From assembly GCF_003260265.1 (NCBI RefSeq), contig NZ_QITQ01000002.1, positions 124,001-188,000 of the forward strand: 64,000 bases of DNA, given 5' to 3'. Positions within the stretch are counted from its first letter, which is position 1. Every line of letters starts with the position of its first letter. The notes beneath the pieces are model-generated. The model did no database searches and was not told the DNA's origin. It saw only the letters and a program-made list of their open reading frames with translations. Below are positions 1 to 64,000 of this stretch, one piece after another. This DNA comes from Roseovarius amoyensis (GTDB taxonomy: Bacteria > Pseudomonadota > Alphaproteobacteria > Rhodobacterales > Rhodobacteraceae). The translations under genes were made by a program, and so were the position numbers.

Positions 1-1477
1 CGATGATCAGGTATTTCTCTGGGGTTGCCGACTCCACGGCGGGGCCGCACAGGTTGATCGGGCTGTTGATCAGGTGGTTGCTGGCCGCCGTCAGGGACCG
101 CACCTGCCACCGCAACTGCACGTTGCCGCTCAGAATGGCGACGGAAACCTGCTCGTTGTTCGATTCCACGAACACCACGCCATCATTTACCCGCACGGGC
201 TTCACATCGGACGCGCCCCTGTCGTCAAACAGGATCGGGCTGAAATTCGACGGCGTGATGGCAACCTGCTCGCGCAGAAAGACGACGTAGCTGCCCTTGT
301 CGGAAAAGATCAGAAGATCGCCGGAGTTGACCACATGCTTGAGCCGCGGCTTGCCGTCGCCGATCTCGCGCACAATGGCGTCGTCATCCTCAAGCCCAAT
401 GCCGAAATCGTCGAACCCGCGCGCCGATGACACCGCGATTGCAGAGGGCACTTTCGGGAAATCGGTGAAGAACAGGCGCTGACCGGCTACGGTTGCGGCC
501 TGTGGCCACCCATGCACCGCCGACATCATCTGTTCGTCCCACACGTCCGTCGGCTGTGGTGCGATCTCGGTCTTGCCGCCGGCGATCAGTTTGCTGCTGT
601 TGTTCGGGCTGGACAGTTCTTCTGCGATGGTCGCGGCAGTTTCCGGCCCCTCAAACCGATGAAGGGTCACAACTTCGAGCGTATCCTTGGCAAATAGACC
701 GCCGGAAGCCTTGTAAACCGCCGTCACGCGCCCCTGCCAGTTGGAGTCGTTGCCAATCACGGCATCGCCCACGCGAAAGCCGCTGCTGTCATTGATGCTC
801 AGCCGATAGGACGGCGGCAATGCGTTGATCACCGTGCCCCTGAGAGTGTTTGCGGCGATGTACTCGGTGATGGCGATCTCACGGTTGAGATACCGAATGC
901 GGGTGCCGACATGCGAGGCGGTGAACACGTCCTCTGTCGCCGTGATCGTGATCGTGCCGGTCTTGCCCGACGGCTGGATCTTCACCTTGGGATTGAACGC
1001 CCAGTAGGGTTGCGCGATCTCGCCGCCTGTGCCGTCGGCAAACGACCATGTTCCACCTTCCCATTCGCCATCATCATACCGGATATAGTAGATGCCGAAC
1101 GAACCGCCGATCAGAAGCGTCGGCCCGATGGGCGTCACATAGACACCTTCCGCCGATGACCACGGAACCGCGGCGAACGTCTTGATCGCGGCGCCGGAGT
1201 GATCGAACACCACCAATGAACTGTCGGTCACGTATATGCCGAAGGTGGTGTCCTCATCAGGCTTGTATTCCACCAGCTTGTTCGATGTCAGAGGGGTGTT
1301 CGCACGAAACGCGGTGCCGGGCCGGGCCTCGATCGCGCCCGTCGCCAGGGACCGCATGTTCCGCGCCCCCTTGAGCGCCAGTTTCAGCATGTCGGAATCG
1401 GTGCGGCCGAGGAAATCCTCACGGACCTCCATCAATCGCATGTCCCGCTGGGATATGACCCGCTTCCGCCTAGCCAC
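1..1477 (-). CDS. Phage nozzle/tail-tubular-like protein (partial, runs off the left edge)
   Basis: An open frame of 492 codons with no stop runs off the left end. The likely start is GTG at 1477, which overlaps the stop of the upstream gene; an ATG at 1441 is the alternative. The N-terminus resembles short-tailed phage proteins that open with a RNM..L..GAIEARPGT segment. A later stretch (roughly residues 420-470) with SDKGSYV and PVRVNDGVVFVES is typical of the large distal tail proteins that form the nozzle or tubular part of podovirus tails. Position next to the tail accessory gene fits. The rest of the tail genes should lie to the left of the window. Family assignment is from remembered motif resemblance; the exact tail role is inferred. 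Confidence 0.65.
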   Translation of the reverse strand, partial: MARRKRVISQRDMRLMEVREDFLGRTDSDMLKLALKGARNMRSLATGAIEARPGTAFRANTPLTSNKLVEYKPDEDTTFGIYVTDSSLVVFDHSGAAIKTFAAVPWSSAEGVYVTPIGPTLLIGGSFGIYYIRYDDGEWEGGTWSFADGTGGEIAQPYWAFNPKVKIQPSGKTGTITITATEDVFTASHVGTRIRYLNREIAITEYIAANTLRGTVINALPPSYRLSINDSSGFRVGDAVIGNDSNWQGRVTAVYKASGGLFAKDTLEVVTLHRFEGPETAATIAEELSSPNNSSKLIAGGKTEIAPQPTDVWDEQMMSAVHGWPQAATVAGQRLFFTDFPKVPSAIAVSSARGFDDFGIGLEDDDAIVREIGDGKPRLKHVVNSGDLLIFSDKGSYVVFLREQVAITPSNFSPILFDDRGASDVKPVRVNDGVVFVESNNEQVSVAILSGNVQLRWQVRSLTAASNHLINSPINLCGPAVESATPEKYLII

Positions 1478-2063
1478 GCCCGAACCTCGCATCCGCCAGA
1501 CGGCTGCGGCGGAAGGGTTCCTGCGCTTTCCGGGCCTTGCTGGAATTGGTGCGGGCGCGCTGGAACTGTGCCTCTGCCATCTGTTCCATGTTCGACGCTT
1601 CGCCGGTTTCCTCCTTCACCGCGCGCAGAAGGGCCGCTTCCAGCTTCATCTGCACGCCGCGGGCGAAGTTCGCCGTCCAGAAGGTCGGCTCTGTCACCTT
1701 GACGTACTCGACGATCACGCCGTCGGTGCTGTCGAGATAGACATAGCGATCATCCTGCACCCATTCCGGTTCCCACCGGCTGCCCGATGATGCCTCAAGA
1801 CGGGCCTTGCGGACATGAAGGGCGTCACCGGGCAGAAGATAGGCGTCGTCGAACCCGAATTTCCCGTCCGTTCGGGTGTTCAGCGTCGTCTCGACCTTGG
1901 TGAAGTGATAGGCGCCGTCCTCAAGTTCCGCCTCGACAATGAGCGGCCAGTTGCGGGACAGAACCCGGTGTTCGGGCAGGGAAACGCTCTCGTTGATTTC
2001 TTCGAGCCCCTGAGAAATCAGGGCCGCGTTCATGATGCCGGTCATGGAAAATTCGGTAGCCAT
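1470..2063 (-). CDS. Tail accessory / head-completion factor (P22 gp4-type or T7 gp11-type role)
   Basis: This 197-residue protein starts at MATEFSMTG. A longer frame to 2105 exists, but its extra codons lie on the T-run of a predicted terminator, so the ATG at 2063 is preferred although it has no clear Shine-Dalgarno. Size, a helix-rich N-terminus (ALISQGLEEINE) and location between capsid genes and the nozzle gene match the adaptor proteins that join portal and tail in podoviruses. The C-terminus is very basic and may contact DNA or portal. It overlaps the downstream tail gene by 8 nt. The adaptor role is inferred from synteny rather than a diagnostic motif. Confidence 0.55.
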   Translation of the reverse strand: MATEFSMTGIMNAALISQGLEEINESVSLPEHRVLSRNWPLIVEAELEDGAYHFTKVETTLNTRTDGKFGFDDAYLLPGDALHVRKARLEASSGSRWEPEWVQDDRYVYLDSTDGVIVEYVKVTEPTFWTANFARGVQMKLEAALLRAVKEETGEASNMEQMAEAQFQRARTNSSKARKAQEPFRRSRLADARFGRG

Positions 2064-2104
2064 GCCGCGAATATCCGTGCGGGGCCGTTGTTCGGCTATG
2101 CACA

Positions 2105-2142
2105 TGAAAACGGCGGCCGGGCTCCGCGCGTCCCGGCCGCCG
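2105..2142 (-). terminator. Intrinsic terminator after the capsid/cement genes
   Basis: On the minus strand an 11-bp GC-rich stem (2132-2142 pairing with 2111-2121) with a short loop is followed by TTTT (2107-2110). It lies just downstream of the 2177-2512 gene and upstream of the tail genes. A terminator right behind the capsid cluster would raise capsid mRNA relative to tail mRNA. Confidence 0.7.
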
Positions 2143-2176
2143 CAAGAGGGGCCACCATTTAGTGAGGAGTCGGCCC

Positions 2177-2512
2177 CTATTCGTCGAGAACTTCGACCTT
2201 TTCAAGCCGGGTGCGGATCAGGCGGATGATGTCGGTTTTCTTCATCACCTTTTCCGTCTTGATGCCGAGAGACAGCATCATCACCTTGAGATCGGCAATG
2301 TCGATCGATTCCAGATCAGGAAGCTGCGGCTTGGCCGGGCCATTTTCTGCCTCGATCTTGTACATGCCGCCGGAGCGCCGCACGTTCTCAAGTCCGGTCT
2401 GGTAGCTGACCGCAACGGGGCCTTTCTTCTTGGCGGCCTCGTACTGCGCGCGGTCAGCGTCATCCTTGGGCTTGTACGCCGGATCGGGCTTGCAGATCAC
2501 CATTTTCGGCAT
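2177..2512 (-). CDS. Small head-module protein with HeH/SAP-like C-terminus
   Basis: A 111-residue protein. The start ATG at 2512 overlaps the stop of the cement-like gene as TGATG, indicating translational coupling; an in-frame GTG one codon upstream is less likely. The N-terminal half (residues 1-60) is lysine-rich, and the C-terminal 40 residues (IADLKVMMLSLGIKTEK..) look like a helix-extended-helix or SAP-type module, common in small phage head proteins. No catalytic motif is visible. It could be a head-tail joining or assembly-assisting protein; the true role is unknown. Confidence 0.6.
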   Translation of the reverse strand: MPKMVICKPDPAYKPKDDADRAQYEAAKKKGPVAVSYQTGLENVRRSGGMYKIEAENGPAKPQLPDLESIDIADLKVMMLSLGIKTEKVMKKTDIIRLIRTRLEKVEVLDE

Positions 2513-2946
2513 CACAGAATCTCCTTCGTGATGTAGGCGCCGAAGGTGATCGACGGGGCGGCGCCGGTCACGTCAAGGTGCAGGTCGATGTAGCGGAAGG
2601 TGGTTTCGTTCCGCTCCGTCCGCGCCCGCATGATGAACTGATCGCCCGCCACCGTGTCGACGGTTTCGATTGTCAGCGTGCCGGCATCGCCGAGTTCCAG
2701 CGTGTCGAGAATCTGACCATCGGAGCGGTCGGAGACGTTCGATCCGACCAGGCGGAAAACGTAGGTTTCATCGCCGCCAGAAACAGTGCAGGCTTCCACG
2801 TTGATGACGCAGGCGATGTCGGTTGCTGCCGCACCGCCCTGGTCGTGTTGGGTGCCGATGTAGGCATCGGCTGTGACGGCGGCCAGACCGAGTTCCCGTT
2901 TGATCAGGCCGGTTGCCGCGTCCATTGCGTAGGTTTTCATGGGCAT
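2512..2946 (-). CDS. Capsid cement/decoration protein, Bbp16-like
   Basis: A 144-residue, beta-rich, acidic protein lying 12 nt downstream of the major capsid gene. Two candidate starts, MPM and MK, are two codons apart. The C-terminal segment YIDLHLDVTGAAPSITFGAY resembles the end of the Bbp16 family of capsid cement proteins, known from Bordetella phage BPP-1, where the gene also follows the capsid gene. Such proteins clamp neighbouring capsomers on the outer shell. Family assignment is by motif memory and gene order, so moderate. It is translationally coupled to the next small gene. Confidence 0.55.
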   Translation of the reverse strand: MPMKTYAMDAATGLIKRELGLAAVTADAYIGTQHDQGGAAATDIACVINVEACTVSGGDETYVFRLVGSNVSDRSDGQILDTLELGDAGTLTIETVDTVAGDQFIMRARTERNETTFRYIDLHLDVTGAAPSITFGAYITKEIL

Positions 2947-2958
2947 GGTCGGTATCCC

Positions 2959-3924
2959 TTACTTGGTGATTGCAGCGTTGGTGATCGACGAAAGCCGGAT
3001 CGCCGCGAACGGGTCGAGAACCGCCATGCCAACGTCATGCTCGACGTTGACGCGGTGGTAGACACCATCTTCGAGAAGGCCGAAGTCCTGGACCTCCATC
3101 GGCTTCACTTCGAGGCCGCACACGCCGTCCTCGGAGAAACGCGCGATGTAGATCGAACTGGTCACGGCAGAACCGCCGCCAGCCGCGACTTCATCGAACG
3201 GCAGGAACTCGCCGAACTTGGTCACGCCGTAGCCGGTGTAGATCGGCAGATCGCCGTACCGGGTGACGCGCCGGCCCATTTCGTCCTTGTCGAACGTGAT
3301 GTAGCCGCCGATGGACGTGTCGCGCTGCGCCGCGCCGAAGCGATCCTTGAGCGCCTTCGGCATGATGATGGCGTTCGGCTCTTCGACAAGGCCGATGGCC
3401 CGGTCGAGCTGTGCCAGCGAAAGGGCCGCGCCGCCGCTGCCGGAAGCGTTCGCCAGGATGCGCGACAGGTAGTTGGAGCCGTTCGTCGAGCCGCCGACCG
3501 CCTTGAGCCGGGCTTTCAGGCCGGTGAACTCGCGCGGCGCCGACTGGTTGTCGCCGTCGATGAAGGTGTCGGCCCAAACCTTCGCCTTCTTCTTGATCGA
3601 CATGCGTTCGTCGATCGACTTGCGGTCGGGGCCGTGGCGGCGCAGCAGGGCGCGGTCAACGTCGATGTTGCCGGCGATGGGGAACGTCTGTTCCACCTTG
3701 TCGTTCAGAAGGCCGTGGCCTTCATCCGGCGTTTCGTTGATCGCCCGGAAGCCCATGTTGTCGGGCAGTTCCGCTTCCTCAAGGTAGCGATACACGCCGC
3801 CGGGCGCCGTGTGGTAGGGCAGAAGCCCCATGAAATCCACGGATTCCGGGAACAGTTCGATGATCGCCCGTTCCTTGGAATCCGCCGGATAGCTTTTCGC
3901 GTATTCGATCAGAGTCTGAACCAT
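2959..3924 (-). CDS. Major capsid protein
   Basis: A 321-residue protein with a good start: AAAGGA lies 7 nt upstream of the ATG. It has the traits of HK97-fold podovirus capsids: an N-terminal arm (LIEYAKSYPADSKERAIIELFPES), a central loop with polar glycine-rich residues (about 145-170), and a C-terminal part rich in strands (SSIYIARFSEDGVCGLE). It lies directly after the scaffold gene, with a 3-nt gap, and before the cement-like gene, which is the canonical order. It forms the icosahedral head. The fold is inferred from composition and context, and no protease is seen nearby. Confidence 0.8.
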   Translation of the reverse strand: MVQTLIEYAKSYPADSKERAIIELFPESVDFMGLLPYHTAPGGVYRYLEEAELPDNMGFRAINETPDEGHGLLNDKVEQTFPIAGNIDVDRALLRRHGPDRKSIDERMSIKKKAKVWADTFIDGDNQSAPREFTGLKARLKAVGGSTNGSNYLSRILANASGSGGAALSLAQLDRAIGLVEEPNAIIMPKALKDRFGAAQRDTSIGGYITFDKDEMGRRVTRYGDLPIYTGYGVTKFGEFLPFDEVAAGGGSAVTSSIYIARFSEDGVCGLEVKPMEVQDFGLLEDGVYHRVNVEHDVGMAVLDPFAAIRLSSITNAAITK

Positions 3925-3927
3925 GAT

Positions 3928-4710
3928 CTATCCTTTCGCCTGATTGGCATTGATGTGTTTCAGCCGCTCGAAGGGAGGCAATTTTTCGAGATCGGCCGTG
4001 GCTTGTGCGCGGGGAACGTCGGACCCAGGCCCGCGCGGGGCGAAAAGGGTCTCAAGGGCTCGAACGCCTTCGTAGCTGGTCGCGGCGGCGGCCAGGGCGT
4101 TCACCTGTTCTGTGGGAAGGCGGGTCTGCATCGCCCGCAGCACGCGGTTCAGCCGGGCTTCGCGCTGTGCGTCGTTGGCGCCGAGTTTCTCGGCCTCGGC
4201 TTTCGCTGCCTGATGCAGCTTCGCGGTTTCCGCCGCCTTGTACTTGGCGAGAAGGCCCATGACCTTCTGCGAGGCTTCCGCCGGGGCACCAAGGTCTTTC
4301 AGGAACTCGCCGAGTTCGCCGAACAGAGGTTTGAAATCCTCGTCATCGGTCGCCAGTTCGACGGCGAAACCTTCGGGCAGGTCCAGTTCGCCGAAGTCGA
4401 TGTCCTCGGGAGCGGAAAAGTCATATTCGCCGTTCTCGGGAACCAGCCCGTCCGCTTCCGCGCGGCGGGCCTGTTCGGCCAGAAGTTCCTGGTAGTGGTT
4501 CTTGAAGCCGTCCAGATCGGGGTTTCCATCATCCGTGCGGTAATCGTCAGGGATGAAGGACAGGTCCGGGCCAGTATCCGGTTCGATGGCCACGGGCGGA
4601 TCAGCGGGCGGGTCCGCAGGCGGGTCGGCGGGAGTCGGATCACCCCCGCCGCCCGCGCCGGGCTCCGCTGTGTCCCTCGGAATGTCTGTCCAGTTCAGTC
4701 CGTATTTCAT
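3928..4710 (-). CDS. Capsid scaffolding protein
   Basis: A 260-residue acidic protein with a proline/alanine/aspartate repeat region near the N-terminus (PADPPADPPADPP, about residues 27-40), long charged helices in the middle, and a short basic-hydrophobic C-terminus (FERLKHINANQAKG) that probably binds the capsid protein. This is the usual architecture of podovirus scaffolds. The start is set at MKYGLNW (4710) behind a GAGGAGG site 10 nt away, rather than the TTG at 4719. It guides procapsid assembly and is removed before packaging. The gene overlaps the preceding reading frame by 71 nt. Confidence 0.75.
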   Translation of the reverse strand: MKYGLNWTDIPRDTAEPGAGGGGDPTPADPPADPPADPPVAIEPDTGPDLSFIPDDYRTDDGNPDLDGFKNHYQELLAEQARRAEADGLVPENGEYDFSAPEDIDFGELDLPEGFAVELATDDEDFKPLFGELGEFLKDLGAPAEASQKVMGLLAKYKAAETAKLHQAAKAEAEKLGANDAQREARLNRVLRAMQTRLPTEQVNALAAAATSYEGVRALETLFAPRGPGSDVPRAQATADLEKLPPFERLKHINANQAKG

Positions 4711-5002
4711 CGCTCGCAATCCTCCTCAGATCGAGGGCGATGAAACGCTGAGAGTTGAGCGCGTCCAATGCACAGGCATCGGCATCCGGCGGAAGGAAAA
4801 ATTCTTGGGTCGATTTTTCCAGCAATTCCAACAGCATAGCGCCGTGTTCCGTTGCCGCGACGGCTTGAACCGCCGCAACCGCCTGATCGGCTTTCTCCTT
4901 CAATCCCTTGCCGGGGCTGATGCGGTCGGCCTGGTAGAGATGCAGGATGTAGTCGATGACGGGGCCGGGCTTACTCAGCCGGCGGGGCAGCCTGTTGGGC
5001 AA
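4640..5002 (-). CDS. Hypothetical phage protein between portal and scaffold
   Basis: A 120-residue protein. A TTG at 5002 is chosen as start because AAGGAGG lies 9 nt upstream; an ATG at 5038 would lengthen the overlap with the portal gene. It overlaps the portal end by 32 nt and the scaffold start by 71 nt, out of frame in both. The core (PVIDYILHLYQADRISPGKG and following helices) looks like a genuine soluble helical protein, while the C-terminal tail lying over the scaffold start is arginine-rich and low complexity. The function is unknown; its place suggests a head-assembly helper. Confidence 0.55.
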   Translation of the reverse strand: MPNRLPRRLSKPGPVIDYILHLYQADRISPGKGLKEKADQAVAAVQAVAATEHGAMLLELLEKSTQEFFLPPDADACALDALNSQRFIALDLRRIASDEIRTELDRHSEGHSGARRGRRG

Positions 5003-6479
5003 CGTCCTGTTCCTCCTTGCGCAGCACGACGAGTTCATCGCCGGATGCGTCGATGATGTTGGTGAAGGTCTGGATCGGGTCGATGAAGCCGAACACCTGA
5101 TCCTGGAACACGCTGAATGCGAGATCGAGGTTGGAGCGCGCGACCAGCACCTTGTCGTTGTTCTGTGCCCGTTGCAGGGGCGAGACCGGCGTCACCTTGA
5201 TGTCGGTGCCGTTGTGGCTCAGGGCCTCGGGGATGCGGCCCATCGTGACGCCGAGATATTCGACGCGCTGGATGAAGGGGATAAACAGTTCGGTCCAGAG
5301 GGGAGCGGATGGTTTGCCGATCCGCTGTTGCACGCGGCGCCGTTCGTCCACCCACTGCGTTGCCGACGGCGGGGTGTCGCCACGCTGGCGCGGGCCGTCC
5401 TGGTAGAAGGCGGCGCGAAGCCGTTCCTCGATCTTGCCTTCCTGGAAATAGCCGGCATCGGGCGCCGGCGACTGCGGAAACTCGTAGATGCGATCACGGG
5501 TGAAGCCACGCGATGCGGGATAGGCCCGGCCGCGTTCAAGCCCGTCGGACATGTCGATGAAGCCGTCATCGGGATAGATGATCGTGTCCTTGAGGGTGTC
5601 CTCCATCGCCGTCAGGACATATTCCTCGACGCGATCGAGCGTGCGCATGTCTGGCAGGGCCTTCCACCCGGCGCCGCGCCCCCACGGGCGGCCGTGCTGC
5701 GGATTGAAGCGACCGGCCAAGAGCGGGCAGACGCCGCCCGACAGGTCGCCAAGAACCTCTGTGCCCGTGACGGGGTGCCCATCGACGGTGATTTCCATCA
5801 TCCACATGGGCCGCACCGGATCGGACCAGTCCACCCAGAAGCCCCATACCACGCTGACCTCTGCATCCTCCTTGTTCATGGCCGCCTGGATTTTCCGGTC
5901 GGACAGGTCAACGTCGATGTCTGGCATCGCAAGAAGGGCGTTCAGGTCGCGGGCCATCACCTTCGACTCGCGGAAACGGTCGAGAATGCCGCGGTGCCCG
6001 CAAACGAGATAGAGTTCATTTGGGGGAACGATCTCGACGTGCATCTGGTTGCCGATGGACGATTGAGTGACCCACATGCCGGGGGTGCCGTGGGTTGCGG
6101 CCTCGAAGCCCCATTGCGGCGCCACGTCGTTGTAGTTGGACGTGCTGATCAGGTCGAACAGGTCGTTCTCGCGGCGCTGCACGATCTCGCGCACTTCGTT
6201 TGCGTCCGCCTCGTCTACCTCGGAAATCACGGCATATTCGGCCCATTGGGCTTCCGGCGGCGTGTAGTAGGACACCAGGTCGGCGGCGAGATCGGACGCC
6301 AAATCCTCTGGCAGAGAATGGAAGTTCTGCGGCTCGTAGGTGGACATCGACTTGGTGAAGTCGAACTCGCGGCCGGGCGCGCAGAACTTGAATATTTCCT
6401 CGATGGTCGGGCGCACGACGTTGCGCCACTTCTTCGCCGCCGCAAAGCGGGTCTTGAAGGCTTTCGACGGCTCTTTCAT
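4971..6479 (-). CDS. Portal / head-tail connecting protein
   Basis: A 502-residue protein whose N-terminus (AKKWRNVVRPTIEEIFKF, residues 14-31) and segments such as LPEDLASDLAADLVSYYTPP match the bacteriophage head-to-tail connecting protein family (T7 gp8-type portals). A dodecameric ring at one capsid vertex is its known role: it docks the terminase and the tail. ATG is coupled by TGATG to the preceding 55-residue gene. The last residues are glutamine- and alanine-rich, as often seen in barrel domains. Length agrees with the 480-560 residues common for this family. Confidence 0.88.
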   Translation of the reverse strand: MKEPSKAFKTRFAAAKKWRNVVRPTIEEIFKFCAPGREFDFTKSMSTYEPQNFHSLPEDLASDLAADLVSYYTPPEAQWAEYAVISEVDEADANEVREIVQRRENDLFDLISTSNYNDVAPQWGFEAATHGTPGMWVTQSSIGNQMHVEIVPPNELYLVCGHRGILDRFRESKVMARDLNALLAMPDIDVDLSDRKIQAAMNKEDAEVSVVWGFWVDWSDPVRPMWMMEITVDGHPVTGTEVLGDLSGGVCPLLAGRFNPQHGRPWGRGAGWKALPDMRTLDRVEEYVLTAMEDTLKDTIIYPDDGFIDMSDGLERGRAYPASRGFTRDRIYEFPQSPAPDAGYFQEGKIEERLRAAFYQDGPRQRGDTPPSATQWVDERRRVQQRIGKPSAPLWTELFIPFIQRVEYLGVTMGRIPEALSHNGTDIKVTPVSPLQRAQNNDKVLVARSNLDLAFSVFQDQVFGFIDPIQTFTNIIDASGDELVVLRKEEQDVAQQAAPPAE

Positions 6480-6646
6480 CAGCGGGACACGGTGCTGAAC
6501 AGGCTCGGGCGGCTGTAGACTGCCGACAGGTCTTTGGTCAGGCTGGCGGCGTTTTTCTGCGCCACGTCACGCCGATCAGCTTCGGCTCGCTTGCGCTGCC
6601 GTTCCCGTTCCGCCTTCGCTGCTGGATCTTCCTTCGGACCTTCCAT
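6479..6646 (-). CDS. 55-residue charged helical phage protein
   Basis: This short gene encodes MEGPKEDPAAKAERERQR and onward for 55 residues, highly charged in the first half and probably coiled-coil. Its stop overlaps the portal start as TGATG, the coupling used elsewhere in this operon, which argues that it is real. Its first 71 nt overlap the end of the upstream gene in another frame. Small lysine/arginine/glutamate-rich proteins at this place, between terminase and portal, are common in podovirus-like prophages, but no function is established. Confidence 0.6.
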   Translation of the reverse strand: MEGPKEDPAAKAERERQRKRAEADRRDVAQKNAASLTKDLSAVYSRPSLFSTVSR

Positions 6647-7037
6647 GGACTATCTCCGCTCCATTTTCGAGCAACATGCGTCGAAAGCCGCGCAGGGTGT
6701 ATGCACGCCACCCCAAGAGGGCCGCGCATTGGGTTCCGCAGTGCAGGTGCGGGCGGATCATGGGATAGGTGATGCGGTCGGTGCGGTGGCCGATCTTGAG
6801 GATTTCGCGGCACCGCATGAAGCGTTCCTGGGCGAAATCCGTGACTTCCTCGTAGAGATGCGTGATCTCGATGATCGTGTGCCGGCCGCGCGGATCGAAA
6901 AAAAGCCATGTCCCGTCAATGGTGTATCCCCATGCCTCGACGTGGCCGAACATGGTGGTGACGCTTTCCCGGCCGCGGGCGATGTCGATCAGCGAGCCCC
7001 GATCATGGAAGCCGAAGTACCATTCGTGGATGTTCAC
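6576..7037 (-). CDS. Hypothetical protein between terminase and portal
   Basis: A 153-residue protein starting at GTG, with GGAGG 5 nt upstream and a GTGA overlap with the terminase stop. The first 110 residues look folded, with strand-rich and aromatic segments such as WGYTIDGTWLFFDPRGRHT. Histidines and cysteines cluster around residues 100-107 (MIRPHLHCGTQC). The last 40 residues are low complexity and overlap the next gene. I do not recognise a family. Coupling to TerL suggests a role in head filling or assembly. Confidence 0.65.
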   Translation of the reverse strand: MNIHEWYFGFHDRGSLIDIARGRESVTTMFGHVEAWGYTIDGTWLFFDPRGRHTIIEITHLYEEVTDFAQERFMRCREILKIGHRTDRITYPMIRPHLHCGTQCAALLGWRAYTLRGFRRMLLENGAEIVHGRSEGRSSSEGGTGTAAQASRS

Positions 7038-8572
7038 GCGCGCCTCCTGACGGATGATCTGCGCACGGGCGATGGTGCCGCGCGCTTCGTGGTGGCGCGG
7101 CTGACAATGGCCTCACCTTCGCCGCCGCCCATGAGGCCGTTTTCCAACGCCTCGACGATATGGGAATAGCGGTTCTTGACGGGCCGCGGGGAGTAGAGGC
7201 CGGCGGTGCCCTGGATTTTCTTGTAGTGGTAGCCGCCTGCCATGCCGGTTCGCAGCGTGAGGCACTTGGGGTTGATGCGCATGCCGTTGCGGCGGGCGAG
7301 AACACCGTCGACGGTGGATCGCCGCATCTCGGGGTTGTTGTCCGTGGTGGCGGGAAAGACCGTGACGCCTTCGCGCTCGAAGATGTCGTAGGCGGTGGTT
7401 TCGTCGCTTTGGGTCCGGTCGGCGCCGCGCGGGTCGCCCCATGCCTCGAAGTCCATGCCGGGGAACCGTGTTGCCAGAATGCGCTTCACGCGCGGCGCGA
7501 ACAGGGTGGCGCTTTCGTTATCGCCGATCAGTTCTTCGAGGATATTCCACTGGCCGTTGACGCATTGCATGAACGCGGCCGCCGGGTCGCGCCCGAAGTC
7601 CAGGCCGATGATGACGGGGAAGCCATCGACCGGCTCGACATCGTAGCTGTGGACGTGATCCTGCTGCGAAAACGTGGGATATACCGCCTTGCCGCCGACG
7701 TAGAGGCCGACGCGGTTCATCACCCGTTGGTCGATCCAGTCCTTTTTCTTCGCCCGTATTTGCTGCATGTACGACTTCTTGAGATGCCGTTGGTTTTCGG
7801 CGTCCGGGTTCGGCTGGTAGGCAAGGTTGCCGTCGGCATCGCGCGTCTCGATCAGGCCCGGCGGCTGGACAAGGAACCGCCATAGCGGCTTGCCGTCCTC
7901 GTCGCGCGGGATCTCCATCATCGCCTTTTCTTCGTCCGTCCATTCCGGCGGAAACGGAATGTCGCCGCGCATGTATGGTATCCAGTGCCCCTCAGACGGC
8001 GCGTTCAGGTCGATCATGCCGCCGTACCATGTCGCGCCGGGACCGCCCTTCGTCGATGGATACCGGCCGCACCGCGAAAGAAGTTCGTCAACAACCTCCT
8101 TCTCGACGAACTGACCCTCGTTGATCCAGAACCCGGTGATCTCGAACGACGCCGCTTCCTGTTCCGCCGTCTCCGGCCCGTCGATCGCTATGAACACGAC
8201 TTCGCACTCGACCTTAGTTCCATCCCCGGACGGATGCCCGCGCCGCAGGACATGCGACATCGGCTCCGACCGGATCATGTCGCCCCACTCGTGTTCAGGA
8301 AACCAATCCAGCCAGGTCTTGATCGTCGTTTTCTTCAACTGACGGTACGAACTCCGCACCACAAGCCATCGCGTCCGTCGCACGCCGTCGAAATCAGGTT
8401 CCTGCTCAAGCGCCAGCTTCCATATCCGGTGGCACGAACACGTCGATGACCCCGAGCCTATAGGCCCTTGCAGAACCACCAACTCGCTCTTGTCGTGAAG
8501 ATACTGCTCAAGAACACGCCCGTCGGGCTCATAGACCAAATTCCCCCGCGGTGTCCGCGCCAAACCCGCCAT
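7034..8572 (-). CDS. Terminase large subunit (packaging ATPase/nuclease)
   Basis: A 512-residue protein starting at MAGLARTPRG (8572), coupled by TGATG to the upstream gene; an in-frame extension to 8650 is unlikely. The N-terminal ATPase domain has a deviant Walker A, QGPIGSGSST (about residues 34-43), where the usual lysine is serine, and a hydrophobic strand ending in WINEGQFV in the Walker B place. The C-terminal RNase H-like nuclease shows IIGLDFGRDPAAA and EAWGDPRGADR, each with a candidate metal-binding aspartate. It translocates and cuts phage DNA together with the small subunit and portal. The C-terminus is very basic. Confidence 0.88.
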   Translation of the reverse strand: MAGLARTPRGNLVYEPDGRVLEQYLHDKSELVVLQGPIGSGSSTCSCHRIWKLALEQEPDFDGVRRTRWLVVRSSYRQLKKTTIKTWLDWFPEHEWGDMIRSEPMSHVLRRGHPSGDGTKVECEVVFIAIDGPETAEQEAASFEITGFWINEGQFVEKEVVDELLSRCGRYPSTKGGPGATWYGGMIDLNAPSEGHWIPYMRGDIPFPPEWTDEEKAMMEIPRDEDGKPLWRFLVQPPGLIETRDADGNLAYQPNPDAENQRHLKKSYMQQIRAKKKDWIDQRVMNRVGLYVGGKAVYPTFSQQDHVHSYDVEPVDGFPVIIGLDFGRDPAAAFMQCVNGQWNILEELIGDNESATLFAPRVKRILATRFPGMDFEAWGDPRGADRTQSDETTAYDIFEREGVTVFPATTDNNPEMRRSTVDGVLARRNGMRINPKCLTLRTGMAGGYHYKKIQGTAGLYSPRPVKNRYSHIVEALENGLMGGGEGEAIVSRATTKRAAPSPVRRSSVRRRA

Positions 8573-8829
8573 CAGTCCGCGCCCCGTACAGTATCCAGCA
8601 ACTCGGCGTGAGCCGCCGTCAAAGCACCCAACATCGTGAAACCACCGCACAACCCAGCAAGACGGAAACTCGACGAACCGTCAAAATGCTCGAACGCAAA
8701 CACACCACCAACAATCTCGCCAGACCTCGCTGCCTCCAAAGCTTCCTCCAAAGCCGCCACCAACGTCGCATTCGGCTCCAAAACACCCACAGGTCCACCG
8801 CAAAGGCTCACAACTTTCCCGTCAGACAC
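8572..8829 (-). CDS. Small conserved phage protein upstream of terL
   Basis: An 85-residue protein starting at GTG (8829), with GGGAGGA 7 nt upstream; longer frames have no ribosome-binding site. The sequence begins VSDGKVVSLCGGPVG and continues with helices ALEEALEAARSGEI and GFTMLGALTAAHAELLD. I recall similar small proteins near terminases and in early regions of alphaproteobacterial phages, without known function. Its stop overlaps the terL start. It is the first gene of the late operon after the 8,830-9,201 intergenic region. Confidence 0.6.
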   Translation of the reverse strand: MSDGKVVSLCGGPVGVLEPNATLVAALEEALEAARSGEIVGGVFAFEHFDGSSSFRLAGLCGGFTMLGALTAAHAELLDTVRGAD

Positions 8830-9201
8830 CCCTAAATCCTCCCAAAATGTTCGGTTTGTGAAAGAAAACACCCCAAAACACCCATACCCACCCCGGAACA
8901 TGTGTTGAATTTGTGAAAGAAACCGCCTTTCCAGCACCACAAAACCCACAAAACCCCAGCAAAATAAGGGGAAAATACAAAAAAATTTGGGGCAATGGCG
9001 CGCGAGGGGGTGGTATACGCACTTTTGCCGCGCGCGATTTTAGACCCCCCCCACCCCCGACGATGGGCCGCCCCCCAGCTGGGGCAGATCGAGGGCGAGA
9101 TGGGGCTGGTGCGGGCTGTTGTATCGTCGATCATGTCACAACTCTGGCCGAAAACCCCTTGTTTCATTGGCTCTGGCATGGCTGGTACCACTGACTGCAC
9201 A
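8830..9201. promoter_or_regulatory. Late-operon control region with a duplicated 20-bp element
   Basis: This 372-bp gene-free stretch separates terS from the terL operon. It is far more A-rich than its surroundings (8,850-9,000) and then becomes strongly GC-skewed with C-runs. Two 20-bp copies (8848-8867 and 8903-8922, 17 of 20 identical, sharing TTTGTGAAAGAAA) lie 55 bp apart on the same strand. Their position just upstream of the first late gene suggests activator or polymerase binding sites. No convincing sigma-70 promoter was found. Confidence 0.4.
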
Positions 9202-9741
9202 TCAGTTGCCCGCATCATCCGACCCCTGATCCGTCACATCCTCGGCCGATCCCTCGATCTCGACCACGCGCTGCCCAGGTCGGGCATACTCGTAACCCCC
9301 TGAATTTACTGTGTTATTTATCGTGATCGACGCCGCCGGAGACGCCTCGCGCCGAAAGAACTCGACCATACGCGCCTTTACCGCCTCGCTTTCTGCGTTC
9401 TCCAACAGGTCCGCCGCGATCTCTAGAGCTCTTGCTTTATGCCGCTCTGCCATTGTCTCAACCTGTTGAATGTATTCAGTTTTCATCTTTTCTAGCAGGG
9501 CTTGCACGTGAGGCTTTGCCATTGCCTTGTGCCATGCGCTGTATTTGATGCCTGCTCTCCTGCACGCTTCCTGGATCATGAGGCCGTCTTGCACCCTGTA
9601 TCGGATGGCGTTGCGCAGTTTTGCGGATATACGCGGGGCTCCGCCCGGCGTTACTCTCCCTGAAGGTGTCTTAGAGGTGCATATCTCGACGGGCCCGGCG
9701 GCCGTCTGGACTGTGGTAGATGCGCGGATAGTCTTTGCCAT
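9202..9741 (-). CDS. Terminase small subunit-like DNA-binding protein
   Basis: A 179-residue protein, start taken at MAKTIRAS (9741); two upstream in-frame codons are possible and no clear Shine-Dalgarno decides. The centre carries a helix-turn-helix (IQEACRRAGIKYSAWHKAM) typical of small terminases and transposase-like binders, followed by a long helix (LLEKMKTEYIQQVETMAERH) that could be the oligomerisation spine. The C-terminus is acidic and unstructured. The gene lies upstream of terL as expected, separated by the control region. It recognises phage DNA for packaging. Confidence 0.7.
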   Translation of the reverse strand: MAKTIRASTTVQTAAGPVEICTSKTPSGRVTPGGAPRISAKLRNAIRYRVQDGLMIQEACRRAGIKYSAWHKAMAKPHVQALLEKMKTEYIQQVETMAERHKARALEIAADLLENAESEAVKARMVEFFRREASPAASITINNTVNSGGYEYARPGQRVVEIEGSAEDVTDQGSDDAGN

Positions 9742-9828
9742 GCTGCGGATCATGCTGCGGCTGGGCCGATCTGATCTATGCACGCGGTCATTGCCTGCCG
9801 TGTCCGATCATTTTTTTCGCTTTTGGTC

Positions 9829-9857
9829 TTGACTGCCGGTTTTTCTGTTCCTATATC
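9829..9857 (+). promoter_or_regulatory. Predicted sigma-70 promoter for the small-gene cassette
   Basis: TTGACT at 9829-9834, a 17-bp spacer and TATATC at 9852-9857 precede the first small plus-strand gene by about 50 bp. The two hexamers are reasonable matches and the spacing is ideal. Confidence 0.5.
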
Positions 9858-9907
9858 TCGGTCATGGGCGCCGGAAACGCCCGACGACACAGAGAGAGGA
9901 AACGACC

Positions 9908-10093
9908 ATGCCCCATACCGAAACCTACGACTACGCCACCGGATTCAAGAGCGAAGATGCCGCGTGGCTGGCCTTGGAAGATTTCTACGCCACCGGAGAG
10001 GTGAACGCCGGCGAGCGCCCAGGCATCCGCAGCTACAAAGCGCCCAACGGCAAGCGGAGATGGGCTGTGACCGTTACCTATCGCTACGACTAG
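9908..10093 (+). CDS. 61-residue hypothetical phage protein (cassette gene 1)
   Basis: Starts MPHTETYDYATGF behind AGAGAGGAAACGACC. It is polar with a strand-rich C-terminus (RRWAVTVTYRYD), probably a small beta-rich fold. It opens a plus-strand cassette embedded between two minus-strand modules, which suggests expression independent of the lytic genes. No homolog recognised. Confidence 0.55.
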   Translation: MPHTETYDYATGFKSEDAAWLALEDFYATGEVNAGERPGIRSYKAPNGKRRWAVTVTYRYD

Positions 10094-10124
10094 TCCGACC
10101 TATCTACGGCAGCCGTTCACGGCT

Positions 10125-10190
10125 GTCGCTACATGGGCCAGACCATGACCCGGACGGAAACCGGGGAAACACAGAGAGAGAGGAAGCGAG
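10125..10190 (+). repeat. Repeated intercistronic spacer (copy 1 of 2)
   Basis: GTCGCTACATGGGCCAGACC followed by ATGAC recurs with four changes at 10404-10428, each copy after a short hairpin and before the ribosome-binding site of the next tiny gene. The repetition of hairpin, motif and AGAGAGGA-type leader suggests duplication of a gene-plus-leader unit. Confidence 0.45.
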
Positions 10191-10376
10191 ATGTTCAAAC
10201 TTGAGTTTGCGACGAGCAACGCAGCATTCACCGACGATGCGCCAACAGAGGTGGCGCGCATCCTGCGCGATTTGGCTGACCGGATCGAGGGCCCGGCGGG
10301 CCGCTTCTATGATGCTCCGGTGCGTGACCTGAACGGCAATCGCATCGGCCGGGTTGAATTTGATGCGGAGGCCTGA
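10191..10376 (+). CDS. 61-residue hypothetical phage protein (cassette gene 2)
   Basis: Starts MFKLEFATSNAAF behind AGAGAGAGGAAGCGAG. A helix (EVARILRDLADRIEG) is followed by two strands (DAPVRDLNGNRIGRVEFD). It is acidic. It has the same length as its two neighbours but no visible sequence similarity to them. Function unknown. Confidence 0.55.
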   Translation: MFKLEFATSNAAFTDDAPTEVARILRDLADRIEGPAGRFYDAPVRDLNGNRIGRVEFDAEA

Positions 10377-10445
10377 CGCATCGCCGGCGGCCCCGTGCGG
10401 GCCGTCGCACCATGCGCCAGAGCATGACAACCAGAGGAGATAGAT

Positions 10446-10631
10446 ATGGGACGCAAATACAAACACACCGCCGGAGGCCGAAATTTCGTGATCTTCAAGG
10501 ATTACTTCGGCAACTGGTCGATCCGTTCAGCCGACGAGAACTTTGAAACGGTTGTGGGGGCACCGCCGTTTTCAGTCGGCCACCGCACGAAGCGGGATGC
10601 TATCTCGTTTCTTGACGGGCTCGCAGAATGA
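10446..10631 (+). CDS. 61-residue hypothetical phage protein (cassette gene 3)
   Basis: Starts MGRKYKHTAGGRNFV behind AGAGGAGATAGAT. It is basic and aromatic (FKDYFGNWSIR) with a C-terminal helix. The last codons overlap a further short frame (10628) as ATGA. Function unknown. Confidence 0.55.
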   Translation: MGRKYKHTAGGRNFVIFKDYFGNWSIRSADENFETVVGAPPFSVGHRTKRDAISFLDGLAE

Positions 10632-10804
10632 CCCCCGCTGAAATCCCCACCAGCACACCCTACGCCCCCGGCCCATCAAACAGGCCGGGCAAAATCCTGC
10701 ACGCCATTTTGCGGGGTTTCCTGTTGCCCCGGCCCCATCCGGCAAGACCGGATCGGAAAAGGGGCCGGGGCGGTTCCACAGAGAGCGGAACGGCCGCACC
10801 ATAA
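10628..10804 (+). CDS. Possible 58-residue proline/arginine-rich ORF
   Basis: An open frame coupled by ATGA to the preceding gene. The product is rich in proline, glycine and arginine, and the DNA contains strong inverted repeats (around 10675-10690 and 10728-10785), so this may be a structured leader for the next gene rather than a protein. Confidence 0.25.
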   Translation: MTPAEIPTSTPYAPGPSNRPGKILHAILRGFLLPRPHPARPDRKRGRGGSTESGTAAP

Positions 10805-10816
10805 AGGACGGATACC

Positions 10817-11104
10817 ATGCTGACCAGAGATCAGATTGACCAACTTGCGCCGGCGGAACGCACCGCCCTGTTGCGCGACTTGCTGCAAGCCGTGTTCGGC
10901 GATGCCAGCCAGCCGAAAATCTGCCACGCCCTCGACATCACACCCGTGACGCTGCGGCGCTGGCTGCGGCAAGACGCCGTGCCCGCATGGCCGTTGATGC
11001 TCCTGGACGAGTGGCGGCAGTCGCACCGGACCGCCGAAATCCTTGATCAACTTGGCGAACTGGAATCGCAGATCAGCGCCTTGCGCGCCGCCGCTTCTGC
11101 CTGA
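10817..11104 (+). CDS. Small helical protein with a helix-turn-helix-like core
   Basis: A 95-residue protein, MLTRDQIDQLAPAERTALL. Residues 30-50 (KICHALDITPVTLRRWLRQD) form a good helix-turn-helix candidate, and the C-terminus (EILDQLGELESQISALRAA) is a short coiled coil that could mediate dimers. It ends the plus-strand cassette and overlaps the tail of the convergent repressor-like gene by 32 nt. It is plausibly a regulator of neighbouring phage genes; the target is unknown. Confidence 0.6.
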   Translation: MLTRDQIDQLAPAERTALLRDLLQAVFGDASQPKICHALDITPVTLRRWLRQDAVPAWPLMLLDEWRQSHRTAEILDQLGELESQISALRAAASA

Positions 11105-11573
11105 GAAGTTCCGCGCGCCTCTTGCGGGACTCGTAGCGGTCCCGCGTTTCCTCAATGAGACGGCAGGTAATCGGCGGCAGGGTCGACGGCCGCAAGACCA
11201 CTTCGTACCCAAGGGTTTGCGCCCAAATCAGATAGGTGACGATGTTCGGCAACCGCGTCGGTTCGTCCCGCTCGAATTTCAGCATCTGATCCGTGGCAAT
11301 CCCCGCCGCCGTCTCGACTTCCTCGATCGACAGCCCCAACTGTTCACGGCGCCGCCGCAGCACCTGGCGCGCGTCGTCAAAGCTTTCGATCACTTCATCA
11401 AGGCTTAACCGTTGATCAACTTCGCGCTTCGGTATCACGCCGCCCGGCTTGATCCGCAGCCGCATCGAGCATCCCGGCTCCTTGCAACGGGCGATGCACG
11501 ACGAGTCCTTGTCGGCCGCCTCGATCATCCAGCCGCGGGCCTCTATCGCGCGAAAGAACTTCGCATCCGACAT
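11073..11573 (-). CDS. XRE-family regulator with N-terminal cysteine segment
   Basis: A 166-residue protein; ATG at 11573 overlaps the upstream stop as TGATG. Residues about 30-40 (CIARCKEPGCSMRLR) hold three cysteines that may bind a metal. Residues 68-125 form a typical XRE helix-turn-helix (VLRRRREQLGLSIEEVETAA and GIATDQMLKFERDE). The end is very basic (RRAELLRQKRRRARR). It is last in the leftward replication operon, so may act late as a regulator of early transcription. The cysteine-plus-XRE layout is the unusual part. Confidence 0.65.
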   Translation of the reverse strand: MSDAKFFRAIEARGWMIEAADKDSSCIARCKEPGCSMRLRIKPGGVIPKREVDQRLSLDEVIESFDDARQVLRRRREQLGLSIEEVETAAGIATDQMLKFERDEPTRLPNIVTYLIWAQTLGYEVVLRPSTLPPITCRLIEETRDRYESRKRRAELLRQKRRRARR

Positions 11574-11773
11574 CACAATTCCCCTCGCACGATCCTGATC
11601 TGGTACGCCTTGAGATTGGCGATATGAATAGCCTGCACCCTGTCCGCTTCGGCGATCTCTTTCACGCGGGCCCGTTCCTCATTGGCGACGGCGGCAATCT
11701 CTGCCTCCGTTTTGCAGTCGATCAGGCGGTTCTTGATCCGCCTGACCTCGGTAAAGATTTCGTCATCGGTCAT
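11573..11773 (-). CDS. 66-residue hypothetical helical protein
   Basis: MTDDEIFTEVRRIKNRL begins a mostly helical, highly charged protein, probably a coiled coil. It overlaps the preceding gene by 11 nt and is coupled by TGATG to the following XRE gene. No family recognised. Confidence 0.55.
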   Translation of the reverse strand: MTDDEIFTEVRRIKNRLIDCKTEAEIAAVANEERARVKEIAEADRVQAIHIANLKAYQIRIVRGEL

Positions 11774-12128
11774 CTACCAGCGTCCAGACGGTCGGCTTGC
11801 CGTTCATCTCTGCCACCCGCTCGCTGGTGACGTAGCCATTTTGCCGCAGCGCACAGAGGCGCGTGCTGGTTGTGTCGATCCGTTCATCCAGGGCGACGGC
11901 GATCTGCCGGGTGGTCGACGGCCCGTGAACGCGCAGAAACCGCAAGACCGGGCGATAGTTCGGCCGCTCGTGCATCAGGTCAGACGTGCGGTTTTCCGGC
12001 AACTTCCCCCTGGTTCCGATCTTGCGCCGCATGAACTCGGCAAACCGTTCCTCTCCGATCATCGACACAAACGCATCCATCGGATCGGCCACAGGCCGGC
12101 GGCTCGAAATGATCACATGGTCACGCAT
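11763..12128 (-). CDS. Winged-helix phage protein
   Basis: A 121-residue protein. The second half (residues 55-118) reads as a winged helix: YRPVLRFLRVHGPSTTRQIA, a recognition helix around DTTSTRLCALRQNG, and a wing ending in KPTVWTLVDD. The N-terminal 50 residues are helical and basic. The start overlaps the stop of a 52-residue gene. It is probably a DNA-binding accessory of the replication operon; the target is unknown. Confidence 0.6.
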   Translation of the reverse strand: MRDHVIISSRRPVADPMDAFVSMIGEERFAEFMRRKIGTRGKLPENRTSDLMHERPNYRPVLRFLRVHGPSTTRQIAVALDERIDTTSTRLCALRQNGYVTSERVAEMNGKPTVWTLVDDR

Positions 12129-12279
12129 CCTTTTCCTCCATTGCCTTCACGACGGCACCGGCCGCCCATCCCGCCGCGATCAATCCCGCGCGGATCATCC
12201 GATCATCGGCGCCACCGGCCCGCATCCGCTCGACCAACGGCTTGATCTCTCCAACCTGTCGCTTCTGTTCCGGTGTCAT
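12121..12279 (-). CDS. 52-residue hypothetical phage protein
   Basis: MTPEQKRQVGEIKPLVERMR starts this short gene, coupled by ATGA to the upstream gene and overlapping the start of the downstream winged-helix gene. The composition is helical (MIRAGLIAAGWAAGAVVKAM), possibly membrane-associated or an oligomerising helix. Gene coupling on both sides supports it. Confidence 0.6.
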   Translation of the reverse strand: MTPEQKRQVGEIKPLVERMRAGGADDRMIRAGLIAAGWAAGAVVKAMEEKDA

Positions 12280-12611
12280 TCCTCCATCTCCTTCAACTTC
12301 GCCACGATCACGCCGACAATGGTTGCCGGGTGGACCTCGCCGAACAGCCGCACCACGGACAGGTTGCGCCCGATTTCCTCCAAGGTCGCCCCGTGCTGCA
12401 AAAGCAGCGAAATGAGGATGCAGGCGTCTTGTACGGTGTCGCGCAGGTTCGACCCCGTGCGCTGGCCGTCCGCATAAAAAACCTCCCTAATTGCGCCGGT
12501 TTCTGGCTCAAAACCCGCAGTCACATGAAAGGGATGCTCTGCCATCTCGGATTTCCACACCGCGCGCACCGTCATCGACGGCCGCCGGTTCGGTAGGTGT
12601 TGCCGGGTCAT
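12276..12611 (-). CDS. TSCPD-domain-like protein (RNR-associated type)
   Basis: A 111-residue protein starting at MTRQHLPNRRPS (12611), coupled by ATGA to the methyltransferase gene. The sequence LPNRRPSMTVRAVW, GFEPETGAIREVFY and DTVQDACILISLLLQHG strongly recalls the TSCPD domain found at the C-terminus of ribonucleotide reductases and as free-standing alphaproteobacterial proteins. No ribonucleotide reductase gene is in the window. Free-standing copies in phages have no proven role; modulation of host nucleotide supply is a reasonable guess. Confidence 0.65.
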   Translation of the reverse strand: MTRQHLPNRRPSMTVRAVWKSEMAEHPFHVTAGFEPETGAIREVFYADGQRTGSNLRDTVQDACILISLLLQHGATLEEIGRNLSVVRLFGEVHPATIVGVIVAKLKEMEE

Positions 12612-13189
12612 GCTCTCTCCATCATTGAAATCAGGTCTCCACCCCACTGCGCCGCCATCGCGCCAGCAATGCCCGGGTAGGTTCTTGACCGCTCCTTCCA
12701 CCTGTCAGGGCCGGGCGGCATCTTGTGGATACGGTCGTCACGGCCATCGACAACGTTGGTTGGTTGCAGCGGCGACAGCCCTTTCAGCCAGAGGCATGTC
12801 GCCTTGGTTTCGCCGTGCCCGAATTGCCAGGGGTGGATGATCTGGTCAGGTTTCCGCCAGACGCTCGACAGGATCGACACCGGGTTTTCTATGGCGATGC
12901 GCGGAATATCGGCTTTGGCCAGCATCATCACGAACGACACAGACGCCTGTTGCAGGCCCCGCTGGCGTTTGTCCTCGAAATGCCGCGCCCCACTGACTGC
13001 CAGGTGCGTGCATGGCGGATGCGCGACCATCAAATCCCACGGGTAATCCAGAACATCGCGCACGTCGCCCTCGTAGTGTGGCCCCGGCTGCTCTGTCGGC
13101 AGCAGGTCGCACGACATGGCGTCGTGACCGCGCGCGATGAATGCATCCCTGACGCGACCGGAATATTCGCAGGCGACCAGAACTCTCAT
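12608..13189 (-). CDS. Phage DNA (cytosine-5-type) methyltransferase-like protein
   Basis: A 193-residue protein starting at MRVLVACEYSGRVRDAF (13189); the longer frame overlaps dnaB and is rejected. It has a SAM-binding start (VLVACEYSG), a DLLPTEQPGPHYEGDVRDV stretch and the motif AHPPCTHLAVSGA, in which PPC corresponds to the catalytic loop of cytosine methyltransferases. It is shorter than canonical enzymes (300-400 residues) and lacks an obvious target recognition domain, as in related phage proteins. It could protect phage DNA from host restriction. Substrate base and site are not deducible. Confidence 0.65.
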   Translation of the reverse strand: MRVLVACEYSGRVRDAFIARGHDAMSCDLLPTEQPGPHYEGDVRDVLDYPWDLMVAHPPCTHLAVSGARHFEDKRQRGLQQASVSFVMMLAKADIPRIAIENPVSILSSVWRKPDQIIHPWQFGHGETKATCLWLKGLSPLQPTNVVDGRDDRIHKMPPGPDRWKERSRTYPGIAGAMAAQWGGDLISMMERA

Positions 13190-13203
13190 TCCGCGCTGAC
13201 CAG

Positions 13204-14577
13204 TCAAAACGCTTCCTCCAAATCCCAAAACCTGTTCGTCGCCAGGTCGCAGCCGACCGTGACGGTTCCGATGTCGCCCATGCGGGCCTTTTCGATGATG
13301 ATTTCGGCGCGGTTCTTCCACCGCTCGCAATCCGCTTCCCAATCGGCGCGTTCGTCGATCTTCTGCGGCGGCGTCTGCCGTTTCAGGTAGTACTCGGGCC
13401 GGTGAATGAACATCACGTTGTCAGGCGCGTTTTCCAGATCGCCCGATCCGCGCAGATGCGCCAGCCGGGGCCGCGCCATCTCGAAACTGTCCGACGCGCT
13501 GATCTTGCGGTCCACCTGGGCCAGCGCCAACACATGCACGTCGAGGATTTTGGCAACCTGCTTGAGATCGTTCGCTACCTGCGACAGCCGCACGAAGGCG
13601 CTTTCACCCTTGCCACGGACCAACTGGATGTAGTCGATCACCAAAAGCTGAAAGCCGCGGAACTTGTCATTCGCCGGCATTCGGTGTTTGAGCCGCTTCG
13701 CTTCCGACAGGATAGCCGGCACGTCCCGCACCTTTTGCGAAAATATCTCGATCGGCAGCGAGTCCATCGCCTTCGCCGCCTCGATCACCTGACGGAAAAC
13801 CGCGTCACTGGTAGCCCGGTCCATCGCCTTGTACGGGATCTGCGACTCGATGGATTTCACCCGCTTGGCAATATCTTCCTCGCCCATCTCCAACGTGAGA
13901 TAGCCGACGCCATGCCCGGCCTTCGCCGCCGCGTACATCAGCCAGATCGCAAGCGCGGTCTTGCCCATCGACGTGCTGCCGCCGAGAACCGTGTACCGCT
14001 TCGGCGAAAACGAGATCATGTTGTCCAGCGACGGCAGGCCCGTGGGAATGCCGATCTCTCGCCCCTCGCGCACCGCCTGCATTTGCTCGACGGATTGCCG
14101 TAGCGCCTTGAGGAACGACATCGACCGCGGCGCCGCGCTGTCGTCCTCGCGCTGCATCAGCATGATTTCCAGCTTGCTCACAGCATCGGCCAGATCACCG
14201 CCGCCCGTCAGATCGACCTCTATCCCGCGAACTTCTTCCAGAACCGCCCGCTTGCCGTGGAAATCCCGGACCATCGCCGCATAGTGCCGAACCGAACTTG
14301 GATCGGCCGCCGCCGCCAGCCGCACCAGGTAGCCCGGCCCGCCGAGTTGATCGAGCCCTTCATCCCCTTCAAGAGCGGCCTTTGCCGTGATCGGCGATGC
14401 AAGCTGATCGGCCTCGACCCTCGATGCCGCGTGATGCCAAATTCGGGCGTGAACGGGCTCGTAGAAATGTTCCGGCCGCAGCCGCTCAATGGCATGATAG
14501 GCGTCGTTGTTCACCAGAACCGCGCCAATTACCTGCTGTTCCGCCTCGATCGAGTGCGGCTCGATCTGTTCCGTCAT
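13204..14577 (-). CDS. dnaB: Replicative DNA helicase, DnaB-type
   Basis: A 457-residue protein starting at MTEQIEPHSIEAEQQVIGAV (14577), coupled by ATGA to the gene upstream. It has the DnaB N-terminal domain (residues 5-105), a linker and the RecA-like core: TGLPSLDNMI, Walker A GGSTSMGKTALA (about 210-221), Walker B LLVIDYIQL, and RPRLAHLRGSGDLENAPD with the sensor/arginine-finger region. It unwinds the phage replication fork as a hexamer. Compared with host DnaB (about 480-500) it is slightly short. No phage DNA polymerase is seen, so host polymerase III is presumably recruited. Confidence 0.9.
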   Translation of the reverse strand: MTEQIEPHSIEAEQQVIGAVLVNNDAYHAIERLRPEHFYEPVHARIWHHAASRVEADQLASPITAKAALEGDEGLDQLGGPGYLVRLAAAADPSSVRHYAAMVRDFHGKRAVLEEVRGIEVDLTGGGDLADAVSKLEIMLMQREDDSAAPRSMSFLKALRQSVEQMQAVREGREIGIPTGLPSLDNMISFSPKRYTVLGGSTSMGKTALAIWLMYAAAKAGHGVGYLTLEMGEEDIAKRVKSIESQIPYKAMDRATSDAVFRQVIEAAKAMDSLPIEIFSQKVRDVPAILSEAKRLKHRMPANDKFRGFQLLVIDYIQLVRGKGESAFVRLSQVANDLKQVAKILDVHVLALAQVDRKISASDSFEMARPRLAHLRGSGDLENAPDNVMFIHRPEYYLKRQTPPQKIDERADWEADCERWKNRAEIIIEKARMGDIGTVTVGCDLATNRFWDLEEAF

Positions 14578-14843
14578 GCCTCGATCCCGCGATAGATTTT
14601 CAGCCAGTGACGCGCGGCCCGGTTCGGCTGCCCGTTCACCATCATCGACGGCGGAACCAGCCCGTCCCGAAGAAACGACTTCTGGTGAACCGTCAGATCG
14701 GCCTCGGAACAGCCGCGGTTCAAAATCGCAAGGATCGCGCCAGGCGTCGGGCGCACACGGGGCTCCGTCGAAAGGTACTGGCGGCAAGCGCCCTGAATTT
14801 CAGACTGCGAGAACGGTTCAAGCAGGTCGATCCAGTCATCCAT
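14574..14843 (-). CDS. Small replication-operon protein (possible helicase-loading partner)
   Basis: An 89-residue protein with the start at MDDWIDLLEPFSQSEIQG (14843), which has AGGAAG 9 nt upstream and only an 8-nt overlap with the initiator-like gene. Helices and the RPTPGAILAIL segment resemble small proteins found next to phage dnaB genes. A helicase-loading role is inferred from position only, between initiator and helicase. Confidence 0.5.
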   Translation of the reverse strand: MDDWIDLLEPFSQSEIQGACRQYLSTEPRVRPTPGAILAILNRGCSEADLTVHQKSFLRDGLVPPSMMVNGQPNRAARHWLKIYRGIEA

Positions 14844-15663
14844 TGCCGCTTCTTCCTGGTCCCGCGGCATGTTCGGCTGGAAGTAGTGGGAGAGAAGCAC
14901 TTTCACCCGGCCCGCTATCCATTCGTCGTGCTGCACGGCGTTCGGCGATGCGACGTGCGAAGTCGGCGGTGCTTTCATCGGCTGATTGTGCATTTCTCGG
15001 CCCTCCTACTTTTTCGGGGAAAACGCCCTGCCAACCGTTTTCGATGCTCAGATCAAAAACCGCGTCAGGGTTGAGATGATTTTGGAGTTTCTTCACAAGG
15101 CGGCGCGCGGCCTCGGCGGTCAGCGGCCGCTTCATCGCTTTCCGGTGATTTGCAAAATCGACCGCCGTTTCATCACTGACGATCTGTTTCAGAATCTCGA
15201 CCGGAGAATCTTTCTTCGCCGGCTTCTTCGTTTCCGCCTGACAGTCATTTTCTGAGAAAAGGTCAGCCCCCTTTAGGGGGTTGGGGGTCTTATAATTGTT
15301 CTTCTTATAGGTTGTTCTTCTTAAGATACCTTGTTTCCCGCCGGGCGGTTCAGCCGGTTGCCGGTTTTTCAGGCTTCCGGTGACATCGTGAAGAACGTAA
15401 TCGTATCCGTCGAGTTTCCCTCCATCGACTTGCTTCGGAACGACCTCCAAATAGCCGGCGTCTTTCAATTCTCGAACCATGCGCTGATACTTGTCACGGC
15501 CCACTCCGCACCGCTTCATCAGGTCGCCGCCGCGATAGACCCAACTCGATCCCATGCCCATCATCAGGGCCAGCAGCCCTCGCGCTTCGATGGATATGCT
15601 TTCATCACGCATGGCGGCGTTTGGAACCGCCGTGAAATGCGAGTTTCGCCTTACTCTGGTCAT
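14836..15663 (-). CDS. Replication initiator/replisome-organiser-like protein with winged helix
   Basis: A 275-residue protein. The N-terminal 90 residues form a winged helix of the phage replisome-organiser type (FTAVPNAAMRDESISIEARG, then GVGRDKYQRMVRELKDAGYL). A charged linker follows, and the C-terminal part (LTAEAARRLVKKLQNHLNPD, SIENGWQGVFPEK) resembles domains linking initiators to helicase loading. It lies in the initiator-loader-helicase order of temperate phages. It probably binds the phage origin, which may lie within this gene as in lambda O. A long AT-rich patch at 15,240-15,330 within the gene is a candidate unwinding region. Confidence 0.7.
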   Translation of the reverse strand: MTRVRRNSHFTAVPNAAMRDESISIEARGLLALMMGMGSSWVYRGGDLMKRCGVGRDKYQRMVRELKDAGYLEVVPKQVDGGKLDGYDYVLHDVTGSLKNRQPAEPPGGKQGILRRTTYKKNNYKTPNPLKGADLFSENDCQAETKKPAKKDSPVEILKQIVSDETAVDFANHRKAMKRPLTAEAARRLVKKLQNHLNPDAVFDLSIENGWQGVFPEKVGGPRNAQSADESTADFARRIAERRAARRMDSGPGESASLPLLPAEHAAGPGRSGNG

Positions 15664-15833
15664 CCCGCTCTCCTAAAAATATCCGCAAGGCACCCTTCGG
15701 CCCGCAGGATTGAAACCTCGCGCCGCACGTCCTCGACGTTGCAGTTCAGTTCGATCGCTATGTCCTCGACCCCCAGCCCGCTGGTCAGAAGTTCGCGGAC
15801 CCGCACCTGCCATGCGCTGTTCTTGCAGATCAC
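15660..15833 (-). CDS. 57-residue helix-turn-helix protein
   Basis: The start GTG at 15833 overlaps the resolvase stop as GTGA. The sequence has a compact helix-turn-helix (VRELLTSGLGVEDIAIELNC, NVEDVRREVSILR), like sigma-70 region 4 or small phage activators. It is coupled to the initiator-like gene by ATGA. A regulator or DNA-binding accessory is likely; the target is unknown. Confidence 0.55.
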   Translation of the reverse strand: MICKNSAWQVRVRELLTSGLGVEDIAIELNCNVEDVRREVSILRAEGCLADIFRRAG

Positions 15834-16351
15834 CGGAACAACTCCCCCAACGGCATCGACTGGTATTTCGGCGCGTAGGTTGCTTGAGCCCAATCCCAGA
15901 TCGCATAGGCGTCGGCTTCGTCATCCGTCTCCGGCTTCCACCCGAGAAGCTGGCACCGGGCGATGACTTCTTGCTTGATCGCCTTCTTTGCGGCCGCCGG
16001 TTTCAGGTGCGGAAAATGCTTTACGGACAGGCTCTTGCCGAGAAAGTGCTTCCGCACCGTTGCCAGATGCGCCGTCTCGCACTTCACGCCGTGGCGCCAT
16101 GCAACACCGCGCACACAGGCTACGAGCCCGATCAGGTAAGCGGATGCCTTCGGCCCGCCGACGGGGGCCTCTGCCACGATCAGGTCGGGCCGGTGCTTGT
16201 CGATGATGGTTTCCGCCAGCGTGGCGACATTGGAAAACCGCCGGTCATCCGGTGGCTTGCCAAGATCGCACGTCCATGCGCGGGGGTCCGCACCGGACGC
16301 GCCGATGCAGACCCCCGTTTTGCTCGCTATGTCGAGCGCACAGATCTTCAC
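15830..16351 (-). CDS. RuvC-like Holliday junction resolvase
   Basis: A 173-residue RNase H-fold protein. Acidic catalytic candidates are visible in order: ALDIASKTGVCIG (first Asp on strand 1), DLIVAEAPVGGP (Glu on strand 4), and ETDDEADAYAIWDWA (two Asp near the end), matching RuvC and phage resolvases. It resolves branched phage DNA before packaging and fits with the RecT/exonuclease recombination genes on the other strand. ATG at 16351 overlaps the preceding gene by 4 nt. Confidence 0.8.
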   Translation of the reverse strand: MKICALDIASKTGVCIGASGADPRAWTCDLGKPPDDRRFSNVATLAETIIDKHRPDLIVAEAPVGGPKASAYLIGLVACVRGVAWRHGVKCETAHLATVRKHFLGKSLSVKHFPHLKPAAAKKAIKQEVIARCQLLGWKPETDDEADAYAIWDWAQATYAPKYQSMPLGELFR

Positions 16352-16662
16352 TGCACGACTTCCAGCGGTGCCGGTTCGTCAAACTCCATCTCCGACTGGC
16401 CGGCAATGTGCGCCTTGACCATCGGCAGGCCGAGTTCCAGCGATCGGATCACGTCCATTGCCTTGTCCGTCGACTTGTCGCCGACCTTCATGATCTGCCG
16501 CAGGACCGAGTACGCCTTCTTGTTGAATCCGGTCTCGTCGATGAACTGGCCGATGTCGGCACGGGTTTCCGCTGCCGACGAGACCCGGTCCGCATCTTCG
16601 CGGTTGTGCTGCGCGGCCCGGTTGATCAGCGTGTCGTGGTCGATGTCGAGTTCTTCGTCCAT
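16348..16662 (-). CDS. Hypothetical helical protein, first gene of the leftward replication operon
   Basis: A 104-residue protein from MDEELDIDHDTLINRAAQ (16662), with AAAGGATTGG just upstream. Helices ADIGQFIDETGFNKKAYSVL and KSTDKAMDVIRSLELGLPM vaguely resemble the alphaproteobacterial GapR/DUF2312 layout, but I would not assign it. It is acidic at both ends. As the first gene of the operon it should be among the earliest made. Confidence 0.6.
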   Translation of the reverse strand: MDEELDIDHDTLINRAAQHNREDADRVSSAAETRADIGQFIDETGFNKKAYSVLRQIMKVGDKSTDKAMDVIRSLELGLPMVKAHIAGQSEMEFDEPAPLEVVQ

Positions 16663-16858
16663 GTCCAATCCTTTCCGTTGCTGCCCGATCTCGCTCGGGC
16701 GTGCGCCTGGTGACGACATTTGCGGTTAATGCGGGTAATCAGCCCCGGCGGCCCGCGGCATGTCGTCGTTGAGCCCTCAGCGCGCGGGCTTGAGGTTGCC
16801 GCCGTGTTGGAATTTCGTGTGAAAACGTGCTTTCCTGCCCAGCACAGGAGGAACCGAA

Positions 16859-17050
16859 ATGCTGGACAGACTGATTGAGGTGCTTGCCTGGTACGGCGGG
16901 ATCATGGTTGCCGTGCAGATTTTCGCCTACGCCAACCGGAACAACTACGACCCCGCCGCCTTCATTGTGATGCAGGGCATCGGCTGGGGCGCGCTTACCT
17001 TCATTGTCGGCATCTTCCACGTCCTTGCCGGGCCGAACGTCTGGTACTGA
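16859..17050 (+). CDS. 63-residue membrane protein, candidate lysogenic-conversion gene
   Basis: MLDRLIEVLAWYGGIMVAVQ starts a protein with two predicted membrane segments (about residues 9-24 and 34-56). AGGAGG lies 9 nt upstream. The gene is on the plus strand inside a leftward region, so the lytic leftward transcript would run antisense through it. That arrangement, plus its own ribosome-binding site, is typical of morons expressed from the prophage. Superinfection exclusion is a possible role; nothing in the sequence proves it. Confidence 0.6.
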   Translation: MLDRLIEVLAWYGGIMVAVQIFAYANRNNYDPAAFIVMQGIGWGALTFIVGIFHVLAGPNVWY

Positions 17051-17133
17051 CAGACCGCCGGAAACAGTGAGTTTCCATTCCCACGGGTGTAATTCAGGCC
17101 GTGAATACCCACGTATTTCAGCGGGTTGGGGCA

Positions 17134-17391
17134 TCACTGGCCCCCGTTTGTCGGGGAGGATGCGGAGCGTTCGGCCTCATGTGTGGAATCTGCGACTGGC
17201 GCCCGGAAATTGAACAGGTCGAGAGGGCAGTCGATGCCGATCTCGCCGCACATGTCAGCGAGAACCCCGTACCAACCGGCAGAAAAGATGTTGTCAGAAC
17301 AAGCGTTGCTGATTGCGGCCTTCGAAACCCCAAGCCGCGCGGCCATAGCTTTACGCCCGAGGGCATCGCACATTTCGGAAACAGTCATCAT
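17134..17391 (-). CDS. Cro-like/carph-isopro-type repressor
   Basis: An 85-residue protein. The helix-turn-helix is clear: GRKAMAARLGVSKAAISNAC, followed by SAGWYGVLADMCGEIGIDCP and a short disordered tail. The start is set at ATG 17391 because the predicted -10 (17398-17403) places transcription initiation at about 17391, which would make the mRNA leaderless. A further ATG at 17409 lies within the operator and upstream of the start of transcription. It is the divergent partner of the XRE repressor at 17481, so it is the candidate lytic (Cro-role) regulator. Confidence 0.75.
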   Translation of the reverse strand: MMTVSEMCDALGRKAMAARLGVSKAAISNACSDNIFSAGWYGVLADMCGEIGIDCPLDLFNFRAPVADSTHEAERSASSPTNGGQ

Positions 17392-17397
17392 GCCCAG

Positions 17398-17426
17398 ATC
17401 GTAGTACATAATTTATGTACCAGCAA
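17398..17426 (-). promoter_or_regulatory. Leftward promoter with operator O1 in its spacer
   Basis: Minus-strand -35 TTGCTG (17426-17421), spacer 17420-17404, -10 TACGAT (17403-17398). The 17-bp spacer is exactly the perfect palindrome GTACATAATTTATGTAC. A repressor bound there would block RNA polymerase directly. Confidence 0.65.
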
Positions 17427-17445
17427 GACCACAGATTTATGTTCG

Positions 17446-17474
17446 TTCACATTTTCTGTACCTGCGGCGATAAT
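17446..17474 (+). promoter_or_regulatory. Promoter of the XRE repressor (predicted leaderless)
   Basis: TTCACA (17446-17451), 17-bp spacer and GATAAT (17469-17474) are each 5 of 6 to consensus. The ATG at 17481 begins 7 nt after the -10, at the expected transcription start, with no room for a Shine-Dalgarno. A half operator (CTGTAC, 17456-17461) lies in the spacer. Confidence 0.65.
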
Positions 17475-17480
17475 CGCGAG

Positions 17481-17813
17481 ATGACTTATGAGGAAAAGGC
17501 CGCCCTGGCCCGCACTGGAGATTACAGCAAAGAGGCCGTCGCGGTTCGATTGCGCGCGGCTCGTAATGCGGCTGGCTTGAGTCAGGCCGAGTTGGGTAAG
17601 GCCGCGCGTAATAGCAAGGCGGCAATCAGCAACGCAGAGCAGGCATTATCGTACCCCGGCAGGCCCGTATTGATCTACCTGTACCGAGAGCACAGGATTG
17701 ATCTGAACTTCATAGTTTGTGGCGATTTCGTCCAGCTTCCCGGTGATGTGCAGGACCGCCTTTTTGCCGCCCTTTCAGGCGCCATCCGTGGATCGGATCG
17801 ATCACAAGGTTAA
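17481..17813 (+). CDS. XRE-family prophage repressor
   Basis: A 110-residue protein from MTYEEKAALARTGDYS (17481). The XRE domain spans about residues 18-75: VRLRAARNAAGLSQAELGKA and then RNSKAAISNAEQ as the recognition helix. The C-terminal part (VQLPGDVQDRLFAALSGA) is short and lacks the Ser/Lys self-cleavage domain of lambda CI, so induction must use another route. It lies divergent from the Cro-like gene across operator O1 and upstream of operators O2/O3, which marks it as the probable lysogeny repressor. Start choice rests on the leaderless promoter. Confidence 0.78.
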   Translation: MTYEEKAALARTGDYSKEAVAVRLRAARNAAGLSQAELGKAARNSKAAISNAEQALSYPGRPVLIYLYREHRIDLNFIVCGDFVQLPGDVQDRLFAALSGAIRGSDRSQG

Positions 17814-17988
17814 GGTCTACCCCGAGTCGCCTCAGTATTGGTCCGATCCTAAAAATAAGATAACGCACTACACTCCCTCCCAAAACTTACATCCTCAATT
17901 ATGGTTCTCGCGTTGCGCGATCATCGTCAAGGCGATGCGCGTCATAGTGGCTTTGTTCGCCCCTAGATTCGCACATCTTACGTAAGCC
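17814..17988. other. AT-rich spacer between repressor and early promoter
   Basis: No gene is seen here. The stretch 17,840-17,900 is notably AT-rich (TCCTAAAAATAAGATAACGC) compared with the surrounding phage DNA and could hold a transcription end for the repressor or a small RNA. Confidence 0.3.
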
Positions 17989-18005
17989 GTACAGATTTTC
18001 TGTAC
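17989..18005. promoter_or_regulatory. Operator O2
   Basis: The 17-bp perfect inverted repeat GTACAGATTTTCTGTAC (7-bp arms, 3-bp centre) shares GTACA-N7-TGTAC with O1 and O3. It ends 8 bp upstream of the -35 of the rightward promoter. Confidence 0.7.
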
Positions 18006-18013
18006 TTTCTATG

Positions 18014-18042
18014 TTGACGGTACATTTTTAGTGTACCATACT
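18014..18042 (+). promoter_or_regulatory. Rightward early promoter with operator O3 in its spacer
   Basis: TTGACG (18014-18019) and CATACT (18037-18042) flank a 17-bp spacer that is exactly the palindrome GTACATTTTTAGTGTAC (18020-18036). O2 and O3 centres are 31 bp apart, about three helical turns, suitable for cooperative binding. It would drive the whole rightward early operon. Confidence 0.7.
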
Positions 18043-18090
18043 CTCCCCCATCCCCGCCGATACTACCAGGCGGATAGATGGGAGGCCGGA

Positions 18091-18411
18091 ATGTACGTCC
18101 GCATATCAACACAGATTGACGAGACCTATGACGAGGCTGGCGAACTGCCCGTCGTCATCACCTACGACATCGAAGGCGATGAATGCACCGCCGAACCCTA
18201 TAGCTGGGGCGGATCGCGCGGGACGGACCTGCGCCTTGATGCCGAGGTCTACAACGTCAAGATCGGCAACCTCAACCTGAGCCGCGATCAAGCCGTCCTG
18301 CTTTTCAGCGACGAACAGCGCGACGGCGAACAGTTCCTCAAACAGCTTGAAGAATACGCCGCAGAACGTGCCGCCGCCCGCTACCGGGAAGGCGAACTCT
18401 GCGCCGCCTGA
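18091..18411 (+). CDS. First gene of the early operon, unknown
   Basis: A 106-residue protein starting at MYVRISTQIDETYDEAG (18091), with GGGAGG 6 nt upstream; a frame to 18031 lies over the operator and is rejected. It is acidic, with beta strands in the first half and a long helix at the end (EQFLKQLEEYAAERAAARYR). It is made immediately after derepression. Phage first genes often encode host take-over or anti-defence proteins, but no motif shows this here. Confidence 0.65.
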   Translation: MYVRISTQIDETYDEAGELPVVITYDIEGDECTAEPYSWGGSRGTDLRLDAEVYNVKIGNLNLSRDQAVLLFSDEQRDGEQFLKQLEEYAAERAAARYREGELCAA

Positions 18412-18443
18412 ACTTCTCCCAAGCCGCCGCCTGCGGCCACCTT

Positions 18444-18476
18444 CCCGGCGGGGTTACGCGCCTCGCCGGGCTTTTT
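18444..18476 (+). terminator. Intrinsic terminator/attenuator inside the early operon
   Basis: The stem CCCGGCG (18444-18450) pairs with CGCCGGG (18464-18470) and is followed by CTTTTT. It separates the first early gene from the rest, so downstream expression would need read-through or antitermination. Confidence 0.65.
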
Positions 18477-18493
18477 ACAGAAGGGAACACGAC

Positions 18494-18757
18494 ATGAAAG
18501 TAACGCTCCACAACCTGAAATCGGTCAGGGCTGATTGCAGCCCGGCGACAGCACCAGATGGGTGGCTGACCATGTTCGATCGCGACGGCAACGAGATCAC
18601 CATCTTCATGGAATACCGGCTGGCAGAGGCAATCGTTGATGCTTGGTACAGCGAAGACGACGAACCGGAACCGCCGACCTACGACGATGCCCTTGCCACC
18701 AAATGCGATGTCCTGGCCCGTGAGCGGGAAGCGATGAAACTCAAGGGGATGGTGTGA
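18494..18757 (+). CDS. Early small protein with DRDGNEITI motif
   Basis: An 87-residue acidic protein from MKVTLHNLKSVRADCSP (18494), with AAGGGAACACGAC before it. Residues 31-42 (FDRDGNEITIFM) recur in related form in the 19997 gene (ARDRGGDEITIVL), suggesting a shared small beta fold or a duplicated domain. The C-terminal codons (REAMKLKGMV) are repeated almost exactly at the end of the 24928 gene. Function unknown. Confidence 0.6.
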   Translation: MKVTLHNLKSVRADCSPATAPDGWLTMFDRDGNEITIFMEYRLAEAIVDAWYSEDDEPEPPTYDDALATKCDVLAREREAMKLKGMV

Positions 18758-19890
18758 TGATCTTATTCAAGAACCCCGGCCAGATCGATCTGCGTGGCCT
18801 GAAAACATTTGGCCTGTCCAGCAAGGGACAAGACCAGATCGGGCGCTTCGGAACCGGCCTGAAATACGCAACTGCTGTTATCGTGCGCAATGGCGGGGCT
18901 GTCTCGATCTGGGCAGATGGCCGCTGGAACGAGATCACTACCCGAACAGACAGCTTTCGCGGCGCCGACATTCAGCACGTCACCATGAACGGCGACGATC
19001 TGCCTTTCACGACCGATCTTGGCCGTGATTGGGAAATCTGGATGGCATTCAGAGAATTGTATGCAAACGCTCTCGATGAAGGCGGCGACGTTGACCGCTC
19101 TGACGAGCGCCCGGTGCCGAGCGATGACGAGACGATCGTTGCTGTCACCCTCGACGCTTTCGAGGCGATCTTTTTTTCGATGGAGGAACACTTCATCGGA
19201 GGCGACGAAGCTCCAATCTGGTCCAGCGACGACATGGACGTATATCGCGGCCGATCCCCGTTCGTGTTTTATCGCGGTATCGCAGTTCAGAAGCTGAAAA
19301 CTCCGGCTGCCTATCGGTACAACCTGAAAGGCTATGTTGATCTGACCGAGGATCGAACAGCCAAGTATTCTTGGCAGGTACAGAACCGCATCGCAGCGGC
19401 ATTGCTCAAGTGCGACGACCCGTCGATCACCGATGCCGCCTGCGATCAGCGGAACGAGTTCGAGGCCAAGATAGATTTCACGGACGTTTCTGAAGCGCCT
19501 TCCGAGGTGTTCCTTGGCAGCGCGGTCAAGGCTGGTGCAAACTGCAACCCGACAGCCACGGCAATTGTACGGTCTCAACTGCCCCCGGACGGTAGTGAGG
19601 CGACCGTACTTCAAAAGGGTGCGCCTGGCGCTGAATGCCTTAGCAACGCGCTTCATACGCTGCGCGCCATTGGGGCTGACCTCTCCAAAGCGAAGTTTGT
19701 TCTGGCAGAGGGCATACCGATCTACCGCGACTATGACGTGCGCGGCGATGCGGTGTTCCTGTCTGAAAGCATCTTCGAGAACGAAGCCCGCATGACGATT
19801 GCCGTGATCGAAGGATATGCGGGCGTCGTTGGCGGCGGGTGGATGGCGAAACGGTTGATCGAACTGTCCTCCGCTGGGGCAGACCAATGA
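18757..19890 (+). CDS. GHKL-like ATPase of unknown function, motif order apparently permuted
   Basis: A 377-residue protein; ATG at 18757 is coupled by TGATG. Near the N-terminus QIGRFGTGLKYATAVIVRNG (about 27-46) looks like the G2 glycine box of Hsp90/GHKL ATPases, while FRELYANALDEGG (98-110) looks like the N-box with its Glu, Asn and Asp. In standard GHKL proteins the N-box comes first, so the order here is reversed, as in a circular permutation. The remaining 260 residues are mixed alpha/beta with no motif I know. It lies in the early operon ahead of recombination genes. An ATP-driven anti-defence or remodelling role is speculative. Confidence 0.6.
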   Translation: MILFKNPGQIDLRGLKTFGLSSKGQDQIGRFGTGLKYATAVIVRNGGAVSIWADGRWNEITTRTDSFRGADIQHVTMNGDDLPFTTDLGRDWEIWMAFRELYANALDEGGDVDRSDERPVPSDDETIVAVTLDAFEAIFFSMEEHFIGGDEAPIWSSDDMDVYRGRSPFVFYRGIAVQKLKTPAAYRYNLKGYVDLTEDRTAKYSWQVQNRIAAALLKCDDPSITDAACDQRNEFEAKIDFTDVSEAPSEVFLGSAVKAGANCNPTATAIVRSQLPPDGSEATVLQKGAPGAECLSNALHTLRAIGADLSKAKFVLAEGIPIYRDYDVRGDAVFLSESIFENEARMTIAVIEGYAGVVGGGWMAKRLIELSSAGADQ

Positions 19891-19997
19891 CCACCCTCTG
19901 CATCCTCATAACCAGCATAGCCGTGCTGATAGCCGCTGTGTGGCTGCTGGCCAAGCTGCTGGTGTGGATCGCTGATGACGACGATTGGAGTGAGTGA
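19887..19997 (+). CDS. 36-residue single-span membrane peptide
   Basis: MTTLCILITSIAVLIAAVWL begins a peptide that is almost all one membrane helix with an acidic tail (DDDDWSE). It is coupled by ATGA to the GHKL-like gene and by TGATG to the next. The coupling supports translation; the role is unknown. Confidence 0.5.
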   Translation: MTTLCILITSIAVLIAAVWLLAKLLVWIADDDDWSE

Positions 19998-20317
19998 TGA
20001 CTGATACGGTAGAGCTTCATCCCGGACAATCAGGCATGGTCGAACTCGGACCGGAATTGTCTGGAAGTTCGGTAATAGTCGAGGGGCGCTTGATCCCCCG
20101 CCTGACCGCCAGAGATAGAGGCGGCGACGAAATCACGATTGTTCTGGATGGCCGGTTCAGCATCGACATTCCGCGCGAGCGTTCAGGGCAGATTTGCTGG
20201 ATGGTCGCCAACGCAATGGCAATAGGTGCTGGCTATCCGTCTCTTTCCGCCGATGGTGCAGACAGGCCATTCGCGCCGCGCATCGTTGGCATCTCTGACG
20301 ACGATTGGAGCGAGTGA
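19997..20317 (+). CDS. Early small beta-rich protein
   Basis: A 106-residue protein, MTDTVELHPGQSGMVELG. It contains RDRGGDEITIVLDGRF (about 36-51), a segment similar to that in the 18494 product. The last codons (SDDDWSE) repeat the end of the preceding 36-residue peptide at the DNA level. Function unknown. Confidence 0.55.
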   Translation: MTDTVELHPGQSGMVELGPELSGSSVIVEGRLIPRLTARDRGGDEITIVLDGRFSIDIPRERSGQICWMVANAMAIGAGYPSLSADGADRPFAPRIVGISDDDWSE

Positions 20318-20502
20318 TGATCGACACATACGGCCCTGACGACACAACAGCCCGTTGCTCGAATTGCGGGAAATTCATGCCGTGGCATCACAGCTGTCTT
20401 GTCGAAAAGAGCGACGGGATGCCGCTCCCATCACCAATTCTGGTGGAGATGGGAATCTGCTCGAAATGTGAGGCTGAAAAGATGCTGGAGCAGCCACAAT
20501 GA
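20317..20502 (+). CDS. Small zinc-ribbon protein
   Basis: A 61-residue protein, MIDTYGPDDTTARCSNCGKF. Two CxxC pairs (residues 14-17, CSNC, and about 48-51, CSKC) flank a short insert with histidines, typical of a treble-clef or ribbon zinc site. Coupled by TGATG. Probably nucleic acid or protein binding. Confidence 0.6.
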   Translation: MIDTYGPDDTTARCSNCGKFMPWHHSCLVEKSDGMPLPSPILVEMGICSKCEAEKMLEQPQ

Positions 20503-20936
20503 CCCTGACAGACGACATTCGCCGGGACTTGTCACGCCCGCAAGTAGCCAAGAAATCATCCGGGAAATGGCACGTCGTTAGTGACGACCCAGCGCCGGGT
20601 TGGGTTGGAGTTGCGGGGCCGTCGTTTGGTGTCAGGACGCCCACTACGGCAACCGATCTTAACGGTGAAGATTATATCGCGCGCCACGCAGACGCCCGCC
20701 GCATTGCCCGCGTCCCCGAAATGGAGGCCCGCATCCTTGCTGATGCAGAAGCCCTGAAAGCGGCGGATGAACACTTGGTCAAGCGGCTGAAAGCGTTGCA
20801 GACGTATTTCAACTTGGACGAGGAAGAACTGGCATCGCTGACGAAAGACGAGCGGGCTGACACTATACGCCAACATCGCCTGATTTCCGAGGCCCTCACC
20901 GCCTACCGCAAAGCACGGGAGGGGCAGGATGACTGA
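20499..20936 (+). CDS. Hypothetical early protein
   Basis: A 145-residue protein, MTLTDDIRRDLSRPQVAKKS. The N-terminal 60 residues are extended and glycine/proline-rich; the rest forms long charged helices (EMEARILADAEALKAADEHL) and probably a coiled coil. It overlaps the preceding gene by 4 nt and the next by 8 nt. No family recognised. Confidence 0.55.
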   Translation: MTLTDDIRRDLSRPQVAKKSSGKWHVVSDDPAPGWVGVAGPSFGVRTPTTATDLNGEDYIARHADARRIARVPEMEARILADAEALKAADEHLVKRLKALQTYFNLDEEELASLTKDERADTIRQHRLISEALTAYRKAREGQDD

Positions 20937-21036
20937 CCGTCGCCGCACCCCTTCCGGCTGGTGGCTATGCCCCGTGGCGGCCCTCGGCCTGCTGTGCTGG
21001 GCCGTAGCTGGCATCATCATATGGAGCGCAATCTGA
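20929..21036 (+). CDS. 35-residue single-span membrane peptide
   Basis: MTDRRRTPSGWWLCPVAALG continues into a hydrophobic helix (LLCWAVAGIIIWSAI), with positive N-terminal residues predicting a cytoplasmic N-terminus. It overlaps the upstream gene by 8 nt and the exonuclease start by 1 nt (TGATG). Second tiny membrane peptide of this operon. Confidence 0.5.
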   Translation: MTDRRRTPSGWWLCPVAALGLLCWAVAGIIIWSAI

Positions 21037-22028
21037 TGGCATTGGAAATACAGGAAATCCCTGACGGTCATGTGATCGAGGAACCGGGCGCGTACCGCTG
21101 TTCGATGGCGGCCTATCACAGCCAGGACATTTGCCCCGGCCCGTCTGTTTCTTCGACGGGCTTGCGGAAACTGGCGCTGCAATCGCCGTGGGCGTTCTGG
21201 AAAACTTGGGACGGCAACCCGGATCGGTATCCCGAGAAAGAGCCGTCACCGAGTTTGATCCTTGGACGGGCCGCACATGCGCTGATCCTTGGCGACGAGG
21301 TTTTCGACGAGCATTTCATCTACGTGCCCGACGACGCGCCGCCCCGGCCCACGGCAACACAGGTCGCCGCCTTTGAACGGACGGGCAAATGGTCTGACAG
21401 CGCCGCGCCCCGTGCCGAGTTTTGGGATGCCTTCGATGCTCGGGCCGAAGGCCGGCACCTGCTGACGGCGGATCAATCCGAGAAGATCGTCTACATGGCG
21501 GAAAGCCTTGCCGCGAACCCGCAGTGTGTGGAGTTGCTGCGCTCCGACCTGATCGAGATCAGCATGATCTGGCAGGATGCGCCGACGGGGATCTGGGTCA
21601 AGAGCCGCCCGGACTGCCTGCCGACGAACGGCGCCGATGTTTCCGACCTCAAGACGATCGCGCCGAAGGGGGCCGACTTTCGCTTGGCCGTGCAGCGCGC
21701 GACCACCGACCACGGCTATTACATTCAGATGGCGCTGGCCCTGATGGGGGCGGAAGAAGTCTTGGGCGCCACGGCTGCCGATTGCGCCTTGGTGTTCCTG
21801 CAAACGACGGAGCCCTACGAGTGCGCGCCGCTGTTTATCGACCAGGACACGCTTTATCTCGGCCGCGTTCTTATCCGGCACGCATTGGACACGATGGCGC
21901 GGTGCCTTGAGACGGGCGACTGGCCGGGCATCGGCGTTGATCCCGTCACCTACGCATTGCCGCCGAGCATGTCGGGACGGCTCTACGAACTGCAAGCCGC
22001 CGGCGAACTTCCCAAACTAGAGGACTGA
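21036..22028 (+). CDS. RecE/YqaJ-type PD-(D/E)XK exonuclease
   Basis: A 330-residue protein starting MALEIQEIPDGHVI (21036). It has YHSQDICPGPSVSSTGLRKL and LILGRAAHALIL as in exonuclease VIII/DUF3799 proteins, and the nuclease core VKSRPDCLPTNG followed by VSDLKTIA, in which Asp, Asp and Lys form the PD-(D/E)XK site. It resects double-stranded ends 5' to 3' to give single strands for the neighbouring RecT annealase. Adjacent order, with a 4-nt gap, is the classic two-component phage recombination system. Confidence 0.85.
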   Translation: MALEIQEIPDGHVIEEPGAYRCSMAAYHSQDICPGPSVSSTGLRKLALQSPWAFWKTWDGNPDRYPEKEPSPSLILGRAAHALILGDEVFDEHFIYVPDDAPPRPTATQVAAFERTGKWSDSAAPRAEFWDAFDARAEGRHLLTADQSEKIVYMAESLAANPQCVELLRSDLIEISMIWQDAPTGIWVKSRPDCLPTNGADVSDLKTIAPKGADFRLAVQRATTDHGYYIQMALALMGAEEVLGATAADCALVFLQTTEPYECAPLFIDQDTLYLGRVLIRHALDTMARCLETGDWPGIGVDPVTYALPPSMSGRLYELQAAGELPKLED

Positions 22029-22032
22029 CAGA

Positions 22033-23016
22033 ATGAACAACCCCATCTTCCAGTTTCGCAAGGACATCAAGGCGGCACTTCCCACATTCGGATTGCGCAA
22101 CGAGCGCGAACAGGAGCGCATGAGTTCCGTTCTGATGGTGGCGGTCGAGAAAGACCCGCAGCTTGTGACCGCAGATCGGCAGAGCCTTATTGCCTCTGTC
22201 CGTCAGTGTGCAAACCACGGGTTGGTTCCAGACGGGAACGAGGCCACGCTTCAAGTCTACAACACCAAGGTCAAGATCGACGGCGCGGAGAAGTGGATCA
22301 AGAAGGTCCAATACCAGCCGATGGTTCGTGGCATCATCAACCGCGTTCAGAAATCCGGCAAGATCAGAACCTTCTGGGCCGATGTCGTCTACAAAGGCGA
22401 GACCTTCACTATCGACGCATCGGACGGCGAACGGCGCCCTGTTCACATAAAGCAGAGTGAGTTCAACCGCGGAACGGATGACGAGATTATCGGCGCCTAT
22501 TCTGTTGCCAAGTTCAAGGATGGCACTGTCGATTGCGAGCCGATGGATCGGTCGGAAATCGAAAAGGTCCGAAAGGTCGCCAAGACCCAGAAGGTTTGGG
22601 AAGGGTGGTTCACCGAGAAGGCCAAGGTTGCCGTGCTGCGGCGTCATTCAAAGCGCCTGCCGCTGTCATCCGAAGATCTGGACATGATCCTCAACCGTGG
22701 CGGCGACGAGCATGATCTTGAACGGGATATGCGCGACGTGACCCCGGAGCGCGAAAAGCCCGCCCGTACCCTCGCCCAACGGCTGCAAGAGCCGGAAGAA
22801 CCGATGGACGGCGAGGTCATGCCGGATCAGGACGGCCCGCACTGGACGGAGGAAATCGACACGTCCGAGGCATTCCCTGGCGACGATGTATTCACGGAGG
22901 GGGCCGAGGCATTCCAATCCGGCGCTGACCGTACAACCTGCCCATATAGCGACCCCTCTGTTGCGTGCCACTGGCTTGGGGGGTGGGATCAAGCGAAGGC
23001 GGCGGCGGAGAAATGA
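22033..23016 (+). CDS. recT: RecT-family single-strand annealase with RMF-like C-terminal tail
   Basis: A 327-residue protein. Residues about 5-215 match RecT (ALPTFGLRNEREQERMSSVL, VRQCANHGLVPDG, LQVYNTKVKI, WEGWFTEKAKVAVLRRHSK). Past residue 230 comes an acidic linker and then AFQSGADRTTCPYSDPSVAC followed by HWLGGWDQAK, which closely resembles E. coli ribosome modulation factor (SKEMCPY....SQWLGGWREA). RecT proteins do not usually carry this. The annealase pairs complementary single strands produced by the upstream exonuclease. The tail could bind nucleic acid or ribosome; its function here is unknown. Confidence 0.85.
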   Translation: MNNPIFQFRKDIKAALPTFGLRNEREQERMSSVLMVAVEKDPQLVTADRQSLIASVRQCANHGLVPDGNEATLQVYNTKVKIDGAEKWIKKVQYQPMVRGIINRVQKSGKIRTFWADVVYKGETFTIDASDGERRPVHIKQSEFNRGTDDEIIGAYSVAKFKDGTVDCEPMDRSEIEKVRKVAKTQKVWEGWFTEKAKVAVLRRHSKRLPLSSEDLDMILNRGGDEHDLERDMRDVTPEREKPARTLAQRLQEPEEPMDGEVMPDQDGPHWTEEIDTSEAFPGDDVFTEGAEAFQSGADRTTCPYSDPSVACHWLGGWDQAKAAAEK

Positions 23017-23207
23017 CCCGCGATTTTGCCGCCATTCCCGCCGTCAGGAACCAGCTTGCACAGGCCGAGGTAAAGGCCCGTGAGGCTGCGAAGATCGCGC
23101 GGGATGCCGGCCTGACGGATACCGCCGAGGAAATCATGATCATCTTTCGGCGGATGCGGGTTCTGACTGGCAAGGATGGCTGGCTCGACTGGATGGAGAG
23201 GGGCTGA
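23013..23207 (+). CDS. 64-residue helical hypothetical protein
   Basis: MTRDFAAIPAVRNQLAQAEV starts a helical protein coupled by ATGA to recT. Helices (KAREAAKIARDAGLTDTAEE, IMIIFRRMRVLTG) suggest a small helix bundle. No family recognised. Coupling suggests a partner of recombination or simply co-expression. Confidence 0.55.
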   Translation: MTRDFAAIPAVRNQLAQAEVKAREAAKIARDAGLTDTAEEIMIIFRRMRVLTGKDGWLDWMERG

Positions 23208-23422
23208 TGTGGACCGACGCGGAGATGCTGACGGCGCTGCACCTTCGAGACCGAGAAGGACTGAGCGCATCGCAGATTGCAGACCGCATGGGCGTAAGCC
23301 GGTCAAGTGTTCTCGGCGTGTTCTTTCGGGTCAACCGCGAGACAGACAAACACGACCTGTCACCGCACCTGAACGGGACGATGAAGGCCGATTGGTGGAA
23401 GGAAGGACTGCGGAACCGATGA
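23207..23422 (+). CDS. GcrA-like helix-turn-helix protein
   Basis: A 71-residue protein, MWTDAEMLTALHLRDREG, with LSASQIADRMGVSRSSVLG as a clear helix-turn-helix. The WTD..........GLSASQIA pattern is that of the N-terminal part of GcrA, the alphaproteobacterial cell-cycle regulator that works with sigma-70 at CcrM-methylated promoters. The copy is short and lacks the conserved C-terminal part. A phage GcrA-like protein may redirect host transcription; this is inference. Confidence 0.6.
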   Translation: MWTDAEMLTALHLRDREGLSASQIADRMGVSRSSVLGVFFRVNRETDKHDLSPHLNGTMKADWWKEGLRNR

Positions 23423-23667
23423 AGTACCTGGAACCATCGCCGTATGCGGCTGACGGAGAAAACCTGATCGGCAAATTGCCGTCGCAAATCTCGAAAGACG
23501 ATCTTCGTGACCTTGGGCACCCGTCGAGCCCGATCAAGGCAATCCGGCGTAATTGCGTGGAATGCGCGGGCGGAAGCGAGGCCGAGGCCCGCAAGTGTAC
23601 GGCGACCACGTGCCCGCTCTGGCCGTTCCGCATGGGCCGCAACCCTTTCCACGGGAGGGCGAAATGA
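23419..23667 (+). CDS. Four-cysteine small phage protein
   Basis: An 82-residue protein, MKYLEPSPYAADGENLIG, with CVECAGG and CTATTCPLWPFRMGRNP: four cysteines that probably bind zinc, and an ending I recall from many small proteins of alphaproteobacterial prophages. Coupled by ATGA on both sides. Function unknown, probably nucleic acid binding. Confidence 0.6.
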   Translation: MKYLEPSPYAADGENLIGKLPSQISKDDLRDLGHPSSPIKAIRRNCVECAGGSEAEARKCTATTCPLWPFRMGRNPFHGRAK

Positions 23668-24026
23668 ACCCGGCGCTTCTTCCCAAGGTGCGATCCGACG
23701 ATCTGCGGAAATCGGCAACGCAAATGCCTTGCACACTGCGGATCGGAACGTTCATCGGCCTTCCGTGCGCCGGTCAGGATACCAATGTTCATTGCCACCT
23801 TCCCGTTCACGGAAAAGGCGTATCGACCAAGGTTTCCGACCTGCACATGGCCTGCGGATGCGCCGTCTGCCACGACCTGCTGGATGACCGGGACGCCCGC
23901 GGCCAACTGATCCGCGAGAGATACCCCCGTGCCTTCTATGAGCGGCTGTTCCTGGCGAACGCCGAAACCCTTAGCTGGTGGGTCGAGATGGGCCTGCTGC
24001 ACGGGACCGATTGGGACGTGATCTGA
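23664..24026 (+). CDS. DUF1364/Ref-like HNH-type nuclease protein
   Basis: A 120-residue protein, MNPALLPKVRSDDLRKSATQ, then PCTLRIGTFIGLPC, VHCHLPVHGKGVSTKVSD, LHMACGCAVCHDLLDDR. Paired cysteines and the HxH/H...CxxCHD arrangement fit the DUF1364 family, which contains phage HNH-type (P1 Ref-related) nuclease domains. It may process recombination intermediates together with the exonuclease/RecT pair. Family call is by motif resemblance. Confidence 0.6.
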   Translation: MNPALLPKVRSDDLRKSATQMPCTLRIGTFIGLPCAGQDTNVHCHLPVHGKGVSTKVSDLHMACGCAVCHDLLDDRDARGQLIRERYPRAFYERLFLANAETLSWWVEMGLLHGTDWDVI

Positions 24027-24040
24027 GGAAAGGAAACGTG

Positions 24041-24292
24041 ATGATTGACCCCCGCCTGCAAGGCATCCCCGGCTGCGAAATCCACCCGGTCGATGCCGAG
24101 CGCGACCGCCAGTCTGCCGCCGTGCTGATGGCACTCGACGCCCTGTCCGCACTGCCGCCGCGCGTCGTCTGCAACGTGATCGGCGCGCACATGACCGACC
24201 GCGACGACATCCCCCACGGCGACCTGCAACGGCTCGCCACGGCGCTCGATCGCAAAGCCTGGGCGACGATGCCGGTGGAAGGGGGCGTGTGA
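24041..24292 (+). CDS. 83-residue hypothetical protein
   Basis: MIDPRLQGIPGCEIHPVDAE (24041) follows GAGGAAAGGAAACGTG. It is helical and acidic in the middle (QSAAVLMALDALSALPPRV). The stop is coupled by TGATG to the next small gene. No recognisable family. Confidence 0.55.
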   Translation: MIDPRLQGIPGCEIHPVDAERDRQSAAVLMALDALSALPPRVVCNVIGAHMTDRDDIPHGDLQRLATALDRKAWATMPVEGGV

Positions 24293-24405
24293 TGGCTACC
24301 TATGTCGCGAACAACGCCACAAGGGACACTGTCACGCTGGTGCTGTCGAAGAGTCATGACAATCCCGTGATTATTGAAGCCTATCGGAAAGGAACTGACC
24401 AATGA
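24292..24405 (+). CDS. 37-residue hypothetical peptide
   Basis: MATYVANNATRDTVTLVLSK begins a short basic peptide ending KGTDQ. It is coupled on both sides, by TGATG and ATGA. The ending and its DNA (AAAGGWACTGACCAATGA) recur at the end of the 25044 gene, so this may be a cassette seam. Confidence 0.45.
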   Translation: MATYVANNATRDTVTLVLSKSHDNPVIIEAYRKGTDQ

Positions 24406-24590
24406 AAATCAAAGCGGAAATGGGCGCGTATTCCAGCGTCGTCGGAAACAGCGTTCATCTAATCGCAGAAGATGGCCGCATGATTGGTCAGGTGGCCATT
24501 CTATGCCACACCGATGACCTGCGCGACAAGGATACTCAGGAAACGCTGTGCGAAATCATCTGCAGTGCAATCAATGAGGACGACCAATGA
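24402..24590 (+). CDS. 62-residue hypothetical protein
   Basis: MKIKAEMGAYSSVVGNSVHL is followed by strands and a C-terminal helix (ETLCEIICSAINEDDQ). Coupled by ATGA at both ends. The hydrophobic pattern suggests a small alpha/beta fold. Function unknown. Confidence 0.5.
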   Translation: MKIKAEMGAYSSVVGNSVHLIAEDGRMIGQVAILCHTDDLRDKDTQETLCEIICSAINEDDQ

Positions 24591-24931
24591 CTGAATGCCA
24601 ATGGCCTAACGGCACGTGCGCTTGCTACACCGCAAACTCCACGAAGGCGGACCAGTACGGGCGTGTCTGGATGCACTGTGAGGAGGGACTATCGTTAAGC
24701 AAAGCGAGCATGACTCGCTTTGTCATGTACTGCCTGACAAACCACATCGAGATTGGGCAAATCCAACCATTCAACTATCGCTACCGCAACAGCCAGGTTT
24801 CGGCAACCGTCCGACTGAAGCCGGATCAATTCGCGGAGTTTGAGACAGCGACCAAGGGCAGACTGCGCCGCCCACCCACTATATCTGTAAACTCAAGCGA
24901 TGCTGGCCAGCTAAAGGAGGCCGACCAATGA
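24587..24931 (+). CDS. 114-residue cysteine-containing hypothetical protein
   Basis: MTECQWPNGTCACYTANSTK carries three early cysteines plus MHCEEG (about residue 31), possibly a metal site. The rest is mixed. Base use is less GC-rich than its neighbours, suggesting a recent arrival. Ends EADQ with the GACCAATGA seam. Confidence 0.5.
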   Translation: MTECQWPNGTCACYTANSTKADQYGRVWMHCEEGLSLSKASMTRFVMYCLTNHIEIGQIQPFNYRYRNSQVSATVRLKPDQFAEFETATKGRLRRPPTISVNSSDAGQLKEADQ

Positions 24932-25044
24932 CCGAGACAGACACAAGCCGAGAGGCGGTGGAGCGGTTTGTTAAGTTCCTGCGCGGCGACCTGCGAACCG
25001 GCATGTCACTGTATGAGGCGATGAAGCTCAAGGGGATGGTGTGA
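24928..25044 (+). CDS. 38-residue helical peptide
   Basis: MTETDTSREAVERFVKFLRG continues to SLYEAMKLKGMV. The last 29 nt, including the next start codon, match the end of the 18494 gene in 28 of 29 positions. It is a likely recombination product or a conserved coupling element. Confidence 0.45.
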   Translation: MTETDTSREAVERFVKFLRGDLRTGMSLYEAMKLKGMV

Positions 25045-25457
25045 TGGGCGCGCCTAAAGACACAATATATCCTGACAAGCTTAAAATCCGCGACACGGGA
25101 ATACATGAGGACAGCGGGCGGCGCATTCACACAACGGCAGGATCTGGCTACCCGAAAAAAGAATACATCCGCTCCGATCTGTTCACCGCCTTACAGGCCG
25201 AGAACAAGCGGTTGAGAGAAGAAAAAGAAGATGCCGTGAGTCTTCTCGACGCATGGTTCGACCGCCGCAAACTCGCGCACGAACAGATTGATGCGGCGGT
25301 CCTAGACGCGGCACGGGGATACCTCAGAACGTCGCGGTCAGGTGGCATGGAAGCAAGAGACAGCGACATGATCGAAGGGGTCGTATCCGACATGGCCCGC
25401 CTGTCTCTTTTTGCCGATCTGTTCGCCCGCGCCGCCCTGAAAGGTACTGACCAATGA
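25044..25457 (+). CDS. 137-residue hypothetical protein
   Basis: MGAPKDTIYPDKLKIRDTGI begins a protein with a helical coiled-coil middle (FTALQAENKRLREEKEDAVS) and further helices. I recall similar coiled-coil proteins in early regions of alphaproteobacterial phages. Coupled by TGATG and ATGA. Function unknown. Confidence 0.5.
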   Translation: MGAPKDTIYPDKLKIRDTGIHEDSGRRIHTTAGSGYPKKEYIRSDLFTALQAENKRLREEKEDAVSLLDAWFDRRKLAHEQIDAAVLDAARGYLRTSRSGGMEARDSDMIEGVVSDMARLSLFADLFARAALKGTDQ

Positions 25458-25861
25458 CCACTGACACAGAAGCCGACGATCCGGTGGAGCGGGCGCTGGT
25501 GGCGATCCGAGAGCACATCAAGTCCGTGGAGGCCGAGCGGGATCGACTTAGCAACATCGCCGCAACAATTCGCGTGAACGCCATGCGGCGCGGGGCAACA
25601 GACGAGCAGATCGACGACTTTCTCAACGGCAGACAGTCGTTCATCGAATGGATGGTGGGGACGCTGGAGGCCGAGCGCGACACCGCATGGAACGACGCGA
25701 TAGAGGCGGCGGCAGCCGTACTTGAGCGTGAGGCGCAAGACGAAATGTCGAGTATGTCATGCGGAGATTGCAACGACATGCGGCGAAGCATTCGTGCCCG
25801 CGCAGACGTACTCAAGGCCGCAGCAGGCACCGTCCGCACCATCCGCGCCCTCCGCAAATGA
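25454..25861 (+). CDS. 135-residue coiled-coil hypothetical protein
   Basis: MTTDTEADDPVERALVAIRE, with long helices (IKSVEAERDRLSNIAATIRV and WNDAIEAAAAVLEREAQDEM). It has the same general design as the preceding gene product (adaptor-like coiled coil). A cysteine pair (CGDC, about residue 101) may bind metal. Function unknown. Confidence 0.5.
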   Translation: MTTDTEADDPVERALVAIREHIKSVEAERDRLSNIAATIRVNAMRRGATDEQIDDFLNGRQSFIEWMVGTLEAERDTAWNDAIEAAAAVLEREAQDEMSSMSCGDCNDMRRSIRARADVLKAAAGTVRTIRALRK

Positions 25862-26322
25862 ACACCCGGCCCGGAGATATTCCGCATGACAAACCGCGAT
25901 GGTGGCTCACAAAAGATGGGGACCGGACACTTCTCGCGCTGTATGAGCGACACTATTCGGCCTACCAGTATCAAGACGGGCGCGTGCGCCGCCTGTTCGC
26001 GGGGCCTGGCGAAAAAATCGTCCTCCGCACCAGAACCGGTGACGCCGGATTTGTTTGGAGGAACTTCATCAGCGACGACGACCAGTGCGGCATCAACTGC
26101 GCGTTTTTCCGAAACGAAGGCCCGCACCTGTCATCCGAGCTTATCCGACAGGCTGACCGTATCGCTGATAAAATCTGGTCTTGTCGCAGGCATTACACCT
26201 ACGTGGACGCGCAGAAGGTGCGGAGCGCCAATCCCGGATACTGCTTCATCATGGCCGGTTGGCGGCGATGCGGCGAAACAAAAAGCGGCAAATTGATATT
26301 TGAAAGATGCACCCGCAAATGA
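25858..26322 (+). CDS. Possible GNAT-fold protein, distantly Mom-like
   Basis: A 154-residue protein, MNTRPGDIPHDKPRWWLTKD. LYERHYSAYQ, GINCAFFRNEGP, then SELIRQADRIADKIW and SANPGYCFIMAGWRRCGETK. The last stretch has the shape of the GNAT C-terminus (NPG..F..AGW...G), and HYS at the front recalls phage Mu Mom, a GNAT-related DNA adenine modifier. This is only pattern resemblance; the acetyl-CoA loop is not obvious. It could be an anti-restriction DNA modification enzyme or an unrelated phage protein. Confidence 0.45.
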   Translation: MNTRPGDIPHDKPRWWLTKDGDRTLLALYERHYSAYQYQDGRVRRLFAGPGEKIVLRTRTGDAGFVWRNFISDDDQCGINCAFFRNEGPHLSSELIRQADRIADKIWSCRRHYTYVDAQKVRSANPGYCFIMAGWRRCGETKSGKLIFERCTRK

Positions 26323-26486
26323 ACACCCGGCCCATATCAATGCCCCGGCAGTCAGCGCACAGGGCCATGCGTGTAGCTGCCGTAACAACGACACAGGTGC
26401 TGAATGTCGGAGAATGGCACGGTGGGGATGGGCACCCGCCGCGCCGCCATCCCACCGAAAGCGGGGCGTTTCAGCCGGAGGAATGA
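26319..26486 (+). CDS. 55-residue hypothetical protein
   Basis: MNTRPISMPRQSAHRAMRVA is coupled by ATGA. Its first 15 nt of coding sequence and the upstream junction repeat those of the 25858 gene (21 identical bases). It is basic, with a proline/histidine-rich end. Possibly a decayed or recombined frame. Confidence 0.35.
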   Translation: MNTRPISMPRQSAHRAMRVAAVTTTQVLNVGEWHGGDGHPPRRHPTESGAFQPEE

Positions 26487-26488
26487 GG

Positions 26489-26905
26489 ATGAACAAATGC
26501 CGTCACCTTATACGCGAGGGCATGAGCCTTAAGTGTGCGGCCGGCCGCGATATCAAGGCGTGGGTTGCCCGCTGCGGGAGGCCAAGCGGCTGGGGGCTGA
26601 TGCTGCCGTGCATCAATAACGCCCCGGAAAAACCGCTGTTCGACTGTCCGGAAGTGGATCGCAAGACGGACGCAGAGGTTGAAGCCGAACGCAAGGAAAT
26701 GGATGACCATGTTAACCGCTTTGTGAGCGGCATGGCCGGATTGCAAAAGATAAAGGACGGGATGGTTTCCGACGGCACGTCCAGCATGACTACAACATGC
26801 CCGTGGTGCGACGGCGAAAACACTCTGAGCGTTTCAATCGCCCTTGGATACAACAACCATATCCGCGCACGGTGTTCGTCCTGCGAAATGGGCTGTCTTG
26901 AATAA
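26489..26905 (+). CDS. Cysteine-rich hypothetical protein with terminal zinc ribbon
   Basis: A 138-residue protein, MNKCRHLIREGMSLKCAAGR. There are cysteines in the N-terminal third and a clear ribbon at the end: TTTCPWCDGENTLSVS and RARCSSCEMGCL (CxxC pairs about 20 residues apart). It resembles rubredoxin-like/zinc-ribbon proteins seen near phage recombination genes. Metal binding is likely; the role is unknown. Confidence 0.55.
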   Translation: MNKCRHLIREGMSLKCAAGRDIKAWVARCGRPSGWGLMLPCINNAPEKPLFDCPEVDRKTDAEVEAERKEMDDHVNRFVSGMAGLQKIKDGMVSDGTSSMTTTCPWCDGENTLSVSIALGYNNHIRARCSSCEMGCLE

Positions 26906-26930
26906 CGCAATTAGCGCCGGAGGAATGAGG

Positions 26931-27194
26931 ATGACCGCCAAGCCAGATCGTACCTTTGCCGCCGAAAGCCTGTACGGCTCGAACGAGTGGGTGTCGCTCC
27001 GCTTGGGGATGGCGAAGGACACCTGGTTTCGGAAGCGGGATTGCCTGTACGAACGCGGCTTTCCGAAGCCCGACAAGGACACTGGTCTCTACCTGAAAGC
27101 CGACGTTGACGCATGGATTGCACGGCAAAGCCGCTTTGGTGACGGGCATGGTATGGTGTCGGGACCAAGGGGAGTACGAATCGATGCAATATAA
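26931..27194 (+). CDS. Excisionase / AlpA-like DNA-binding protein
   Basis: An 87-residue protein starting MTAKPDRTFAAESLYGSN (26931), with GCCGGAGGAATGAGG before it. WVSLRLGMAKDTWFRKRDCL and GFPKPDKDTGLYLKADVDAW are the winged-helix pattern of MerR/AlpA/Xis excisionases. It overlaps the integrase start by 11 nt, and location beside the integrase supports a directionality role in excision. Confidence 0.75.
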   Translation: MTAKPDRTFAAESLYGSNEWVSLRLGMAKDTWFRKRDCLYERGFPKPDKDTGLYLKADVDAWIARQSRFGDGHGMVSGPRGVRIDAI

Positions 27195-28365
27195 ACCCGC
27201 GCTATTTGACGGCTCTGATCCCGGCTATGCTCCGGGGCTGAACTGGTCCGGGCGATACGCCTACTGGAAACCTACCCGCAAATATGTGGACTTGGGGCAC
27301 CCGACGGCCCCAATACGCCTGCCGGGCACCAAGGGCGACGGCCGGGACGCAGAGAGAGCCGCAGAGGCCCGCCGACTGACGCGGGCGATGATCGAGAATT
27401 ACCAGCCAGACGACGGCCCGACGCCCGGCACATGGTCGTGGGTGATCCGCCGGTGGAAGGAAGATGCCTACAGCCGTTACAACACCTGCGGCGCCAACAC
27501 CCGCGCGGATTATGACTACCGCACGAAGAAATGGGACGCGATTATCGGGCACATGCAGATCGACGCGCTGACCTACGACCAGATCAACATCATCCGCCGG
27601 GCGATGGACGAGAAGGAATATTCCGACAGCCTCAAGCAGAAGCTGTTCGGGATGCTGCGGCACCTGGCGCGGTACGCCCTCGGGCCGCTGCAACAGAAGC
27701 AGACGCGCGATCTGGTGGACGTTCTCGGGGAAATGCGGTTCCGGTCACCGTCGAAGAAGGACTCGGCGCCGACGCGGGAACAGGTCCGTGCGGTGATCGA
27801 CGAAGCCGATGCCCGCGGCATGTTCGCCTTTGCAACCGGCATCCTGTTCCAGTGGACCTATGCGCTGCGGGCCGTCGATGTGCGAGGCCAGTGGCTTCCC
27901 GCCGACGGAGAGGGCGGCATCGTGCGCGACGGCAAGCGGTGGCAGGACGGGCTGACGTGGGACATGTTCGACAAGGATTTGACGGAGTGGGGCAAGGTGA
28001 TCTCCAAGACGCAGACAGCCGTCGAGGGCGTGCGCCTGACGCCGGAACTGCGCTGCCGCCTGCGGCTTCTGCGGAACGTGTGCGGCACCGGCCCGGTGAT
28101 CGTGTCGGAGCGGCTTGATGCGCCGTACACCAAGCACGGGTGGTCAAGGGCATTCCGCCGTATCCGCGATGATCTCGGCATTCCCGACACCATGAAGATG
28201 ATGGACACCCGCGCCGGGGCCCTGACGGAAGCGAAGAACCTGGGCGTTGATCCGTTCGCCCTGCGCGATCTCGGCACGCACGCACATGTCAGCACGACGG
28301 ACGGCTATGCGAGGGGCCGCAGCGAGAACATCAACAAGGTTGTCGAACTGAGGGGAAGGACATGA
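27184..28365 (+). CDS. int: Tyrosine recombinase, prophage integrase
   Basis: A 393-residue protein starting MQYKPALFDGSDPG (27184). The catalytic domain shows box I YALRAVDVRG (Arg), a beta-turn lysine (VISKTQTAVEG), box II MMDTRAGALTEA (Arg, with Met in the place of the usual His of HxxR), LGTHAHVSTTDGYARG (His and the nucleophilic Tyr). The N-terminal half has the SAM-like core-binding fold and an arm-binding region. It points at the tRNA-Lys gene 530 bp away, the probable attachment site. The Met in box II is unusual but occurs in relatives. Confidence 0.9.
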   Translation: MQYKPALFDGSDPGYAPGLNWSGRYAYWKPTRKYVDLGHPTAPIRLPGTKGDGRDAERAAEARRLTRAMIENYQPDDGPTPGTWSWVIRRWKEDAYSRYNTCGANTRADYDYRTKKWDAIIGHMQIDALTYDQINIIRRAMDEKEYSDSLKQKLFGMLRHLARYALGPLQQKQTRDLVDVLGEMRFRSPSKKDSAPTREQVRAVIDEADARGMFAFATGILFQWTYALRAVDVRGQWLPADGEGGIVRDGKRWQDGLTWDMFDKDLTEWGKVISKTQTAVEGVRLTPELRCRLRLLRNVCGTGPVIVSERLDAPYTKHGWSRAFRRIRDDLGIPDTMKMMDTRAGALTEAKNLGVDPFALRDLGTHAHVSTTDGYARGRSENINKVVELRGRT

Positions 28366-28613
28366 CTCTAACGTTTTCACACGACACAGAGACAGGAAAC
28401 TGGACCGCCACCATAGACGGCTACTATCACAGTACGGGCTGGTGCAAAGACCTAGCTGTTGCGCGCTTGTTCCGGTTTCTAAAGGCCGAATATCCAGAAA
28501 TTCTCCATCATCGTATGGATGCCTTTCGAGACTACTTTGCACCCAATGAAATTATTGATGATCTTCCGATGAAGGTCTCAAATGAGACAACCTACACATA
28601 TCGTCAGAACTGA
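28362..28613 (+). CDS. 83-residue hypothetical protein after integrase
   Basis: MTLTFSHDTETGNWTATIDG, coupled by ATGA to int. It is aromatic, strand-rich in the first 25 residues (DGYYHSTGW), with a helix after. Base composition is lower in GC than int. Possibly a lysogenic-conversion gene or int accessory. Confidence 0.55.
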   Translation: MTLTFSHDTETGNWTATIDGYYHSTGWCKDLAVARLFRFLKAEYPEILHHRMDAFRDYFAPNEIIDDLPMKVSNETTYTYRQN

Positions 28614-28629
28614 GGGGGCGGAAGTGAAA

Positions 28630-28833
28630 ATGGTCGAAAGAATAGTCGTATCCAAGGGGAAACTCTGCGGCCTGTACTCGTTGAGTAGCGAATGCGCGCC
28701 TAGATACGTCGGCGTGGATGTTTCGACAAATTCAGACTGGACGTGCGAATGCGAGTTCGAGATCACGGAAGATGGTGTTCGCATTCTTGATGGCCGGCAA
28801 TACAAGGACGAGAACGAGTCGGAAACGCTTTGA
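28630..28833 (+). CDS. 67-residue hypothetical protein next to the attachment site
   Basis: MVERIVVSKGKLCGLYSLSS (28630; a GTG at 28624 is an alternative start) is a beta-rich protein (YVGVDVSTNSDWTCECEFEI). It is the last prophage gene before the tRNA; its stop overlaps the first predicted arm-type repeat. Function unknown. Confidence 0.5.
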   Translation: MVERIVVSKGKLCGLYSLSSECAPRYVGVDVSTNSDWTCECEFEITEDGVRILDGRQYKDENESETL

Positions 28834-28870
28834 TACAACTCCGATACAACTGCCCGTTTTCGTCACAACT
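28832..28870 (+). repeat. Three short direct repeats, candidate integrase arm-type sites
   Basis: GATACAACT at 28832-28840 and 28843-28851, and the variant GTCACAACT at 28862-28870, lie between the last phage gene and the tRNA. Arm-type binding sites of tyrosine integrases are short direct repeats at this place. Confidence 0.4.
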
Positions 28871-28897
28871 ATTTTCCGGCTAAGTCTTTGAAAACAG

Positions 28898-28973
28898 TGG
28901 TGAGCCGTGCAGGATTCGAACCTGCGACCCACTGATTAAAAGTCAGTTGCTCTACCAACTGAGCTAACGGCCC
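28898..28973 (-). tRNA. tRNA-Lys(UUU), prophage attachment site
   Basis: Read on the minus strand, a 76-nt cloverleaf begins GGGCCGTTAGCTCAGTTGG and has anticodon loop CTTTTAA (anticodon TTT), a T-loop GGTTCGAATCC and an encoded CCA end (28898-28900). The 7-bp acceptor stem GGGCCGT/ACGGCTC is intact with one G-U pair. The prophage abuts its 3' end and the integrase points at it, so the attachment core presumably lies in the 3' half of this gene and the other copy is left of the window. Confidence 0.95.
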
Positions 28974-29016
28974 ACGTAGCGGGCTATCTAGACGGCCCAC
29001 GTAGCGGGCTATCTAG
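28967..29016. repeat. 25-bp tandem duplication at the tRNA 5' end
   Basis: Two exact adjacent copies (28967-28991 and 28992-29016) of a unit that starts with ACGGCCC. The first copy includes the first seven bases of the mature tRNA; the second lies in the promoter/leader region of the tRNA gene. Confidence 0.85.
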
Positions 29017-29104
29017 AAAGAGGCGCGAGGGGGGTCAACCCATATTTTCCGGTCAGCGCCCGCATCTGCTGGATTCGGGCGCGTGCGGGGGCTATATGCG
29101 CCCC

Positions 29105-29944
29105 ATGGATGCGCCTTTAGATACTGGACTGCCCTTCAGAAAGATGCACGGGCTGGGCAACGACTTTGTCGTGCTCGACGGGCGTGTGAAGGTGGTGACG
29201 GTCAGCGCGGCGCTGGCGCGGGCGCTGGGTGACCGGCGACAGGGGATCGGATTCGACCAGCTGGCGCTGATCGGGCCGGGGCAGGGCGACGCGGATGCGC
29301 ATCTGAGCTTTTGGAATGCTGACGGTTCGACCTCGGCCGCGTGCGGCAACGCTACCCGCTGCATCGCGCGGCTCTTGATGGACGAGGGCGGCAAGAGCCG
29401 TCTGCGCCTGACCACCGCGCGCGGCACGCTGCTGGCCGAGGATGCCGGCGGCGGGTTGACCCGGGTCAACATGGGTCAGCCCCAGACCGAATGGCAGGAT
29501 ATCCCGCTGGCCGAGGCGATGGATACGCTGGAACTGCCTATAGAGGGTGCGCCGACGGCCACCGGCATGGGCAACCCGCATTGCACGTTCTTCGTGACCG
29601 ACGCCGAGGCCGTGGAGCTGGAACAGTTCGGTCCCCGCCATGAACATCACCCGCTGTTCCCCGAGCGCACCAATGTTCAGGTGGCCAGCGTGACCGGGCC
29701 GGACCGGCTGCGGGTCAGGGTGTGGGAACGTGGTGCGGGGCTGACGCTGGCATCGGGGTCGTCGTCCTGCGCGGTCGCCGTGGCGGCGGCGCGGCGCGGG
29801 CTGACCGGGCGGGCGGTGACGGTCGATCTGGACGGCGGTACGCTGTTGATCGACTGGCGCGAGGATGGTGTCTGGATGACCGGCCCCACGGCGCATGTCT
29901 GCGACGGCGTGATCGTGCCAGCCTTTCTGGCGAGCGTAGAATGA
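29105..29944 (+). CDS. dapF: Diaminopimelate epimerase
   Basis: A 279-residue enzyme; ATG 29105 is preferred and ATG 29096 is possible. It shows LPFRKMHGLGNDFVVLDGR, the first catalytic cysteine in SAACGNATRC (about residue 76-85) and the second in LASGSSSCAVAVAA, plus GMGNPHCTFF. It interconverts LL- and meso-diaminopimelate in the cytoplasm for lysine and peptidoglycan. It overlaps the next gene by 4 nt, forming a two-gene operon whose promoter should lie in the short space upstream to the tRNA. Confidence 0.95.
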   Translation: MDAPLDTGLPFRKMHGLGNDFVVLDGRVKVVTVSAALARALGDRRQGIGFDQLALIGPGQGDADAHLSFWNADGSTSAACGNATRCIARLLMDEGGKSRLRLTTARGTLLAEDAGGGLTRVNMGQPQTEWQDIPLAEAMDTLELPIEGAPTATGMGNPHCTFFVTDAEAVELEQFGPRHEHHPLFPERTNVQVASVTGPDRLRVRVWERGAGLTLASGSSSCAVAVAAARRGLTGRAVTVDLDGGTLLIDWREDGVWMTGPTAHVCDGVIVPAFLASVE

Positions 29945-31197
29945 GCGCGCCGGTCTTTTCCACGCTGGGCTGCCGTCTGAACGCTTATGAAAGCGAGGCG
30001 ATGAAGGCGATGGCCGAAGAGGCTGGGCTGGATGACGCCGTGATCGTCAACACCTGTGCCGTGACGGCAGAGGCCGTGCGCAAGGCGCGCCAGGAAATCC
30101 GGCGTCTGAGGCGCGAGAACCCGCAGGCCCGGCTGATCGTCACCGGCTGCGCGGCGCAGACCGAACCCGAAACTTTTGCCGTCATGGCAGAGGTTGACGC
30201 GGTGATCGGCAATGCCGAAAAGATGCGCCCCGGTACCTGGGCCGGGCTGGCCAACGGCCTGATCGGCGAGACAGAGCCGGTGCAGGTCGACGACATCATG
30301 AGCGTGACCGAAACGGCCGGCCACCTGATCGACGGGTTCGGCACGCGCAGCCGCGCCTATGTGCAGGTGCAAAACGGATGCGATCATCGCTGCACCTTCT
30401 GCATCATCCCTTATGGCCGGGGTAATTCGCGCTCGGTTCCCGCCGGTGTCGTGGTCGAACAGATCAAGCGGCTGGTGGGCAAGGGGTACAACGAGGTGGT
30501 GCTGACCGGTGTCGACCTGACCAGTTGGGGCAGCGACCTGCCGGCGCAGCCGCGGCTGGGCGACCTGGTGATGCGTATCCTCCGGCTGGTGCCTGACCTG
30601 CCGCGTTTGCGGATATCGTCGATCGACTCGATAGAGGTCGATCCGCGGCTGATGGAGGCAATTGCCACCGAGCCCCGATTGATGCCGCATCTGCATCTGA
30701 GCCTGCAACACGGTGACAACCTGATCCTCAAGCGGATGAAACGGCGGCATCTGCGCGACGATGCGATCCGTTTCGCGCAAGAGGCCCTGCGCCTGCGCCC
30801 TGACATGACGTTCGGCGCCGACATCATCGCCGGTTTCCCGACCGAGACCGAAGAACACTTTGAGAATTCGCTGAAGCTGCTCGAGGAATGTCACCTGACC
30901 TGGCTGCATGTCTTTCCCTACAGCCCGCGCCGCGGCACCCCGGCTGCGCGCATGCCGCAGGTGGGTGGCCGCACGATCCGCGAACGCGCCGCACGTCTGC
31001 GCGCGGTTGGCGAGGTGCGTGTCGCCCGCCACCTGGACGCCCAGCAGGGCCGTTCGCACCGGGTTCTGATGGAAAGCCCGCGCATGGGCCGGACCGAACA
31101 GTTCGCCGAGGTCGATTTTGACAGCGACCGGCAGGAGGGCGCGATCGTTCCGGCCACCATTGTCGGACGGCGCGGCAACCGGTTGGTGGCCGCCTAG
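29941..31197 (+). CDS. mtaB: tRNA N6-threonylcarbamoyladenosine methylthiotransferase
   Basis: A 418-residue radical SAM methylthiotransferase starting MSAPVFSTLGCRLNAYESEA. The N-terminal domain has three cysteines (LGCRLN, NTCAVT, TGCAAQ) for one iron-sulfur cluster; the radical SAM motif is CDHRCTFCIIPYGRGNSRS (about 142-160). A short C-terminal TRAM region (GRSHRVLMESPRMGRTEQFA) ends it. It converts t6A37 to ms2t6A37 in ANN-reading tRNAs, including the neighbouring tRNA-Lys. Length fits the alphaproteobacterial MtaB group (about 420). Confidence 0.93.
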   Translation: MSAPVFSTLGCRLNAYESEAMKAMAEEAGLDDAVIVNTCAVTAEAVRKARQEIRRLRRENPQARLIVTGCAAQTEPETFAVMAEVDAVIGNAEKMRPGTWAGLANGLIGETEPVQVDDIMSVTETAGHLIDGFGTRSRAYVQVQNGCDHRCTFCIIPYGRGNSRSVPAGVVVEQIKRLVGKGYNEVVLTGVDLTSWGSDLPAQPRLGDLVMRILRLVPDLPRLRISSIDSIEVDPRLMEAIATEPRLMPHLHLSLQHGDNLILKRMKRRHLRDDAIRFAQEALRLRPDMTFGADIIAGFPTETEEHFENSLKLLEECHLTWLHVFPYSPRRGTPAARMPQVGGRTIRERAARLRAVGEVRVARHLDAQQGRSHRVLMESPRMGRTEQFAEVDFDSDRQEGAIVPATIVGRRGNRLVAA

Positions 31198-31754
31198 GCC
31201 CGGCCGGGCACGATTTCCTTTCGATTGACGCGTTCTCGTCACGGCGCCACCGCATTTCTGTAACAGTCTGTTAGTGGATGCGCCGATCTGGCGCGCAAGC
31301 GGAGGTCTGTTAACAACGTGCTTGATGTCTTGCTGATAGCAGTCCTGTGCTGCCTTGTTCTGTACGCGCCGTTTTCGCGCGCGCTCAGAAAGGGGCCGCA
31401 TGGCCGTGCACTGGCCCGCATGTGGTCGTGCTTGCGCGACAATGGTGCGAGTCACGACTGAACCAGATGCTGCTGCGTTGCAGCATTGTCACGATTCTAA
31501 GTCACGATTCTAAAGTGGTTTCAGATTATTCTTGACGAGTGACGCTCTCCTTATACGATAAACGAGAGCAGTTATTTATCGAATATCGGGTGCGGCGCAC
31601 CAAACAAGAATAATCGCGCCTTTGCCCTTGTTAGTACAGGTTAATCAATATTCTCCCCCAGGACGGGGTATTTCTCCGCCCAAGCGGGGTAACGGCGCGA
31701 TGCGCTGATATGGAATGATTATGTTTCCCGCCGGATTTGAAAGGAGGGCATGCC
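31198..31754. other. 557-bp intergenic region with several control-like elements
   Basis: Contains a CTGC-N3-GCAG palindrome at 31473-31483 within the longer inverted repeat ATGCTGC-N6-GCAGCAT, a 13-bp tandem repeat GTCACGATTCTAA (31488-31513), and a promoter candidate TTGACG-N16-TACGAT (31532-31559). Below 31,600 the DNA is notably AT-rich. A 47-codon frame is listed separately. Confidence 0.5.
31318..31461 (+). CDS. Possible 47-residue membrane peptide
   Basis: GTG start 12 nt after GGAGG. The product begins with a hydrophobic helix (LDVLLIAVLCCLVLYAPF) and a basic tail. The spacing is long and there is no independent support. Confidence 0.3.
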   Translation: MLDVLLIAVLCCLVLYAPFSRALRKGPHGRALARMWSCLRDNGASHD

Positions 31755-32156
31755 TTGCTATACAGTCTCGCAGCGACCCTGAGTTTGTTTGCGGGTCTCA
31801 CGCTATTTGGCGTTGGTTTTTTGGGGATCGCGGGGGTTCCTGCAGAGGAAATGCACCCGATCACTGTCCTGCTGTATCCCTCCGGGCTGGGTGCGGCCCC
31901 GGATCTGATTTATCACAGTGTCCTGATCTTTCTGGGGGCTTGGCTAAGCCTGTGCATCTACATAAGGGTGCCGGCCACCATCGCGCTGGTGATGGTTCTG
32001 TCCAAGGTCACCTTTCTGGGTGATGGCTCGGAAATGGGGGTGCTGCCGGCGCTGGCCGTTTACCTGACCCTGTCCGCGCTGTTCTTGCGCATGCTCACGA
32101 CAACCAGCTGGTTGAAGCGCGACAAGAGCGAAGACATCTCCGAATCCATCTGGTGA
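31755..32156 (+). CDS. Four-helix inner-membrane protein, unknown
   Basis: A 133-residue protein whose start is set at TTG 31755, 8 nt after AAGGAGG. It has about four membrane helices (LYSLAATLSLFAGLTLFGVG; LIYHSVLIFLGAWLSLCIYI; TIALVMVLSKVTFL; LPALAVYLTLSALFLRML) with conserved-looking charges at the ends. It sits alone downstream of a large regulatory region. No known family recognised. Confidence 0.6.
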   Translation: MLYSLAATLSLFAGLTLFGVGFLGIAGVPAEEMHPITVLLYPSGLGAAPDLIYHSVLIFLGAWLSLCIYIRVPATIALVMVLSKVTFLGDGSEMGVLPALAVYLTLSALFLRMLTTTSWLKRDKSEDISESIW

Positions 32157-32184
32157 AAACCCGCGCCGGGGGCGCGGCAGTTCC

Positions 32185-32871
32185 TCAGAAACTGTAGCTG
32201 ATCCCGAAATTCACCGCGTGGGTCACGATCTCGGTCGACAACTTACCCGGCAACTGCCCCGGCACCGTCGGGTCGGGGTCGAGCGTGGCGTCATTGTCCG
32301 ACCACGTGACCTGATATTCCCCGAAAATCGCCCAGTGGTCGCTGATGGCATATTTCATCCCGGCAATGCCGCGCAGGGCCAGGCCGGTCGTCTCGAAACC
32401 ATAGGTGCGGTTGGCGGCGCCGATCACCTGTGCATCGACATGCGGAACAGCGATACCAATGCCGCCGCCCAGGTAGGGCGCAAGGCCGATGTCCTCGAAC
32501 GCATTGGGCCAGCGCCGAATGGCATTGACGGTAAAGATGTTGTGCCCGTTGGAGAACTCCAGCCGGCTGAGGCCAAGCGCTGCCATGTCGGCGGCCGAGG
32601 CATAGACCTTGGCATGGGTGCCCTCGACACCGAAGCCCCAATCGCTCGGCGTCCACCAGGTCGCGCGGCCACCATAATAGATCGGCCCTTCAAACGGCTT
32701 GCCATCCCAGTTGAACTTGCGGCTGAAGGCCGCACCGCCGGGCAGGGTGCCGCTGCCGGTGCTGTCGGACACGCCCTGCCAGCCCAGATACAGGCTCAAT
32801 TCCATCTCGGCTGATGCAGGGGCCGCAGTCAGCAAGAGCGCGGCAAGCGCGGATTTCAGGTGACGGATCAT
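32185..32871 (-). CDS. Outer-membrane beta-barrel protein, LpxQ-like
   Basis: A 228-residue protein with a signal peptide (MIRHLKSALAALLLTAAPASA), then alternating amphipathic strands and a terminal aromatic FGISYSF, the mark of outer-membrane barrels. Segments such as YYGGRATWWTPSDWGFGVEG and GIGIAVPHVD resemble the rhizobial lipid A oxidase LpxQ. The oxidase call is remembered similarity, not proven; a general porin-like barrel is the safe description. It lies divergent from petA. Confidence 0.65.
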   Translation of the reverse strand: MIRHLKSALAALLLTAAPASAEMELSLYLGWQGVSDSTGSGTLPGGAAFSRKFNWDGKPFEGPIYYGGRATWWTPSDWGFGVEGTHAKVYASAADMAALGLSRLEFSNGHNIFTVNAIRRWPNAFEDIGLAPYLGGGIGIAVPHVDAQVIGAANRTYGFETTGLALRGIAGMKYAISDHWAIFGEYQVTWSDNDATLDPDPTVPGQLPGKLSTEIVTHAVNFGISYSF

Positions 32872-33103
32872 GATGTCGGTGCCTCGGCTTATAGATGAGT
32901 CTGCCCCTGATTATATCTTGTGGCACAAACCCACAAGCGCGACACTTCCACGCCTTTGCACAATTGCGTTGAATGTGTACTGGACGCACCGCGCCTGCCC
33001 CGCTAAACAGCGGATCGGAAACGTATCGGGCGCCGCAACCGATGTAGCGGTGTCTCGCAAGTGAGAACCGAGCCGGTTGCGGCTTGAGAACGGAGAAAAC
33101 CTC

Positions 33104-33679
33104 GTGTCCCACGCAGAAGATCACGAAGGCACCCGTAGGGATTTCCTCTACTACGCCACCGCCGGTGTCGGTGCCGTCACCACAGGCGCGGCGGTCTGGC
33201 CGCTCGTTAACCAGATGAACCCTTCGGCGGACGTTCAGGCGCTCAGCTCGATCCGGGTCGACGTCTCGGACGTCGAGCCGGGGACGCAGCTGACAGTCAA
33301 GTGGCTGGGCAAGCCGGTGTTCATCCGCCGCCGCACCGAGGAAGAGATCGAGGACGCCCGTTCCATCGACCTTTCCGAGCTGGTCGACACGAACGCGCAA
33401 AACCGCAACGACATGTCGCTTGACGCATCCGACCAGAACCGCACCCTCGACGAGGCGGGCGAATGGCTGGTCATGATCGGTGTCTGCACCCACCTGGGCT
33501 GCGTGCCGATCGGAAATGCCGGCGACTATTCCCTCGAAGGCGGCGTCGGCGGCTGGTTCTGCCCCTGCCACGGTTCGCACTACGACACGGCGGGCCGTAT
33601 CCGCAAAGGCCCCGCGCCGGAAAACCTGTGGGTGCCGGTGTCCGAATTCGTCGACGATACGACGATCAAACTGGGATAA
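33104..33679 (+). CDS. petA: Ubiquinol-cytochrome c reductase iron-sulfur (Rieske) subunit
   Basis: A 191-residue protein starting at GTG 33104 ([20 protein letters not shown]), with GGAG upstream. It has a Tat-like [11 protein letters not shown] membrane anchor and the Rieske motifs CTHLGCVP and CPCHGSHYD, whose two Cys and two His bind the 2Fe-2S centre. It passes electrons from quinol to cytochrome c1 in the inner membrane. First gene of petABC. Confidence 0.97.
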
Positions 33680-33691
33680 GGGGGCGCGCAC

Positions 33692-35014
33692 ATGTCTGGA
33701 ATTCCGCACGATCATTACGAACCCAAGACCGGCGCAGAAAAGTGGCTGCACCGCCGTCTTCCCATCGTCGGCCTGCTTTATGACACGCTGATGATTCCGA
33801 CCCCCAAGAACCTCAACTGGTGGTGGATCTGGGGCATTGTCCTGGCCTTCTGCCTGGTGCTGCAGATCGTCACGGGGATCGTCCTGGCGATGCATTATAC
33901 GCCGCATGTCGACCTGGCCTTTGCCTCGGTCGAACACATCATGCGCGATGTCAATGCCGGTCATATGCTGCGCTATCTGCACGGCAATGGCGCGTCGCTC
34001 TTCTTCTTCGCTGTCTACATCCACATCTTCCGCGGCCTTTACTACGGTTCCTACAAGGCCCCGCGCGAGATCACCTGGATTGTCGGCATGCTGATCTACC
34101 TGTGCATGATGGGCACCGCGTTCATGGGCTACGTGCTGCCCTGGGGGCAGATGTCGTTCTGGGGCGCTACGGTGATCACCGGGCTCTTCGGCGCCATCCC
34201 GTTCATCGGCGACGCGCTGCAGACATGGCTGTTGGGCGGGCCGGCGGTGGATAATGCCACGCTCAACCGCTTCTTCTCGCTGCACTACCTGCTGCCCTTT
34301 GTCATCGCGGCGCTGGTGGTGGTGCATATCTGGGCCTTCCACACCACCGGCAACAACAACCCCACCGGGGTCGAGGTTCGCCGCACGTCCAAGGCCGACG
34401 CGGAAAAGGACACGCTGCCGTTCTGGCCCTACTTCGTGATCAAGGACGTGTTCGCTCTGGCGGTCATCCTGGTGGTGTTCTTCGCCATTGTCGGCTTCAT
34501 GCCCAACTACCTGGGGCATCCCGACAACTATATCGAGGCCAACCCGCTGGTCACGCCGGCGCATATCGTGCCTGAATGGTACTTCCTGCCGTTCTACGCG
34601 ATCCTGCGCGCATTCACCTCGGATGTCTGGGTGGTGATGTTCGCCAGCTGGATCACCGGCGGCATCATCAACGCCAAGTTCTTTGGTGTGCTGGCGATGT
34701 TCGGCTCGATCATCGTCATGGCGCTGGTGCCGTGGCTCGACACCTCGTCGGTGCGCTCGGGCCGGTTCCGGCCGATGTTCAAATGGTGGTTCTGGCTGAT
34801 GGCCATCGACTTCGTCGTGCTGATGTGGTGCGGTGCCCAGCCGGCGGAACCGCCCTATTCGACCATCTCGCTGATCGGTTCAGCCTATTGGTTCGCCTAC
34901 TTCCTCGTCATCCTGCCGCTGCTCGGCATCATCGAAAAGCCCGAGCCGCAGCCCGAGACGATCGAGGAAGACTTCAAGGCGCATTACGGCAAAGCCGAAA
35001 CGCCGGCCGAATAA
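33692..35014 (+). CDS. petB: Cytochrome b of the bc1 complex
   Basis: A 440-residue polytopic protein. The four heme-ligating histidines are in the second and fourth helices ([32 protein letters not shown], and [20 protein letters not shown]). The Qo-site PEWY motif is in [15 protein letters not shown] little larger than mitochondrial cytochrome b, as in other Rhodobacterales. It carries both quinone sites. Confidence 0.97.
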
Positions 35015-35030
35015 GAAAGGAAACGGGATC

Positions 35031-35819
35031 ATGTTGAAGAAACTTGCGATCACCGCAATTGCCGCCCTGACCCTTTCCGGCACGGCAGCGCTGGCAGCCG
35101 GGGGCGAGGGCCATATCGAAGATGTCGCCTTCTCCTTCGAAGGGCCGTTCGGCACCTACGACCAGAACCAGCTCCAGCGCGGGCTGCAGGTCTATACCGA
35201 GGTCTGCTCGGCCTGCCACGGGCTGAGATACGTACCGCTGCGCACGCTGGGCGACGAGGGTGGGCCACACCTGCCAGAGGATCAGGTCCGCGCCTATGCC
35301 GAGAACTACGAGGTCTTTGACCCCGAGCTCGACGACTACCGCGCCGCCCTGGCGACGGATCATTTCCCTGTCTCGGGCGATCCCAACGCCCCCGACCTCA
35401 GCCTGATGGCCAAGGCGCGGGCAGGTTTCCACGGGCCATACGGAACTGGCATCAACCAGCTCTTCAAGGGCATCGGCGGGCCGGAATACATCGTTTCGAT
35501 CCTGACCGGCTATACCGAGGAAACCAAGGAAGAGGCCGGCACGCTCTTTTACGAGAACAAGGCCTTTCCCGGCGGCTGGATCGCCATGGCGCCGCCCCTC
35601 TATGGCGAGGACGTGGAATATGCCGATGGTACCGAGGCCACCCTCCACCAGGAAGCAGAAGACATTGCCGCTTTCCTGATGTGGGCCGCCGAGCCCAAGA
35701 TGATGGACCGCAAGCAGGCCGGCCTGACCGGTGTCATCCTGCTGACCGTACTGTCGGTGCTGCTCTACCTGACCAACAAGCGCCTCTGGGCCCCGGTCAA
35801 GGGCAGAAAGACCAGCTGA
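35031..35819 (+). CDS. petC: Cytochrome c1 of the bc1 complex
   Basis: A 262-residue protein with a signal peptide ([23 protein letters not shown]), the c-heme motif [10 protein letters not shown], the axial methionine region [10 protein letters not shown] and a C-terminal membrane anchor ([20 protein letters not shown]). It accepts electrons from the Rieske protein in the periplasm. Last gene of petABC; a strong terminator follows. Confidence 0.97.
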
Positions 35820-35850
35820 CGCCAATCGCGCCAGTCACACGGAATACGGA

Positions 35851-35878
35851 CCCCCGCCCCGAAAAGGCGGGGGTTTTT
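35851..35878 (+). terminator. Intrinsic terminator of petABC
   Basis: CCCCCGCC (35851-35858) and GGCGGGGG (35866-35873) form a perfect 8-bp stem followed by TTTTT. Confidence 0.9.
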
Positions 35879-35968
35879 CGTGGCCGTGTCGTTGGTGCGA
35901 AACCCCTGCTTCTTTTTGGTTGCAAATACCCAGATCCAGACAGGCAGGCCGGGTGTCACGCCGCCGGG

Positions 35969-37108
35969 TCAGCGCGGCATCGGGTTTTGCGCCTTGTTGT
36001 AGGGGCGCCAGTCGTTGATCTCGGGGTAGTACATCTGCCGCCACAGCCGCACGCGCGGGTTCATCACCCGTCGCCACAGGGGCGGGATCATCGCGGCAAC
36101 GCTCATCAGCGGATAGCCATAGGGCAGTTGCGGGGCCTCGTCCGCCTCGTAGTTCTGCAACAGTGGAAAGCGGCGGTCGGGCCGGTAGTGGTGATCGGAA
36201 TGGCGCTGCAGGTTGATCAGCAGCCAGTTCGACGCCTTGTGCGCCGCGTTCCAGCTATGGCGCGGCCTGACGGGTTCGTACCGCCCGTCGCCCAGATGTT
36301 TGCGGGTCAGCCCGTAATGTTCGACATAGTTGACCAGCTCCAACTGCCAGATCGCCACGATCGCTTGCCACAGGAACAAAAACAGCCCCGCCCAGCCGCC
36401 GATCAGCGCCGCCAGCAACAGCAAGTAGCCCTGCATCGCCCAATAGCGGAAAAACGGGTTGGAGGGGTCAGTCCAACCCAGCCCCTTGCGCGCCAGCTTT
36501 TCGGCCTCGGCCCCGAACGACGATACCAGCGATTGCCGCAGAACCCGTGGAAAGAAGCGGTGAAAGCCCTCGTTCATGCGCGCCGTGACCGGGTCGCGCG
36601 GGGTGCCGACATGGCGGTGATGCACCAACAGGTGCTCGGACCGGAAATGGGAATAAAGCACCATTGCCAACAGCACATCGGCCAGGAACCGTTCGCCCCG
36701 GTCCTGCCTGTGCATCAATTCGTGGCTGTAGTTGATGCCGATGGTGCCGGTGATGACCCCGACGCCGAAAAACAGCACGACCGTTTCTAGCACCGACAGA
36801 TGCGCGTCGCCCGGCCCGGTGACATACCAGATCAGGCCGAAGAGCAGGCAGAACTGCACCGGCGGCCAGATCAGGGTGATCGCCTTGTACCAGCTCAGTT
36901 GCGCGTCATCGGTGTCGGGGTCGGCGTTTTCGGTATTCAGCCCGAACACCGCGTCGAGCCCGGCAAAGACGTACCAGGTGGCGACCGGCAGCAGCAGCAC
37001 CGTCCATCCCCCGTGTGCCGCGCCGATGATCGCCAGCGGCACCAGCAGCAGCGATACCCAAAAGGGCAGCGCGCTTTGCAGTCGGGACAGCCGCTGTGCA
37101 GGGATCAT
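35969..37108 (-). CDS. alkB: AlkB-type alkane/fatty-acid hydroxylase (membrane di-iron monooxygenase)
   Basis: A 379-residue polytopic protein with the AlkB histidine boxes: HELMH (about 127-131), HLLVHHRHVG, NYVEHYGL and LQRHSDHH. These bind the two irons. It hydroxylates the terminal carbon of alkanes or similar chains, using rubredoxin electrons. No rubredoxin gene is nearby. It starts 3 nt after mutY, so they are co-transcribed; the pairing looks incidental. Confidence 0.9.
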   Translation of the reverse strand: MIPAQRLSRLQSALPFWVSLLLVPLAIIGAAHGGWTVLLLPVATWYVFAGLDAVFGLNTENADPDTDDAQLSWYKAITLIWPPVQFCLLFGLIWYVTGPGDAHLSVLETVVLFFGVGVITGTIGINYSHELMHRQDRGERFLADVLLAMVLYSHFRSEHLLVHHRHVGTPRDPVTARMNEGFHRFFPRVLRQSLVSSFGAEAEKLARKGLGWTDPSNPFFRYWAMQGYLLLLAALIGGWAGLFLFLWQAIVAIWQLELVNYVEHYGLTRKHLGDGRYEPVRPRHSWNAAHKASNWLLINLQRHSDHHYRPDRRFPLLQNYEADEAPQLPYGYPLMSVAAMIPPLWRRVMNPRVRLWRQMYYPEINDWRPYNKAQNPMPR

Positions 37109-37111
37109 TCG

Positions 37112-38197
37112 TTATTCTCCGTTTTCATGCGGGCCGGATGCGTCGGCATTGTCGAAATTTCCGCGCGCCAAGTCAAAAACCTTCCGCATCACGGTGGGCA
37201 GGTCGCCGGGGCGAAATTCTGCCGTGGGCATGAAATGCCCCCGGTATGGGGCGGCAGATACGGGCAGATCGGCCACCTCGACGGCAAGGTGCAGGTGAAA
37301 ATGGGTGAACGTGTGGCGCGCCTCGGCATCCAGCCTCAGCCAGCGCGCCGCGACAGGCGGGGCCGGTTCGGGCGCGTCGTTCCAGTCGCTGCCGGGCCAG
37401 CCCAGCATCCCGCCCAGCAGGCCCTTGTCGGGACGACGTTCAACCAGCCAGGCACCATCGGCGCGCCGGCCGACATAGGCGATGCCGTGGCGGGTGGGCT
37501 TGGGGGGGGTGGCTGTGCGCCGGGGCAGGTCGCCTGCGATGCCTTGCGCATGCGCGGCGCAGCCTCTCACCCAGGGGCACAGCCCGCAGGCGGGCTGACG
37601 CGGGGTGCAGATGGTCGCGCCAAGATCCATCACCGCCTGGGCATAGTCGCCCGCGCGTTCCCGTGGTGTCAGCTGTGCGGCCGCCGCGCGTAATTCCGGC
37701 TTGGCGGCGGGCAGCGGGGTCTGAATTGCGAAAAGCCGTGCCATCACCCGCTCGACATTGCCATCGACGACGGTTTCGGGCGTGTCATAGGCAATGGCCG
37801 CAATCGCCGCTGCCGTGTAGGGGCCGATGCCCGGCAGGGCCTGCAGCCCTTCGCGGGTTTCGGGAAAGCGTCCGCCAAGCTCTTGCGCAACCACGCGGGC
37901 ACATTTCAGCAGGTTGCGTGCGCGGGCGTAATAGCCAAGCCCGGCCCATTCGCCCATCACCTCGCCATCCTGGGCCGCGGCCAGCGCGTGCACGTCGGGC
38001 CAGCGGGTGGTGAAGCGTTCGAAATAGCTGCGCACGGCTGCCACGGTTGTCTGTTGCAGCATCACCTCGGACAGCCAGACGGCATAGGGGTCGGGCCGCA
38101 TGCCGCGCGTGCGGTCAGCGGGACCCACCCGCCAGGGCATCTGGCGGGCGTGGCGGTCGTACCAGTTCAGGATCGCCTGTGGATCGGCGTCACGCAT
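37112..38197 (-). CDS. mutY: A/G-specific adenine DNA glycosylase
   Basis: A 361-residue enzyme. The EVMLQQTTVAAV and LPGIGPYTAAAIAAIAYD helix-hairpin-helix plus VVDGNVERV (catalytic Asp) are canonical. The 4Fe-4S cysteines lie in CTPRQPACGLCPWVRGC. The C-terminal NUDIX-like domain reads 8-oxoG. Removes adenine opposite 8-oxoguanine. Divergent from dciA. Confidence 0.95.
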   Translation of the reverse strand: MRDADPQAILNWYDRHARQMPWRVGPADRTRGMRPDPYAVWLSEVMLQQTTVAAVRSYFERFTTRWPDVHALAAAQDGEVMGEWAGLGYYARARNLLKCARVVAQELGGRFPETREGLQALPGIGPYTAAAIAAIAYDTPETVVDGNVERVMARLFAIQTPLPAAKPELRAAAAQLTPRERAGDYAQAVMDLGATICTPRQPACGLCPWVRGCAAHAQGIAGDLPRRTATPPKPTRHGIAYVGRRADGAWLVERRPDKGLLGGMLGWPGSDWNDAPEPAPPVAARWLRLDAEARHTFTHFHLHLAVEVADLPVSAAPYRGHFMPTAEFRPGDLPTVMRKVFDLARGNFDNADASGPHENGE

Positions 38198-38280
38198 CCG
38201 TTATCGCCTCTTTCTCAGGCCGGTACTGGCCTCGCCCGTGGTTTGCGCTTAGATATGACAGAAAGACAAGGAGGTCATCC

Positions 38281-38790
38281 ATGTCGGCCCACAAGGGCAC
38301 AACACGGGGATTTAGGCATAGTGCGGCCCTGCTGGCGCCGCAGATGCGCAAGGTGTCCGAATCGCGCGGTTTCGCCGTCGGCCGCGTACTGACCCATTGG
38401 GCAGAGATCGCCGGAGAAGAAATCGCCGCCATCGCCCACCCGGTCGAGGTCAGCTATGGCCGCAAGGGGTTTGGCGCGACGCTGACCGTGCTGACCACCG
38501 GCGCCCAAGCGCCGATGCTGGAAATGCAAAAAGAGGTCCTGCGCGAGCGTGTGAACGCGGTCTATGGCTATAACGCCATCGCCCGTATCCGCATCACCCA
38601 GACCGCGCCCACCGGCTTTGCCGAGGGGCAGGCGGTTTTTGCCCCCGCCCCGGCGCAAAAACAAACGGCGGCCCCCGATCCGACCGCCATCAAGGCCGCG
38701 GCCGAGATTGCCGCGCCTGTCGCTGATGACGGCCTCAGACAGGCCCTTGAAGCCCTGGGCCGGAACGTTCTATCCAAAACCAAATCCTGA
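38281..38790 (+). CDS. dciA: DciA-type (DUF721) helicase-loading protein
   Basis: A 169-residue protein, MSAHKGTTRGFRHSAALLAP. The DUF721 core (VGRVLTHWAEIAGEEIAAIA, LTVLTTGAQAPMLEMQKEV) is followed by an alanine/proline-rich tail. DciA loads the replicative helicase in bacteria lacking DnaC. It is the first of three same-strand genes (dciA-dsbA-caiB). Confidence 0.85.
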   Translation: MSAHKGTTRGFRHSAALLAPQMRKVSESRGFAVGRVLTHWAEIAGEEIAAIAHPVEVSYGRKGFGATLTVLTTGAQAPMLEMQKEVLRERVNAVYGYNAIARIRITQTAPTGFAEGQAVFAPAPAQKQTAAPDPTAIKAAAEIAAPVADDGLRQALEALGRNVLSKTKS

Positions 38791-38805
38791 CCGAAGGACA
38801 CCCCG

Positions 38806-39492
38806 ATGAACCGCATCATCTTTCCGGGCGCGATCGCCCTTGCCATCGTCGCCGGCCTTGTCTGGTGGCAGACCGCACGCCCCGGGCCGGGGCTGATCAC
38901 GCCCGCCCCGGCGTTTGCCAGCGAAACCGAGGCCGAAACCCCGGCGGAGGAAATCGACACCTCCTCGATTGTCGAGATGACGCTGGGCGATGCCGACGCG
39001 CCGGTGACGGTGGTCGAATACGCCTCGTTCACCTGCCCGCACTGCGCCAATTTCCACAATGACCAGTTCAAGCGGCTCAAAGCCGACTATATCGACACCG
39101 GCAAGGTGCGGTTCGTGTTCCGCGATGTCTATTTCGACCGGCTGGGGTTGTGGGCGGCGATGGTTGCCCGCTGCGGTGGGTCGGATCGGTTTTTCGGTAT
39201 CTCAGAAATGCTGTTCAACCAACAGCGCGACTGGATCGGCGACGGCAAGGACCCGGTCGCGATCACCGACAGGCTGCGTCGGATTGGCAAGGTCGCCGGG
39301 CTTGAGGAAGAGACGCTCGACGCCTGCCTTGCCGACAACGACAAGGCCAGAACACTGGTCGCCTGGTACCAGCAGCACGCCGAGGCAGACGACGTCGATT
39401 CCACCCCGACGCTGGTGATCGACGGGCAGACGCATTCCAACATGGCCTATGACGACCTGAAGGACCTGATCGATGAGGCGCTTGCGCAATGA
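38806..39492 (+). CDS. DsbA-family thiol:disulfide protein
   Basis: A 228-residue protein with an N-terminal membrane anchor or signal (IIFPGAIALAIVAGLVWW), then the thioredoxin-fold active site TCPHCANF and cis-proline region STPTLVIDG. Exported oxidoreductase for cysteine pairs. Rhodobacterales often carry such a DsbA beside dciA/mutY. Confidence 0.85.
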   Translation: MNRIIFPGAIALAIVAGLVWWQTARPGPGLITPAPAFASETEAETPAEEIDTSSIVEMTLGDADAPVTVVEYASFTCPHCANFHNDQFKRLKADYIDTGKVRFVFRDVYFDRLGLWAAMVARCGGSDRFFGISEMLFNQQRDWIGDGKDPVAITDRLRRIGKVAGLEEETLDACLADNDKARTLVAWYQQHAEADDVDSTPTLVIDGQTHSNMAYDDLKDLIDEALAQ

Positions 39493-40604
39493 CTACGGCG
39501 CCGCTTGCCGGATTGAAGGTCGTTGAGCTCGCGCGTATCCTGGCCGGCCCCTGGGCCGGTCAGACGCTGGCCGATCTCGGCGCAGAGGTGATCAAGGTCG
39601 AAAGCCCCGCAGGCGACGACACCCGCAAGTGGGGGCCGCCCTTCATCGACAGGGATGGCGAACGCTCGGCGGCCTATTTCCACGGCTGCAACCGTGGCAA
39701 GGCCAGTATCACCGCCGATTTCCGCACCGAAGAGGGGCGCGAAAAGGTGCGTGCGCTGGTGCGCGATGCCGATATCCTGATCGAGAATTTCAAGGTTGGT
39801 GGTCTGGTGCGCTATGGGCTGGATTACGACAGCCTGTCGGCGATCAACCCCGGCCTGATCTATTGTTCCATCACCGGTTTCGGGCAGGACGGGCCATATG
39901 CGCATCGCGCCGGGTACGACTATATCATCCAGGGGATGTCGGGGTTCATGTCGATCACCGGCGATCCTGACGGTCAGCCGCAGCGCGCCGGGGTAGCGGT
40001 GACGGACCTTTTCACCGGGCTTTATTCGGTGGCGGGGATACTGGCGGCGCTGCACCAGCGTGGGCAGACCGGCAAGGGGCAGCATATCGACATGGCGCTG
40101 CTGGATTGCGCCGTGGCGGCGACGGCCAACCAGGCGATGAACTATCTTGCCACCGGCACGCCGCCGGGGCGGACGGGGAATTCTCATCCCAACTTGGTAC
40201 CCTACCAGGTTTTTGACTGTGCCGATGGTCATATCATCATCGCTACCGGCAACGACTCGCAATATCAGCGGCTTTGCGGGGTTCTGGGGTGTTCGGAACT
40301 GGCCGAGGCGCCCGAATACCTCACCAACGCTGACCGGGTGGCCAATCGGGAGGCGCTCATCGCCGCTCTGACAGAGCGCACCCGCCGGTTTTCCAAGCGC
40401 GACCTGCTGGCCGCCTGCGAGGAAAAGGGTATTCCCGCCGGGCCGATCAACGACATGACCGATGTGTTCGAAGATCCGCAGGTCAAGGCGCGTGGCCTGA
40501 AGGTGGAGCTGGACGGGGTACCGGGGGTGCGTGGCCCGTTCCGGTTCTCGGGAGCCGATCTGGTGCTGGACCGGCCCTCTCCCAGGCTGGGCGAGGACGA
40601 CTGA
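39489..40604 (+). CDS. CaiB/BaiF CoA-transferase
   Basis: A 371-residue class III CoA-transferase, ATG coupled by ATGA to the DsbA gene. LKVVELARILAGPWAGQTLA, GAEVIKVESPAGDDTRKWGP, and a DLFTGLYSVAGILAAL helix are the family signatures, with the catalytic aspartate expected near DYDSLSAINPGLI or before. Moves CoA between organic acids; substrate not deducible. Confidence 0.9.
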   Translation: MTTAPLAGLKVVELARILAGPWAGQTLADLGAEVIKVESPAGDDTRKWGPPFIDRDGERSAAYFHGCNRGKASITADFRTEEGREKVRALVRDADILIENFKVGGLVRYGLDYDSLSAINPGLIYCSITGFGQDGPYAHRAGYDYIIQGMSGFMSITGDPDGQPQRAGVAVTDLFTGLYSVAGILAALHQRGQTGKGQHIDMALLDCAVAATANQAMNYLATGTPPGRTGNSHPNLVPYQVFDCADGHIIIATGNDSQYQRLCGVLGCSELAEAPEYLTNADRVANREALIAALTERTRRFSKRDLLAACEEKGIPAGPINDMTDVFEDPQVKARGLKVELDGVPGVRGPFRFSGADLVLDRPSPRLGEDD

Positions 40605-40672
40605 GGCCCCGGCAGCAGCCCCTCGCGCGGAACCCAGGCGCGCCATGCGCGCCGCCGCGCGGGCGCCAGGCC

Positions 40673-41668
40673 TCAGCCAGACGCCACCCGGGCGAGCGCC
40701 ACATCAAAAGGCGCCCAATCCCCCACCTCCAGCCGCACCGGAAGCGTAACCACCTTCTGGCGGAACGCCTGCGGCAGGCGCACCGCGTCCTTCTCGGTGG
40801 TCACCAGTTGCGCCCCCAGCAGCAGGGCCTCGTTTTCCAGCCGACTCATCAGCGCCGGGGTCAGCGGCTGGTGATCCTCCAGCGCCTCGGCCCGTACCAG
40901 GTCGGCGCCGAGCGCGCGCAGGGTAGCAAAGAACTTCTCGGGATAGCCGATGCCGGCAAAGGCCAGAAACCGGCCATCGGCCCAGTCCATGCCCGTGGGC
41001 AGGGGCGCCAGGTGCCCCCGCAGGCGCGTCAGCGTCAGCGCCTTGCCCCAGCGCGCGGCGAATTCGCGCTGCGCCGCGTCGGGGCCGATGGACAGCAGCA
41101 GATCGGCCCGCGCCAGCCCGGCCGCGACGGGTTCGCGCAAGGGGCCGGCGGGGATGCAGCGGCCATTGCCGAAACCCTTGGCCGCATCGACCACGATGAT
41201 CGAGATATCCTTGGCCAGGGCAGGGTTCTGGAACCCGTCATCCATCACGATTACATCGGCATCCGACCCGGCGGCGGCGCGGGCGGCGGCGGCGCGATCG
41301 CGGCCCACCCAGACCGGCGCGAAGGCGGCGATCAGTAACGGCTCATCCCCTACATCGGCATGAGTATGGCTGCGCGGGTCGACCGCAACCGGCCCGGCCA
41401 GCGCCCCGCCATGACCGCGCGAAATGACCGCCGGGGTCATGCCCTGCGCCTTCAGCCGTTCGACAAGCGCGATCACGGTGGGTGTCTTGCCTGTGCCGCC
41501 CGCATGCAGGTTGCCCACGCAGATGACCGGCACACCGGGGCGCACCCCGCCGCCATGCGCCACGCGCCGGGCTGTGGCGCGCGCGTATAGCGCGCCAAGC
41601 GGGGCCAGCAGTCGCGGCCAGGGGCCGGGCGCCTCTGGCGGGTTGTCCCAGAATGCCGGCGCCCGCAT
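40673..41668 (-). CDS. lpxK: Tetraacyldisaccharide 4'-kinase
   Basis: A 331-residue lipid A kinase with the P-loop [14 protein letters not shown] (about 51-64) and [11 protein letters not shown]. It phosphorylates the disaccharide of lipid A at the cytoplasmic face of the inner membrane. ATG overlaps the waaA-type stop as TGATG. Confidence 0.95.
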
Positions 41669-42864
41669 CAGCCCGCCCCCCGTTCATCAAGGGCGGTCAG
41701 AACGACATCGACAAGGCGATCCATCACCGCAGCGTTCTGGGTGGCGACGTCCCAGGCGGCGTGCGCCATCCGCGCCGACTGGTCGGCCGGGATGGTCCGG
41801 CGCACCGCCCCGGCCAGTGTCGCGGCATCGCGCACGATGCGCGCCGCCCCGGCCCCGGCATAGTGGGCATAGGTGGCGACATGATCGCCGATATTGGGGC
41901 CGTACAGGATGGCCGAGCCATGCGCGGCCGGTTCGTCCGGATCGCTGCCGCGCCCGCCGGGCACCAGCGATCGGCCCATAAAGGTGATTGGCGCGACCCG
42001 GTACCACAGCCCCAGCTCGCCCTCGGTGTCGGCCAGGATGGCCTGGGTCGTCTCGTCGGGCAGCGCCCCCTGGGACCAGGTGATATACCGCAGATTGCCG
42101 GCCTTCAGCGCATCGTGGAAGGGGCCGCTTTCGCCGGGGTTCTCTGGTGCCATGATCAGCAGCGCGCGGTGCGAAACGCGCATGACCTCGGCATTGGACC
42201 GCACGATGATCCCGGCCTCTTCCGGGCGCAGATGCGCGGCCAACCAGACCGGGCGCGCCCGCAGAAGCACCGACAGCACTTCCTGATCGCCCTGGTCGTA
42301 GGGCAGCGGTTTAGAGGCCACCCGCAGCGGGCCGGTGACGGTTATCGCCGCCTCACGCGGTCTCAGCAGGCGGCGCAGGGCTGTCTCGGCGGCGGTGTCG
42401 CGGGCCATGATCAGCCTGAAACGCCGCAGCGTCGAACGTGTTGCGCTGGGAATGAGGCGCCAGCCGGCCCCCGGCAGATGCGCCTCGTCTGCATCGACAA
42501 GGTAAAGCGAAACGCCGCGTTTCTGCGCGGCCGCCAGCAATGCCGACCTGACATCGCCCGCCGTCCAGATGCAGATATTCGGCCTCCAGTACCCCAGAAA
42601 GGACTGCGCGGAAACGCCGTCCTCGCCCGGCAGCGGGCAGGTCAGCACGCCGGGGCAGGGCGCCCATTCGGCCAGAACGGCGGGTGAGCCGGTCAGCAGC
42701 ACATGCAGCCCCGGCCGGGCCTGGGTCAGCCGTTCGCCGATTTCCTCGGCCAGCTCCGCATGGGCTGGGGTCGTGGCATGGTACCAGACGATTTCGCCCT
42801 CTGGCCGGGCCGCGCTTGGCCTTGCCGATGCCCGGCTGGCCCCCGGTCTGTGCGATCCGGCCAT
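41668..42864 (-). CDS. waaA: 3-deoxy-D-manno-octulosonic acid (Kdo) transferase-like protein
   Basis: A 398-residue GT-B glycosyltransferase. It lacks the usual N-terminal membrane helix; the protein opens with a basic alanine-rich tail and then [33 protein letters not shown] and [20 protein letters not shown] correspond to the conserved Kdo-transferase C-terminal region. Coupled to lpxK and preceded by a DUF4170 gene, an arrangement known from Rhodobacteraceae. Divergence from enterobacterial WaaA makes the exact sugar acceptor uncertain. Confidence 0.75.
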
Positions 42865-42870
42865 CGCCGG

Positions 42871-43113
42871 TCAGCCCAGCTCCTCGGTCGGCGAGGCCTC
42901 GGTTTCTTCGTCGCGCAGCCGGTGCAGATGGGCGATGAAATAGCGCATATGTGCATTGTCCACGGTGCGCTGGGCCTCGGCCTTCCAGGCGTTGTAGGCG
43001 CTGGCATAGTCGGGAAAGATGCCCACGATATGGATGTCGTCCACGTCCTTGAACGAGTTCTTTGCTGGGTCAATCAATTCGCCACCGAAAACGAGGTGAA
43101 GGCGCTGGGTCAT
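42871..43113 (-). CDS. DUF4170 protein
   Basis: An 80-residue protein, MTQRLHLVFGGELIDPAKNS, of the DUF4170 family that accompanies waaA/lpxK in alphaproteobacteria. It lies 6 nt upstream of the Kdo-transferase gene. Alpha/beta plait likely; function unknown, perhaps LPS related. Confidence 0.8.
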   Translation of the reverse strand: MTQRLHLVFGGELIDPAKNSFKDVDDIHIVGIFPDYASAYNAWKAEAQRTVDNAHMRYFIAHLHRLRDEETEASPTEELG

Positions 43114-43237
43114 CGGGCATCCTTTGGCCGGTATGAGGTCGCGCGCAGGGTATTCCTTTGCCCGGCGGGGTCAAGCCGCGTGCTTGACGGGGGCGGTGAA
43201 AGCAGCCAGTCAGGAACGGCATTTCAAGGAACCCAAC

Positions 43238-43984
43238 ATGCCCAAACCGTTTCTGGTCCTGCAGCTGCGCCCCGAGACAGAGGCCGCCGACGACGAATTC
43301 GCCGCGATACTGCGCAAGGGCGGGCTGGATGCCGGGCAGACCCGCCGCATCCGCCTGGACCAGCAGGCGCTGCCCGAGGGGTTGCGCCTTGACGATCATG
43401 CCGGGGTGATCGTCGGTGGTGGCCCGGGCTGCGTAAGCGACCCGCAAGAGGAAAAGACGCCCATCGAGGCGCGGATCGAGGCCGAGGTGCTGTCGCTCAT
43501 GCCGCAGATCACCGAACGCGATTTTCCGTTTCTCGGCTGCTGCTACGGCATCGGCATCCTGGGCAGGCATCTGGGTGGTGACGTCGACAAGCGCGCCTAT
43601 TCCGAGCCGGTGGGCACCTCGGCCTGCGAGGTGACGGCGGCGGGCAAGGACGATGCGCTGATGGCCGGTGTGCCGACCGCGTTCGACGCCTTCGTGGGCC
43701 ACAAGGAGGCGCTGCAGGCGCTGCCGGACGGGTGTGTGCACCTGGTGCGCTCGGATGCGTGCCCATTCCAGATGCTGCGCCACGGGCAGAATGTCTATGC
43801 CACCCAGTTTCACCCCGAGGCCGACGCGGATGGTTTCGAGACCCGCATCCGCATCTACCGCAACAAGGGCTATTTCGCCCCCGAGGCGGCGGACGATCTG
43901 ATCGCGATGTGCCGCGCGGCGGATGTATTCGCGCCCGAGATGATCCTGCGCAATTTCGTCACGCGGTTCTGCTCGCAAGCGTAG
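43238..43984 (+). CDS. Class I glutamine amidotransferase
   Basis: A 248-residue protein starting MPKPFLVLQLRPETEAADDE (43238). The class I core is seen: FLGCCYGIGILGRHLGG with the nucleophile Cys (second of the pair), and ATQFHPEADADGF with His and Glu of the triad. No synthetase domain is attached. The motif CYGIGIL departs from the usual C-x-G-x-Q by Gly for Q. The donor reaction is unknown. Confidence 0.85.
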   Translation: MPKPFLVLQLRPETEAADDEFAAILRKGGLDAGQTRRIRLDQQALPEGLRLDDHAGVIVGGGPGCVSDPQEEKTPIEARIEAEVLSLMPQITERDFPFLGCCYGIGILGRHLGGDVDKRAYSEPVGTSACEVTAAGKDDALMAGVPTAFDAFVGHKEALQALPDGCVHLVRSDACPFQMLRHGQNVYATQFHPEADADGFETRIRIYRNKGYFAPEAADDLIAMCRAADVFAPEMILRNFVTRFCSQA

Positions 43985-44004
43985 GCCGGGCTGATGCCCG
44001 GCCT
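43983..44004. terminator. Hairpin between convergent genes
   Basis: AGGCCGGGC and GCCCGGCCT form a 9-bp stem with a 4-base loop between the amidotransferase and ctpA ends. No T-run, so if a terminator it is weak or bidirectional. Confidence 0.5.
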
Positions 44005-44079
44005 GCGTTGTTCGGCGCCATCCGGTCTGCAGTCGCCTGAAAAGCGGCCTGCGGACGGCAAGGTGCCTGTTTGCCCGCG

Positions 44080-45432
44080 CTATTCGTCCACGTTCAGTTT
44101 CGCCAGCCCGCGCAGCACGTCGATGGCATAAGCCAACTGATAGTCGTCTTCGCGCAGTTTGGTGGCCTCTTCCTCGCGGCGGCGATCCTCTTCGATCTGG
44201 CGGATCTCGTCCTCGGTCAGGCTGTCATTGTCCAGCCGGCCGCGCAGATCGGCCTCTGACCGGGCGATGGGGCGCGTGGGTTTGTCCTCGGCCTCTTCCG
44301 CCTGTGCCGTGCGGCGCGGCTGTGGCACCAGGATGTCGGGCGAGATGCCCAGCGCCTGGATCGACCGGCCCGAAGGCGTGTAATAGCGCGCAGTGGTCAG
44401 GCGCATGGCGCCGTCGCCCCGCAGCGGCATCACCGTCTGCACCGACCCCTTGCCAAAACTCTTGGTGCCGACAACGATGGCGCGGTGGTGGTCCTGCAGC
44501 GCGCCGGCAACGATTTCGGACGCACTGGCCGAGCCGCCATTGATCAGTACCACCATCGGCAGCCCGTCGGAAATGTCGCCCTGGGTGGCGTTGAACCGCT
44601 CGCCATCCTCGGGGTTGCGGCCGCGGGTGCTGACGATTTCGCCCTTATCCAGGAACGCGTCTGACACCTTGATCGCCTGGGTCAGCAACCCGCCGGGGTT
44701 ATTGCGCAGGTCGAGCACGACGCCCGACACCTTGTCGATGCCGCCGGCGGCCTCGATCTGTTCCAGCAAGCCGTTTTCGAGGTTCTTGAAGGTCTGATCG
44801 TTGAATGTGGTGATCCGCATCACCACCGCATCGCGTTCGAGGCGCGCGCGCACCGCCTTGATCTTGATGGTGTCGCGGATGATCGACACGTCGAACGGCT
44901 CGGCCTCGCCTTCGCGTACAACGGTGATCACGATCTCCGACCCGACCGGGCCGCGCATCAGATCGACGGCATCGTCCAGCGTCAGGCCAAGCACGCTCTC
45001 GCCGTCGATATGGGTGATGAAATCGCCCGCCTCGATACCGGCGGCGTCCGCCGGGGTGCCGTCGATGGGCGACACCACCTTGACGAAGCCCTCGTCCTGC
45101 GTGACCTCGATGCCGAGCCCGCCGAACTCGCCGCGGGTCTGCACCCGCATTTCTTCGGCGTCGTCGGGCGGCAGATAGCTTGAATGCGGATCAAGCGACG
45201 TCAGCATGCCGTTGATCGCCGCCTCGATCAGTTCCTTTTCGTCGACTTCTTCGACATACTGCGCGCGGATGCGCTCAAAGATGTCGCCAAAAAGGTCTAG
45301 CTGTTCATAGACATTGACGGTCTTTGCGGCCTCCTGCGCCAGCAGGGGCGCCGCGACCTGGGTTGTCACCACCACGCCACCCAGCGTGCCGGCGGCAGCC
45401 GCCATCAGGAATTTCTTCATGCGCATCGTCAT
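44080..45432 (-). CDS. ctpA: Carboxy-terminal processing protease (S41, CtpA)
   Basis: A 450-residue protein from MTMRMKKFLMAAAAG (45432), with signal peptide, PDZ domain (EFGGLGIEVTQDEGFVKVVS, about 105-180) and the S41 core GGSASASEIVAGAL (catalytic Ser) and TKSFGKGSVQ (Lys). Periplasmic protease that trims envelope proteins and peptidoglycan hydrolases. Coupled by ATGA to the EnvC-like gene, consistent with CtpA regulating cell-wall hydrolase activity. The C-terminus has a charged coiled-coil tail. Confidence 0.93.
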   Translation of the reverse strand: MTMRMKKFLMAAAAGTLGGVVVTTQVAAPLLAQEAAKTVNVYEQLDLFGDIFERIRAQYVEEVDEKELIEAAINGMLTSLDPHSSYLPPDDAEEMRVQTRGEFGGLGIEVTQDEGFVKVVSPIDGTPADAAGIEAGDFITHIDGESVLGLTLDDAVDLMRGPVGSEIVITVVREGEAEPFDVSIIRDTIKIKAVRARLERDAVVMRITTFNDQTFKNLENGLLEQIEAAGGIDKVSGVVLDLRNNPGGLLTQAIKVSDAFLDKGEIVSTRGRNPEDGERFNATQGDISDGLPMVVLINGGSASASEIVAGALQDHHRAIVVGTKSFGKGSVQTVMPLRGDGAMRLTTARYYTPSGRSIQALGISPDILVPQPRRTAQAEEAEDKPTRPIARSEADLRGRLDNDSLTEDEIRQIEEDRRREEEATKLREDDYQLAYAIDVLRGLAKLNVDE

Positions 45433-46574
45433 CCTTTGTCCGTCCTGAACCACGTTTCGGGGTCGACTGGCGTGTTGTCCTGTCTGACTTCTATATAGAG
45501 CGTTTCGGTCTGCCCTGCATCCGTGCCCCCGGCGTTGCCGTTCAACAGCCCGTCAGGGTCTGTTTCGGGGCCGCCCATCAGGCCGACCGGACTGCCGCCG
45601 GGCAGCACCTCGCCCGTCTCACCATAGACCACATCCAGCCCAGCAATCACAAGCAAAATGCCCGCCTCAGGTTCCAGAATGATCACGTTGCCGAAATCCA
45701 GGAGCGGCCCGCGATAACGCACCGTCGCGGCGGCCGGGGTGGTGACCAGCGCCCTTGGCCGGGTGGCCACCACGATGCCGGGACGGGTGATGCCGGCGGC
45801 GTCCGCCTCGCCGGCGCGGCGCAGGATGGTGCCCTTGAGCGGCAGCGGCAGTGTGCCCTTGCGCTCGGCGATGCCGGGCAGGCTGCCGGGGGCCTCGTTC
45901 ACGGCGATCTGGCTCAGCCCGCTGGCGAACCCTTCCAGCGTTTCGGTCGAGGCGACCAGCAGCGCGGTCTGAAGCGGGTCCTCGGTAAAGCGGCGGGGCA
46001 GGTCGGTGCGGTCGGCCATGGCCTGGCTCAGCGCCGTGCGCGCGGCCTGCGCGTTTTCCAGGCCCTCGCGCAGCTTGTCGGCGGCGCTTTCCTGCAGGGC
46101 ACGCAAGACCGTGACCTCCTGCAGATCACGGCGCAGATCATGGGTCTGGGCCTCAAGCGCGGGCGTCACCTCTGCCAGCATCATCGCCGCGCGCGCGGTG
46201 CCCACGGGGCCCGAGGGATGCAGCATCAGCACCGGTGTGGGCGAGGCACCGATCCCCTGCAGCGCCCCCACGAGGCGTGCGATTTCGTCGTTGCGGGCGG
46301 CCAGTTCGCCGGCCAGCGCCTGTTCGCGGATGGCGGCGCGGCGCAGCCCCTCGCGCATGGCCTCGAGCCCGTCCTCATAGGCGCGAATCGCCTCGGTCAG
46401 GGCGCGGACGCGGTTGCGCGCGCCCTCGGCGCTGTCGACCATCTGGCCGGCCTCGGACAGCCTCTGGGCGGCGGCACGGGCGGCTTGTGCGGGGTCGACG
46501 GCGTCCTGCGCTGCGACCGGACCGGCCATCAGGCCGGCCAGCAACAGACTGCAAAGCGCCGCCGAAAGCCTCAT
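45429..46574 (-). CDS. EnvC-like murein hydrolase activator
   Basis: A 381-residue protein from MRLSAALCSLLLAGLMA (46574) with a signal peptide, long coiled coils (residues 35-220) and a LytM-like C-terminal domain (LDFGNVIILEPEAGILLVIA). The zinc-binding HxxxD and HxH residues are not visible, so it is the non-catalytic, activator type. It stimulates amidases for septum splitting. Stop/start coupling (ATGA) with ctpA and gpmI. Confidence 0.8.
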   Translation of the reverse strand: MRLSAALCSLLLAGLMAGPVAAQDAVDPAQAARAAAQRLSEAGQMVDSAEGARNRVRALTEAIRAYEDGLEAMREGLRRAAIREQALAGELAARNDEIARLVGALQGIGASPTPVLMLHPSGPVGTARAAMMLAEVTPALEAQTHDLRRDLQEVTVLRALQESAADKLREGLENAQAARTALSQAMADRTDLPRRFTEDPLQTALLVASTETLEGFASGLSQIAVNEAPGSLPGIAERKGTLPLPLKGTILRRAGEADAAGITRPGIVVATRPRALVTTPAAATVRYRGPLLDFGNVIILEPEAGILLVIAGLDVVYGETGEVLPGGSPVGLMGGPETDPDGLLNGNAGGTDAGQTETLYIEVRQDNTPVDPETWFRTDKG

Positions 46575-48088
46575 GATACCAGGTTCTCGCCGGTCATCTC
46601 GTCTGGTTTTGGCAGCCCCATCAGCGCCAGCACCGTCGGCGCCAGGTCGGCCAGCCGGCCCGGTTTCAGCTTTGCCCCCTCCGGCCCGCCGACCAGGATG
46701 ACCGGCACCGGGTTGGTGGTGTGGGCAGTGTGGGGCTTGCCGGTGGCGGGGTCCATCATCGTTTCGCAATTGCCGTGATCGGCGGTGACGATCATCGCCC
46801 CGCCGGCGCGTTTCAGTGCCTCCAGCACCCGGCCCAGGCCGCGGTCGACCTCTTCGCAGGCGGCGACGGCGGCGCCCAGATCGCCGGTATGGCCCACCAT
46901 GTCGGGGTTGGCATAGTTGACCACGATCAGGTCATGGCCCGCCTCGATCGCCCCGATGACCTGATCGGTCACTTCCGCCGCCGACATCTCGGGGCAGAGA
47001 TCATAGGTCGCGACCTTGGGCGAGGGGGCCATGTAGCGCTCTTCGCCCTCTTCCGGGGCCTCCTTGCCGCCGTTCAGGAAAAAGGTGACATGGGGGTATT
47101 TCTCGGTCTCGGCGGTATGGAACTGGCGCCGCCCGTGGCGGGCCACCCATTCGCTGAGCGTGTTGACCGGGCGCTCATCGGGAAAGATGCAGTCCATATA
47201 GGTGGAATGCCGGCGCGAATATTCGGTAAAGCCGCTGACGATGGCGAATTTCGGCCGCCGCCCGGTGTCGAAGCTGTTGAAATCGGGGTCGGCAAAGGCG
47301 GCGAGGATCTCGCGCGCCCGGTCAGCGCGGAAATTCAGGCACAGGATGCCGTCGCCGTCCTTCATGCCCTTGTAATCGCCCAGCACGCGCGGCTTGATGA
47401 ATTCGTCGGTCCGCCCCTTGCCATAGGCGTCTGCAATGGCATCGGCGGCTGCTTGCGCGGTATAGCCCTCGCCCAGCGCCAGCGCGCGATAGGCCAGTTC
47501 GACCCGTTCCCAGCGGTTGTCGCGGTCCATCGCGTAGTAGCGTCCTGACACGGTGGCGATGAACGCGCCCTCGGGCAGCGACCGGCGCAGCGCCTCGAGA
47601 TACGTCTTGGCCGAAACCGGCGCCACGTCGCGCCCGTCGGTAAAGGCGTGGATCGCCACGGGAATGCCGCGATCCGTCAGTGCCCGGACGGTGGCGATCA
47701 TGTGGGTGATGTGCGAATGCACGCCACCATCGGACAGCACCCCCAGCAAGTGCGCGGTGCCGCCACTTTGTTTCATCTTTTCGGCAAAGCGCACCATTCC
47801 CGGCAGGTTGGCAAAGGCGCCGGTCTCGATCGCCCTGTCGATGCGGCGCAGGTCCATCTCGATCACGCGCCCGGCACCGATGTTCATGTGCCCGACCTCG
47901 GAATTGCCCATCTGCCCCTCGGGCAGGCCCACATCGGGGCCGTGAGTGATCAGCGTGGCATGCGGACAGTCAGACCAGATCCGGTCGAAATTGGGGGTGT
48001 CAGCCAGCGCCGGAGCGTTGGCCTCGGTCCGTTCGGACAGCCCCCAGCCATCGAGAATGCACAGAATTACCGGTTTGGGTACGCTCAT
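46571..48088 (-). CDS. gpmI: 2,3-bisphosphoglycerate-independent phosphoglycerate mutase
   Basis: A 505-residue enzyme. GLPEGQMGNSEVGHMNIGAG carries the phosphoserine, and VTADHGNCETM the metal ligands. Converts 3- to 2-phosphoglycerate. Length exactly fits the family. Confidence 0.97.
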   Translation of the reverse strand: MSVPKPVILCILDGWGLSERTEANAPALADTPNFDRIWSDCPHATLITHGPDVGLPEGQMGNSEVGHMNIGAGRVIEMDLRRIDRAIETGAFANLPGMVRFAEKMKQSGGTAHLLGVLSDGGVHSHITHMIATVRALTDRGIPVAIHAFTDGRDVAPVSAKTYLEALRRSLPEGAFIATVSGRYYAMDRDNRWERVELAYRALALGEGYTAQAAADAIADAYGKGRTDEFIKPRVLGDYKGMKDGDGILCLNFRADRAREILAAFADPDFNSFDTGRRPKFAIVSGFTEYSRRHSTYMDCIFPDERPVNTLSEWVARHGRRQFHTAETEKYPHVTFFLNGGKEAPEEGEERYMAPSPKVATYDLCPEMSAAEVTDQVIGAIEAGHDLIVVNYANPDMVGHTGDLGAAVAACEEVDRGLGRVLEALKRAGGAMIVTADHGNCETMMDPATGKPHTAHTTNPVPVILVGGPEGAKLKPGRLADLAPTVLALMGLPKPDEMTGENLVS

Positions 48089-48207
48089 GATTGCTCCTGC
48101 CTGAACGTGGCCCTTCTAGCGCCTTGTCAGGCAGAGGGAAAACCGTTTTGCGCAAACAGTCGCCCGATTGTCGTCTGGTCGCGCAATTGCCCGCTCATTC
48201 GCGGGCG

Positions 48208-48678
48208 TCAGGCCCGGTGATAGGGGGTGCCCGCCAGGATCGCCGCTGCGCGGTATAGCTGTTCGGTCAACATGACACGGGCCAGCATGTGCGGCCAGAC
48301 CATAGGCCCAAAGGAAATGGCCATGTCGGCCCCCTTGCGCAGCGCAGGGTCCAGCCCGTCGGCACCGCCGATCAGGAACGCCACGTCAGAGCGGCCCTGA
48401 TCGCGCCAGCGCGCCAGCATGTCGGCGAATTCCGGTGAGTTCAGCATGCGCCCGCGTTCGTCCAGCACCACCCGCGCGGCCCCCGCAGGAACGGCACGGT
48501 CCAGCAACGCCGCCTCGGCGGCGCGGCCACCGCCCTTGCGGTCTTCGACCTCGCGGATTTCGACCGGGCCCAGCCCCAGCGGCCGGCCCGTGCGCCCGAA
48601 CCGGGCAATATAATCGTCACACAGATCGCGCTCGGGGCCGGAACGCAGCCGGCCCACGGCGCAGACATGGACGCGCAT
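48208..48678 (-). CDS. rlmH: 23S rRNA (pseudouridine1915-N3)-methyltransferase
   Basis: A 156-residue SPOUT methyltransferase; FLIGGADGLDPALRKGADM and MLTEQLYRAAAILAGTPYH are the family knot and C-terminal signatures. Modifies helix 69 of 70S ribosomes. It follows rsfS with one intergenic base. Confidence 0.95.
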   Translation of the reverse strand: MRVHVCAVGRLRSGPERDLCDDYIARFGRTGRPLGLGPVEIREVEDRKGGGRAAEAALLDRAVPAGAARVVLDERGRMLNSPEFADMLARWRDQGRSDVAFLIGGADGLDPALRKGADMAISFGPMVWPHMLARVMLTEQLYRAAAILAGTPYHRA

Positions 48679-49032
48679 TCAACTTTGCAGTGTCGCGGCC
48701 TGCTGGTTGGGCAGCCACATCTTTTCAAGCTGATAAAAGGCGCGCACCTCGGGCCGGAAGACATGCACGATCACGTCACCAGTGTCGATCAGCACCCAGT
48801 CGCCGGCTTCCTTGCCTTCGATCTTGCACTGAACGCCAAGTTCGGTCTTCAGCCGTTCGGCCAGCTTGTCACTGATCGAACTCACATGACGGTTCGACCG
48901 GCCCGAGCAGATCACCATGAAATCGCCGATCTGCGTTTTTCCGCGCAGGTCGATCTGTACGATCTCTTCGGCCTTGTCTTCGTCGAGAGAGGAAAGGATG
49001 CGCTCAAGTTGCGCTTCGCTTGTTGCGGTCAT
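48679..49032 (-). CDS. rsfS: Ribosomal silencing factor RsfS
   Basis: A 117-residue protein from MTATSEAQLERILSSLDEDK (49032); ATG 49071 is an alternative start. The core (DKAEEIVQIDLRGKTQIGDF, GRSNRHVSSISDKLAERLKT) is typical RsfS. It binds uL14 to stop subunit joining when nutrients are low. A GGAGG directs initiation not at rsfS but at an ATG (49100) of a 23-codon frame ending in ATGA over this start, a possible coupling leader. Confidence 0.9.
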   Translation of the reverse strand: MTATSEAQLERILSSLDEDKAEEIVQIDLRGKTQIGDFMVICSGRSNRHVSSISDKLAERLKTELGVQCKIEGKEAGDWVLIDTGDVIVHVFRPEVRAFYQLEKMWLPNQQAATLQS

Positions 49033-49100
49033 CGCAGGCGCCACGCCTTGCGCCGCAGGGTCAGCGGCCATTGCCGCGTCAGCCGTAAAAGACAGGACAT

Positions 49101-49446
49101 CGTCCTCCTTCGTTAAACACCGATCTGCCCCGGTGCCGGGCATACGCCAAAGGTAGCAACCACAAGGCGACATTTCAATGAAGCCGGATCAGACAACCGG
49201 CGGCGTGGCGATTTTGCGCCACGGTTGTGCAAAGGCCGGTAGTTCGGACCTGCGGGGGTGGTTTCAAGGAACGACGCAGAAACTGCCGGCCCCAACGCGG
49301 TGTCAGGTGCCTTGGGTTGCAGTCATTCCGCCCGGCGGGCACCGCCGGGCAGCGCCCGCCCGCCCCCCAAGCGGGCGCTCTCGCGCGCACCTCGGGCGGG
49401 CACTGCCCGGCGCTTGTACCAAGAGATTTCGCGCGAACGGCCGGGT
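49101..49446. other. Intergenic region with strong inverted repeats
   Basis: About 345 bp between the rsfS leader and the mscS gene. Several GC-rich inverted repeats (GCCCGGCGG... and GCCCGC... around 49,328-49,378) could act as terminator-like structure for mscS transcripts. No gene supported. Confidence 0.4.
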
Positions 49447-50814
49447 TCAAGTGCGGGGTGTCTGCGATCCGCTCTCCGCTTCGCTGGCGCCGTCTGTGTC
49501 ATCGCCCAGCATCCGCACCTCGCGCTGCGGGAAGGGGATCGAGATGCCGTTGTCGCGGAACGCATCCCAAAGCGCCAGGTAGACATTGCCGCGAATATTG
49601 GTCAGCCCGGCGGTGGGGTCCAATATCCAGAAGCGCAGGATATAGTCGACCGAGCTGTCGCCGAAGCCCACGATATGGCAGACCGGCTGTTTGCTGCTCA
49701 GCACCCTTTCGACCCGCTGCGCCGCCGCTATGGCTATGCGGCGCACCTCGTGCGGGTCGTTTTGGTAGGCGGTGCCGAAATAGACGTCGAGCCTGACGAA
49801 ATCATTCGAATGCGACCAGTTGACCACCTGCCCCGTGATCAGATCCTCGTTGGGGATCAGGTATTCACGGCCGTCCCGCGTGGTGATCGAGACATAGCGC
49901 GCGCCCAGACTGTTGATCCAGCCGAAGGTATCGCCGAGCGAGATCACGTCGCCCGGCTTGATCGACTTGTCCAGCAGGATGATGATGCCCGAAACAAGGT
50001 TGGAAACCACCTTTTGCAGGCCAAAGCCCAGGCCAACGCCGATGGCGCCTGACAGCACCGCAAGGCCGGTCAGGTCCACCCCCACCGCCCTGAGCCCGAT
50101 GAAAAAGGCGGCACCGTACAGCACGACTTGCAGGAACTTGATCGCAAGCACCTGCATCGAGGGCGAGATTTCGGCGTTGCGCCTGATCCGTGCGGCGGTC
50201 GTAATCGACACGAACCGCGCCGCGATGGTCAGCGCGACGATGACCGCCACCGCCTGCAGGATCAGCCATAGCGACAGTCGCATCTCGCCGGCTTCGATGG
50301 CGGCGCTGTCCAGCAGGCTTTGCGCCTCGTCGGTCAGACCCAGGATGGCCAGCGTCACCCATGTCCAGCCAACATAGCGCACCAACGAGCGGGCGAAACC
50401 GTTGACGATCAGCCGCGTGACGATGGCGATCACCAGCCAGGCCAGCGCCAGCTGCGCCACGAACACCAGCAGGTAGGACCGGCTGGGCCATGTCACCTCT
50501 CGCATCACCCAGATCAGCGGCCAGATCATGGCCACGAAAAACACCATCCGCAGCCTTCGGTGCAGCAGTACCAGGAAACGCATCCGCCACTTGGGCCAGC
50601 CTTCGCGCGCACGCATCCAGTCATAGATGTGCGGGCCGAGCACCTTCATCAGGATATGGGCGACGATGGCCAGGCCCACCACGATAAGCACCTGATAGGC
50701 GTTCCACGGCCTGAGCAGATCGTTGCCGAAGCTCAGTATCTGGCCCCAGACACCCAGGGCGATCTCCTGTGCGTTCGCCGCCGCATCCATCGGGGTCGCC
50801 GTTTCCTGGGCCAT
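49447..50814 (-). CDS. Small-conductance mechanosensitive channel (MscS family)
   Basis: A 455-residue membrane protein from MAQETATPMDAAANAQ (50814). About six membrane helices precede the pore helix region VLSGAIGVGLGFGLQKVVSN, the MscS hallmark, followed by the beta domain (LDKSIKPGDVISLGDTFGWI). Larger than E. coli MscS, so of the extended type. Opens on hypo-osmotic stress. Confidence 0.93.
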   Translation of the reverse strand: MAQETATPMDAAANAQEIALGVWGQILSFGNDLLRPWNAYQVLIVVGLAIVAHILMKVLGPHIYDWMRAREGWPKWRMRFLVLLHRRLRMVFFVAMIWPLIWVMREVTWPSRSYLLVFVAQLALAWLVIAIVTRLIVNGFARSLVRYVGWTWVTLAILGLTDEAQSLLDSAAIEAGEMRLSLWLILQAVAVIVALTIAARFVSITTAARIRRNAEISPSMQVLAIKFLQVVLYGAAFFIGLRAVGVDLTGLAVLSGAIGVGLGFGLQKVVSNLVSGIIILLDKSIKPGDVISLGDTFGWINSLGARYVSITTRDGREYLIPNEDLITGQVVNWSHSNDFVRLDVYFGTAYQNDPHEVRRIAIAAAQRVERVLSSKQPVCHIVGFGDSSVDYILRFWILDPTAGLTNIRGNVYLALWDAFRDNGISIPFPQREVRMLGDDTDGASEAESGSQTPRT

Positions 50815-50906
50815 TGGGAAAGAGTTGCATGCGCATTCGTTTCCGGCAAGTCTAGACAATCGTTATATGCGGCGCAGGCTCGCGCCTGCATCCGCCGGAG
50901 GCCGAA

Positions 50907-51833
50907 ATGACCACAATCCTTGTCACTCACGACGCCTGCCTGTCCCACCTGACCCCGCCCGGCCACCCCGAGCGCGTGGCGCGGCTGGAACATCTGTTGC
51001 CGGCGCTGGAGGGCAAGCCGCTGACACGGGTCGAGGCGCCCGAGGCGGCCGAGGATGACCTGTGCCTGGCGCATCCGCGCGGCTATGTGGCGCGCATCCG
51101 CGACGGCGCGCCGGCCGAGGGGCTGGCGCAGCTTGACGGCGATACGTTCCTGTCGCCCGGGTCGTGGCGCGCGGCGCTGCGGGCGGCCGGTGGGGCGATC
51201 AGGGCGGTGGAAATGGTGATGGCGGGGCAGGCAGCGAACGCCTTTGTCGCCGCCCGCCCGCCGGGGCATCACGCCGAGACCGAGACGCCGATGGGGTTCT
51301 GCCTGTTCGGGAATGTCGCCGTTGCCGCGAAACATGCGCTTGACCGGCACGGGCTGGCGCGGGTGGCGGTGGTCGATTTCGACGTGCATCACGGCAATGG
51401 CACTCAGGACCTGTTGCGAAACGATCCGCGCACGTTGGTGGTGTCGTCGCACCAGATGCCGCTCTGGCCCGGCACCGGCGAGGCCGAAGATCGCGGGCCG
51501 CATGGCAACCTGTTGAATGTGCCGCTGGCGCCGGGAACGGCCAGCGCCGCCTTTCGCACCGCCTATGAGGGGCAGGTTTTCCCGGCGCTAGAGGCATTCG
51601 CGCCAGAGCTGCTGTTCATCTCGGCGGGGTTCGACGCCCACAAGGCCGACCCGCTGGCCAACCTCATGCTGGAAACCGCCGATTTCGAATGGGTCACCGA
51701 CCGGCTGTGCGAAATCGCGGCGCGCCGTTGTGGTGGCAGGGTCGTGTCGTGCCTTGAGGGGGGCTATGACCTGACCGCGCTGGCGCAAAGCGGCGCGGCG
51801 CATGTCGATGCGTTGATCCGCGCGGGTGGCTAG
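50907..51833 (+). CDS. Histone deacetylase-family acetylpolyamine/acetyl-amide hydrolase
   Basis: A 308-residue protein. RPPGHHAETETPMGFCLFGN, VVDFDVHHGNGTQD, and FISAGFDAHKADPLAN give the zinc-binding Asp/His/Asp and the HH dyad of class II HDAC-like enzymes. Bacterial members deacetylate polyamines or small amides. Divergent from the MscS gene. Confidence 0.9.
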   Translation: MTTILVTHDACLSHLTPPGHPERVARLEHLLPALEGKPLTRVEAPEAAEDDLCLAHPRGYVARIRDGAPAEGLAQLDGDTFLSPGSWRAALRAAGGAIRAVEMVMAGQAANAFVAARPPGHHAETETPMGFCLFGNVAVAAKHALDRHGLARVAVVDFDVHHGNGTQDLLRNDPRTLVVSSHQMPLWPGTGEAEDRGPHGNLLNVPLAPGTASAAFRTAYEGQVFPALEAFAPELLFISAGFDAHKADPLANLMLETADFEWVTDRLCEIAARRCGGRVVSCLEGGYDLTALAQSGAAHVDALIRAGG

Positions 51834-51900
51834 GGCAGATCGGCTTTACAACGGTTCCCGTCCCGGCCTTGAGCCGGAACCCTTTGGGGAGAAACGAGAG

Positions 51901-51921
51901 GCCCCGGGTCAGGCCCGGGGC
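51901..51921. repeat. Intergenic palindrome (family copy 1)
   Basis: GCCCCGGG-TCAGG-CCCGGGGC. The same palindrome with one loop change occurs at 62293-62313, and a shortened one at 53780-53798. Confidence 0.7.
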
Positions 51922-51957
51922 GGGCGGGGGATAGCGCCCTAACCTGTCCGCTGCCCC

Positions 51958-52136
51958 TCAGCTGCGCCCGATATAGGGCATCTTGGTTGCCATCACGGTC
52001 ATGAACTGCACGTTCGCCTCGGGCGGCGGATTGGCCCCACGCGCCAGCCCTTGGCCAACAGCGCCTCGGCCACGGCCCGGCCGATGCCGGAACTGGCGCC
52101 GGTCACGATTGCTGTCTTGCCGCCCTTTCCGGTCAT
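51958..52136 (-). pseudogene. SDR-family oxidoreductase remnant with large internal deletion
   Basis: The first 35 codons (MTGKGGKTAIVTGASSGIGR, AVAEALLAKGWRV) are an intact Rossmann nucleotide site. The next part reads, in another frame, as the C-terminus of the same family (NPPPEANVQFMTVMATKMP, YIGRS). About 190 residues, including the catalytic Ser-Tyr-Lys, are missing. The ATG still overlaps the helicase stop as ATGA. A clear deletion fossil; not functional as a dehydrogenase. Confidence 0.8.
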
Positions 52137-53662
52137 GCCTGCGCCTCCAGCTTCAACTCCGTGGGTGCGACCTGCAGGTCATCCACCCTGAGCGGGCCGG
52201 TCGGTTTCGACAAGCGGTTGCGCACCACCCAGTGCAGCCGCGTTTCGGCCCGGGTCACCGCGACATAGGCCAGCCGTTTCCACAATGGCTGACCGGCCTC
52301 GGTGCGGCCCATGCGGGCGGCGGCATAGAGGTCAGGTGCAAACACCTGCACATCGGGCCATTGGCTGCCCTGCGCCTTGTGAATGGTCACCGCCGCCGCG
52401 TGCAGAAAGGTGGCGCCCATGCGCGCGGCAAAGGGGATAAAGGGTTCTTCCTCGTCCGGTTTCTCGATCTTGACGATCGAAGCGGCAGACAGCCGCGGTT
52501 CCTCTGCCCCCATCACGTGCAGGCGTGAAAAGCCGGGCTTCTTGCCCGGACCGAGATAGACCACCTGCGCGCCCTTGATCAGGCCGCGCGCTTCCAGGTC
52601 ACGCCGTTTATCGCGGTGCTTGAGGGGCAGTTCGATCCCGTCGCAGATCAGCGGTTCGCCGGGCAGCAACGCATCCTCTGGCGCGCCATGCACGGCGCGG
52701 AAGGCGTGGATCAGGCGGATGCGCGTGGCGTTGCGCCATACCAGCACGGGCGAGCGCGCCATCAGGTCGACCTCGACCCTTTGCGCCCAACGCACCCGTT
52801 CGTCGCGGCGCGCCGCATCCTCGATCAGGCGCTCGAAATCCTCGAACCCCAGGTCAGGGTCGCCCAGCGCGTGGGCCAGGTCGAGGATCGGGTTATCGGC
52901 GGCTTGGCGATGGATGCGGTGCAGTTCCAGCCGGGCGGGGGCGGGCAGGGATTCGAATACCATGCCGCCATTGCCCTCGCTCTTGACCGGGGGCAACTGC
53001 GCGGGGTCACCGAACAGGATCAGCGTCGGAAAGATCTCTTTCAGGTCGTCCAGTTGCCGCGCGTCCAGCATCGACGCCTCATCTACCATGCCGATATCGA
53101 GCGGCGCCTCGCGGCGCTTCCAGCCGGTGATGAAATCCGACCCGCGCAGTCCGGCGGCGGCCAGCGCGCCGGGGACAGAGCGGGTGGTCTGGAAAAACGC
53201 CAGCGCCCGGTCAAGCGCGGCGTCGGTCAGCCCCTCGACCTGGGGGCGTTCGCCCTCGCCGGTCAGCCAGTCGGCAATGCGTTCGTATTCCGGGTCGTAG
53301 ACCGGCGTGTAGAGGATGCGATGAATGGTGGTGGCGGGCACGCCGCGCATGCGCAGGACGCTGGCCGCCTTGTTGGTGGGTGCGAGGATCGCCAGCGTCC
53401 GGCGGTCGGGGCGCGGCTTGCCTTCCCAGTCGCCCGAAACCACGTTGACACCCGCCTCTTCGAGCGCGTGAAAGAGCGAGGCCAGCAGCAGCGTCTTGCC
53501 CGACCCGGCCTTGCCGATCACCGCCAGGACGGCGCTCTTGTCCCCGTTCGGGGGCGTCAGCAGACCCTCGTCGAGATCGACACCGGCGCCGCGCAGCATC
53601 TCGGCGATGCGGTCATAGGCCTCGGCCTGGTCGTCGGAATATACGGGTGCGGGCTGGGTCAT
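52133..53662 (-). CDS. RecD-like/PIF1-type DNA helicase
   Basis: A 509-residue superfamily 1 helicase. Walker A VIGKAGSGKTLLLASL (about 50-65), Walker B GMVDEASMLD, motif ILFGDPAQLPPV, and the C-terminal UvrD_C-2 VTIHKAQGSQWPDVQVFA and YVAVTRAETRLHW. Probable 5'-3' helicase acting outside RecBCD. The start is MTQPAPVYSDDQAEAYDR. It leads into the SDR remnant. Confidence 0.88.
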   Translation of the reverse strand: MTQPAPVYSDDQAEAYDRIAEMLRGAGVDLDEGLLTPPNGDKSAVLAVIGKAGSGKTLLLASLFHALEEAGVNVVSGDWEGKPRPDRRTLAILAPTNKAASVLRMRGVPATTIHRILYTPVYDPEYERIADWLTGEGERPQVEGLTDAALDRALAFFQTTRSVPGALAAAGLRGSDFITGWKRREAPLDIGMVDEASMLDARQLDDLKEIFPTLILFGDPAQLPPVKSEGNGGMVFESLPAPARLELHRIHRQAADNPILDLAHALGDPDLGFEDFERLIEDAARRDERVRWAQRVEVDLMARSPVLVWRNATRIRLIHAFRAVHGAPEDALLPGEPLICDGIELPLKHRDKRRDLEARGLIKGAQVVYLGPGKKPGFSRLHVMGAEEPRLSAASIVKIEKPDEEEPFIPFAARMGATFLHAAAVTIHKAQGSQWPDVQVFAPDLYAAARMGRTEAGQPLWKRLAYVAVTRAETRLHWVVRNRLSKPTGPLRVDDLQVAPTELKLEAQA

Positions 53663-53731
53663 GGCGCAACTTTAGCGCGGGGCTCTGACACGGGCCAGCG
53701 AAAGCGGCAGCCGGACCGCCCGCACAGATGG

Positions 53732-53759
53732 CAAAACGCCCCGGAGACGATCCGGGGCG
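53732..53759 (-). terminator. Intrinsic terminator downstream of ccr
   Basis: On the minus strand CGCCCCGGA/TCCGGGGCG (53737-53745 with 53751-53759) form a 9-bp stem followed by TTTT. It lies 47 bp after the ccr stop. Confidence 0.8.
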
Positions 53760-53779
53760 TGTTACAATGGTTGGGCGGG

Positions 53780-53798
53780 GCCCGGGTCATGCCCGGGC
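53780..53798. repeat. Intergenic palindrome (family copy 2)
   Basis: GCCCGGG-TCATG-CCCGGGC, related to the palindromes at 51901 and 62293. Confidence 0.6.
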
Positions 53799-53806
53799 GC
53801 GGGGGG

Positions 53807-55093
53807 TCAGCGGCCTGCTTCGAGCACGTCCTCGACCGTGCGCAACCCGGTTTTGGGGGCCTGCACCAGCACCGCCATGTTGCCGGGCTTGTGTTCGTTG
53901 CGCAGCATTTTCATATGCGCCTTGGGGATCTCGGCCCAGGGGAATACCTCTGACATCGAGGGGTCGAGCCGGCGCTCGATCATCAGCCGGTTCGCCGCCG
54001 CGGCCTGCTTGAGGTGGGCAAAGTGGCTGCCCTGCAGGCGTTTCTGGTGCATCCACATATAGCGCACGTCAAAGGTGCAGTTGAACCCGGATGTGCCGGC
54101 GCAGATCACGACCATGCCGCCTTTCTTGACCACAAGGGCCGAGACCGGAAATGTCGCCTCGCCGGGGTGTTCGAACACCATGTCGACGCTCACGCCTTTG
54201 CCGGTGACCTCCCAGATTGCCTTGCCGAACTTGCGCGCCTCTTTCAGCCAGGCGGCATATTCGGGGCTGTTGACCTTGGGCAGTTGGCCCCAGCAGTTGA
54301 AATCCTTGCGGTTGATCACGCCCTTGGCGCCCATCGCCATGACGAAGTCGCGCTTGCTTTCGTCCGAGATCACGCCGATGGCGTTGGCGCCGGCGGTATT
54401 GGCAAGCTGGATCGCGAATGACCCCAGCCCGCCCGAGGCGCCCCAGACCAGCACGTTCTGGCCCGGCTTCAGCTCGTGCGGGTGGTGGCCGAACAGCATC
54501 CGATAGGCGGTGGCCAGCGTCAGGGTGTAGCAGGCGCTTTCTTCCCATGTCAGGTGCTTGGGGCGCGGCATGAGCTGCTGCGCCTGCACCTTGGTGAACT
54601 GTGCGAAAGAGCCGTCGCCGGTCTCATACCCCCAGATGCGCTGGGTGGGTGACAGCATCGGGTCGCCGCCGTTGCATTCCTCGTCGTCGCCGTCGTCCTG
54701 GTTGCAGTGGATGACGACCTCATCGCCCACCTTCCAGCTTTTCACGGCAGAGCCGACCTTCCACACGACGCCCGCGGCGTCGGAACCGGCGATGTGATAG
54801 TCCTGCCCGTGCACGTCAAAGGGGCTGATCGGCTCGCCCAGCCCGGCCCAGATGCCGTTGTAGTTGACGCCCGCGGCCATCACCAGGACCAGCACCTCGT
54901 GGCTGTCGATGTCCCAGGTGTCGACGACCTCCGTCTGAAAAGATTTCTCGGGCTCGCCGTGGCGTTCGCGGCGGATCGTCCAAGCGTACATCTTTTTGGG
55001 CACATAGCCGAGCGGGGGCATTTCGCCGACTTCGTAAAGGTCCTTTTCCGGCGCGTCGTAGGGCGCGATGCCGGTGTCCGTATCCAGAGCCAT
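53807..55093 (-). CDS. ccr: Crotonyl-CoA carboxylase/reductase
   Basis: A 428-residue medium-chain dehydrogenase starting MALDTDTGIAPYDAPEKDL (55093), with AAGGAGG upstream. NADPH-binding VLVWGASGGLGSFAIQLA and the Ccr-specific GTSGFNCTFDVRYMWMHQK and NRKDFNCWGQLP segments set it apart from plain reductases. It carboxylates crotonyl-CoA to ethylmalonyl-CoA in the ethylmalonyl-CoA pathway of acetyl-CoA assimilation. Its upstream region holds a PhaR-like palindrome; ecm lies 2.8 kb away, divergent. Confidence 0.95.
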   Translation of the reverse strand: MALDTDTGIAPYDAPEKDLYEVGEMPPLGYVPKKMYAWTIRRERHGEPEKSFQTEVVDTWDIDSHEVLVLVMAAGVNYNGIWAGLGEPISPFDVHGQDYHIAGSDAAGVVWKVGSAVKSWKVGDEVVIHCNQDDGDDEECNGGDPMLSPTQRIWGYETGDGSFAQFTKVQAQQLMPRPKHLTWEESACYTLTLATAYRMLFGHHPHELKPGQNVLVWGASGGLGSFAIQLANTAGANAIGVISDESKRDFVMAMGAKGVINRKDFNCWGQLPKVNSPEYAAWLKEARKFGKAIWEVTGKGVSVDMVFEHPGEATFPVSALVVKKGGMVVICAGTSGFNCTFDVRYMWMHQKRLQGSHFAHLKQAAAANRLMIERRLDPSMSEVFPWAEIPKAHMKMLRNEHKPGNMAVLVQAPKTGLRTVEDVLEAGR

Positions 55094-55121
55094 GTGCCAC
55101 CTCCTTGCGTCGAGATCGTTG

Positions 55122-55132
55122 CTGCAATGCAG
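55122..55132. promoter_or_regulatory. PhaR-box-like palindrome upstream of ccr
   Basis: CTGCAATGCAG matches CTGC-N3-GCAG, the binding motif reported for PhaR of Paracoccus. It lies 29 bp upstream of the ccr ATG. Confidence 0.5.
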
Positions 55133-55238
55133 AATCGCTGTTTGATTTCCCGGAAATATAAGGCGTCGCGCAACAATGCAATCCCTCAAGGGGCTAATTT
55201 TGTAATTATATAACCGTGCAATCGCAGAAAATCAGGTC

Positions 55239-56609
55239 TCACCCTGCTGTTGTCGGCGGCAGATGCGCGATGGAGTTCGCATAGTAGGCCAGCAGCGTAC
55301 TGGCCTCGGCTGCCGGGGCGATGCGGCCATCTGTTTCCGCCAGCATTCCCCGACGGCGCATGATCTCCAACGCCGAGGATACCGTCAGTGCGACATCCGT
55401 GTCGGGCGTGATGCCGTGTGCGGGCGGCAGCCGGTCCAGCACCTCGCGCGCGCGGGCCACCAGCGCCTGTTCGGTAACCGGTCCGCCGGCCTGCACCAGA
55501 AGATGCGCCACCAGTGGCACCGGCAGGACAGGCACCTGTGCGCCGATCTCCTGCATCAGCCGCGCGCCCAGCGTCTCGACCGTGGCGCCGCCGTTGCGGG
55601 CGGTGAAATCGCGCAGCGACAGCGGCGCGCCAAAGCTGACCGCCGCCTGCCCGTGGCGGCGATGGCGTCGCGTCAGCCACAGCCGGACCTGCAGCAGGAC
55701 AAAGCGCGCCACGACGCTGATTCGGGCCGGAAACCGACGTTTGCCGCGCTTGGACGCGGCGATCAGGACCCTGTCTTCGAACACGCGATCATAGTTCAGT
55801 GCCACAGGTATGAACACCACGTCGCGCCCTTCGGCCGAGCGTTCCTCGACGATGTATTTCAATATCCCCAGCCGTGGCTGCGCCAGTTTGCCGTCAAGGC
55901 TGAGCCCGCCCTCTGGGAAAACCGCCTGCGCCACCCCGCCATCGGTGGCCAGCCCGACATAGCGCGCCAGCACCCGGCGATAGAGGTCATCGGGCGATCT
56001 GCGGCGGATGAAATAGGCGCCCATCGCCCGGATCAGCGCGCTGAGCGGCCAGACCCGCGCCCATTCGCCCACCGCATAGGCCAGGGCCGAACGTTCCGCC
56101 GCGATCCAGGTGACAAGAACGTAATCCATGTTTGAGCGGTGATTCATCACGAACACCAGCGTCGCGTCACGCCCGATCCGGGTGAACGCGTCCTCGTCAT
56201 GGGTGCCGATGCGCACCCGGTACAGCGTCAGGCTCAGCCATTTGGCCACGCGGGTGGCAAAGCCGAAATAGGCCGTGGCCGAAAACCGGGGCACGATTTC
56301 GCGGGCATAGCGGCGGGCCTGCTGAAAGGCGACGTTTTCGGGGACGCCTTTTTTCCTGGCATGCGCGGCGATGGCGCGGGCGACCTCTGGGTCATAGCAC
56401 AGCCGCTGGATCATGTCGTAGCGGCGCGCCAGCTTGAACGGCTCTATCGGGCGTTCCAGCCGCTGGTTCAGCCGCGCCACCACCCGTTCCATCCGCCGGC
56501 GAAAAAACCAGCGCACAGAGGGAAACAGGAAATGCGACGCAAGGGTGACCGCCGCGAACAGGACGATCAGGACAAACAGCCAGATGGGCAGTTCGATGGT
56601 AGAGGTCAT
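55239..56609 (-). CDS. Glycerol-3-phosphate / lysophosphatidate acyltransferase, PlsB-like
   Basis: A 456-residue protein starting MTSTIELPIWLFVLIVLFAA (56609), with an N-terminal membrane anchor. The acyltransferase NHRSNMDYV (HX4D) and FPEGGLSLDGKLAQPRLG motifs are clear, the latter of the PlsB type. Acylates the glycerol backbone in phospholipid synthesis. It lies upstream of ccr on the same strand, 145 bp away, so ccr likely has its own promoter. Confidence 0.82.
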   Translation of the reverse strand: MTSTIELPIWLFVLIVLFAAVTLASHFLFPSVRWFFRRRMERVVARLNQRLERPIEPFKLARRYDMIQRLCYDPEVARAIAAHARKKGVPENVAFQQARRYAREIVPRFSATAYFGFATRVAKWLSLTLYRVRIGTHDEDAFTRIGRDATLVFVMNHRSNMDYVLVTWIAAERSALAYAVGEWARVWPLSALIRAMGAYFIRRRSPDDLYRRVLARYVGLATDGGVAQAVFPEGGLSLDGKLAQPRLGILKYIVEERSAEGRDVVFIPVALNYDRVFEDRVLIAASKRGKRRFPARISVVARFVLLQVRLWLTRRHRRHGQAAVSFGAPLSLRDFTARNGGATVETLGARLMQEIGAQVPVLPVPLVAHLLVQAGGPVTEQALVARAREVLDRLPPAHGITPDTDVALTVSSALEIMRRRGMLAETDGRIAPAAEASTLLAYYANSIAHLPPTTAG

Positions 56610-56652
56610 GCCGGTCCTTGCACGCGTGCCGAAAACACCATTTACCAGTGTC

Positions 56653-57279
56653 ATGAAAGATCGGCCAGAACCACTTTCCCCGCAGATCGCCATCGGGTTT
56701 GCCCCCGAAGAGCGTCAGACAGCTGCATTGCTGTTCTGGTCGGCGTTTCGGGGCAAGCTCTGGCGGCTTCTGGCGCCCGAGGCAAGGGCGGTCGCCTTTA
56801 TTGCCGATGTGCTAAGCCCCGATCATGCGATTTCCGCCCGTGCCAGCGACGGTACGCTGCTGGGCCTGGCAGGCTTCAAGACCGGCCGGGGCGGGCTGGT
56901 GGGCGGAGGTTTGCGCGACCTCGCCAGGGTTTACGGGTGGCCGGGCGCGCTGTGGCGCGAGCCGTTGCTGGCGCTGCTGGAACGGCGGGTCGAGCCGGGC
57001 GTGCTGTTGATGGACGGGATTTTCGTCGCCGAGGAGGCGCGCGGGCGCGGCGTGGGAACGGCGTTGCTCTCGGCCGTGAAATCGCATGCGGTTGCAGTGG
57101 GGGCGGATGCCGTTCGGCTGGACGTCGTCGACAGCAATCAGCGTGCCAAGGCGCTTTATCTTCGTGAGGGGTTTGTACCGACCGGAAACGAAGACCTGGG
57201 CGTTATGCGGCATGTCCTTGGTTTTCGCAGATCAACCCGGATGATCTGGCACAGCCGCGCAGGGGGCGCCGGGCGATAG
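56653..57279 (+). CDS. GNAT-family N-acetyltransferase
   Basis: A 208-residue protein, MKDRPEPLSPQIAIGFAPE (56653), divergent from the acyltransferase. MDGIFVAEEARGRGVGTALL contains the acetyl-CoA RGxGxA-type loop, and RLDVVDSNQRAKALYLREGF the conserved C-terminal helix. Substrate unknown. Confidence 0.85.
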   Translation: MKDRPEPLSPQIAIGFAPEERQTAALLFWSAFRGKLWRLLAPEARAVAFIADVLSPDHAISARASDGTLLGLAGFKTGRGGLVGGGLRDLARVYGWPGALWREPLLALLERRVEPGVLLMDGIFVAEEARGRGVGTALLSAVKSHAVAVGADAVRLDVVDSNQRAKALYLREGFVPTGNEDLGVMRHVLGFRRSTRMIWHSRAGGAGR

Positions 57280-57336
57280 GGTGGCGGGCAAGAAAATCGG
57301 CCCCAGGCCCATCGCGCGGCGCGGTCTTGAACGGAA

Positions 57337-57669
57337 TCAGTTGTAGTAGAAATCGGCGATCTGGCAGATGTTCACGCCCTTCTTGACCAGCACGTCGCCA
57401 TCTTCGAACGCGGCGCGGAAATCGAAGATGCAGTAACCCGTGCCATCGTCGAAGTTGATGTTGACGGATTGACCGGCTCTCAGAATGCTAGAGCCCAGAA
57501 TATCTTCCTCCCAGGTTTTTGCGTCCCTGTGCGAGCTGTGAAACGTAACGATGTCGTATCCGGTGTTGTTATGAATGGTGACCCAACGATCTGCGGCGCT
57601 GGCTGGAAGCGTTGCGAGAAATGACAGCGCAATCGCCATCGCTCCGAAAATCGCAGTTCTTCTAAACAT
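57337..57669 (-). CDS. Small secreted protein, unknown
   Basis: A 110-residue protein with a signal peptide (MFRRTAIFGAMAIALSFLA, cleaved after ASA) and a strand-rich mature part (WVTIHNNTGYDIVTFHSSHR, FDDGTGYCIFDFRAAF) with two cysteines that may form a bond. Periplasmic or secreted. I recall similar small alphaproteobacterial proteins without function. It lies between ccr and ecm. Confidence 0.7.
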   Translation of the reverse strand: MFRRTAIFGAMAIALSFLATLPASAADRWVTIHNNTGYDIVTFHSSHRDAKTWEEDILGSSILRAGQSVNINFDDGTGYCIFDFRAAFEDGDVLVKKGVNICQIADFYYN

Positions 57670-57782
57670 ATGACTAAGTCTCCCTGTTAGGTTCGCGTAA
57701 ACAATACAAATTTTCTGCGATCTGGCAATTTCTTCGATGCGCGGTTTTCAATTTCACGGGTCTTTCGCCGCGCCGCAGCGAA

Positions 57783-57812
57783 TTGACATCCTTATTATAT
57801 TCCAGCTATCAA
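57783..57812 (+). promoter_or_regulatory. Predicted promoter of ecm
   Basis: TTGACA (57783-57788), N18, TATCAA (57807-57812), about 45 bp before the ecm ATG. Downstream TTGCGCAA (around 57832) is a perfect 8-bp palindrome and a possible operator. Confidence 0.5.
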
Positions 57813-57858
57813 CTGCTCAACGTAACAAAATTGCGCAAACCGATTCACGAGGCCATCC

Positions 57859-59826
57859 ATGTCGCAGACGCAGAAAGATCGTCCCTGGCTTATCCGCACC
57901 TATGCCGGCCATTCGACCGCCAAGGCATCGAACGCGCTTTACCGCGGCAACCTGACCAAGGGGCAGACCGGGCTTTCGGTGGCTTTCGACCTGCCCACAC
58001 AGACCGGCTATGACAGCGATCATGCGCTCGCGCGTGGCGAGGTCGGCAAGGTCGGTGTGCCGGTCTGCCACCTGGGCGACATGCGCACACTGTTCGAGGG
58101 TATCCCGCTGGAGCAGATGAACACCTCGATGACGATCAACGCCACTGCGCCGTGGCTGCTGGCGCTTTATATCGCGGTGGCAGAGGAACAGGGCGCGGAC
58201 ATTTCCAAGCTGACCGGAACTGTGCAGAATGACCTGATCAAGGAATACCTCAGCCGGGGCACCTATATCTGCCCGCCCAAGCCCAGCCTGAAGATGATCG
58301 GTGACGTGGCCGAGTATTGCTATCGGAACATTCCGAAATGGAACCCGATGAACGTCTGTTCGTATCACCTGCAAGAGGCTGGCGCGACACCGGAACAAGA
58401 GCTGGCCTTTGCCCTGGCCACTGCCATCGCGGTGCTGGACGAGCTTAAGCCGCGCGTTCCGGCTGCGGATTTCCCGGCGCTGGCGGGGCGGATTTCGTTC
58501 TTCGTCAATGCCGGTATCCGGTTCGTGACCGAGATGTGCAAGATGCGGGCCTTCGTTGATCTGTGGGATGAAATCTTGCGTGACCGTTACGGCGTCGATG
58601 ATCCGAAATTCCGCCGCTTTCGCTATGGGGTTCAGGTCAACAGCCTTGGCCTTACCGAGCAGCAGCCGGAAAACAACGTCTACCGCATCCTGATCGAGAT
58701 GCTGGCGGTTACCCTGTCGAAAAATGCCCGTGCCCGCGCGGTGCAACTGCCTGCCTGGAACGAGGCGCTGGGCCTGCCCCGCCCGTGGGATCAGCAATGG
58801 TCGATGCGGATGCAGCAGATCCTGGCGTATGAGACCGACCTGCTGGAATATGACGACCTGTTCGATGGCAACCCGGCCGTCGACCGCAAAGTCGAGGCGT
58901 TGAAAGAAGGCGCGCGCCACGAGTTGCAGACCCTCGACGGGATGGGCGGTGCGATCGAGGCGATCGAGTACATGAAATCGCGCCTCGTCGAATGCAACGC
59001 TGAACGGCTGGGCCGCATTGAGGCGGGCGAAACCGTCGTCGTCGGTGTGAACCGCTGGACCGACGCCGAACCCAGCCCGCTGGTGGGCGAGGATGGTGGC
59101 ATCATGACGGTCGATCCGGGCGTTGAGGCGGACCAGATCGCGCGGCTGAATGCGTGGCGCGCCGAGCGCGACAAGGGCGCGGTGCGGGCGGCGCTGGCGG
59201 CGCTGCGGCAGGCGGCGACCGAAGGCCGCAACATCATGCCAGCCTCGATAGAGGCGGCCCGCGCCGGGGTGACCACCGGCGAATGGGCGCAGGAGATGCG
59301 CAGCGTTCACGGCCAGTACCGTGGCCCCACCGGTGTGTCGGCAAGCCCCTCGAACAAGACCGAAGGACTGGAGGAAATCCGCGAGGCCGTCGATGCGGTG
59401 TCGGCGCGGCTGGGGCGGCGGCTGGGGGTGCTGGTCGGCAAGCCGGGGCTGGACGGCCATTCCAACGGTGCCGAACAGATCGCCTGCCGCGCCCGCGATT
59501 GCGGCATGGATATCGGCTATGACGGTATCCGCCTGACGCCCGAGGAAATCGTCGATGCCGCCCGCGAGCGGCAGCCGCATGTGTTGGGGCTGTCGATCCT
59601 GTCGGGGTCGCACCTGCCGCTGGTCGAAGAGATGATGACCCGCATGCAAGAGGCGGGGCTGGGCCATATCCCCGTCGTCGTCGGCGGCATCATTCCCGAC
59701 GAAGACGCCGCGCGACTGGCCGAAATGGGCGTGGCCCGCGTCTATACGCCCAAGGATTTCGCGCTCAACACCATCATGATGGATATCGTCACGCTGGCCG
59801 ATCCCAGGGCTGCGGCGGCCGAATAG
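57859..59826 (+). CDS. ecm: Ethylmalonyl-CoA mutase
   Basis: A 655-residue B12-dependent mutase. The TIM-barrel part (TYAGHSTAKASNALYRGNL, YDSDHALARGEVGKVGV) is followed by the cobalamin domain with GLDGHSNGAEQ (DxHxxG) and GSHLPLVEEM. The pairing with ccr and the short (650) length point to ethylmalonyl- rather than methylmalonyl-CoA mutase. Converts ethylmalonyl-CoA to methylsuccinyl-CoA. Confidence 0.93.
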   Translation: MSQTQKDRPWLIRTYAGHSTAKASNALYRGNLTKGQTGLSVAFDLPTQTGYDSDHALARGEVGKVGVPVCHLGDMRTLFEGIPLEQMNTSMTINATAPWLLALYIAVAEEQGADISKLTGTVQNDLIKEYLSRGTYICPPKPSLKMIGDVAEYCYRNIPKWNPMNVCSYHLQEAGATPEQELAFALATAIAVLDELKPRVPAADFPALAGRISFFVNAGIRFVTEMCKMRAFVDLWDEILRDRYGVDDPKFRRFRYGVQVNSLGLTEQQPENNVYRILIEMLAVTLSKNARARAVQLPAWNEALGLPRPWDQQWSMRMQQILAYETDLLEYDDLFDGNPAVDRKVEALKEGARHELQTLDGMGGAIEAIEYMKSRLVECNAERLGRIEAGETVVVGVNRWTDAEPSPLVGEDGGIMTVDPGVEADQIARLNAWRAERDKGAVRAALAALRQAATEGRNIMPASIEAARAGVTTGEWAQEMRSVHGQYRGPTGVSASPSNKTEGLEEIREAVDAVSARLGRRLGVLVGKPGLDGHSNGAEQIACRARDCGMDIGYDGIRLTPEEIVDAARERQPHVLGLSILSGSHLPLVEEMMTRMQEAGLGHIPVVVGGIIPDEDAARLAEMGVARVYTPKDFALNTIMMDIVTLADPRAAAAE

Positions 59827-59843
59827 ACCGCCGCCCGCCGGGG

Positions 59844-60302
59844 TTACTGTTGTTCTGCCGGGGCGTCGGTTGCGGCGTCGGGCGCGGGTGTTTCAGACTG
59901 CGGTGCGATCCTGCTGCCTGACTGCTTGGCTCTCAACTCGGCCAGCCGATCGTTTATGCGCTGCATCAGGTCCTCATCCTCGGTGGCGGCGGCGATGATG
60001 GCAATGTATTCGGCGGGGCTGATGCCGGGGGTCTGTTCCACCAGAGCGATGGACTTTTCATCGGCCTCGGAGATCAATTCCTGGCGGGCGTCGTCGGTCT
60101 CGGCGGCCTCGATCATGGGCACGTATTCGCGCCGGATGCGGTCGACCGAGATCATGGCGTTGACGAAGCTCACGACCTGCCCGGTTGTGACATCCTCTGC
60201 CGCGATCTGGGGACCTTCCGGCGCGTCCTGCGCGGCGGCGGGAACGGCAAGCGCCGTGCCGGCGGCGGTCAGCAGCATGGCGAGGATCGTGCGATAGTTC
60301 AT
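59844..60302 (-). CDS. DUF4168-type exported protein
   Basis: A 152-residue protein with a signal peptide (MNYRTILAMLLTAAGTALA, VPAAAQ) and helical mature part (VVSFVNAMISVDRIRREYVP, ISPAEYIAIIAAATEDEDLM) matching DUF4168. The C-terminal 30 residues are low-complexity acidic. Function unknown; convergent with ecm. Confidence 0.7.
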   Translation of the reverse strand: MNYRTILAMLLTAAGTALAVPAAAQDAPEGPQIAAEDVTTGQVVSFVNAMISVDRIRREYVPMIEAAETDDARQELISEADEKSIALVEQTPGISPAEYIAIIAAATEDEDLMQRINDRLAELRAKQSGSRIAPQSETPAPDAATDAPAEQQ

Positions 60303-60458
60303 GAGGGGTCCTTTCCTCGGTCAGGGCGCGGTGTGTGCGCCCGATATGGCCCGGACATGGCCCCTGACGCGACCGATTGCAAACCATGGTGGCGAAAAAA
60401 TGCTGCCGCGCAGGGGATTTCGGGCTAGAACGGGGCGTCACCAGCCGGAAATGCCGCC

Positions 60459-60908
60459 ATGTCCACACCCGCCACGATCCGCCCCCTGACCGCCGCCGAC
60501 CGGCCCGAATGGGCCGAGCTGTGGCGCGCCTATCTTGTATTCTACGAGACCACGCTGGACGAAGAGGTGTACGAGACCACCTTTACCCGCCTGATTTCGC
60601 CCGACCATCCCGATCAGAAGGCGCTGCTGGCGGTGTCGGACGGGCGGCCGGTGGGGCTGGTGCATACCATCTATCACCCGCACAACTGGCGGCTGGAAAA
60701 GGTGTGCTATCTGCAGGACCTTTACGTTGCGCCAGAAATGCGCGGCGCCGGCACCGGGCGCGCGCTGATCGAGGCGGTCTATGCCGCCGCCGACGCCGAT
60801 GGCTGTCCTTCGGTCTATTGGCTGACGCAGGATTTCAACATCACCGCCCGGCAGCTTTATGACCGGGTCGCGGTGCTGACGCCGTTCATCAAGTACGTCC
60901 GCCCTTGA
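60459..60908 (+). CDS. GNAT-family N-acetyltransferase
   Basis: A 149-residue protein, MSTPATIRPLTAADRPEWAE. LQDLYVAPEMRGAGTGRALI holds the acetyl-CoA loop, and TQDFNITARQLYDRVAVLTP the C-terminal helix. Probably small-molecule acetylation. Divergent from DUF4168. Confidence 0.88.
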   Translation: MSTPATIRPLTAADRPEWAELWRAYLVFYETTLDEEVYETTFTRLISPDHPDQKALLAVSDGRPVGLVHTIYHPHNWRLEKVCYLQDLYVAPEMRGAGTGRALIEAVYAAADADGCPSVYWLTQDFNITARQLYDRVAVLTPFIKYVRP

Positions 60909-61002
60909 TGGCAGCCCAGCCGCGCCGCTGGCCGGCGCGGCGCCAGGTCTTGTTCCTGCTTCGGCCTTGCGCTTATCTGCCGGCGGTTACCGGAGGGGGC
61001 CC

Positions 61003-62247
61003 ATGAACAAATCGCTCAACGTCATCGTCATCGGCGCCGGCATCTGCGGGCTGAGTTCCGCCATCTGGCTGCGGCGCGCAGGGCATGCGGTCACGCTGAT
61101 CGACCGCGAAGGCCCGGGCGCGGGCGCGTCATTCGGCAATGCCGGGCTCTTAGCGCAGTGGGCGGTGGTGCCGGTCAATACCCCCGACCTGCCGGTCACT
61201 GCGCTGAAATACATGGCCAACCCCCGCTCGCCGTTTTTCATGCAGTGGGGCGCGCTGCCACAGCTTGTGCCCTGGCTGGTGAAATTCGTTGCCAATTCCC
61301 GGCCCGCGCGGGTGCAGCACATGGTCAGCGGTATCGCCGGGATCGTGACCGACAGTGTCGAGCAGCATATCGCGCTGACCCGTGGCACCCGCGCCGAGCG
61401 GTGGATCGCGAACAGCGATCTCTCCTATGTCTATCCCTCTCGCCAGGCGTTCGAGGCCGACAGGCTGACCTGGGAATACAAGCGCACCGAGGGCTTTGAA
61501 CCCGAGCTTATCGAGGGTTCCGCCGTGCAGGAGGCCGAGCCAATGCTCGCGCCCGGAATCGGCTGTCTTGCGGTGCTCAAGGGGCATGGTCACATCCTGA
61601 ACCCCGGTGCCTATATGCAGGATCTCGCCCGTGTGCTGGAGGATGAGGGCGGGCGCGTCGTGCGGGCAGAAGCGCGCGATATCCACATCGAGGGCGGGCA
61701 GGTGCGCGCCGTCGACACCGACCAGGGGCGGATGGCGTGCGACAAGGCGGTGCTGGCTGCGGGCATCTGGTCGCGGCCGCTGATGAACAAGCTGGGGCTG
61801 AAGGTGCCGCTGGTGGCCGAGCGGGGCTATCACCTGCATTTCAGCGACCCCTCGCAGATGCCCCGCAACCCGATGATGATCACCCAGGGCAAGTTCGCGG
61901 TGAACCCGATGGCGACGGGGCTGCGCTGTGCCGGCACGGTCGAGTTGGGCAACGCGGACAAAGGGCCGTCGCGCAGGCCGCTGAAACACATCGCGCGGCA
62001 TGTGAAACGCATCTTTCCGGGGTTGCGCCATGCCGGGGTAGAGGAATGGATGGGTTTTCGCCCATCGACCCCCGACAGCCTGCCGCTGATCGGCGAGATC
62101 GGCCAAACCGGCGTCTTCGCGGCTTTCGGTCACCAGCATATCGGGTTGACCGCCGGGCCAAAGACGGGGCGCATCGTGGCGGCGCAGATCGACGGGCAGC
62201 CGCCCAACATCGACCTTGCGCCCTATGACGCCAACCGCTTTGGCTGA
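61003..62247 (+). CDS. FAD-dependent D-amino-acid dehydrogenase-like oxidoreductase
   Basis: A 414-residue protein, MNKSLNVIVIGAGICGLSSA, with the FAD dinucleotide fold, a DAO core (VVRAEARDIHIEGGQVRAVD, GFRPSTPDSLPLIGEI) and C-terminal FGHQHIGLTAGPKTGRIV, as in DadA. Oxidises D-amino acids or related amines at the membrane. No DadX-like racemase nearby. Confidence 0.85.
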   Translation: MNKSLNVIVIGAGICGLSSAIWLRRAGHAVTLIDREGPGAGASFGNAGLLAQWAVVPVNTPDLPVTALKYMANPRSPFFMQWGALPQLVPWLVKFVANSRPARVQHMVSGIAGIVTDSVEQHIALTRGTRAERWIANSDLSYVYPSRQAFEADRLTWEYKRTEGFEPELIEGSAVQEAEPMLAPGIGCLAVLKGHGHILNPGAYMQDLARVLEDEGGRVVRAEARDIHIEGGQVRAVDTDQGRMACDKAVLAAGIWSRPLMNKLGLKVPLVAERGYHLHFSDPSQMPRNPMMITQGKFAVNPMATGLRCAGTVELGNADKGPSRRPLKHIARHVKRIFPGLRHAGVEEWMGFRPSTPDSLPLIGEIGQTGVFAAFGHQHIGLTAGPKTGRIVAAQIDGQPPNIDLAPYDANRFG

Positions 62248-62292
62248 TTGCCGGGGCGTATGTGCTGCTGATCTCTGATCAGGCTGGGCGAG

Positions 62293-62313
62293 GCCCCGGG
62301 TCAGTCCCGGGGC
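62293..62313. repeat. Intergenic palindrome (family copy 3)
   Basis: GCCCCGGG-TCAGT-CCCGGGGC, the same as at 51901-51921 except for one loop base, each preceded by GAG. Confidence 0.7.
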
Positions 62314-62343
62314 GCGGCTGTCTCTGATTGAGCGCGAAACGCC

Positions 62344-63564
62344 CTAGTCATAGCTGCGGCGGTCTTCGATCACCTTGCCGTCATTGGGCAGGCTGCCAGG
62401 GGCGACAAGCTCGACCCGGCCCTTGAGTTTCAGCGCTTCTGTCACCGATCTGGCATAGCGTTCCGGGTTGTCGCCCTCGGCCTCGATCTGGACGGTCATG
62501 ACGTCGCGTTCGCCCTCGCGGGTGGCGATCACCCGGGCGCGGGTGATTTCGTCGTGGCGGGCCACCAGCGCGGCAACCTGTTCAGGGCGCACGAACATGC
62601 CCTTGATCTTGGTCGTCTGGTCGGCGCGCCCCATCCAGCCCTTGATGCGCATGTTGGTGCGCCCGCAGGGGCTTTGCCCATCCATCACGGCGCTCATATC
62701 GCCGGTGGCGAAACGGATCAGCGGATAATCGGGGTTGAGGGTGGTCACCACGACCTCGCCCACCTCGCCGGGCGGAACCGGGTCGCCGGTGCCGGGGCGC
62801 ACGATCTCGACCACGACGCCCTCGTCCACGATCATCCCTTCTTGTGCGGGGGTTTCATAGGCGATGTTGCCCAGATCGGCGGTGGCATAGTTCTGCAGGC
62901 ACAGGATGCCCCGATCAGCGTATTCTTGGCGCAGCGACGGGAACAGCGCGCCGGCGCCCACGGCGGCCTTGGTGATGTTCAGGCTCAGCCCCATCTCGTC
63001 GGCCTTGTCGAGGATCATTTTCAGGAAATCGGGCGTGCCGGTATAGGTGCTTACGCCCAGGTCATGGGCGGCGCGCGCCTGCAATTCGGTCTGGCCGGTG
63101 CCGGCGGGCAGCACCGTCGCGCCCACCGCGCGCGCACCGTTTTCAAAAATCATGCCGGCAGGGACCAGGTGATAGGAAAAGCAGTTCTGCACGATGTCGC
63201 CCTTGCCGATGCCGCAGGCATGCAGGAACCGGCCCATCCGCCACCAGTCGTGCCCGGTGTTGCCGGGTTCGTAGATCGGCCCTGGCGACTGAAAGATGTG
63301 GGCGTACCCGGTCGCCTGCATGGCGCTGTAGCCGCCCAGTGGGGGCTGTGCGGATTGTTCCCGGCTCAGATCGGATTTGCGCAGCACCGGCAAACGGGCC
63401 AGCGCCGCCGCATCGGTGATGTCAGCCGGGTTCACATCGGCAAGGCTGTCGCCAAAGCCCGGCAGAGCGGCGGCCCGGGTGATCTGCTGTGGCAGGGCGC
63501 GGGCCAGATCGGCGGCGCGGCTGTCGGCCGACCGGGTTTCGAGATCGTCGAAGTAACTGCTCAT
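62344..63564 (-). CDS. Phenylacetate-CoA ligase-like AMP-forming enzyme
   Basis: A 406-residue protein starting MSSYFDDLETRSADSRAADL (63564). It has the adenylate-forming core (YTGTPDFLKMILDKADEMG, FPSLRQEYADRGILCLQNYA) and the C-terminal PaaK-type KGWMGRADQTTKIKGMFVRP hinge. It activates an aromatic or other acid as a CoA thioester. A paaABCDE cluster is not visible, so the substrate may differ from phenylacetate. Confidence 0.85.
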   Translation of the reverse strand: MSSYFDDLETRSADSRAADLARALPQQITRAAALPGFGDSLADVNPADITDAAALARLPVLRKSDLSREQSAQPPLGGYSAMQATGYAHIFQSPGPIYEPGNTGHDWWRMGRFLHACGIGKGDIVQNCFSYHLVPAGMIFENGARAVGATVLPAGTGQTELQARAAHDLGVSTYTGTPDFLKMILDKADEMGLSLNITKAAVGAGALFPSLRQEYADRGILCLQNYATADLGNIAYETPAQEGMIVDEGVVVEIVRPGTGDPVPPGEVGEVVVTTLNPDYPLIRFATGDMSAVMDGQSPCGRTNMRIKGWMGRADQTTKIKGMFVRPEQVAALVARHDEITRARVIATREGERDVMTVQIEAEGDNPERYARSVTEALKLKGRVELVAPGSLPNDGKVIEDRRSYD

Positions 63565-63623
63565 ATCGGCATCCTTCCGCCCAGGTACCGGGGCGTGCAT
63601 CTGAAGTGTGTTGAGAATTTATG

Positions 63624-63634
63624 CTGCATTGCAG
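63624..63634. promoter_or_regulatory. PhaR-box-like palindrome between paaK-like gene and 63697 gene
   Basis: CTGCATTGCAG matches CTGC-N3-GCAG, within a longer TGCTGCATTGCAGAA shared (one difference) with the site upstream of ccr. Confidence 0.5.
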
Positions 63635-63648
63635 AAATTCTGCATACC

Positions 63649-63676
63649 TTTGTATGCGGTGTTTTTCGTGTATACT
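63649..63676 (+). promoter_or_regulatory. Predicted promoter of the right-edge gene
   Basis: TTTGTA-N16-TATACT ends 20 bp before the ATG at 63697; GAGAAAGGAC provides the ribosome-binding site. Confidence 0.4.
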
Positions 63677-63696
63677 ATCTGAGAAAGGACAGTGTC

Positions 63697-64000
63697 ATGA
63701 TCGACACAACGCAATCCTCTGGTGCCGTCCCTGTCGACATGGATCGCCGCATCGTCTTTCATCCCGCCGACCGGATCATGGAGGTCGACTTTTCGGGGTT
63801 TCATTTCGATGACAGCAAGGTGGTCAACGCCTTCTACGACCGGATCGAGGAACGTATCCAGGACACCGGCAAGGACGCGTGGTTTTTTCTGGTCAATCTC
63901 AGCGGCACCCGAATCGACCCGCCGGCATGGGTTGCCTATTCGCGGCGGGGCAAGGCGCTGAACCTGGCGCATTCCATGGGGTCCGTGCGGTTTGATGCCG
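63697..64000 (+). CDS. Conserved hypothetical protein (partial, runs off the right edge)
   Basis: MIDTTQSSGAVPVDMDRRIV and onward, 101 residues visible without a stop. It is acidic with alternating strands (FHPADRIMEVDFSGFHFDDS, WFFLVNLSGTRIDPPAWVAY), vaguely like STAS-fold anti-sigma antagonist proteins. It shares an upstream region with the divergent PaaK-like gene. Function unknown. Confidence 0.7.
   Translation, partial: MIDTTQSSGAVPVDMDRRIVFHPADRIMEVDFSGFHFDDSKVVNAFYDRIEERIQDTGKDAWFFLVNLSGTRIDPPAWVAYSRRGKALNLAHSMGSVRFDA

Follow-up and report, generated by a model that had tools for sequence, protein, structure and literature searches.

The window analysed here is the whole stretch of DNA presented above, 64,000 nucleotides in length. 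Two divergent operons lie in it, separated by a short region that carries two HTH genes:

13204-14709, minus strand: DnaB-like helicase, leftward operon (Pfam DnaB_C, 3.5e-48)
14836-15663, minus strand: replication initiation O-like protein, leftward operon (phrog_678, 8.3e-24)
15830-16351, minus strand: RuvC-like resolvase, leftward operon (phrog_159, 4.8e-23)
17134-17391, minus strand: HTH gene for a Cro-like protein of 85 aa, opening the leftward early operon (position, HTH fold and weak family matches)
17481-17813, plus strand: CI-like repressor gene, 110 aa, HTH domain and C-terminal helix, without a peptidase domain (Pfam, profile and AF2 model)
20961-22028, plus strand: exonuclease VIII-like protein, rightward operon (phrog_412, 1.1e-60)
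22033-23016, plus strand: RecT recombinase, rightward operon (TIGR00616, 3.5e-24; Pfam RecT, 4e-29)
27106-28365: integrase, rightward operon (phrog_1, 1.5e-19)

According to these family searches, the replication operon lies on the side of the Cro-like gene and the recombination operon on the other side, the order that is characteristic of lambda-type immunity regions. Both HTH genes matched a viral contig (43,186 bases) at 100%. From this match, simple arithmetic locates the right-hand prophage end at about window position 28833, adjoining a tRNA-Lys gene (28898-28973), and the left-hand end beyond the window. Two proteins encoded to the right of the switch have further features: RecT carries a C-terminal RMF/CrpP domain (approximately residues 287-322; Pfam RMF, 1.6e-07; NF041886, 1.1e-10), and a 377-aa protein (18757-19890; phrog_8203, 1.9e-61), to which the family gives no function, matched a sacsin-type ATP-binding domain weakly and below cut-off (0.0056). 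Directly after the first gene of the rightward operon, a GC-rich terminator-like hairpin followed by a T run (18444-18470) is reminiscent of an antitermination control point.

The 110-aa protein encoded from 17481 matched the Pfam families HTH_31 (1.5e-07) and HTH_3 (2.5e-05) above cut-off, and HTH families were the only ones above cut-off; no peptidase domain was found by this search. A length of 110 aa is too short to accommodate a LexA-type peptidase, which excludes self-cleavage in the manner of lambda, and all 54 distinct repressors compared below are similarly short (100-127 aa). By profile comparison the best solved relative is the P22 C2 repressor (7.8e-07). In the AF2 model (mean pLDDT 93) a helix spans residues 46-53, and superposition on the P22 C2 crystal chains gave TM-scores of 0.80-0.82. 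The recognition helices of the two proteins align without gaps, repressor residue 47 corresponding to P22 residue 33. A Foldseek search with the model returned no match at E ≤0.001, ranking ClgR first (0.0048) and the P22 chains at 0.0099-0.023. Judged by sequence and by the modelled fold of its DNA-binding domain, the protein is an XRE HTH protein of the P22 C2/434 type. For the 85-aa protein encoded from 17391 the family matches are weak (Pfam Phage_CI_repr, E 0.0015, below the curated cut-off), and its designation as Cro-like is suggested by position and HTH fold; residues 24-33 form a helix in the AF2 model (mean pLDDT 81), which we took as the recognition helix.

Direct reading of the sequence located three exact palindromes of the form GTACA-N7-TGTAC, at 17404-17420, 17989-18005 and 18020-18036, where the original prediction had placed them. 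In 100 shuffles of the window a mean of 0.01 such palindromes was found, and the whole genome (3,819,295 bases) contains no other exact copy, while the pattern read backwards gave one match. The leftward frame reads TTGCTG (17426-17421, minus strand), 17-bp palindrome, TACGAT (17403-17398), and the rightward frame reads TTGACG (18014-18019), 17-bp palindrome, CATACT (18037-18042), so the palindrome does make up the whole spacer between the predicted -35 and -10 boxes at both window promoters. The second and third sites are centred at 17997 and 18028, confirming the proposed distance of 31 bp. The proposal of three sites was incomplete, since it missed a fourth predicted operator at 17445-17461. 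This one, GTTCACATTTTCTGTAC, is the sole sequence in the window with exactly one mismatch to the palindrome; at up to two mismatches, nine matches were found with 6.8 expected, a count that is uninformative at such looseness. The predicted features of the switch region are:

17398-17403, minus strand: -10 box of the leftward early promoter (PR-like), TACGAT (sequence; TA adjoins the palindrome in 34/45 loci)
17404-17420, palindrome, no strand: operator O1 (OR1-like), GTACATAATTTATGTAC, filling the PR-like spacer (exact palindrome, conserved geometry)
17421-17426, minus strand: -35 box of the leftward early promoter, TTGCTG (sequence; TTG adjoins the palindrome in 36/45 loci)
17445-17461, palindrome, no strand: fourth operator (OR3-like), imperfect (one mismatch); its left half overlaps the -35 box of the repressor promoter
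17446-17474, plus strand: repressor promoter (PRM-like), TTCACA (17446-17451), 17 bp, GATAAT (17469-17474) (scan; 10/12 consensus matches)
17989-18005, palindrome, no strand: OL2-like operator, GTACAGATTTTCTGTAC, 5' of the rightward promoter (exact palindrome; right-hand pair in relatives)
18014-18019, plus strand: -35 box of the rightward early promoter (PL-like), TTGACG (sequence and promoter scan; abutting TTG in 19/32 loci)
18020-18036, palindrome, no strand: OL1-like operator, GTACATTTTTAGTGTAC, filling the PL-like spacer (exact palindrome; right-hand pair in relatives)
18037-18042, plus strand: -10 box of the rightward early promoter, CATACT (sequence and promoter scan; abutting TA in 20/32 loci, not in the window)

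A mechanical promoter scan of 16800-18600 returned two sites, the rightward early promoter and TTCACA-N17-GATAAT, a result that is weak by itself given a mean of 1.2 in shuffled sequence; the leftward promoter was absent from its list. Two clear operators were seen on each side of the window, where a lambda-type operator region has three. Between the leftward -35 box and the fourth site (17427-17444), an operator half-site adjoining the -35 box (positions -12 to -8 in the alignment of 45 loci) is partly conserved and poor in the window; judged by eye it begins approximately 24 bp from O1, and the spacing of OR1 and OR2 in lambda is likewise about 24 bp. Control of the switch by LexA was also considered. 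The alphaproteobacterial LexA box is GTTC-N7-GTTC; exact copies number three in the window and none in the switch region (1.88 expected), and in view of this lack of an exact box in the region the candidate was rejected.

Homologs of the repressor were collected as a basis for evaluating whether these features are conserved. Among 295 genomes of the same family, 24 (that of the window included) matched the repressor query at E ≤0.001; besides the window's own, seven matches in six genomes reached 1e-20, the remainder being weak. Five viral loci matched next, and a 12-row alignment (A1) then yielded 32 genome loci, all 32 from Rhodobacterales (NCBI ranks), and 42 viral loci. After removal of one fragment (L111), 73 of these 74 loci and the window made up 74 loci with 54 distinct repressors. 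Counts given below for 52 loci leave out L065 and L050. Counts for 44 loci leave out the same two, which have no operators, as well as seven loci with a displaced anchor (L039, L056, L057, L066, L040, L041 and L080) and L090, a near copy of L089 in which cro was mis-called; they include L047 and L097, whose anchors were chosen with a promoter-box bonus and which stand outside the set of 45 loci used next. Neither blastn with 17100-18500 nor tblastn with the repressor gave a match among 50,697 phage records, and hence no relatedness of this locus to sequenced lambdoid phages was detected. Plasmids provided one weak repressor match (Sulfitobacter, 34% identity), and when 292 genomes of the order were searched with a strict pattern of the rightward promoter and its operator, one genome matched, at the position of the Albibacillus locus L007/L049.

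For the left-hand promoter-operator, each locus was anchored on whichever 17-mer was most palindromic in the range -100 to -67 relative to the repressor start, with no promoter criterion. The anchor fell at -77 to -74 in 42 of 54 loci, compared to approximately six expected at random (4 of 34 places), and at -85 to -72 in 45 of 54. On the leftward strand of these 45 loci, TTG is immediately next to the palindrome in 36 and TA is immediately next to its opposite side in 34, compared to 0-2 and 0-3 loci, respectively, at shifts of one to six bases. The exception is TA at +3 (13 loci), which belongs to the operator arm itself. Relatives carry arms of the types GTACA, GTCCA, GTTCA, ATCCA, ATTCA, ATCCG, ATACA and others; the letters of the palindrome thus differ between phages, and the promoter boxes are therefore conserved independently of the arms. 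Beyond TA the -10 boxes are weak, with T at position 6 in 17/45. Nine of the 54 loci lack the expected anchor. By eye, L039, L047, L056, L066 and L097 have a recognisable arrangement, L040, L041 and L080 form a subgroup with different arms and an offset position, and no operators were seen in L050 and L065; L057 and L065 look like chance picks among the 45 anchors. Together, the comparison of the 54 distinct repressor loci supports the promoters predicted in the window.

The right-hand operators were sought 3' of the repressor as two sites 25-37 bp apart, each with at most two mismatches to the O1 arms of the same phage. Of the 44 loci, 32 had such a pair, compared to 1.8 expected from shuffled sequence; its spacing was 30-32 bp in all 32 and exactly 31 bp in 22. 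In L107 the search probably scored a pair other than the one at the promoter. No right-hand pair was detected in the remaining 12 of 44 loci within the sequence examined. At the second site of the pair, TTG abuts the operator in 19/32 loci, and TA abuts it in 20/32, the window itself not among them; at shift -3, inside the arm, TA occurs in 15. Pairs at 30-32 bp with at most one mismatch were found in 27/44 loci using a phage's own arms and in none using arms at least two letters away; at up to two mismatches the numbers were 32 with own and 0.99 with foreign arms. Since own arms succeed where foreign arms fail, sites up to approximately 2.5 kb apart share their letters within one phage: operator arms vary between phages, yet agree inside one phage. 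Operators thus appear to be present at both early promoters, as in lambda-type regions. The interval between the repressor stop and the right-hand operators, 17814-17988 in the window, ranges from about 140 to 2500 bp among relatives and contains, in L045, L051, L055, L072, L092 and others, small ORFs that look lipoprotein- or membrane-like by eye; it is a possible slot for lysogen-expressed genes, like rexAB.

These counts bear on whether the exact filling of the spacer has any significance of its own. Operators of 17 bp may simply meet promoters whose best spacer is 17 bp, any overlap being sufficient for repression. Lambda OR1 indeed overlaps the spacer and the -10 box without filling the spacer exactly, TTG lies one base further out (shift -1) in 5/32 right-hand promoters, and the L040/L041/L080 subgroup is offset. 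However, on the left, where TTG abuts in 36/45 loci, it was found in none at shifts of one or two bases, and on the right the 19 abutting cases stand against five at -1 and none at +1. We therefore consider an incidental match unlikely, while leaving it appreciable weight, and regard exact filling as a strong tendency and no rule. Operators inside promoter spacers are known from other repressors, e.g. in engineered tet promoters.

The fourth site was sought in relatives at -41 to -30 from the repressor start codon only. Its distance from O1 is 40-41 bp in 39/44 loci. The right half matches the phage's own arms with zero or one mismatch in 34/44, while the left half reads TTCA in 37/44, even though the consensus arm of the same phage has TTCA in just 7/44. 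As TTCA is kept in the left half although a phage's own arms differ, the simplest reading of these alignments is that this half is constrained by a second role as -35 box of the repressor promoter. Further downstream, A is found at -11 from the repressor start in 43/52 loci, and in the window the ATG follows GATAAT by 6 nt, indicating that the repressor mRNA is probably leaderless. The same prediction applies to the Cro-like mRNA, which is probably leaderless given a start codon 6 nt past the leftward -10 box; this distance is 6-8 nt in 42/44 loci, and in the other two (L058 and L060) the script chose an upstream TTG, an ATG being present 6 nt after the -10 box. At the other end of the gene, 30/44 Cro-like proteins terminate in Ala-Ala (often EDAA; e.g. 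L038:2693-2911 and L081:2687-2911, both minus strand), compared to 0/44 repressors; the window protein (17134-17391) does not have this ending. An overlapping ATGA could account for the last letter in at most 25/44 Cro-like proteins and never for the pair. The Ala-Ala end could be a ClpXP degradation tag, of the sort found in alphaproteobacterial CtrA.

Next we investigated whether the operator letters follow the residues of the predicted recognition helices, in which both CI residue 47 and Cro residue 25 are located. CI residue 47 is A in 9/10 loci with TACA-type operators and T in 10/12 with TCCA-type operators, and Cro residue 25 is A in 7/10 and T in 10/12, respectively. In the P22 complex, as described in PMC3865217, the equivalent residue 33 is a valine in a pocket of four thymine methyls. 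For operator position 3, CI residue 39 associates more strongly than residue 47, and for position 5 it is Cro residue 48, which is not part of the recognition helix, that associates most strongly. Six loci (L089, L108, L061, L098, L052 and L071) break the pattern. CI 47 and Cro 25 agree with each other (A or not A) in 42/44 loci, with three independent changes. When the helix columns were left out of the tree, approximately four changes of the operator letter were counted (sign test, p 0.25 to 1), and with so few changes the covariation test is without power. A tendency of the operator arms to follow the recognition-helix residue of both proteins is accordingly suggestive only.

Taking together the observed geometry, gene context, conservation and within-phage agreement of arms, we read the locus, with a probability of roughly 0.88, as a mirrored immunity region of lambda type that belongs to an integrated temperate phage of a Rhodobacterales bacterium and operates by the mechanism set out below. 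The original prediction of an immunity switch at two early promoters is in this respect supported by the sequence comparison: the arrangement recurs with other arms, and lambda-like genes flank it on both sides. Regarding binding by CI and Cro, promoter activity, order of affinities, cooperativity and who represses what, we infer the following. The 110-aa protein would be the lysogenic, CI-like repressor and the 85-aa protein its lytic, Cro-like rival, both binding at the same palindromes of 17 bp. At the leftward early promoter, a repressor dimer bound to O1 would sit between the -35 and -10 boxes, and at the rightward one a dimer on 18020-18036 would occupy the equivalent place; with the spacers covered, RNA polymerase would be blocked and hence the replication operon on the left and the recombination operon on the right would be off in the lysogen. 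A second dimer at 17989-18005, three helical turns upstream and on the same face of the DNA, may cooperate with the first and so strengthen the right-hand block. Occupation of the fourth site (17445-17461) by Cro, or by CI in excess, would turn off the repressor gene, as at lambda OR3. For each regulatory gene, the predicted mRNA would start approximately at the start codon. Self-cleavage being unavailable, induction would need an antirepressor, a protease or competition by Cro.

A different role for the 110-aa protein has to be weighed against this mechanism. It may be an accessory autoregulator of the DicA or antitoxin type, with the palindromes as its local sites and lysogeny maintained by another gene; its small size and missing peptidase domain would fit, and it also matches the models of DicA (0.0006) and the Y4mF/HipB antitoxin (0.0022), in both cases far below the curated cut-offs. 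However, its putative sites lie at both flanking early operons and are the sole exact copies in the genome, just 175 bp separate its gene from the right-hand operators, an interval with one overlapping 88-aa ORF in another frame (17719-17985), and its best solved relative by sequence is the P22 C2 repressor, so that we regard an autoregulator as improbable. Even less credible is that the palindrome at 17989-18005 serves mainly as an RNA hairpin terminating the repressor transcript: a mechanical scan does call it terminator-like (7 pairs, loop of 3, T-rich tail; together with 18444-18470, two sites found compared to 1.3 expected), but only three of its pairs are G-C, and its counterparts in relatives retain their own operator arms and the spacing of 30-32 bp.

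Under the preferred reading of the locus as a lambda-type immunity switch, the relatives may be viewed as one switch family of Rhodobacterales whose geometry is frozen (distances of 40-41 bp and 30-31 bp, spacers exactly filled by operators, leaderless mRNAs for both regulators). Here CI, Cro and the four separated operators would change letters together as a natural specificity code, one operator would serve permanently as half of a -35 box, the repressor would have no SOS-cleavable domain, and the Ala-Ala end of Cro in most relatives, possibly a ClpXP tag, would render the lytic regulator short-lived. We offer this wider picture tentatively, at somewhat below even odds. Neither such a family nor the four-site geometry nor the combined half-operator/-35 site was found in the open-access literature searched, outside of which most subscription papers lie, and the same holds for an operator-level study of prophage switches in Rhodobacterales. 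With about fifty distinct natural versions that share one layout and differ in operator letters, the family provides a ready-made specificity set that could show how two competing proteins and separated DNA sites shift specificity with the circuit intact. Furthermore, as the repressor is without lambda's DNA-damage-sensing domain, prophage induction would have to work otherwise.

Among described systems, prophages of Phaeobacter inhibens, a related host, are similar in gene arrangement, with divergent xre and hth genes and lysogeny and lysis promoters (xre-luxR-luxI / hth), which were tested in the preprint (PMC13345283). They differ from the window locus in being Mu-like and myovirus prophages with quorum-sensing genes, and the word 'operator' is absent from the main text of that paper (PMC13345283); the main text of a paper on Rhodobacteraceae prophages uses 'repressor' three times and 'operator' not at all (PMC8224337). 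According to PMC4488713, the immB telomere phages N15 and phiKO2 possess OR and OL operators with CB/Cro, and PY54 has leaderless cI and cro mRNAs, a property that the distance between -10 box and ATG would predict here as well. In contrast to the window locus, which has no match in the phage collection, these three phages are enterobacterial. The resemblance to P22 C2 and 434 concerns the DNA-binding domain (profile match, gapless alignment of the recognition helices and TM-score, as given above); the 110-aa protein lacks their C-terminal domain and has extra N-terminal and C-terminal helices. In lambda, CI and Cro act at OR and OL, the replication genes lie on the side of Cro and the recombination genes opposite, and the repressor start is leaderless. 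The window shares with lambda the divergent CI- and Cro-like genes around a common operator region, the gene order (mirrored: replication genes, leftward Cro-like HTH gene, operators, rightward 110-aa CI-like HTH gene, operators, recombination genes), predicted operators at the repressor promoter as well as at the two early ones, and a predicted leaderless repressor start. It differs in its repressor, which lacks the self-cleaving C-terminal domain of lambda-type repressors, apparently in carrying only two clear operators on each side where lambda has three, in operator-to-operator distances of 40-41 bp and 30-31 bp instead of approximately 24 bp, and in operators that fill the spacer where those of lambda overlap a box. 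The parts themselves, i.e. lambda topology, a P22-type HTH and leaderless cI and cro, are already known.
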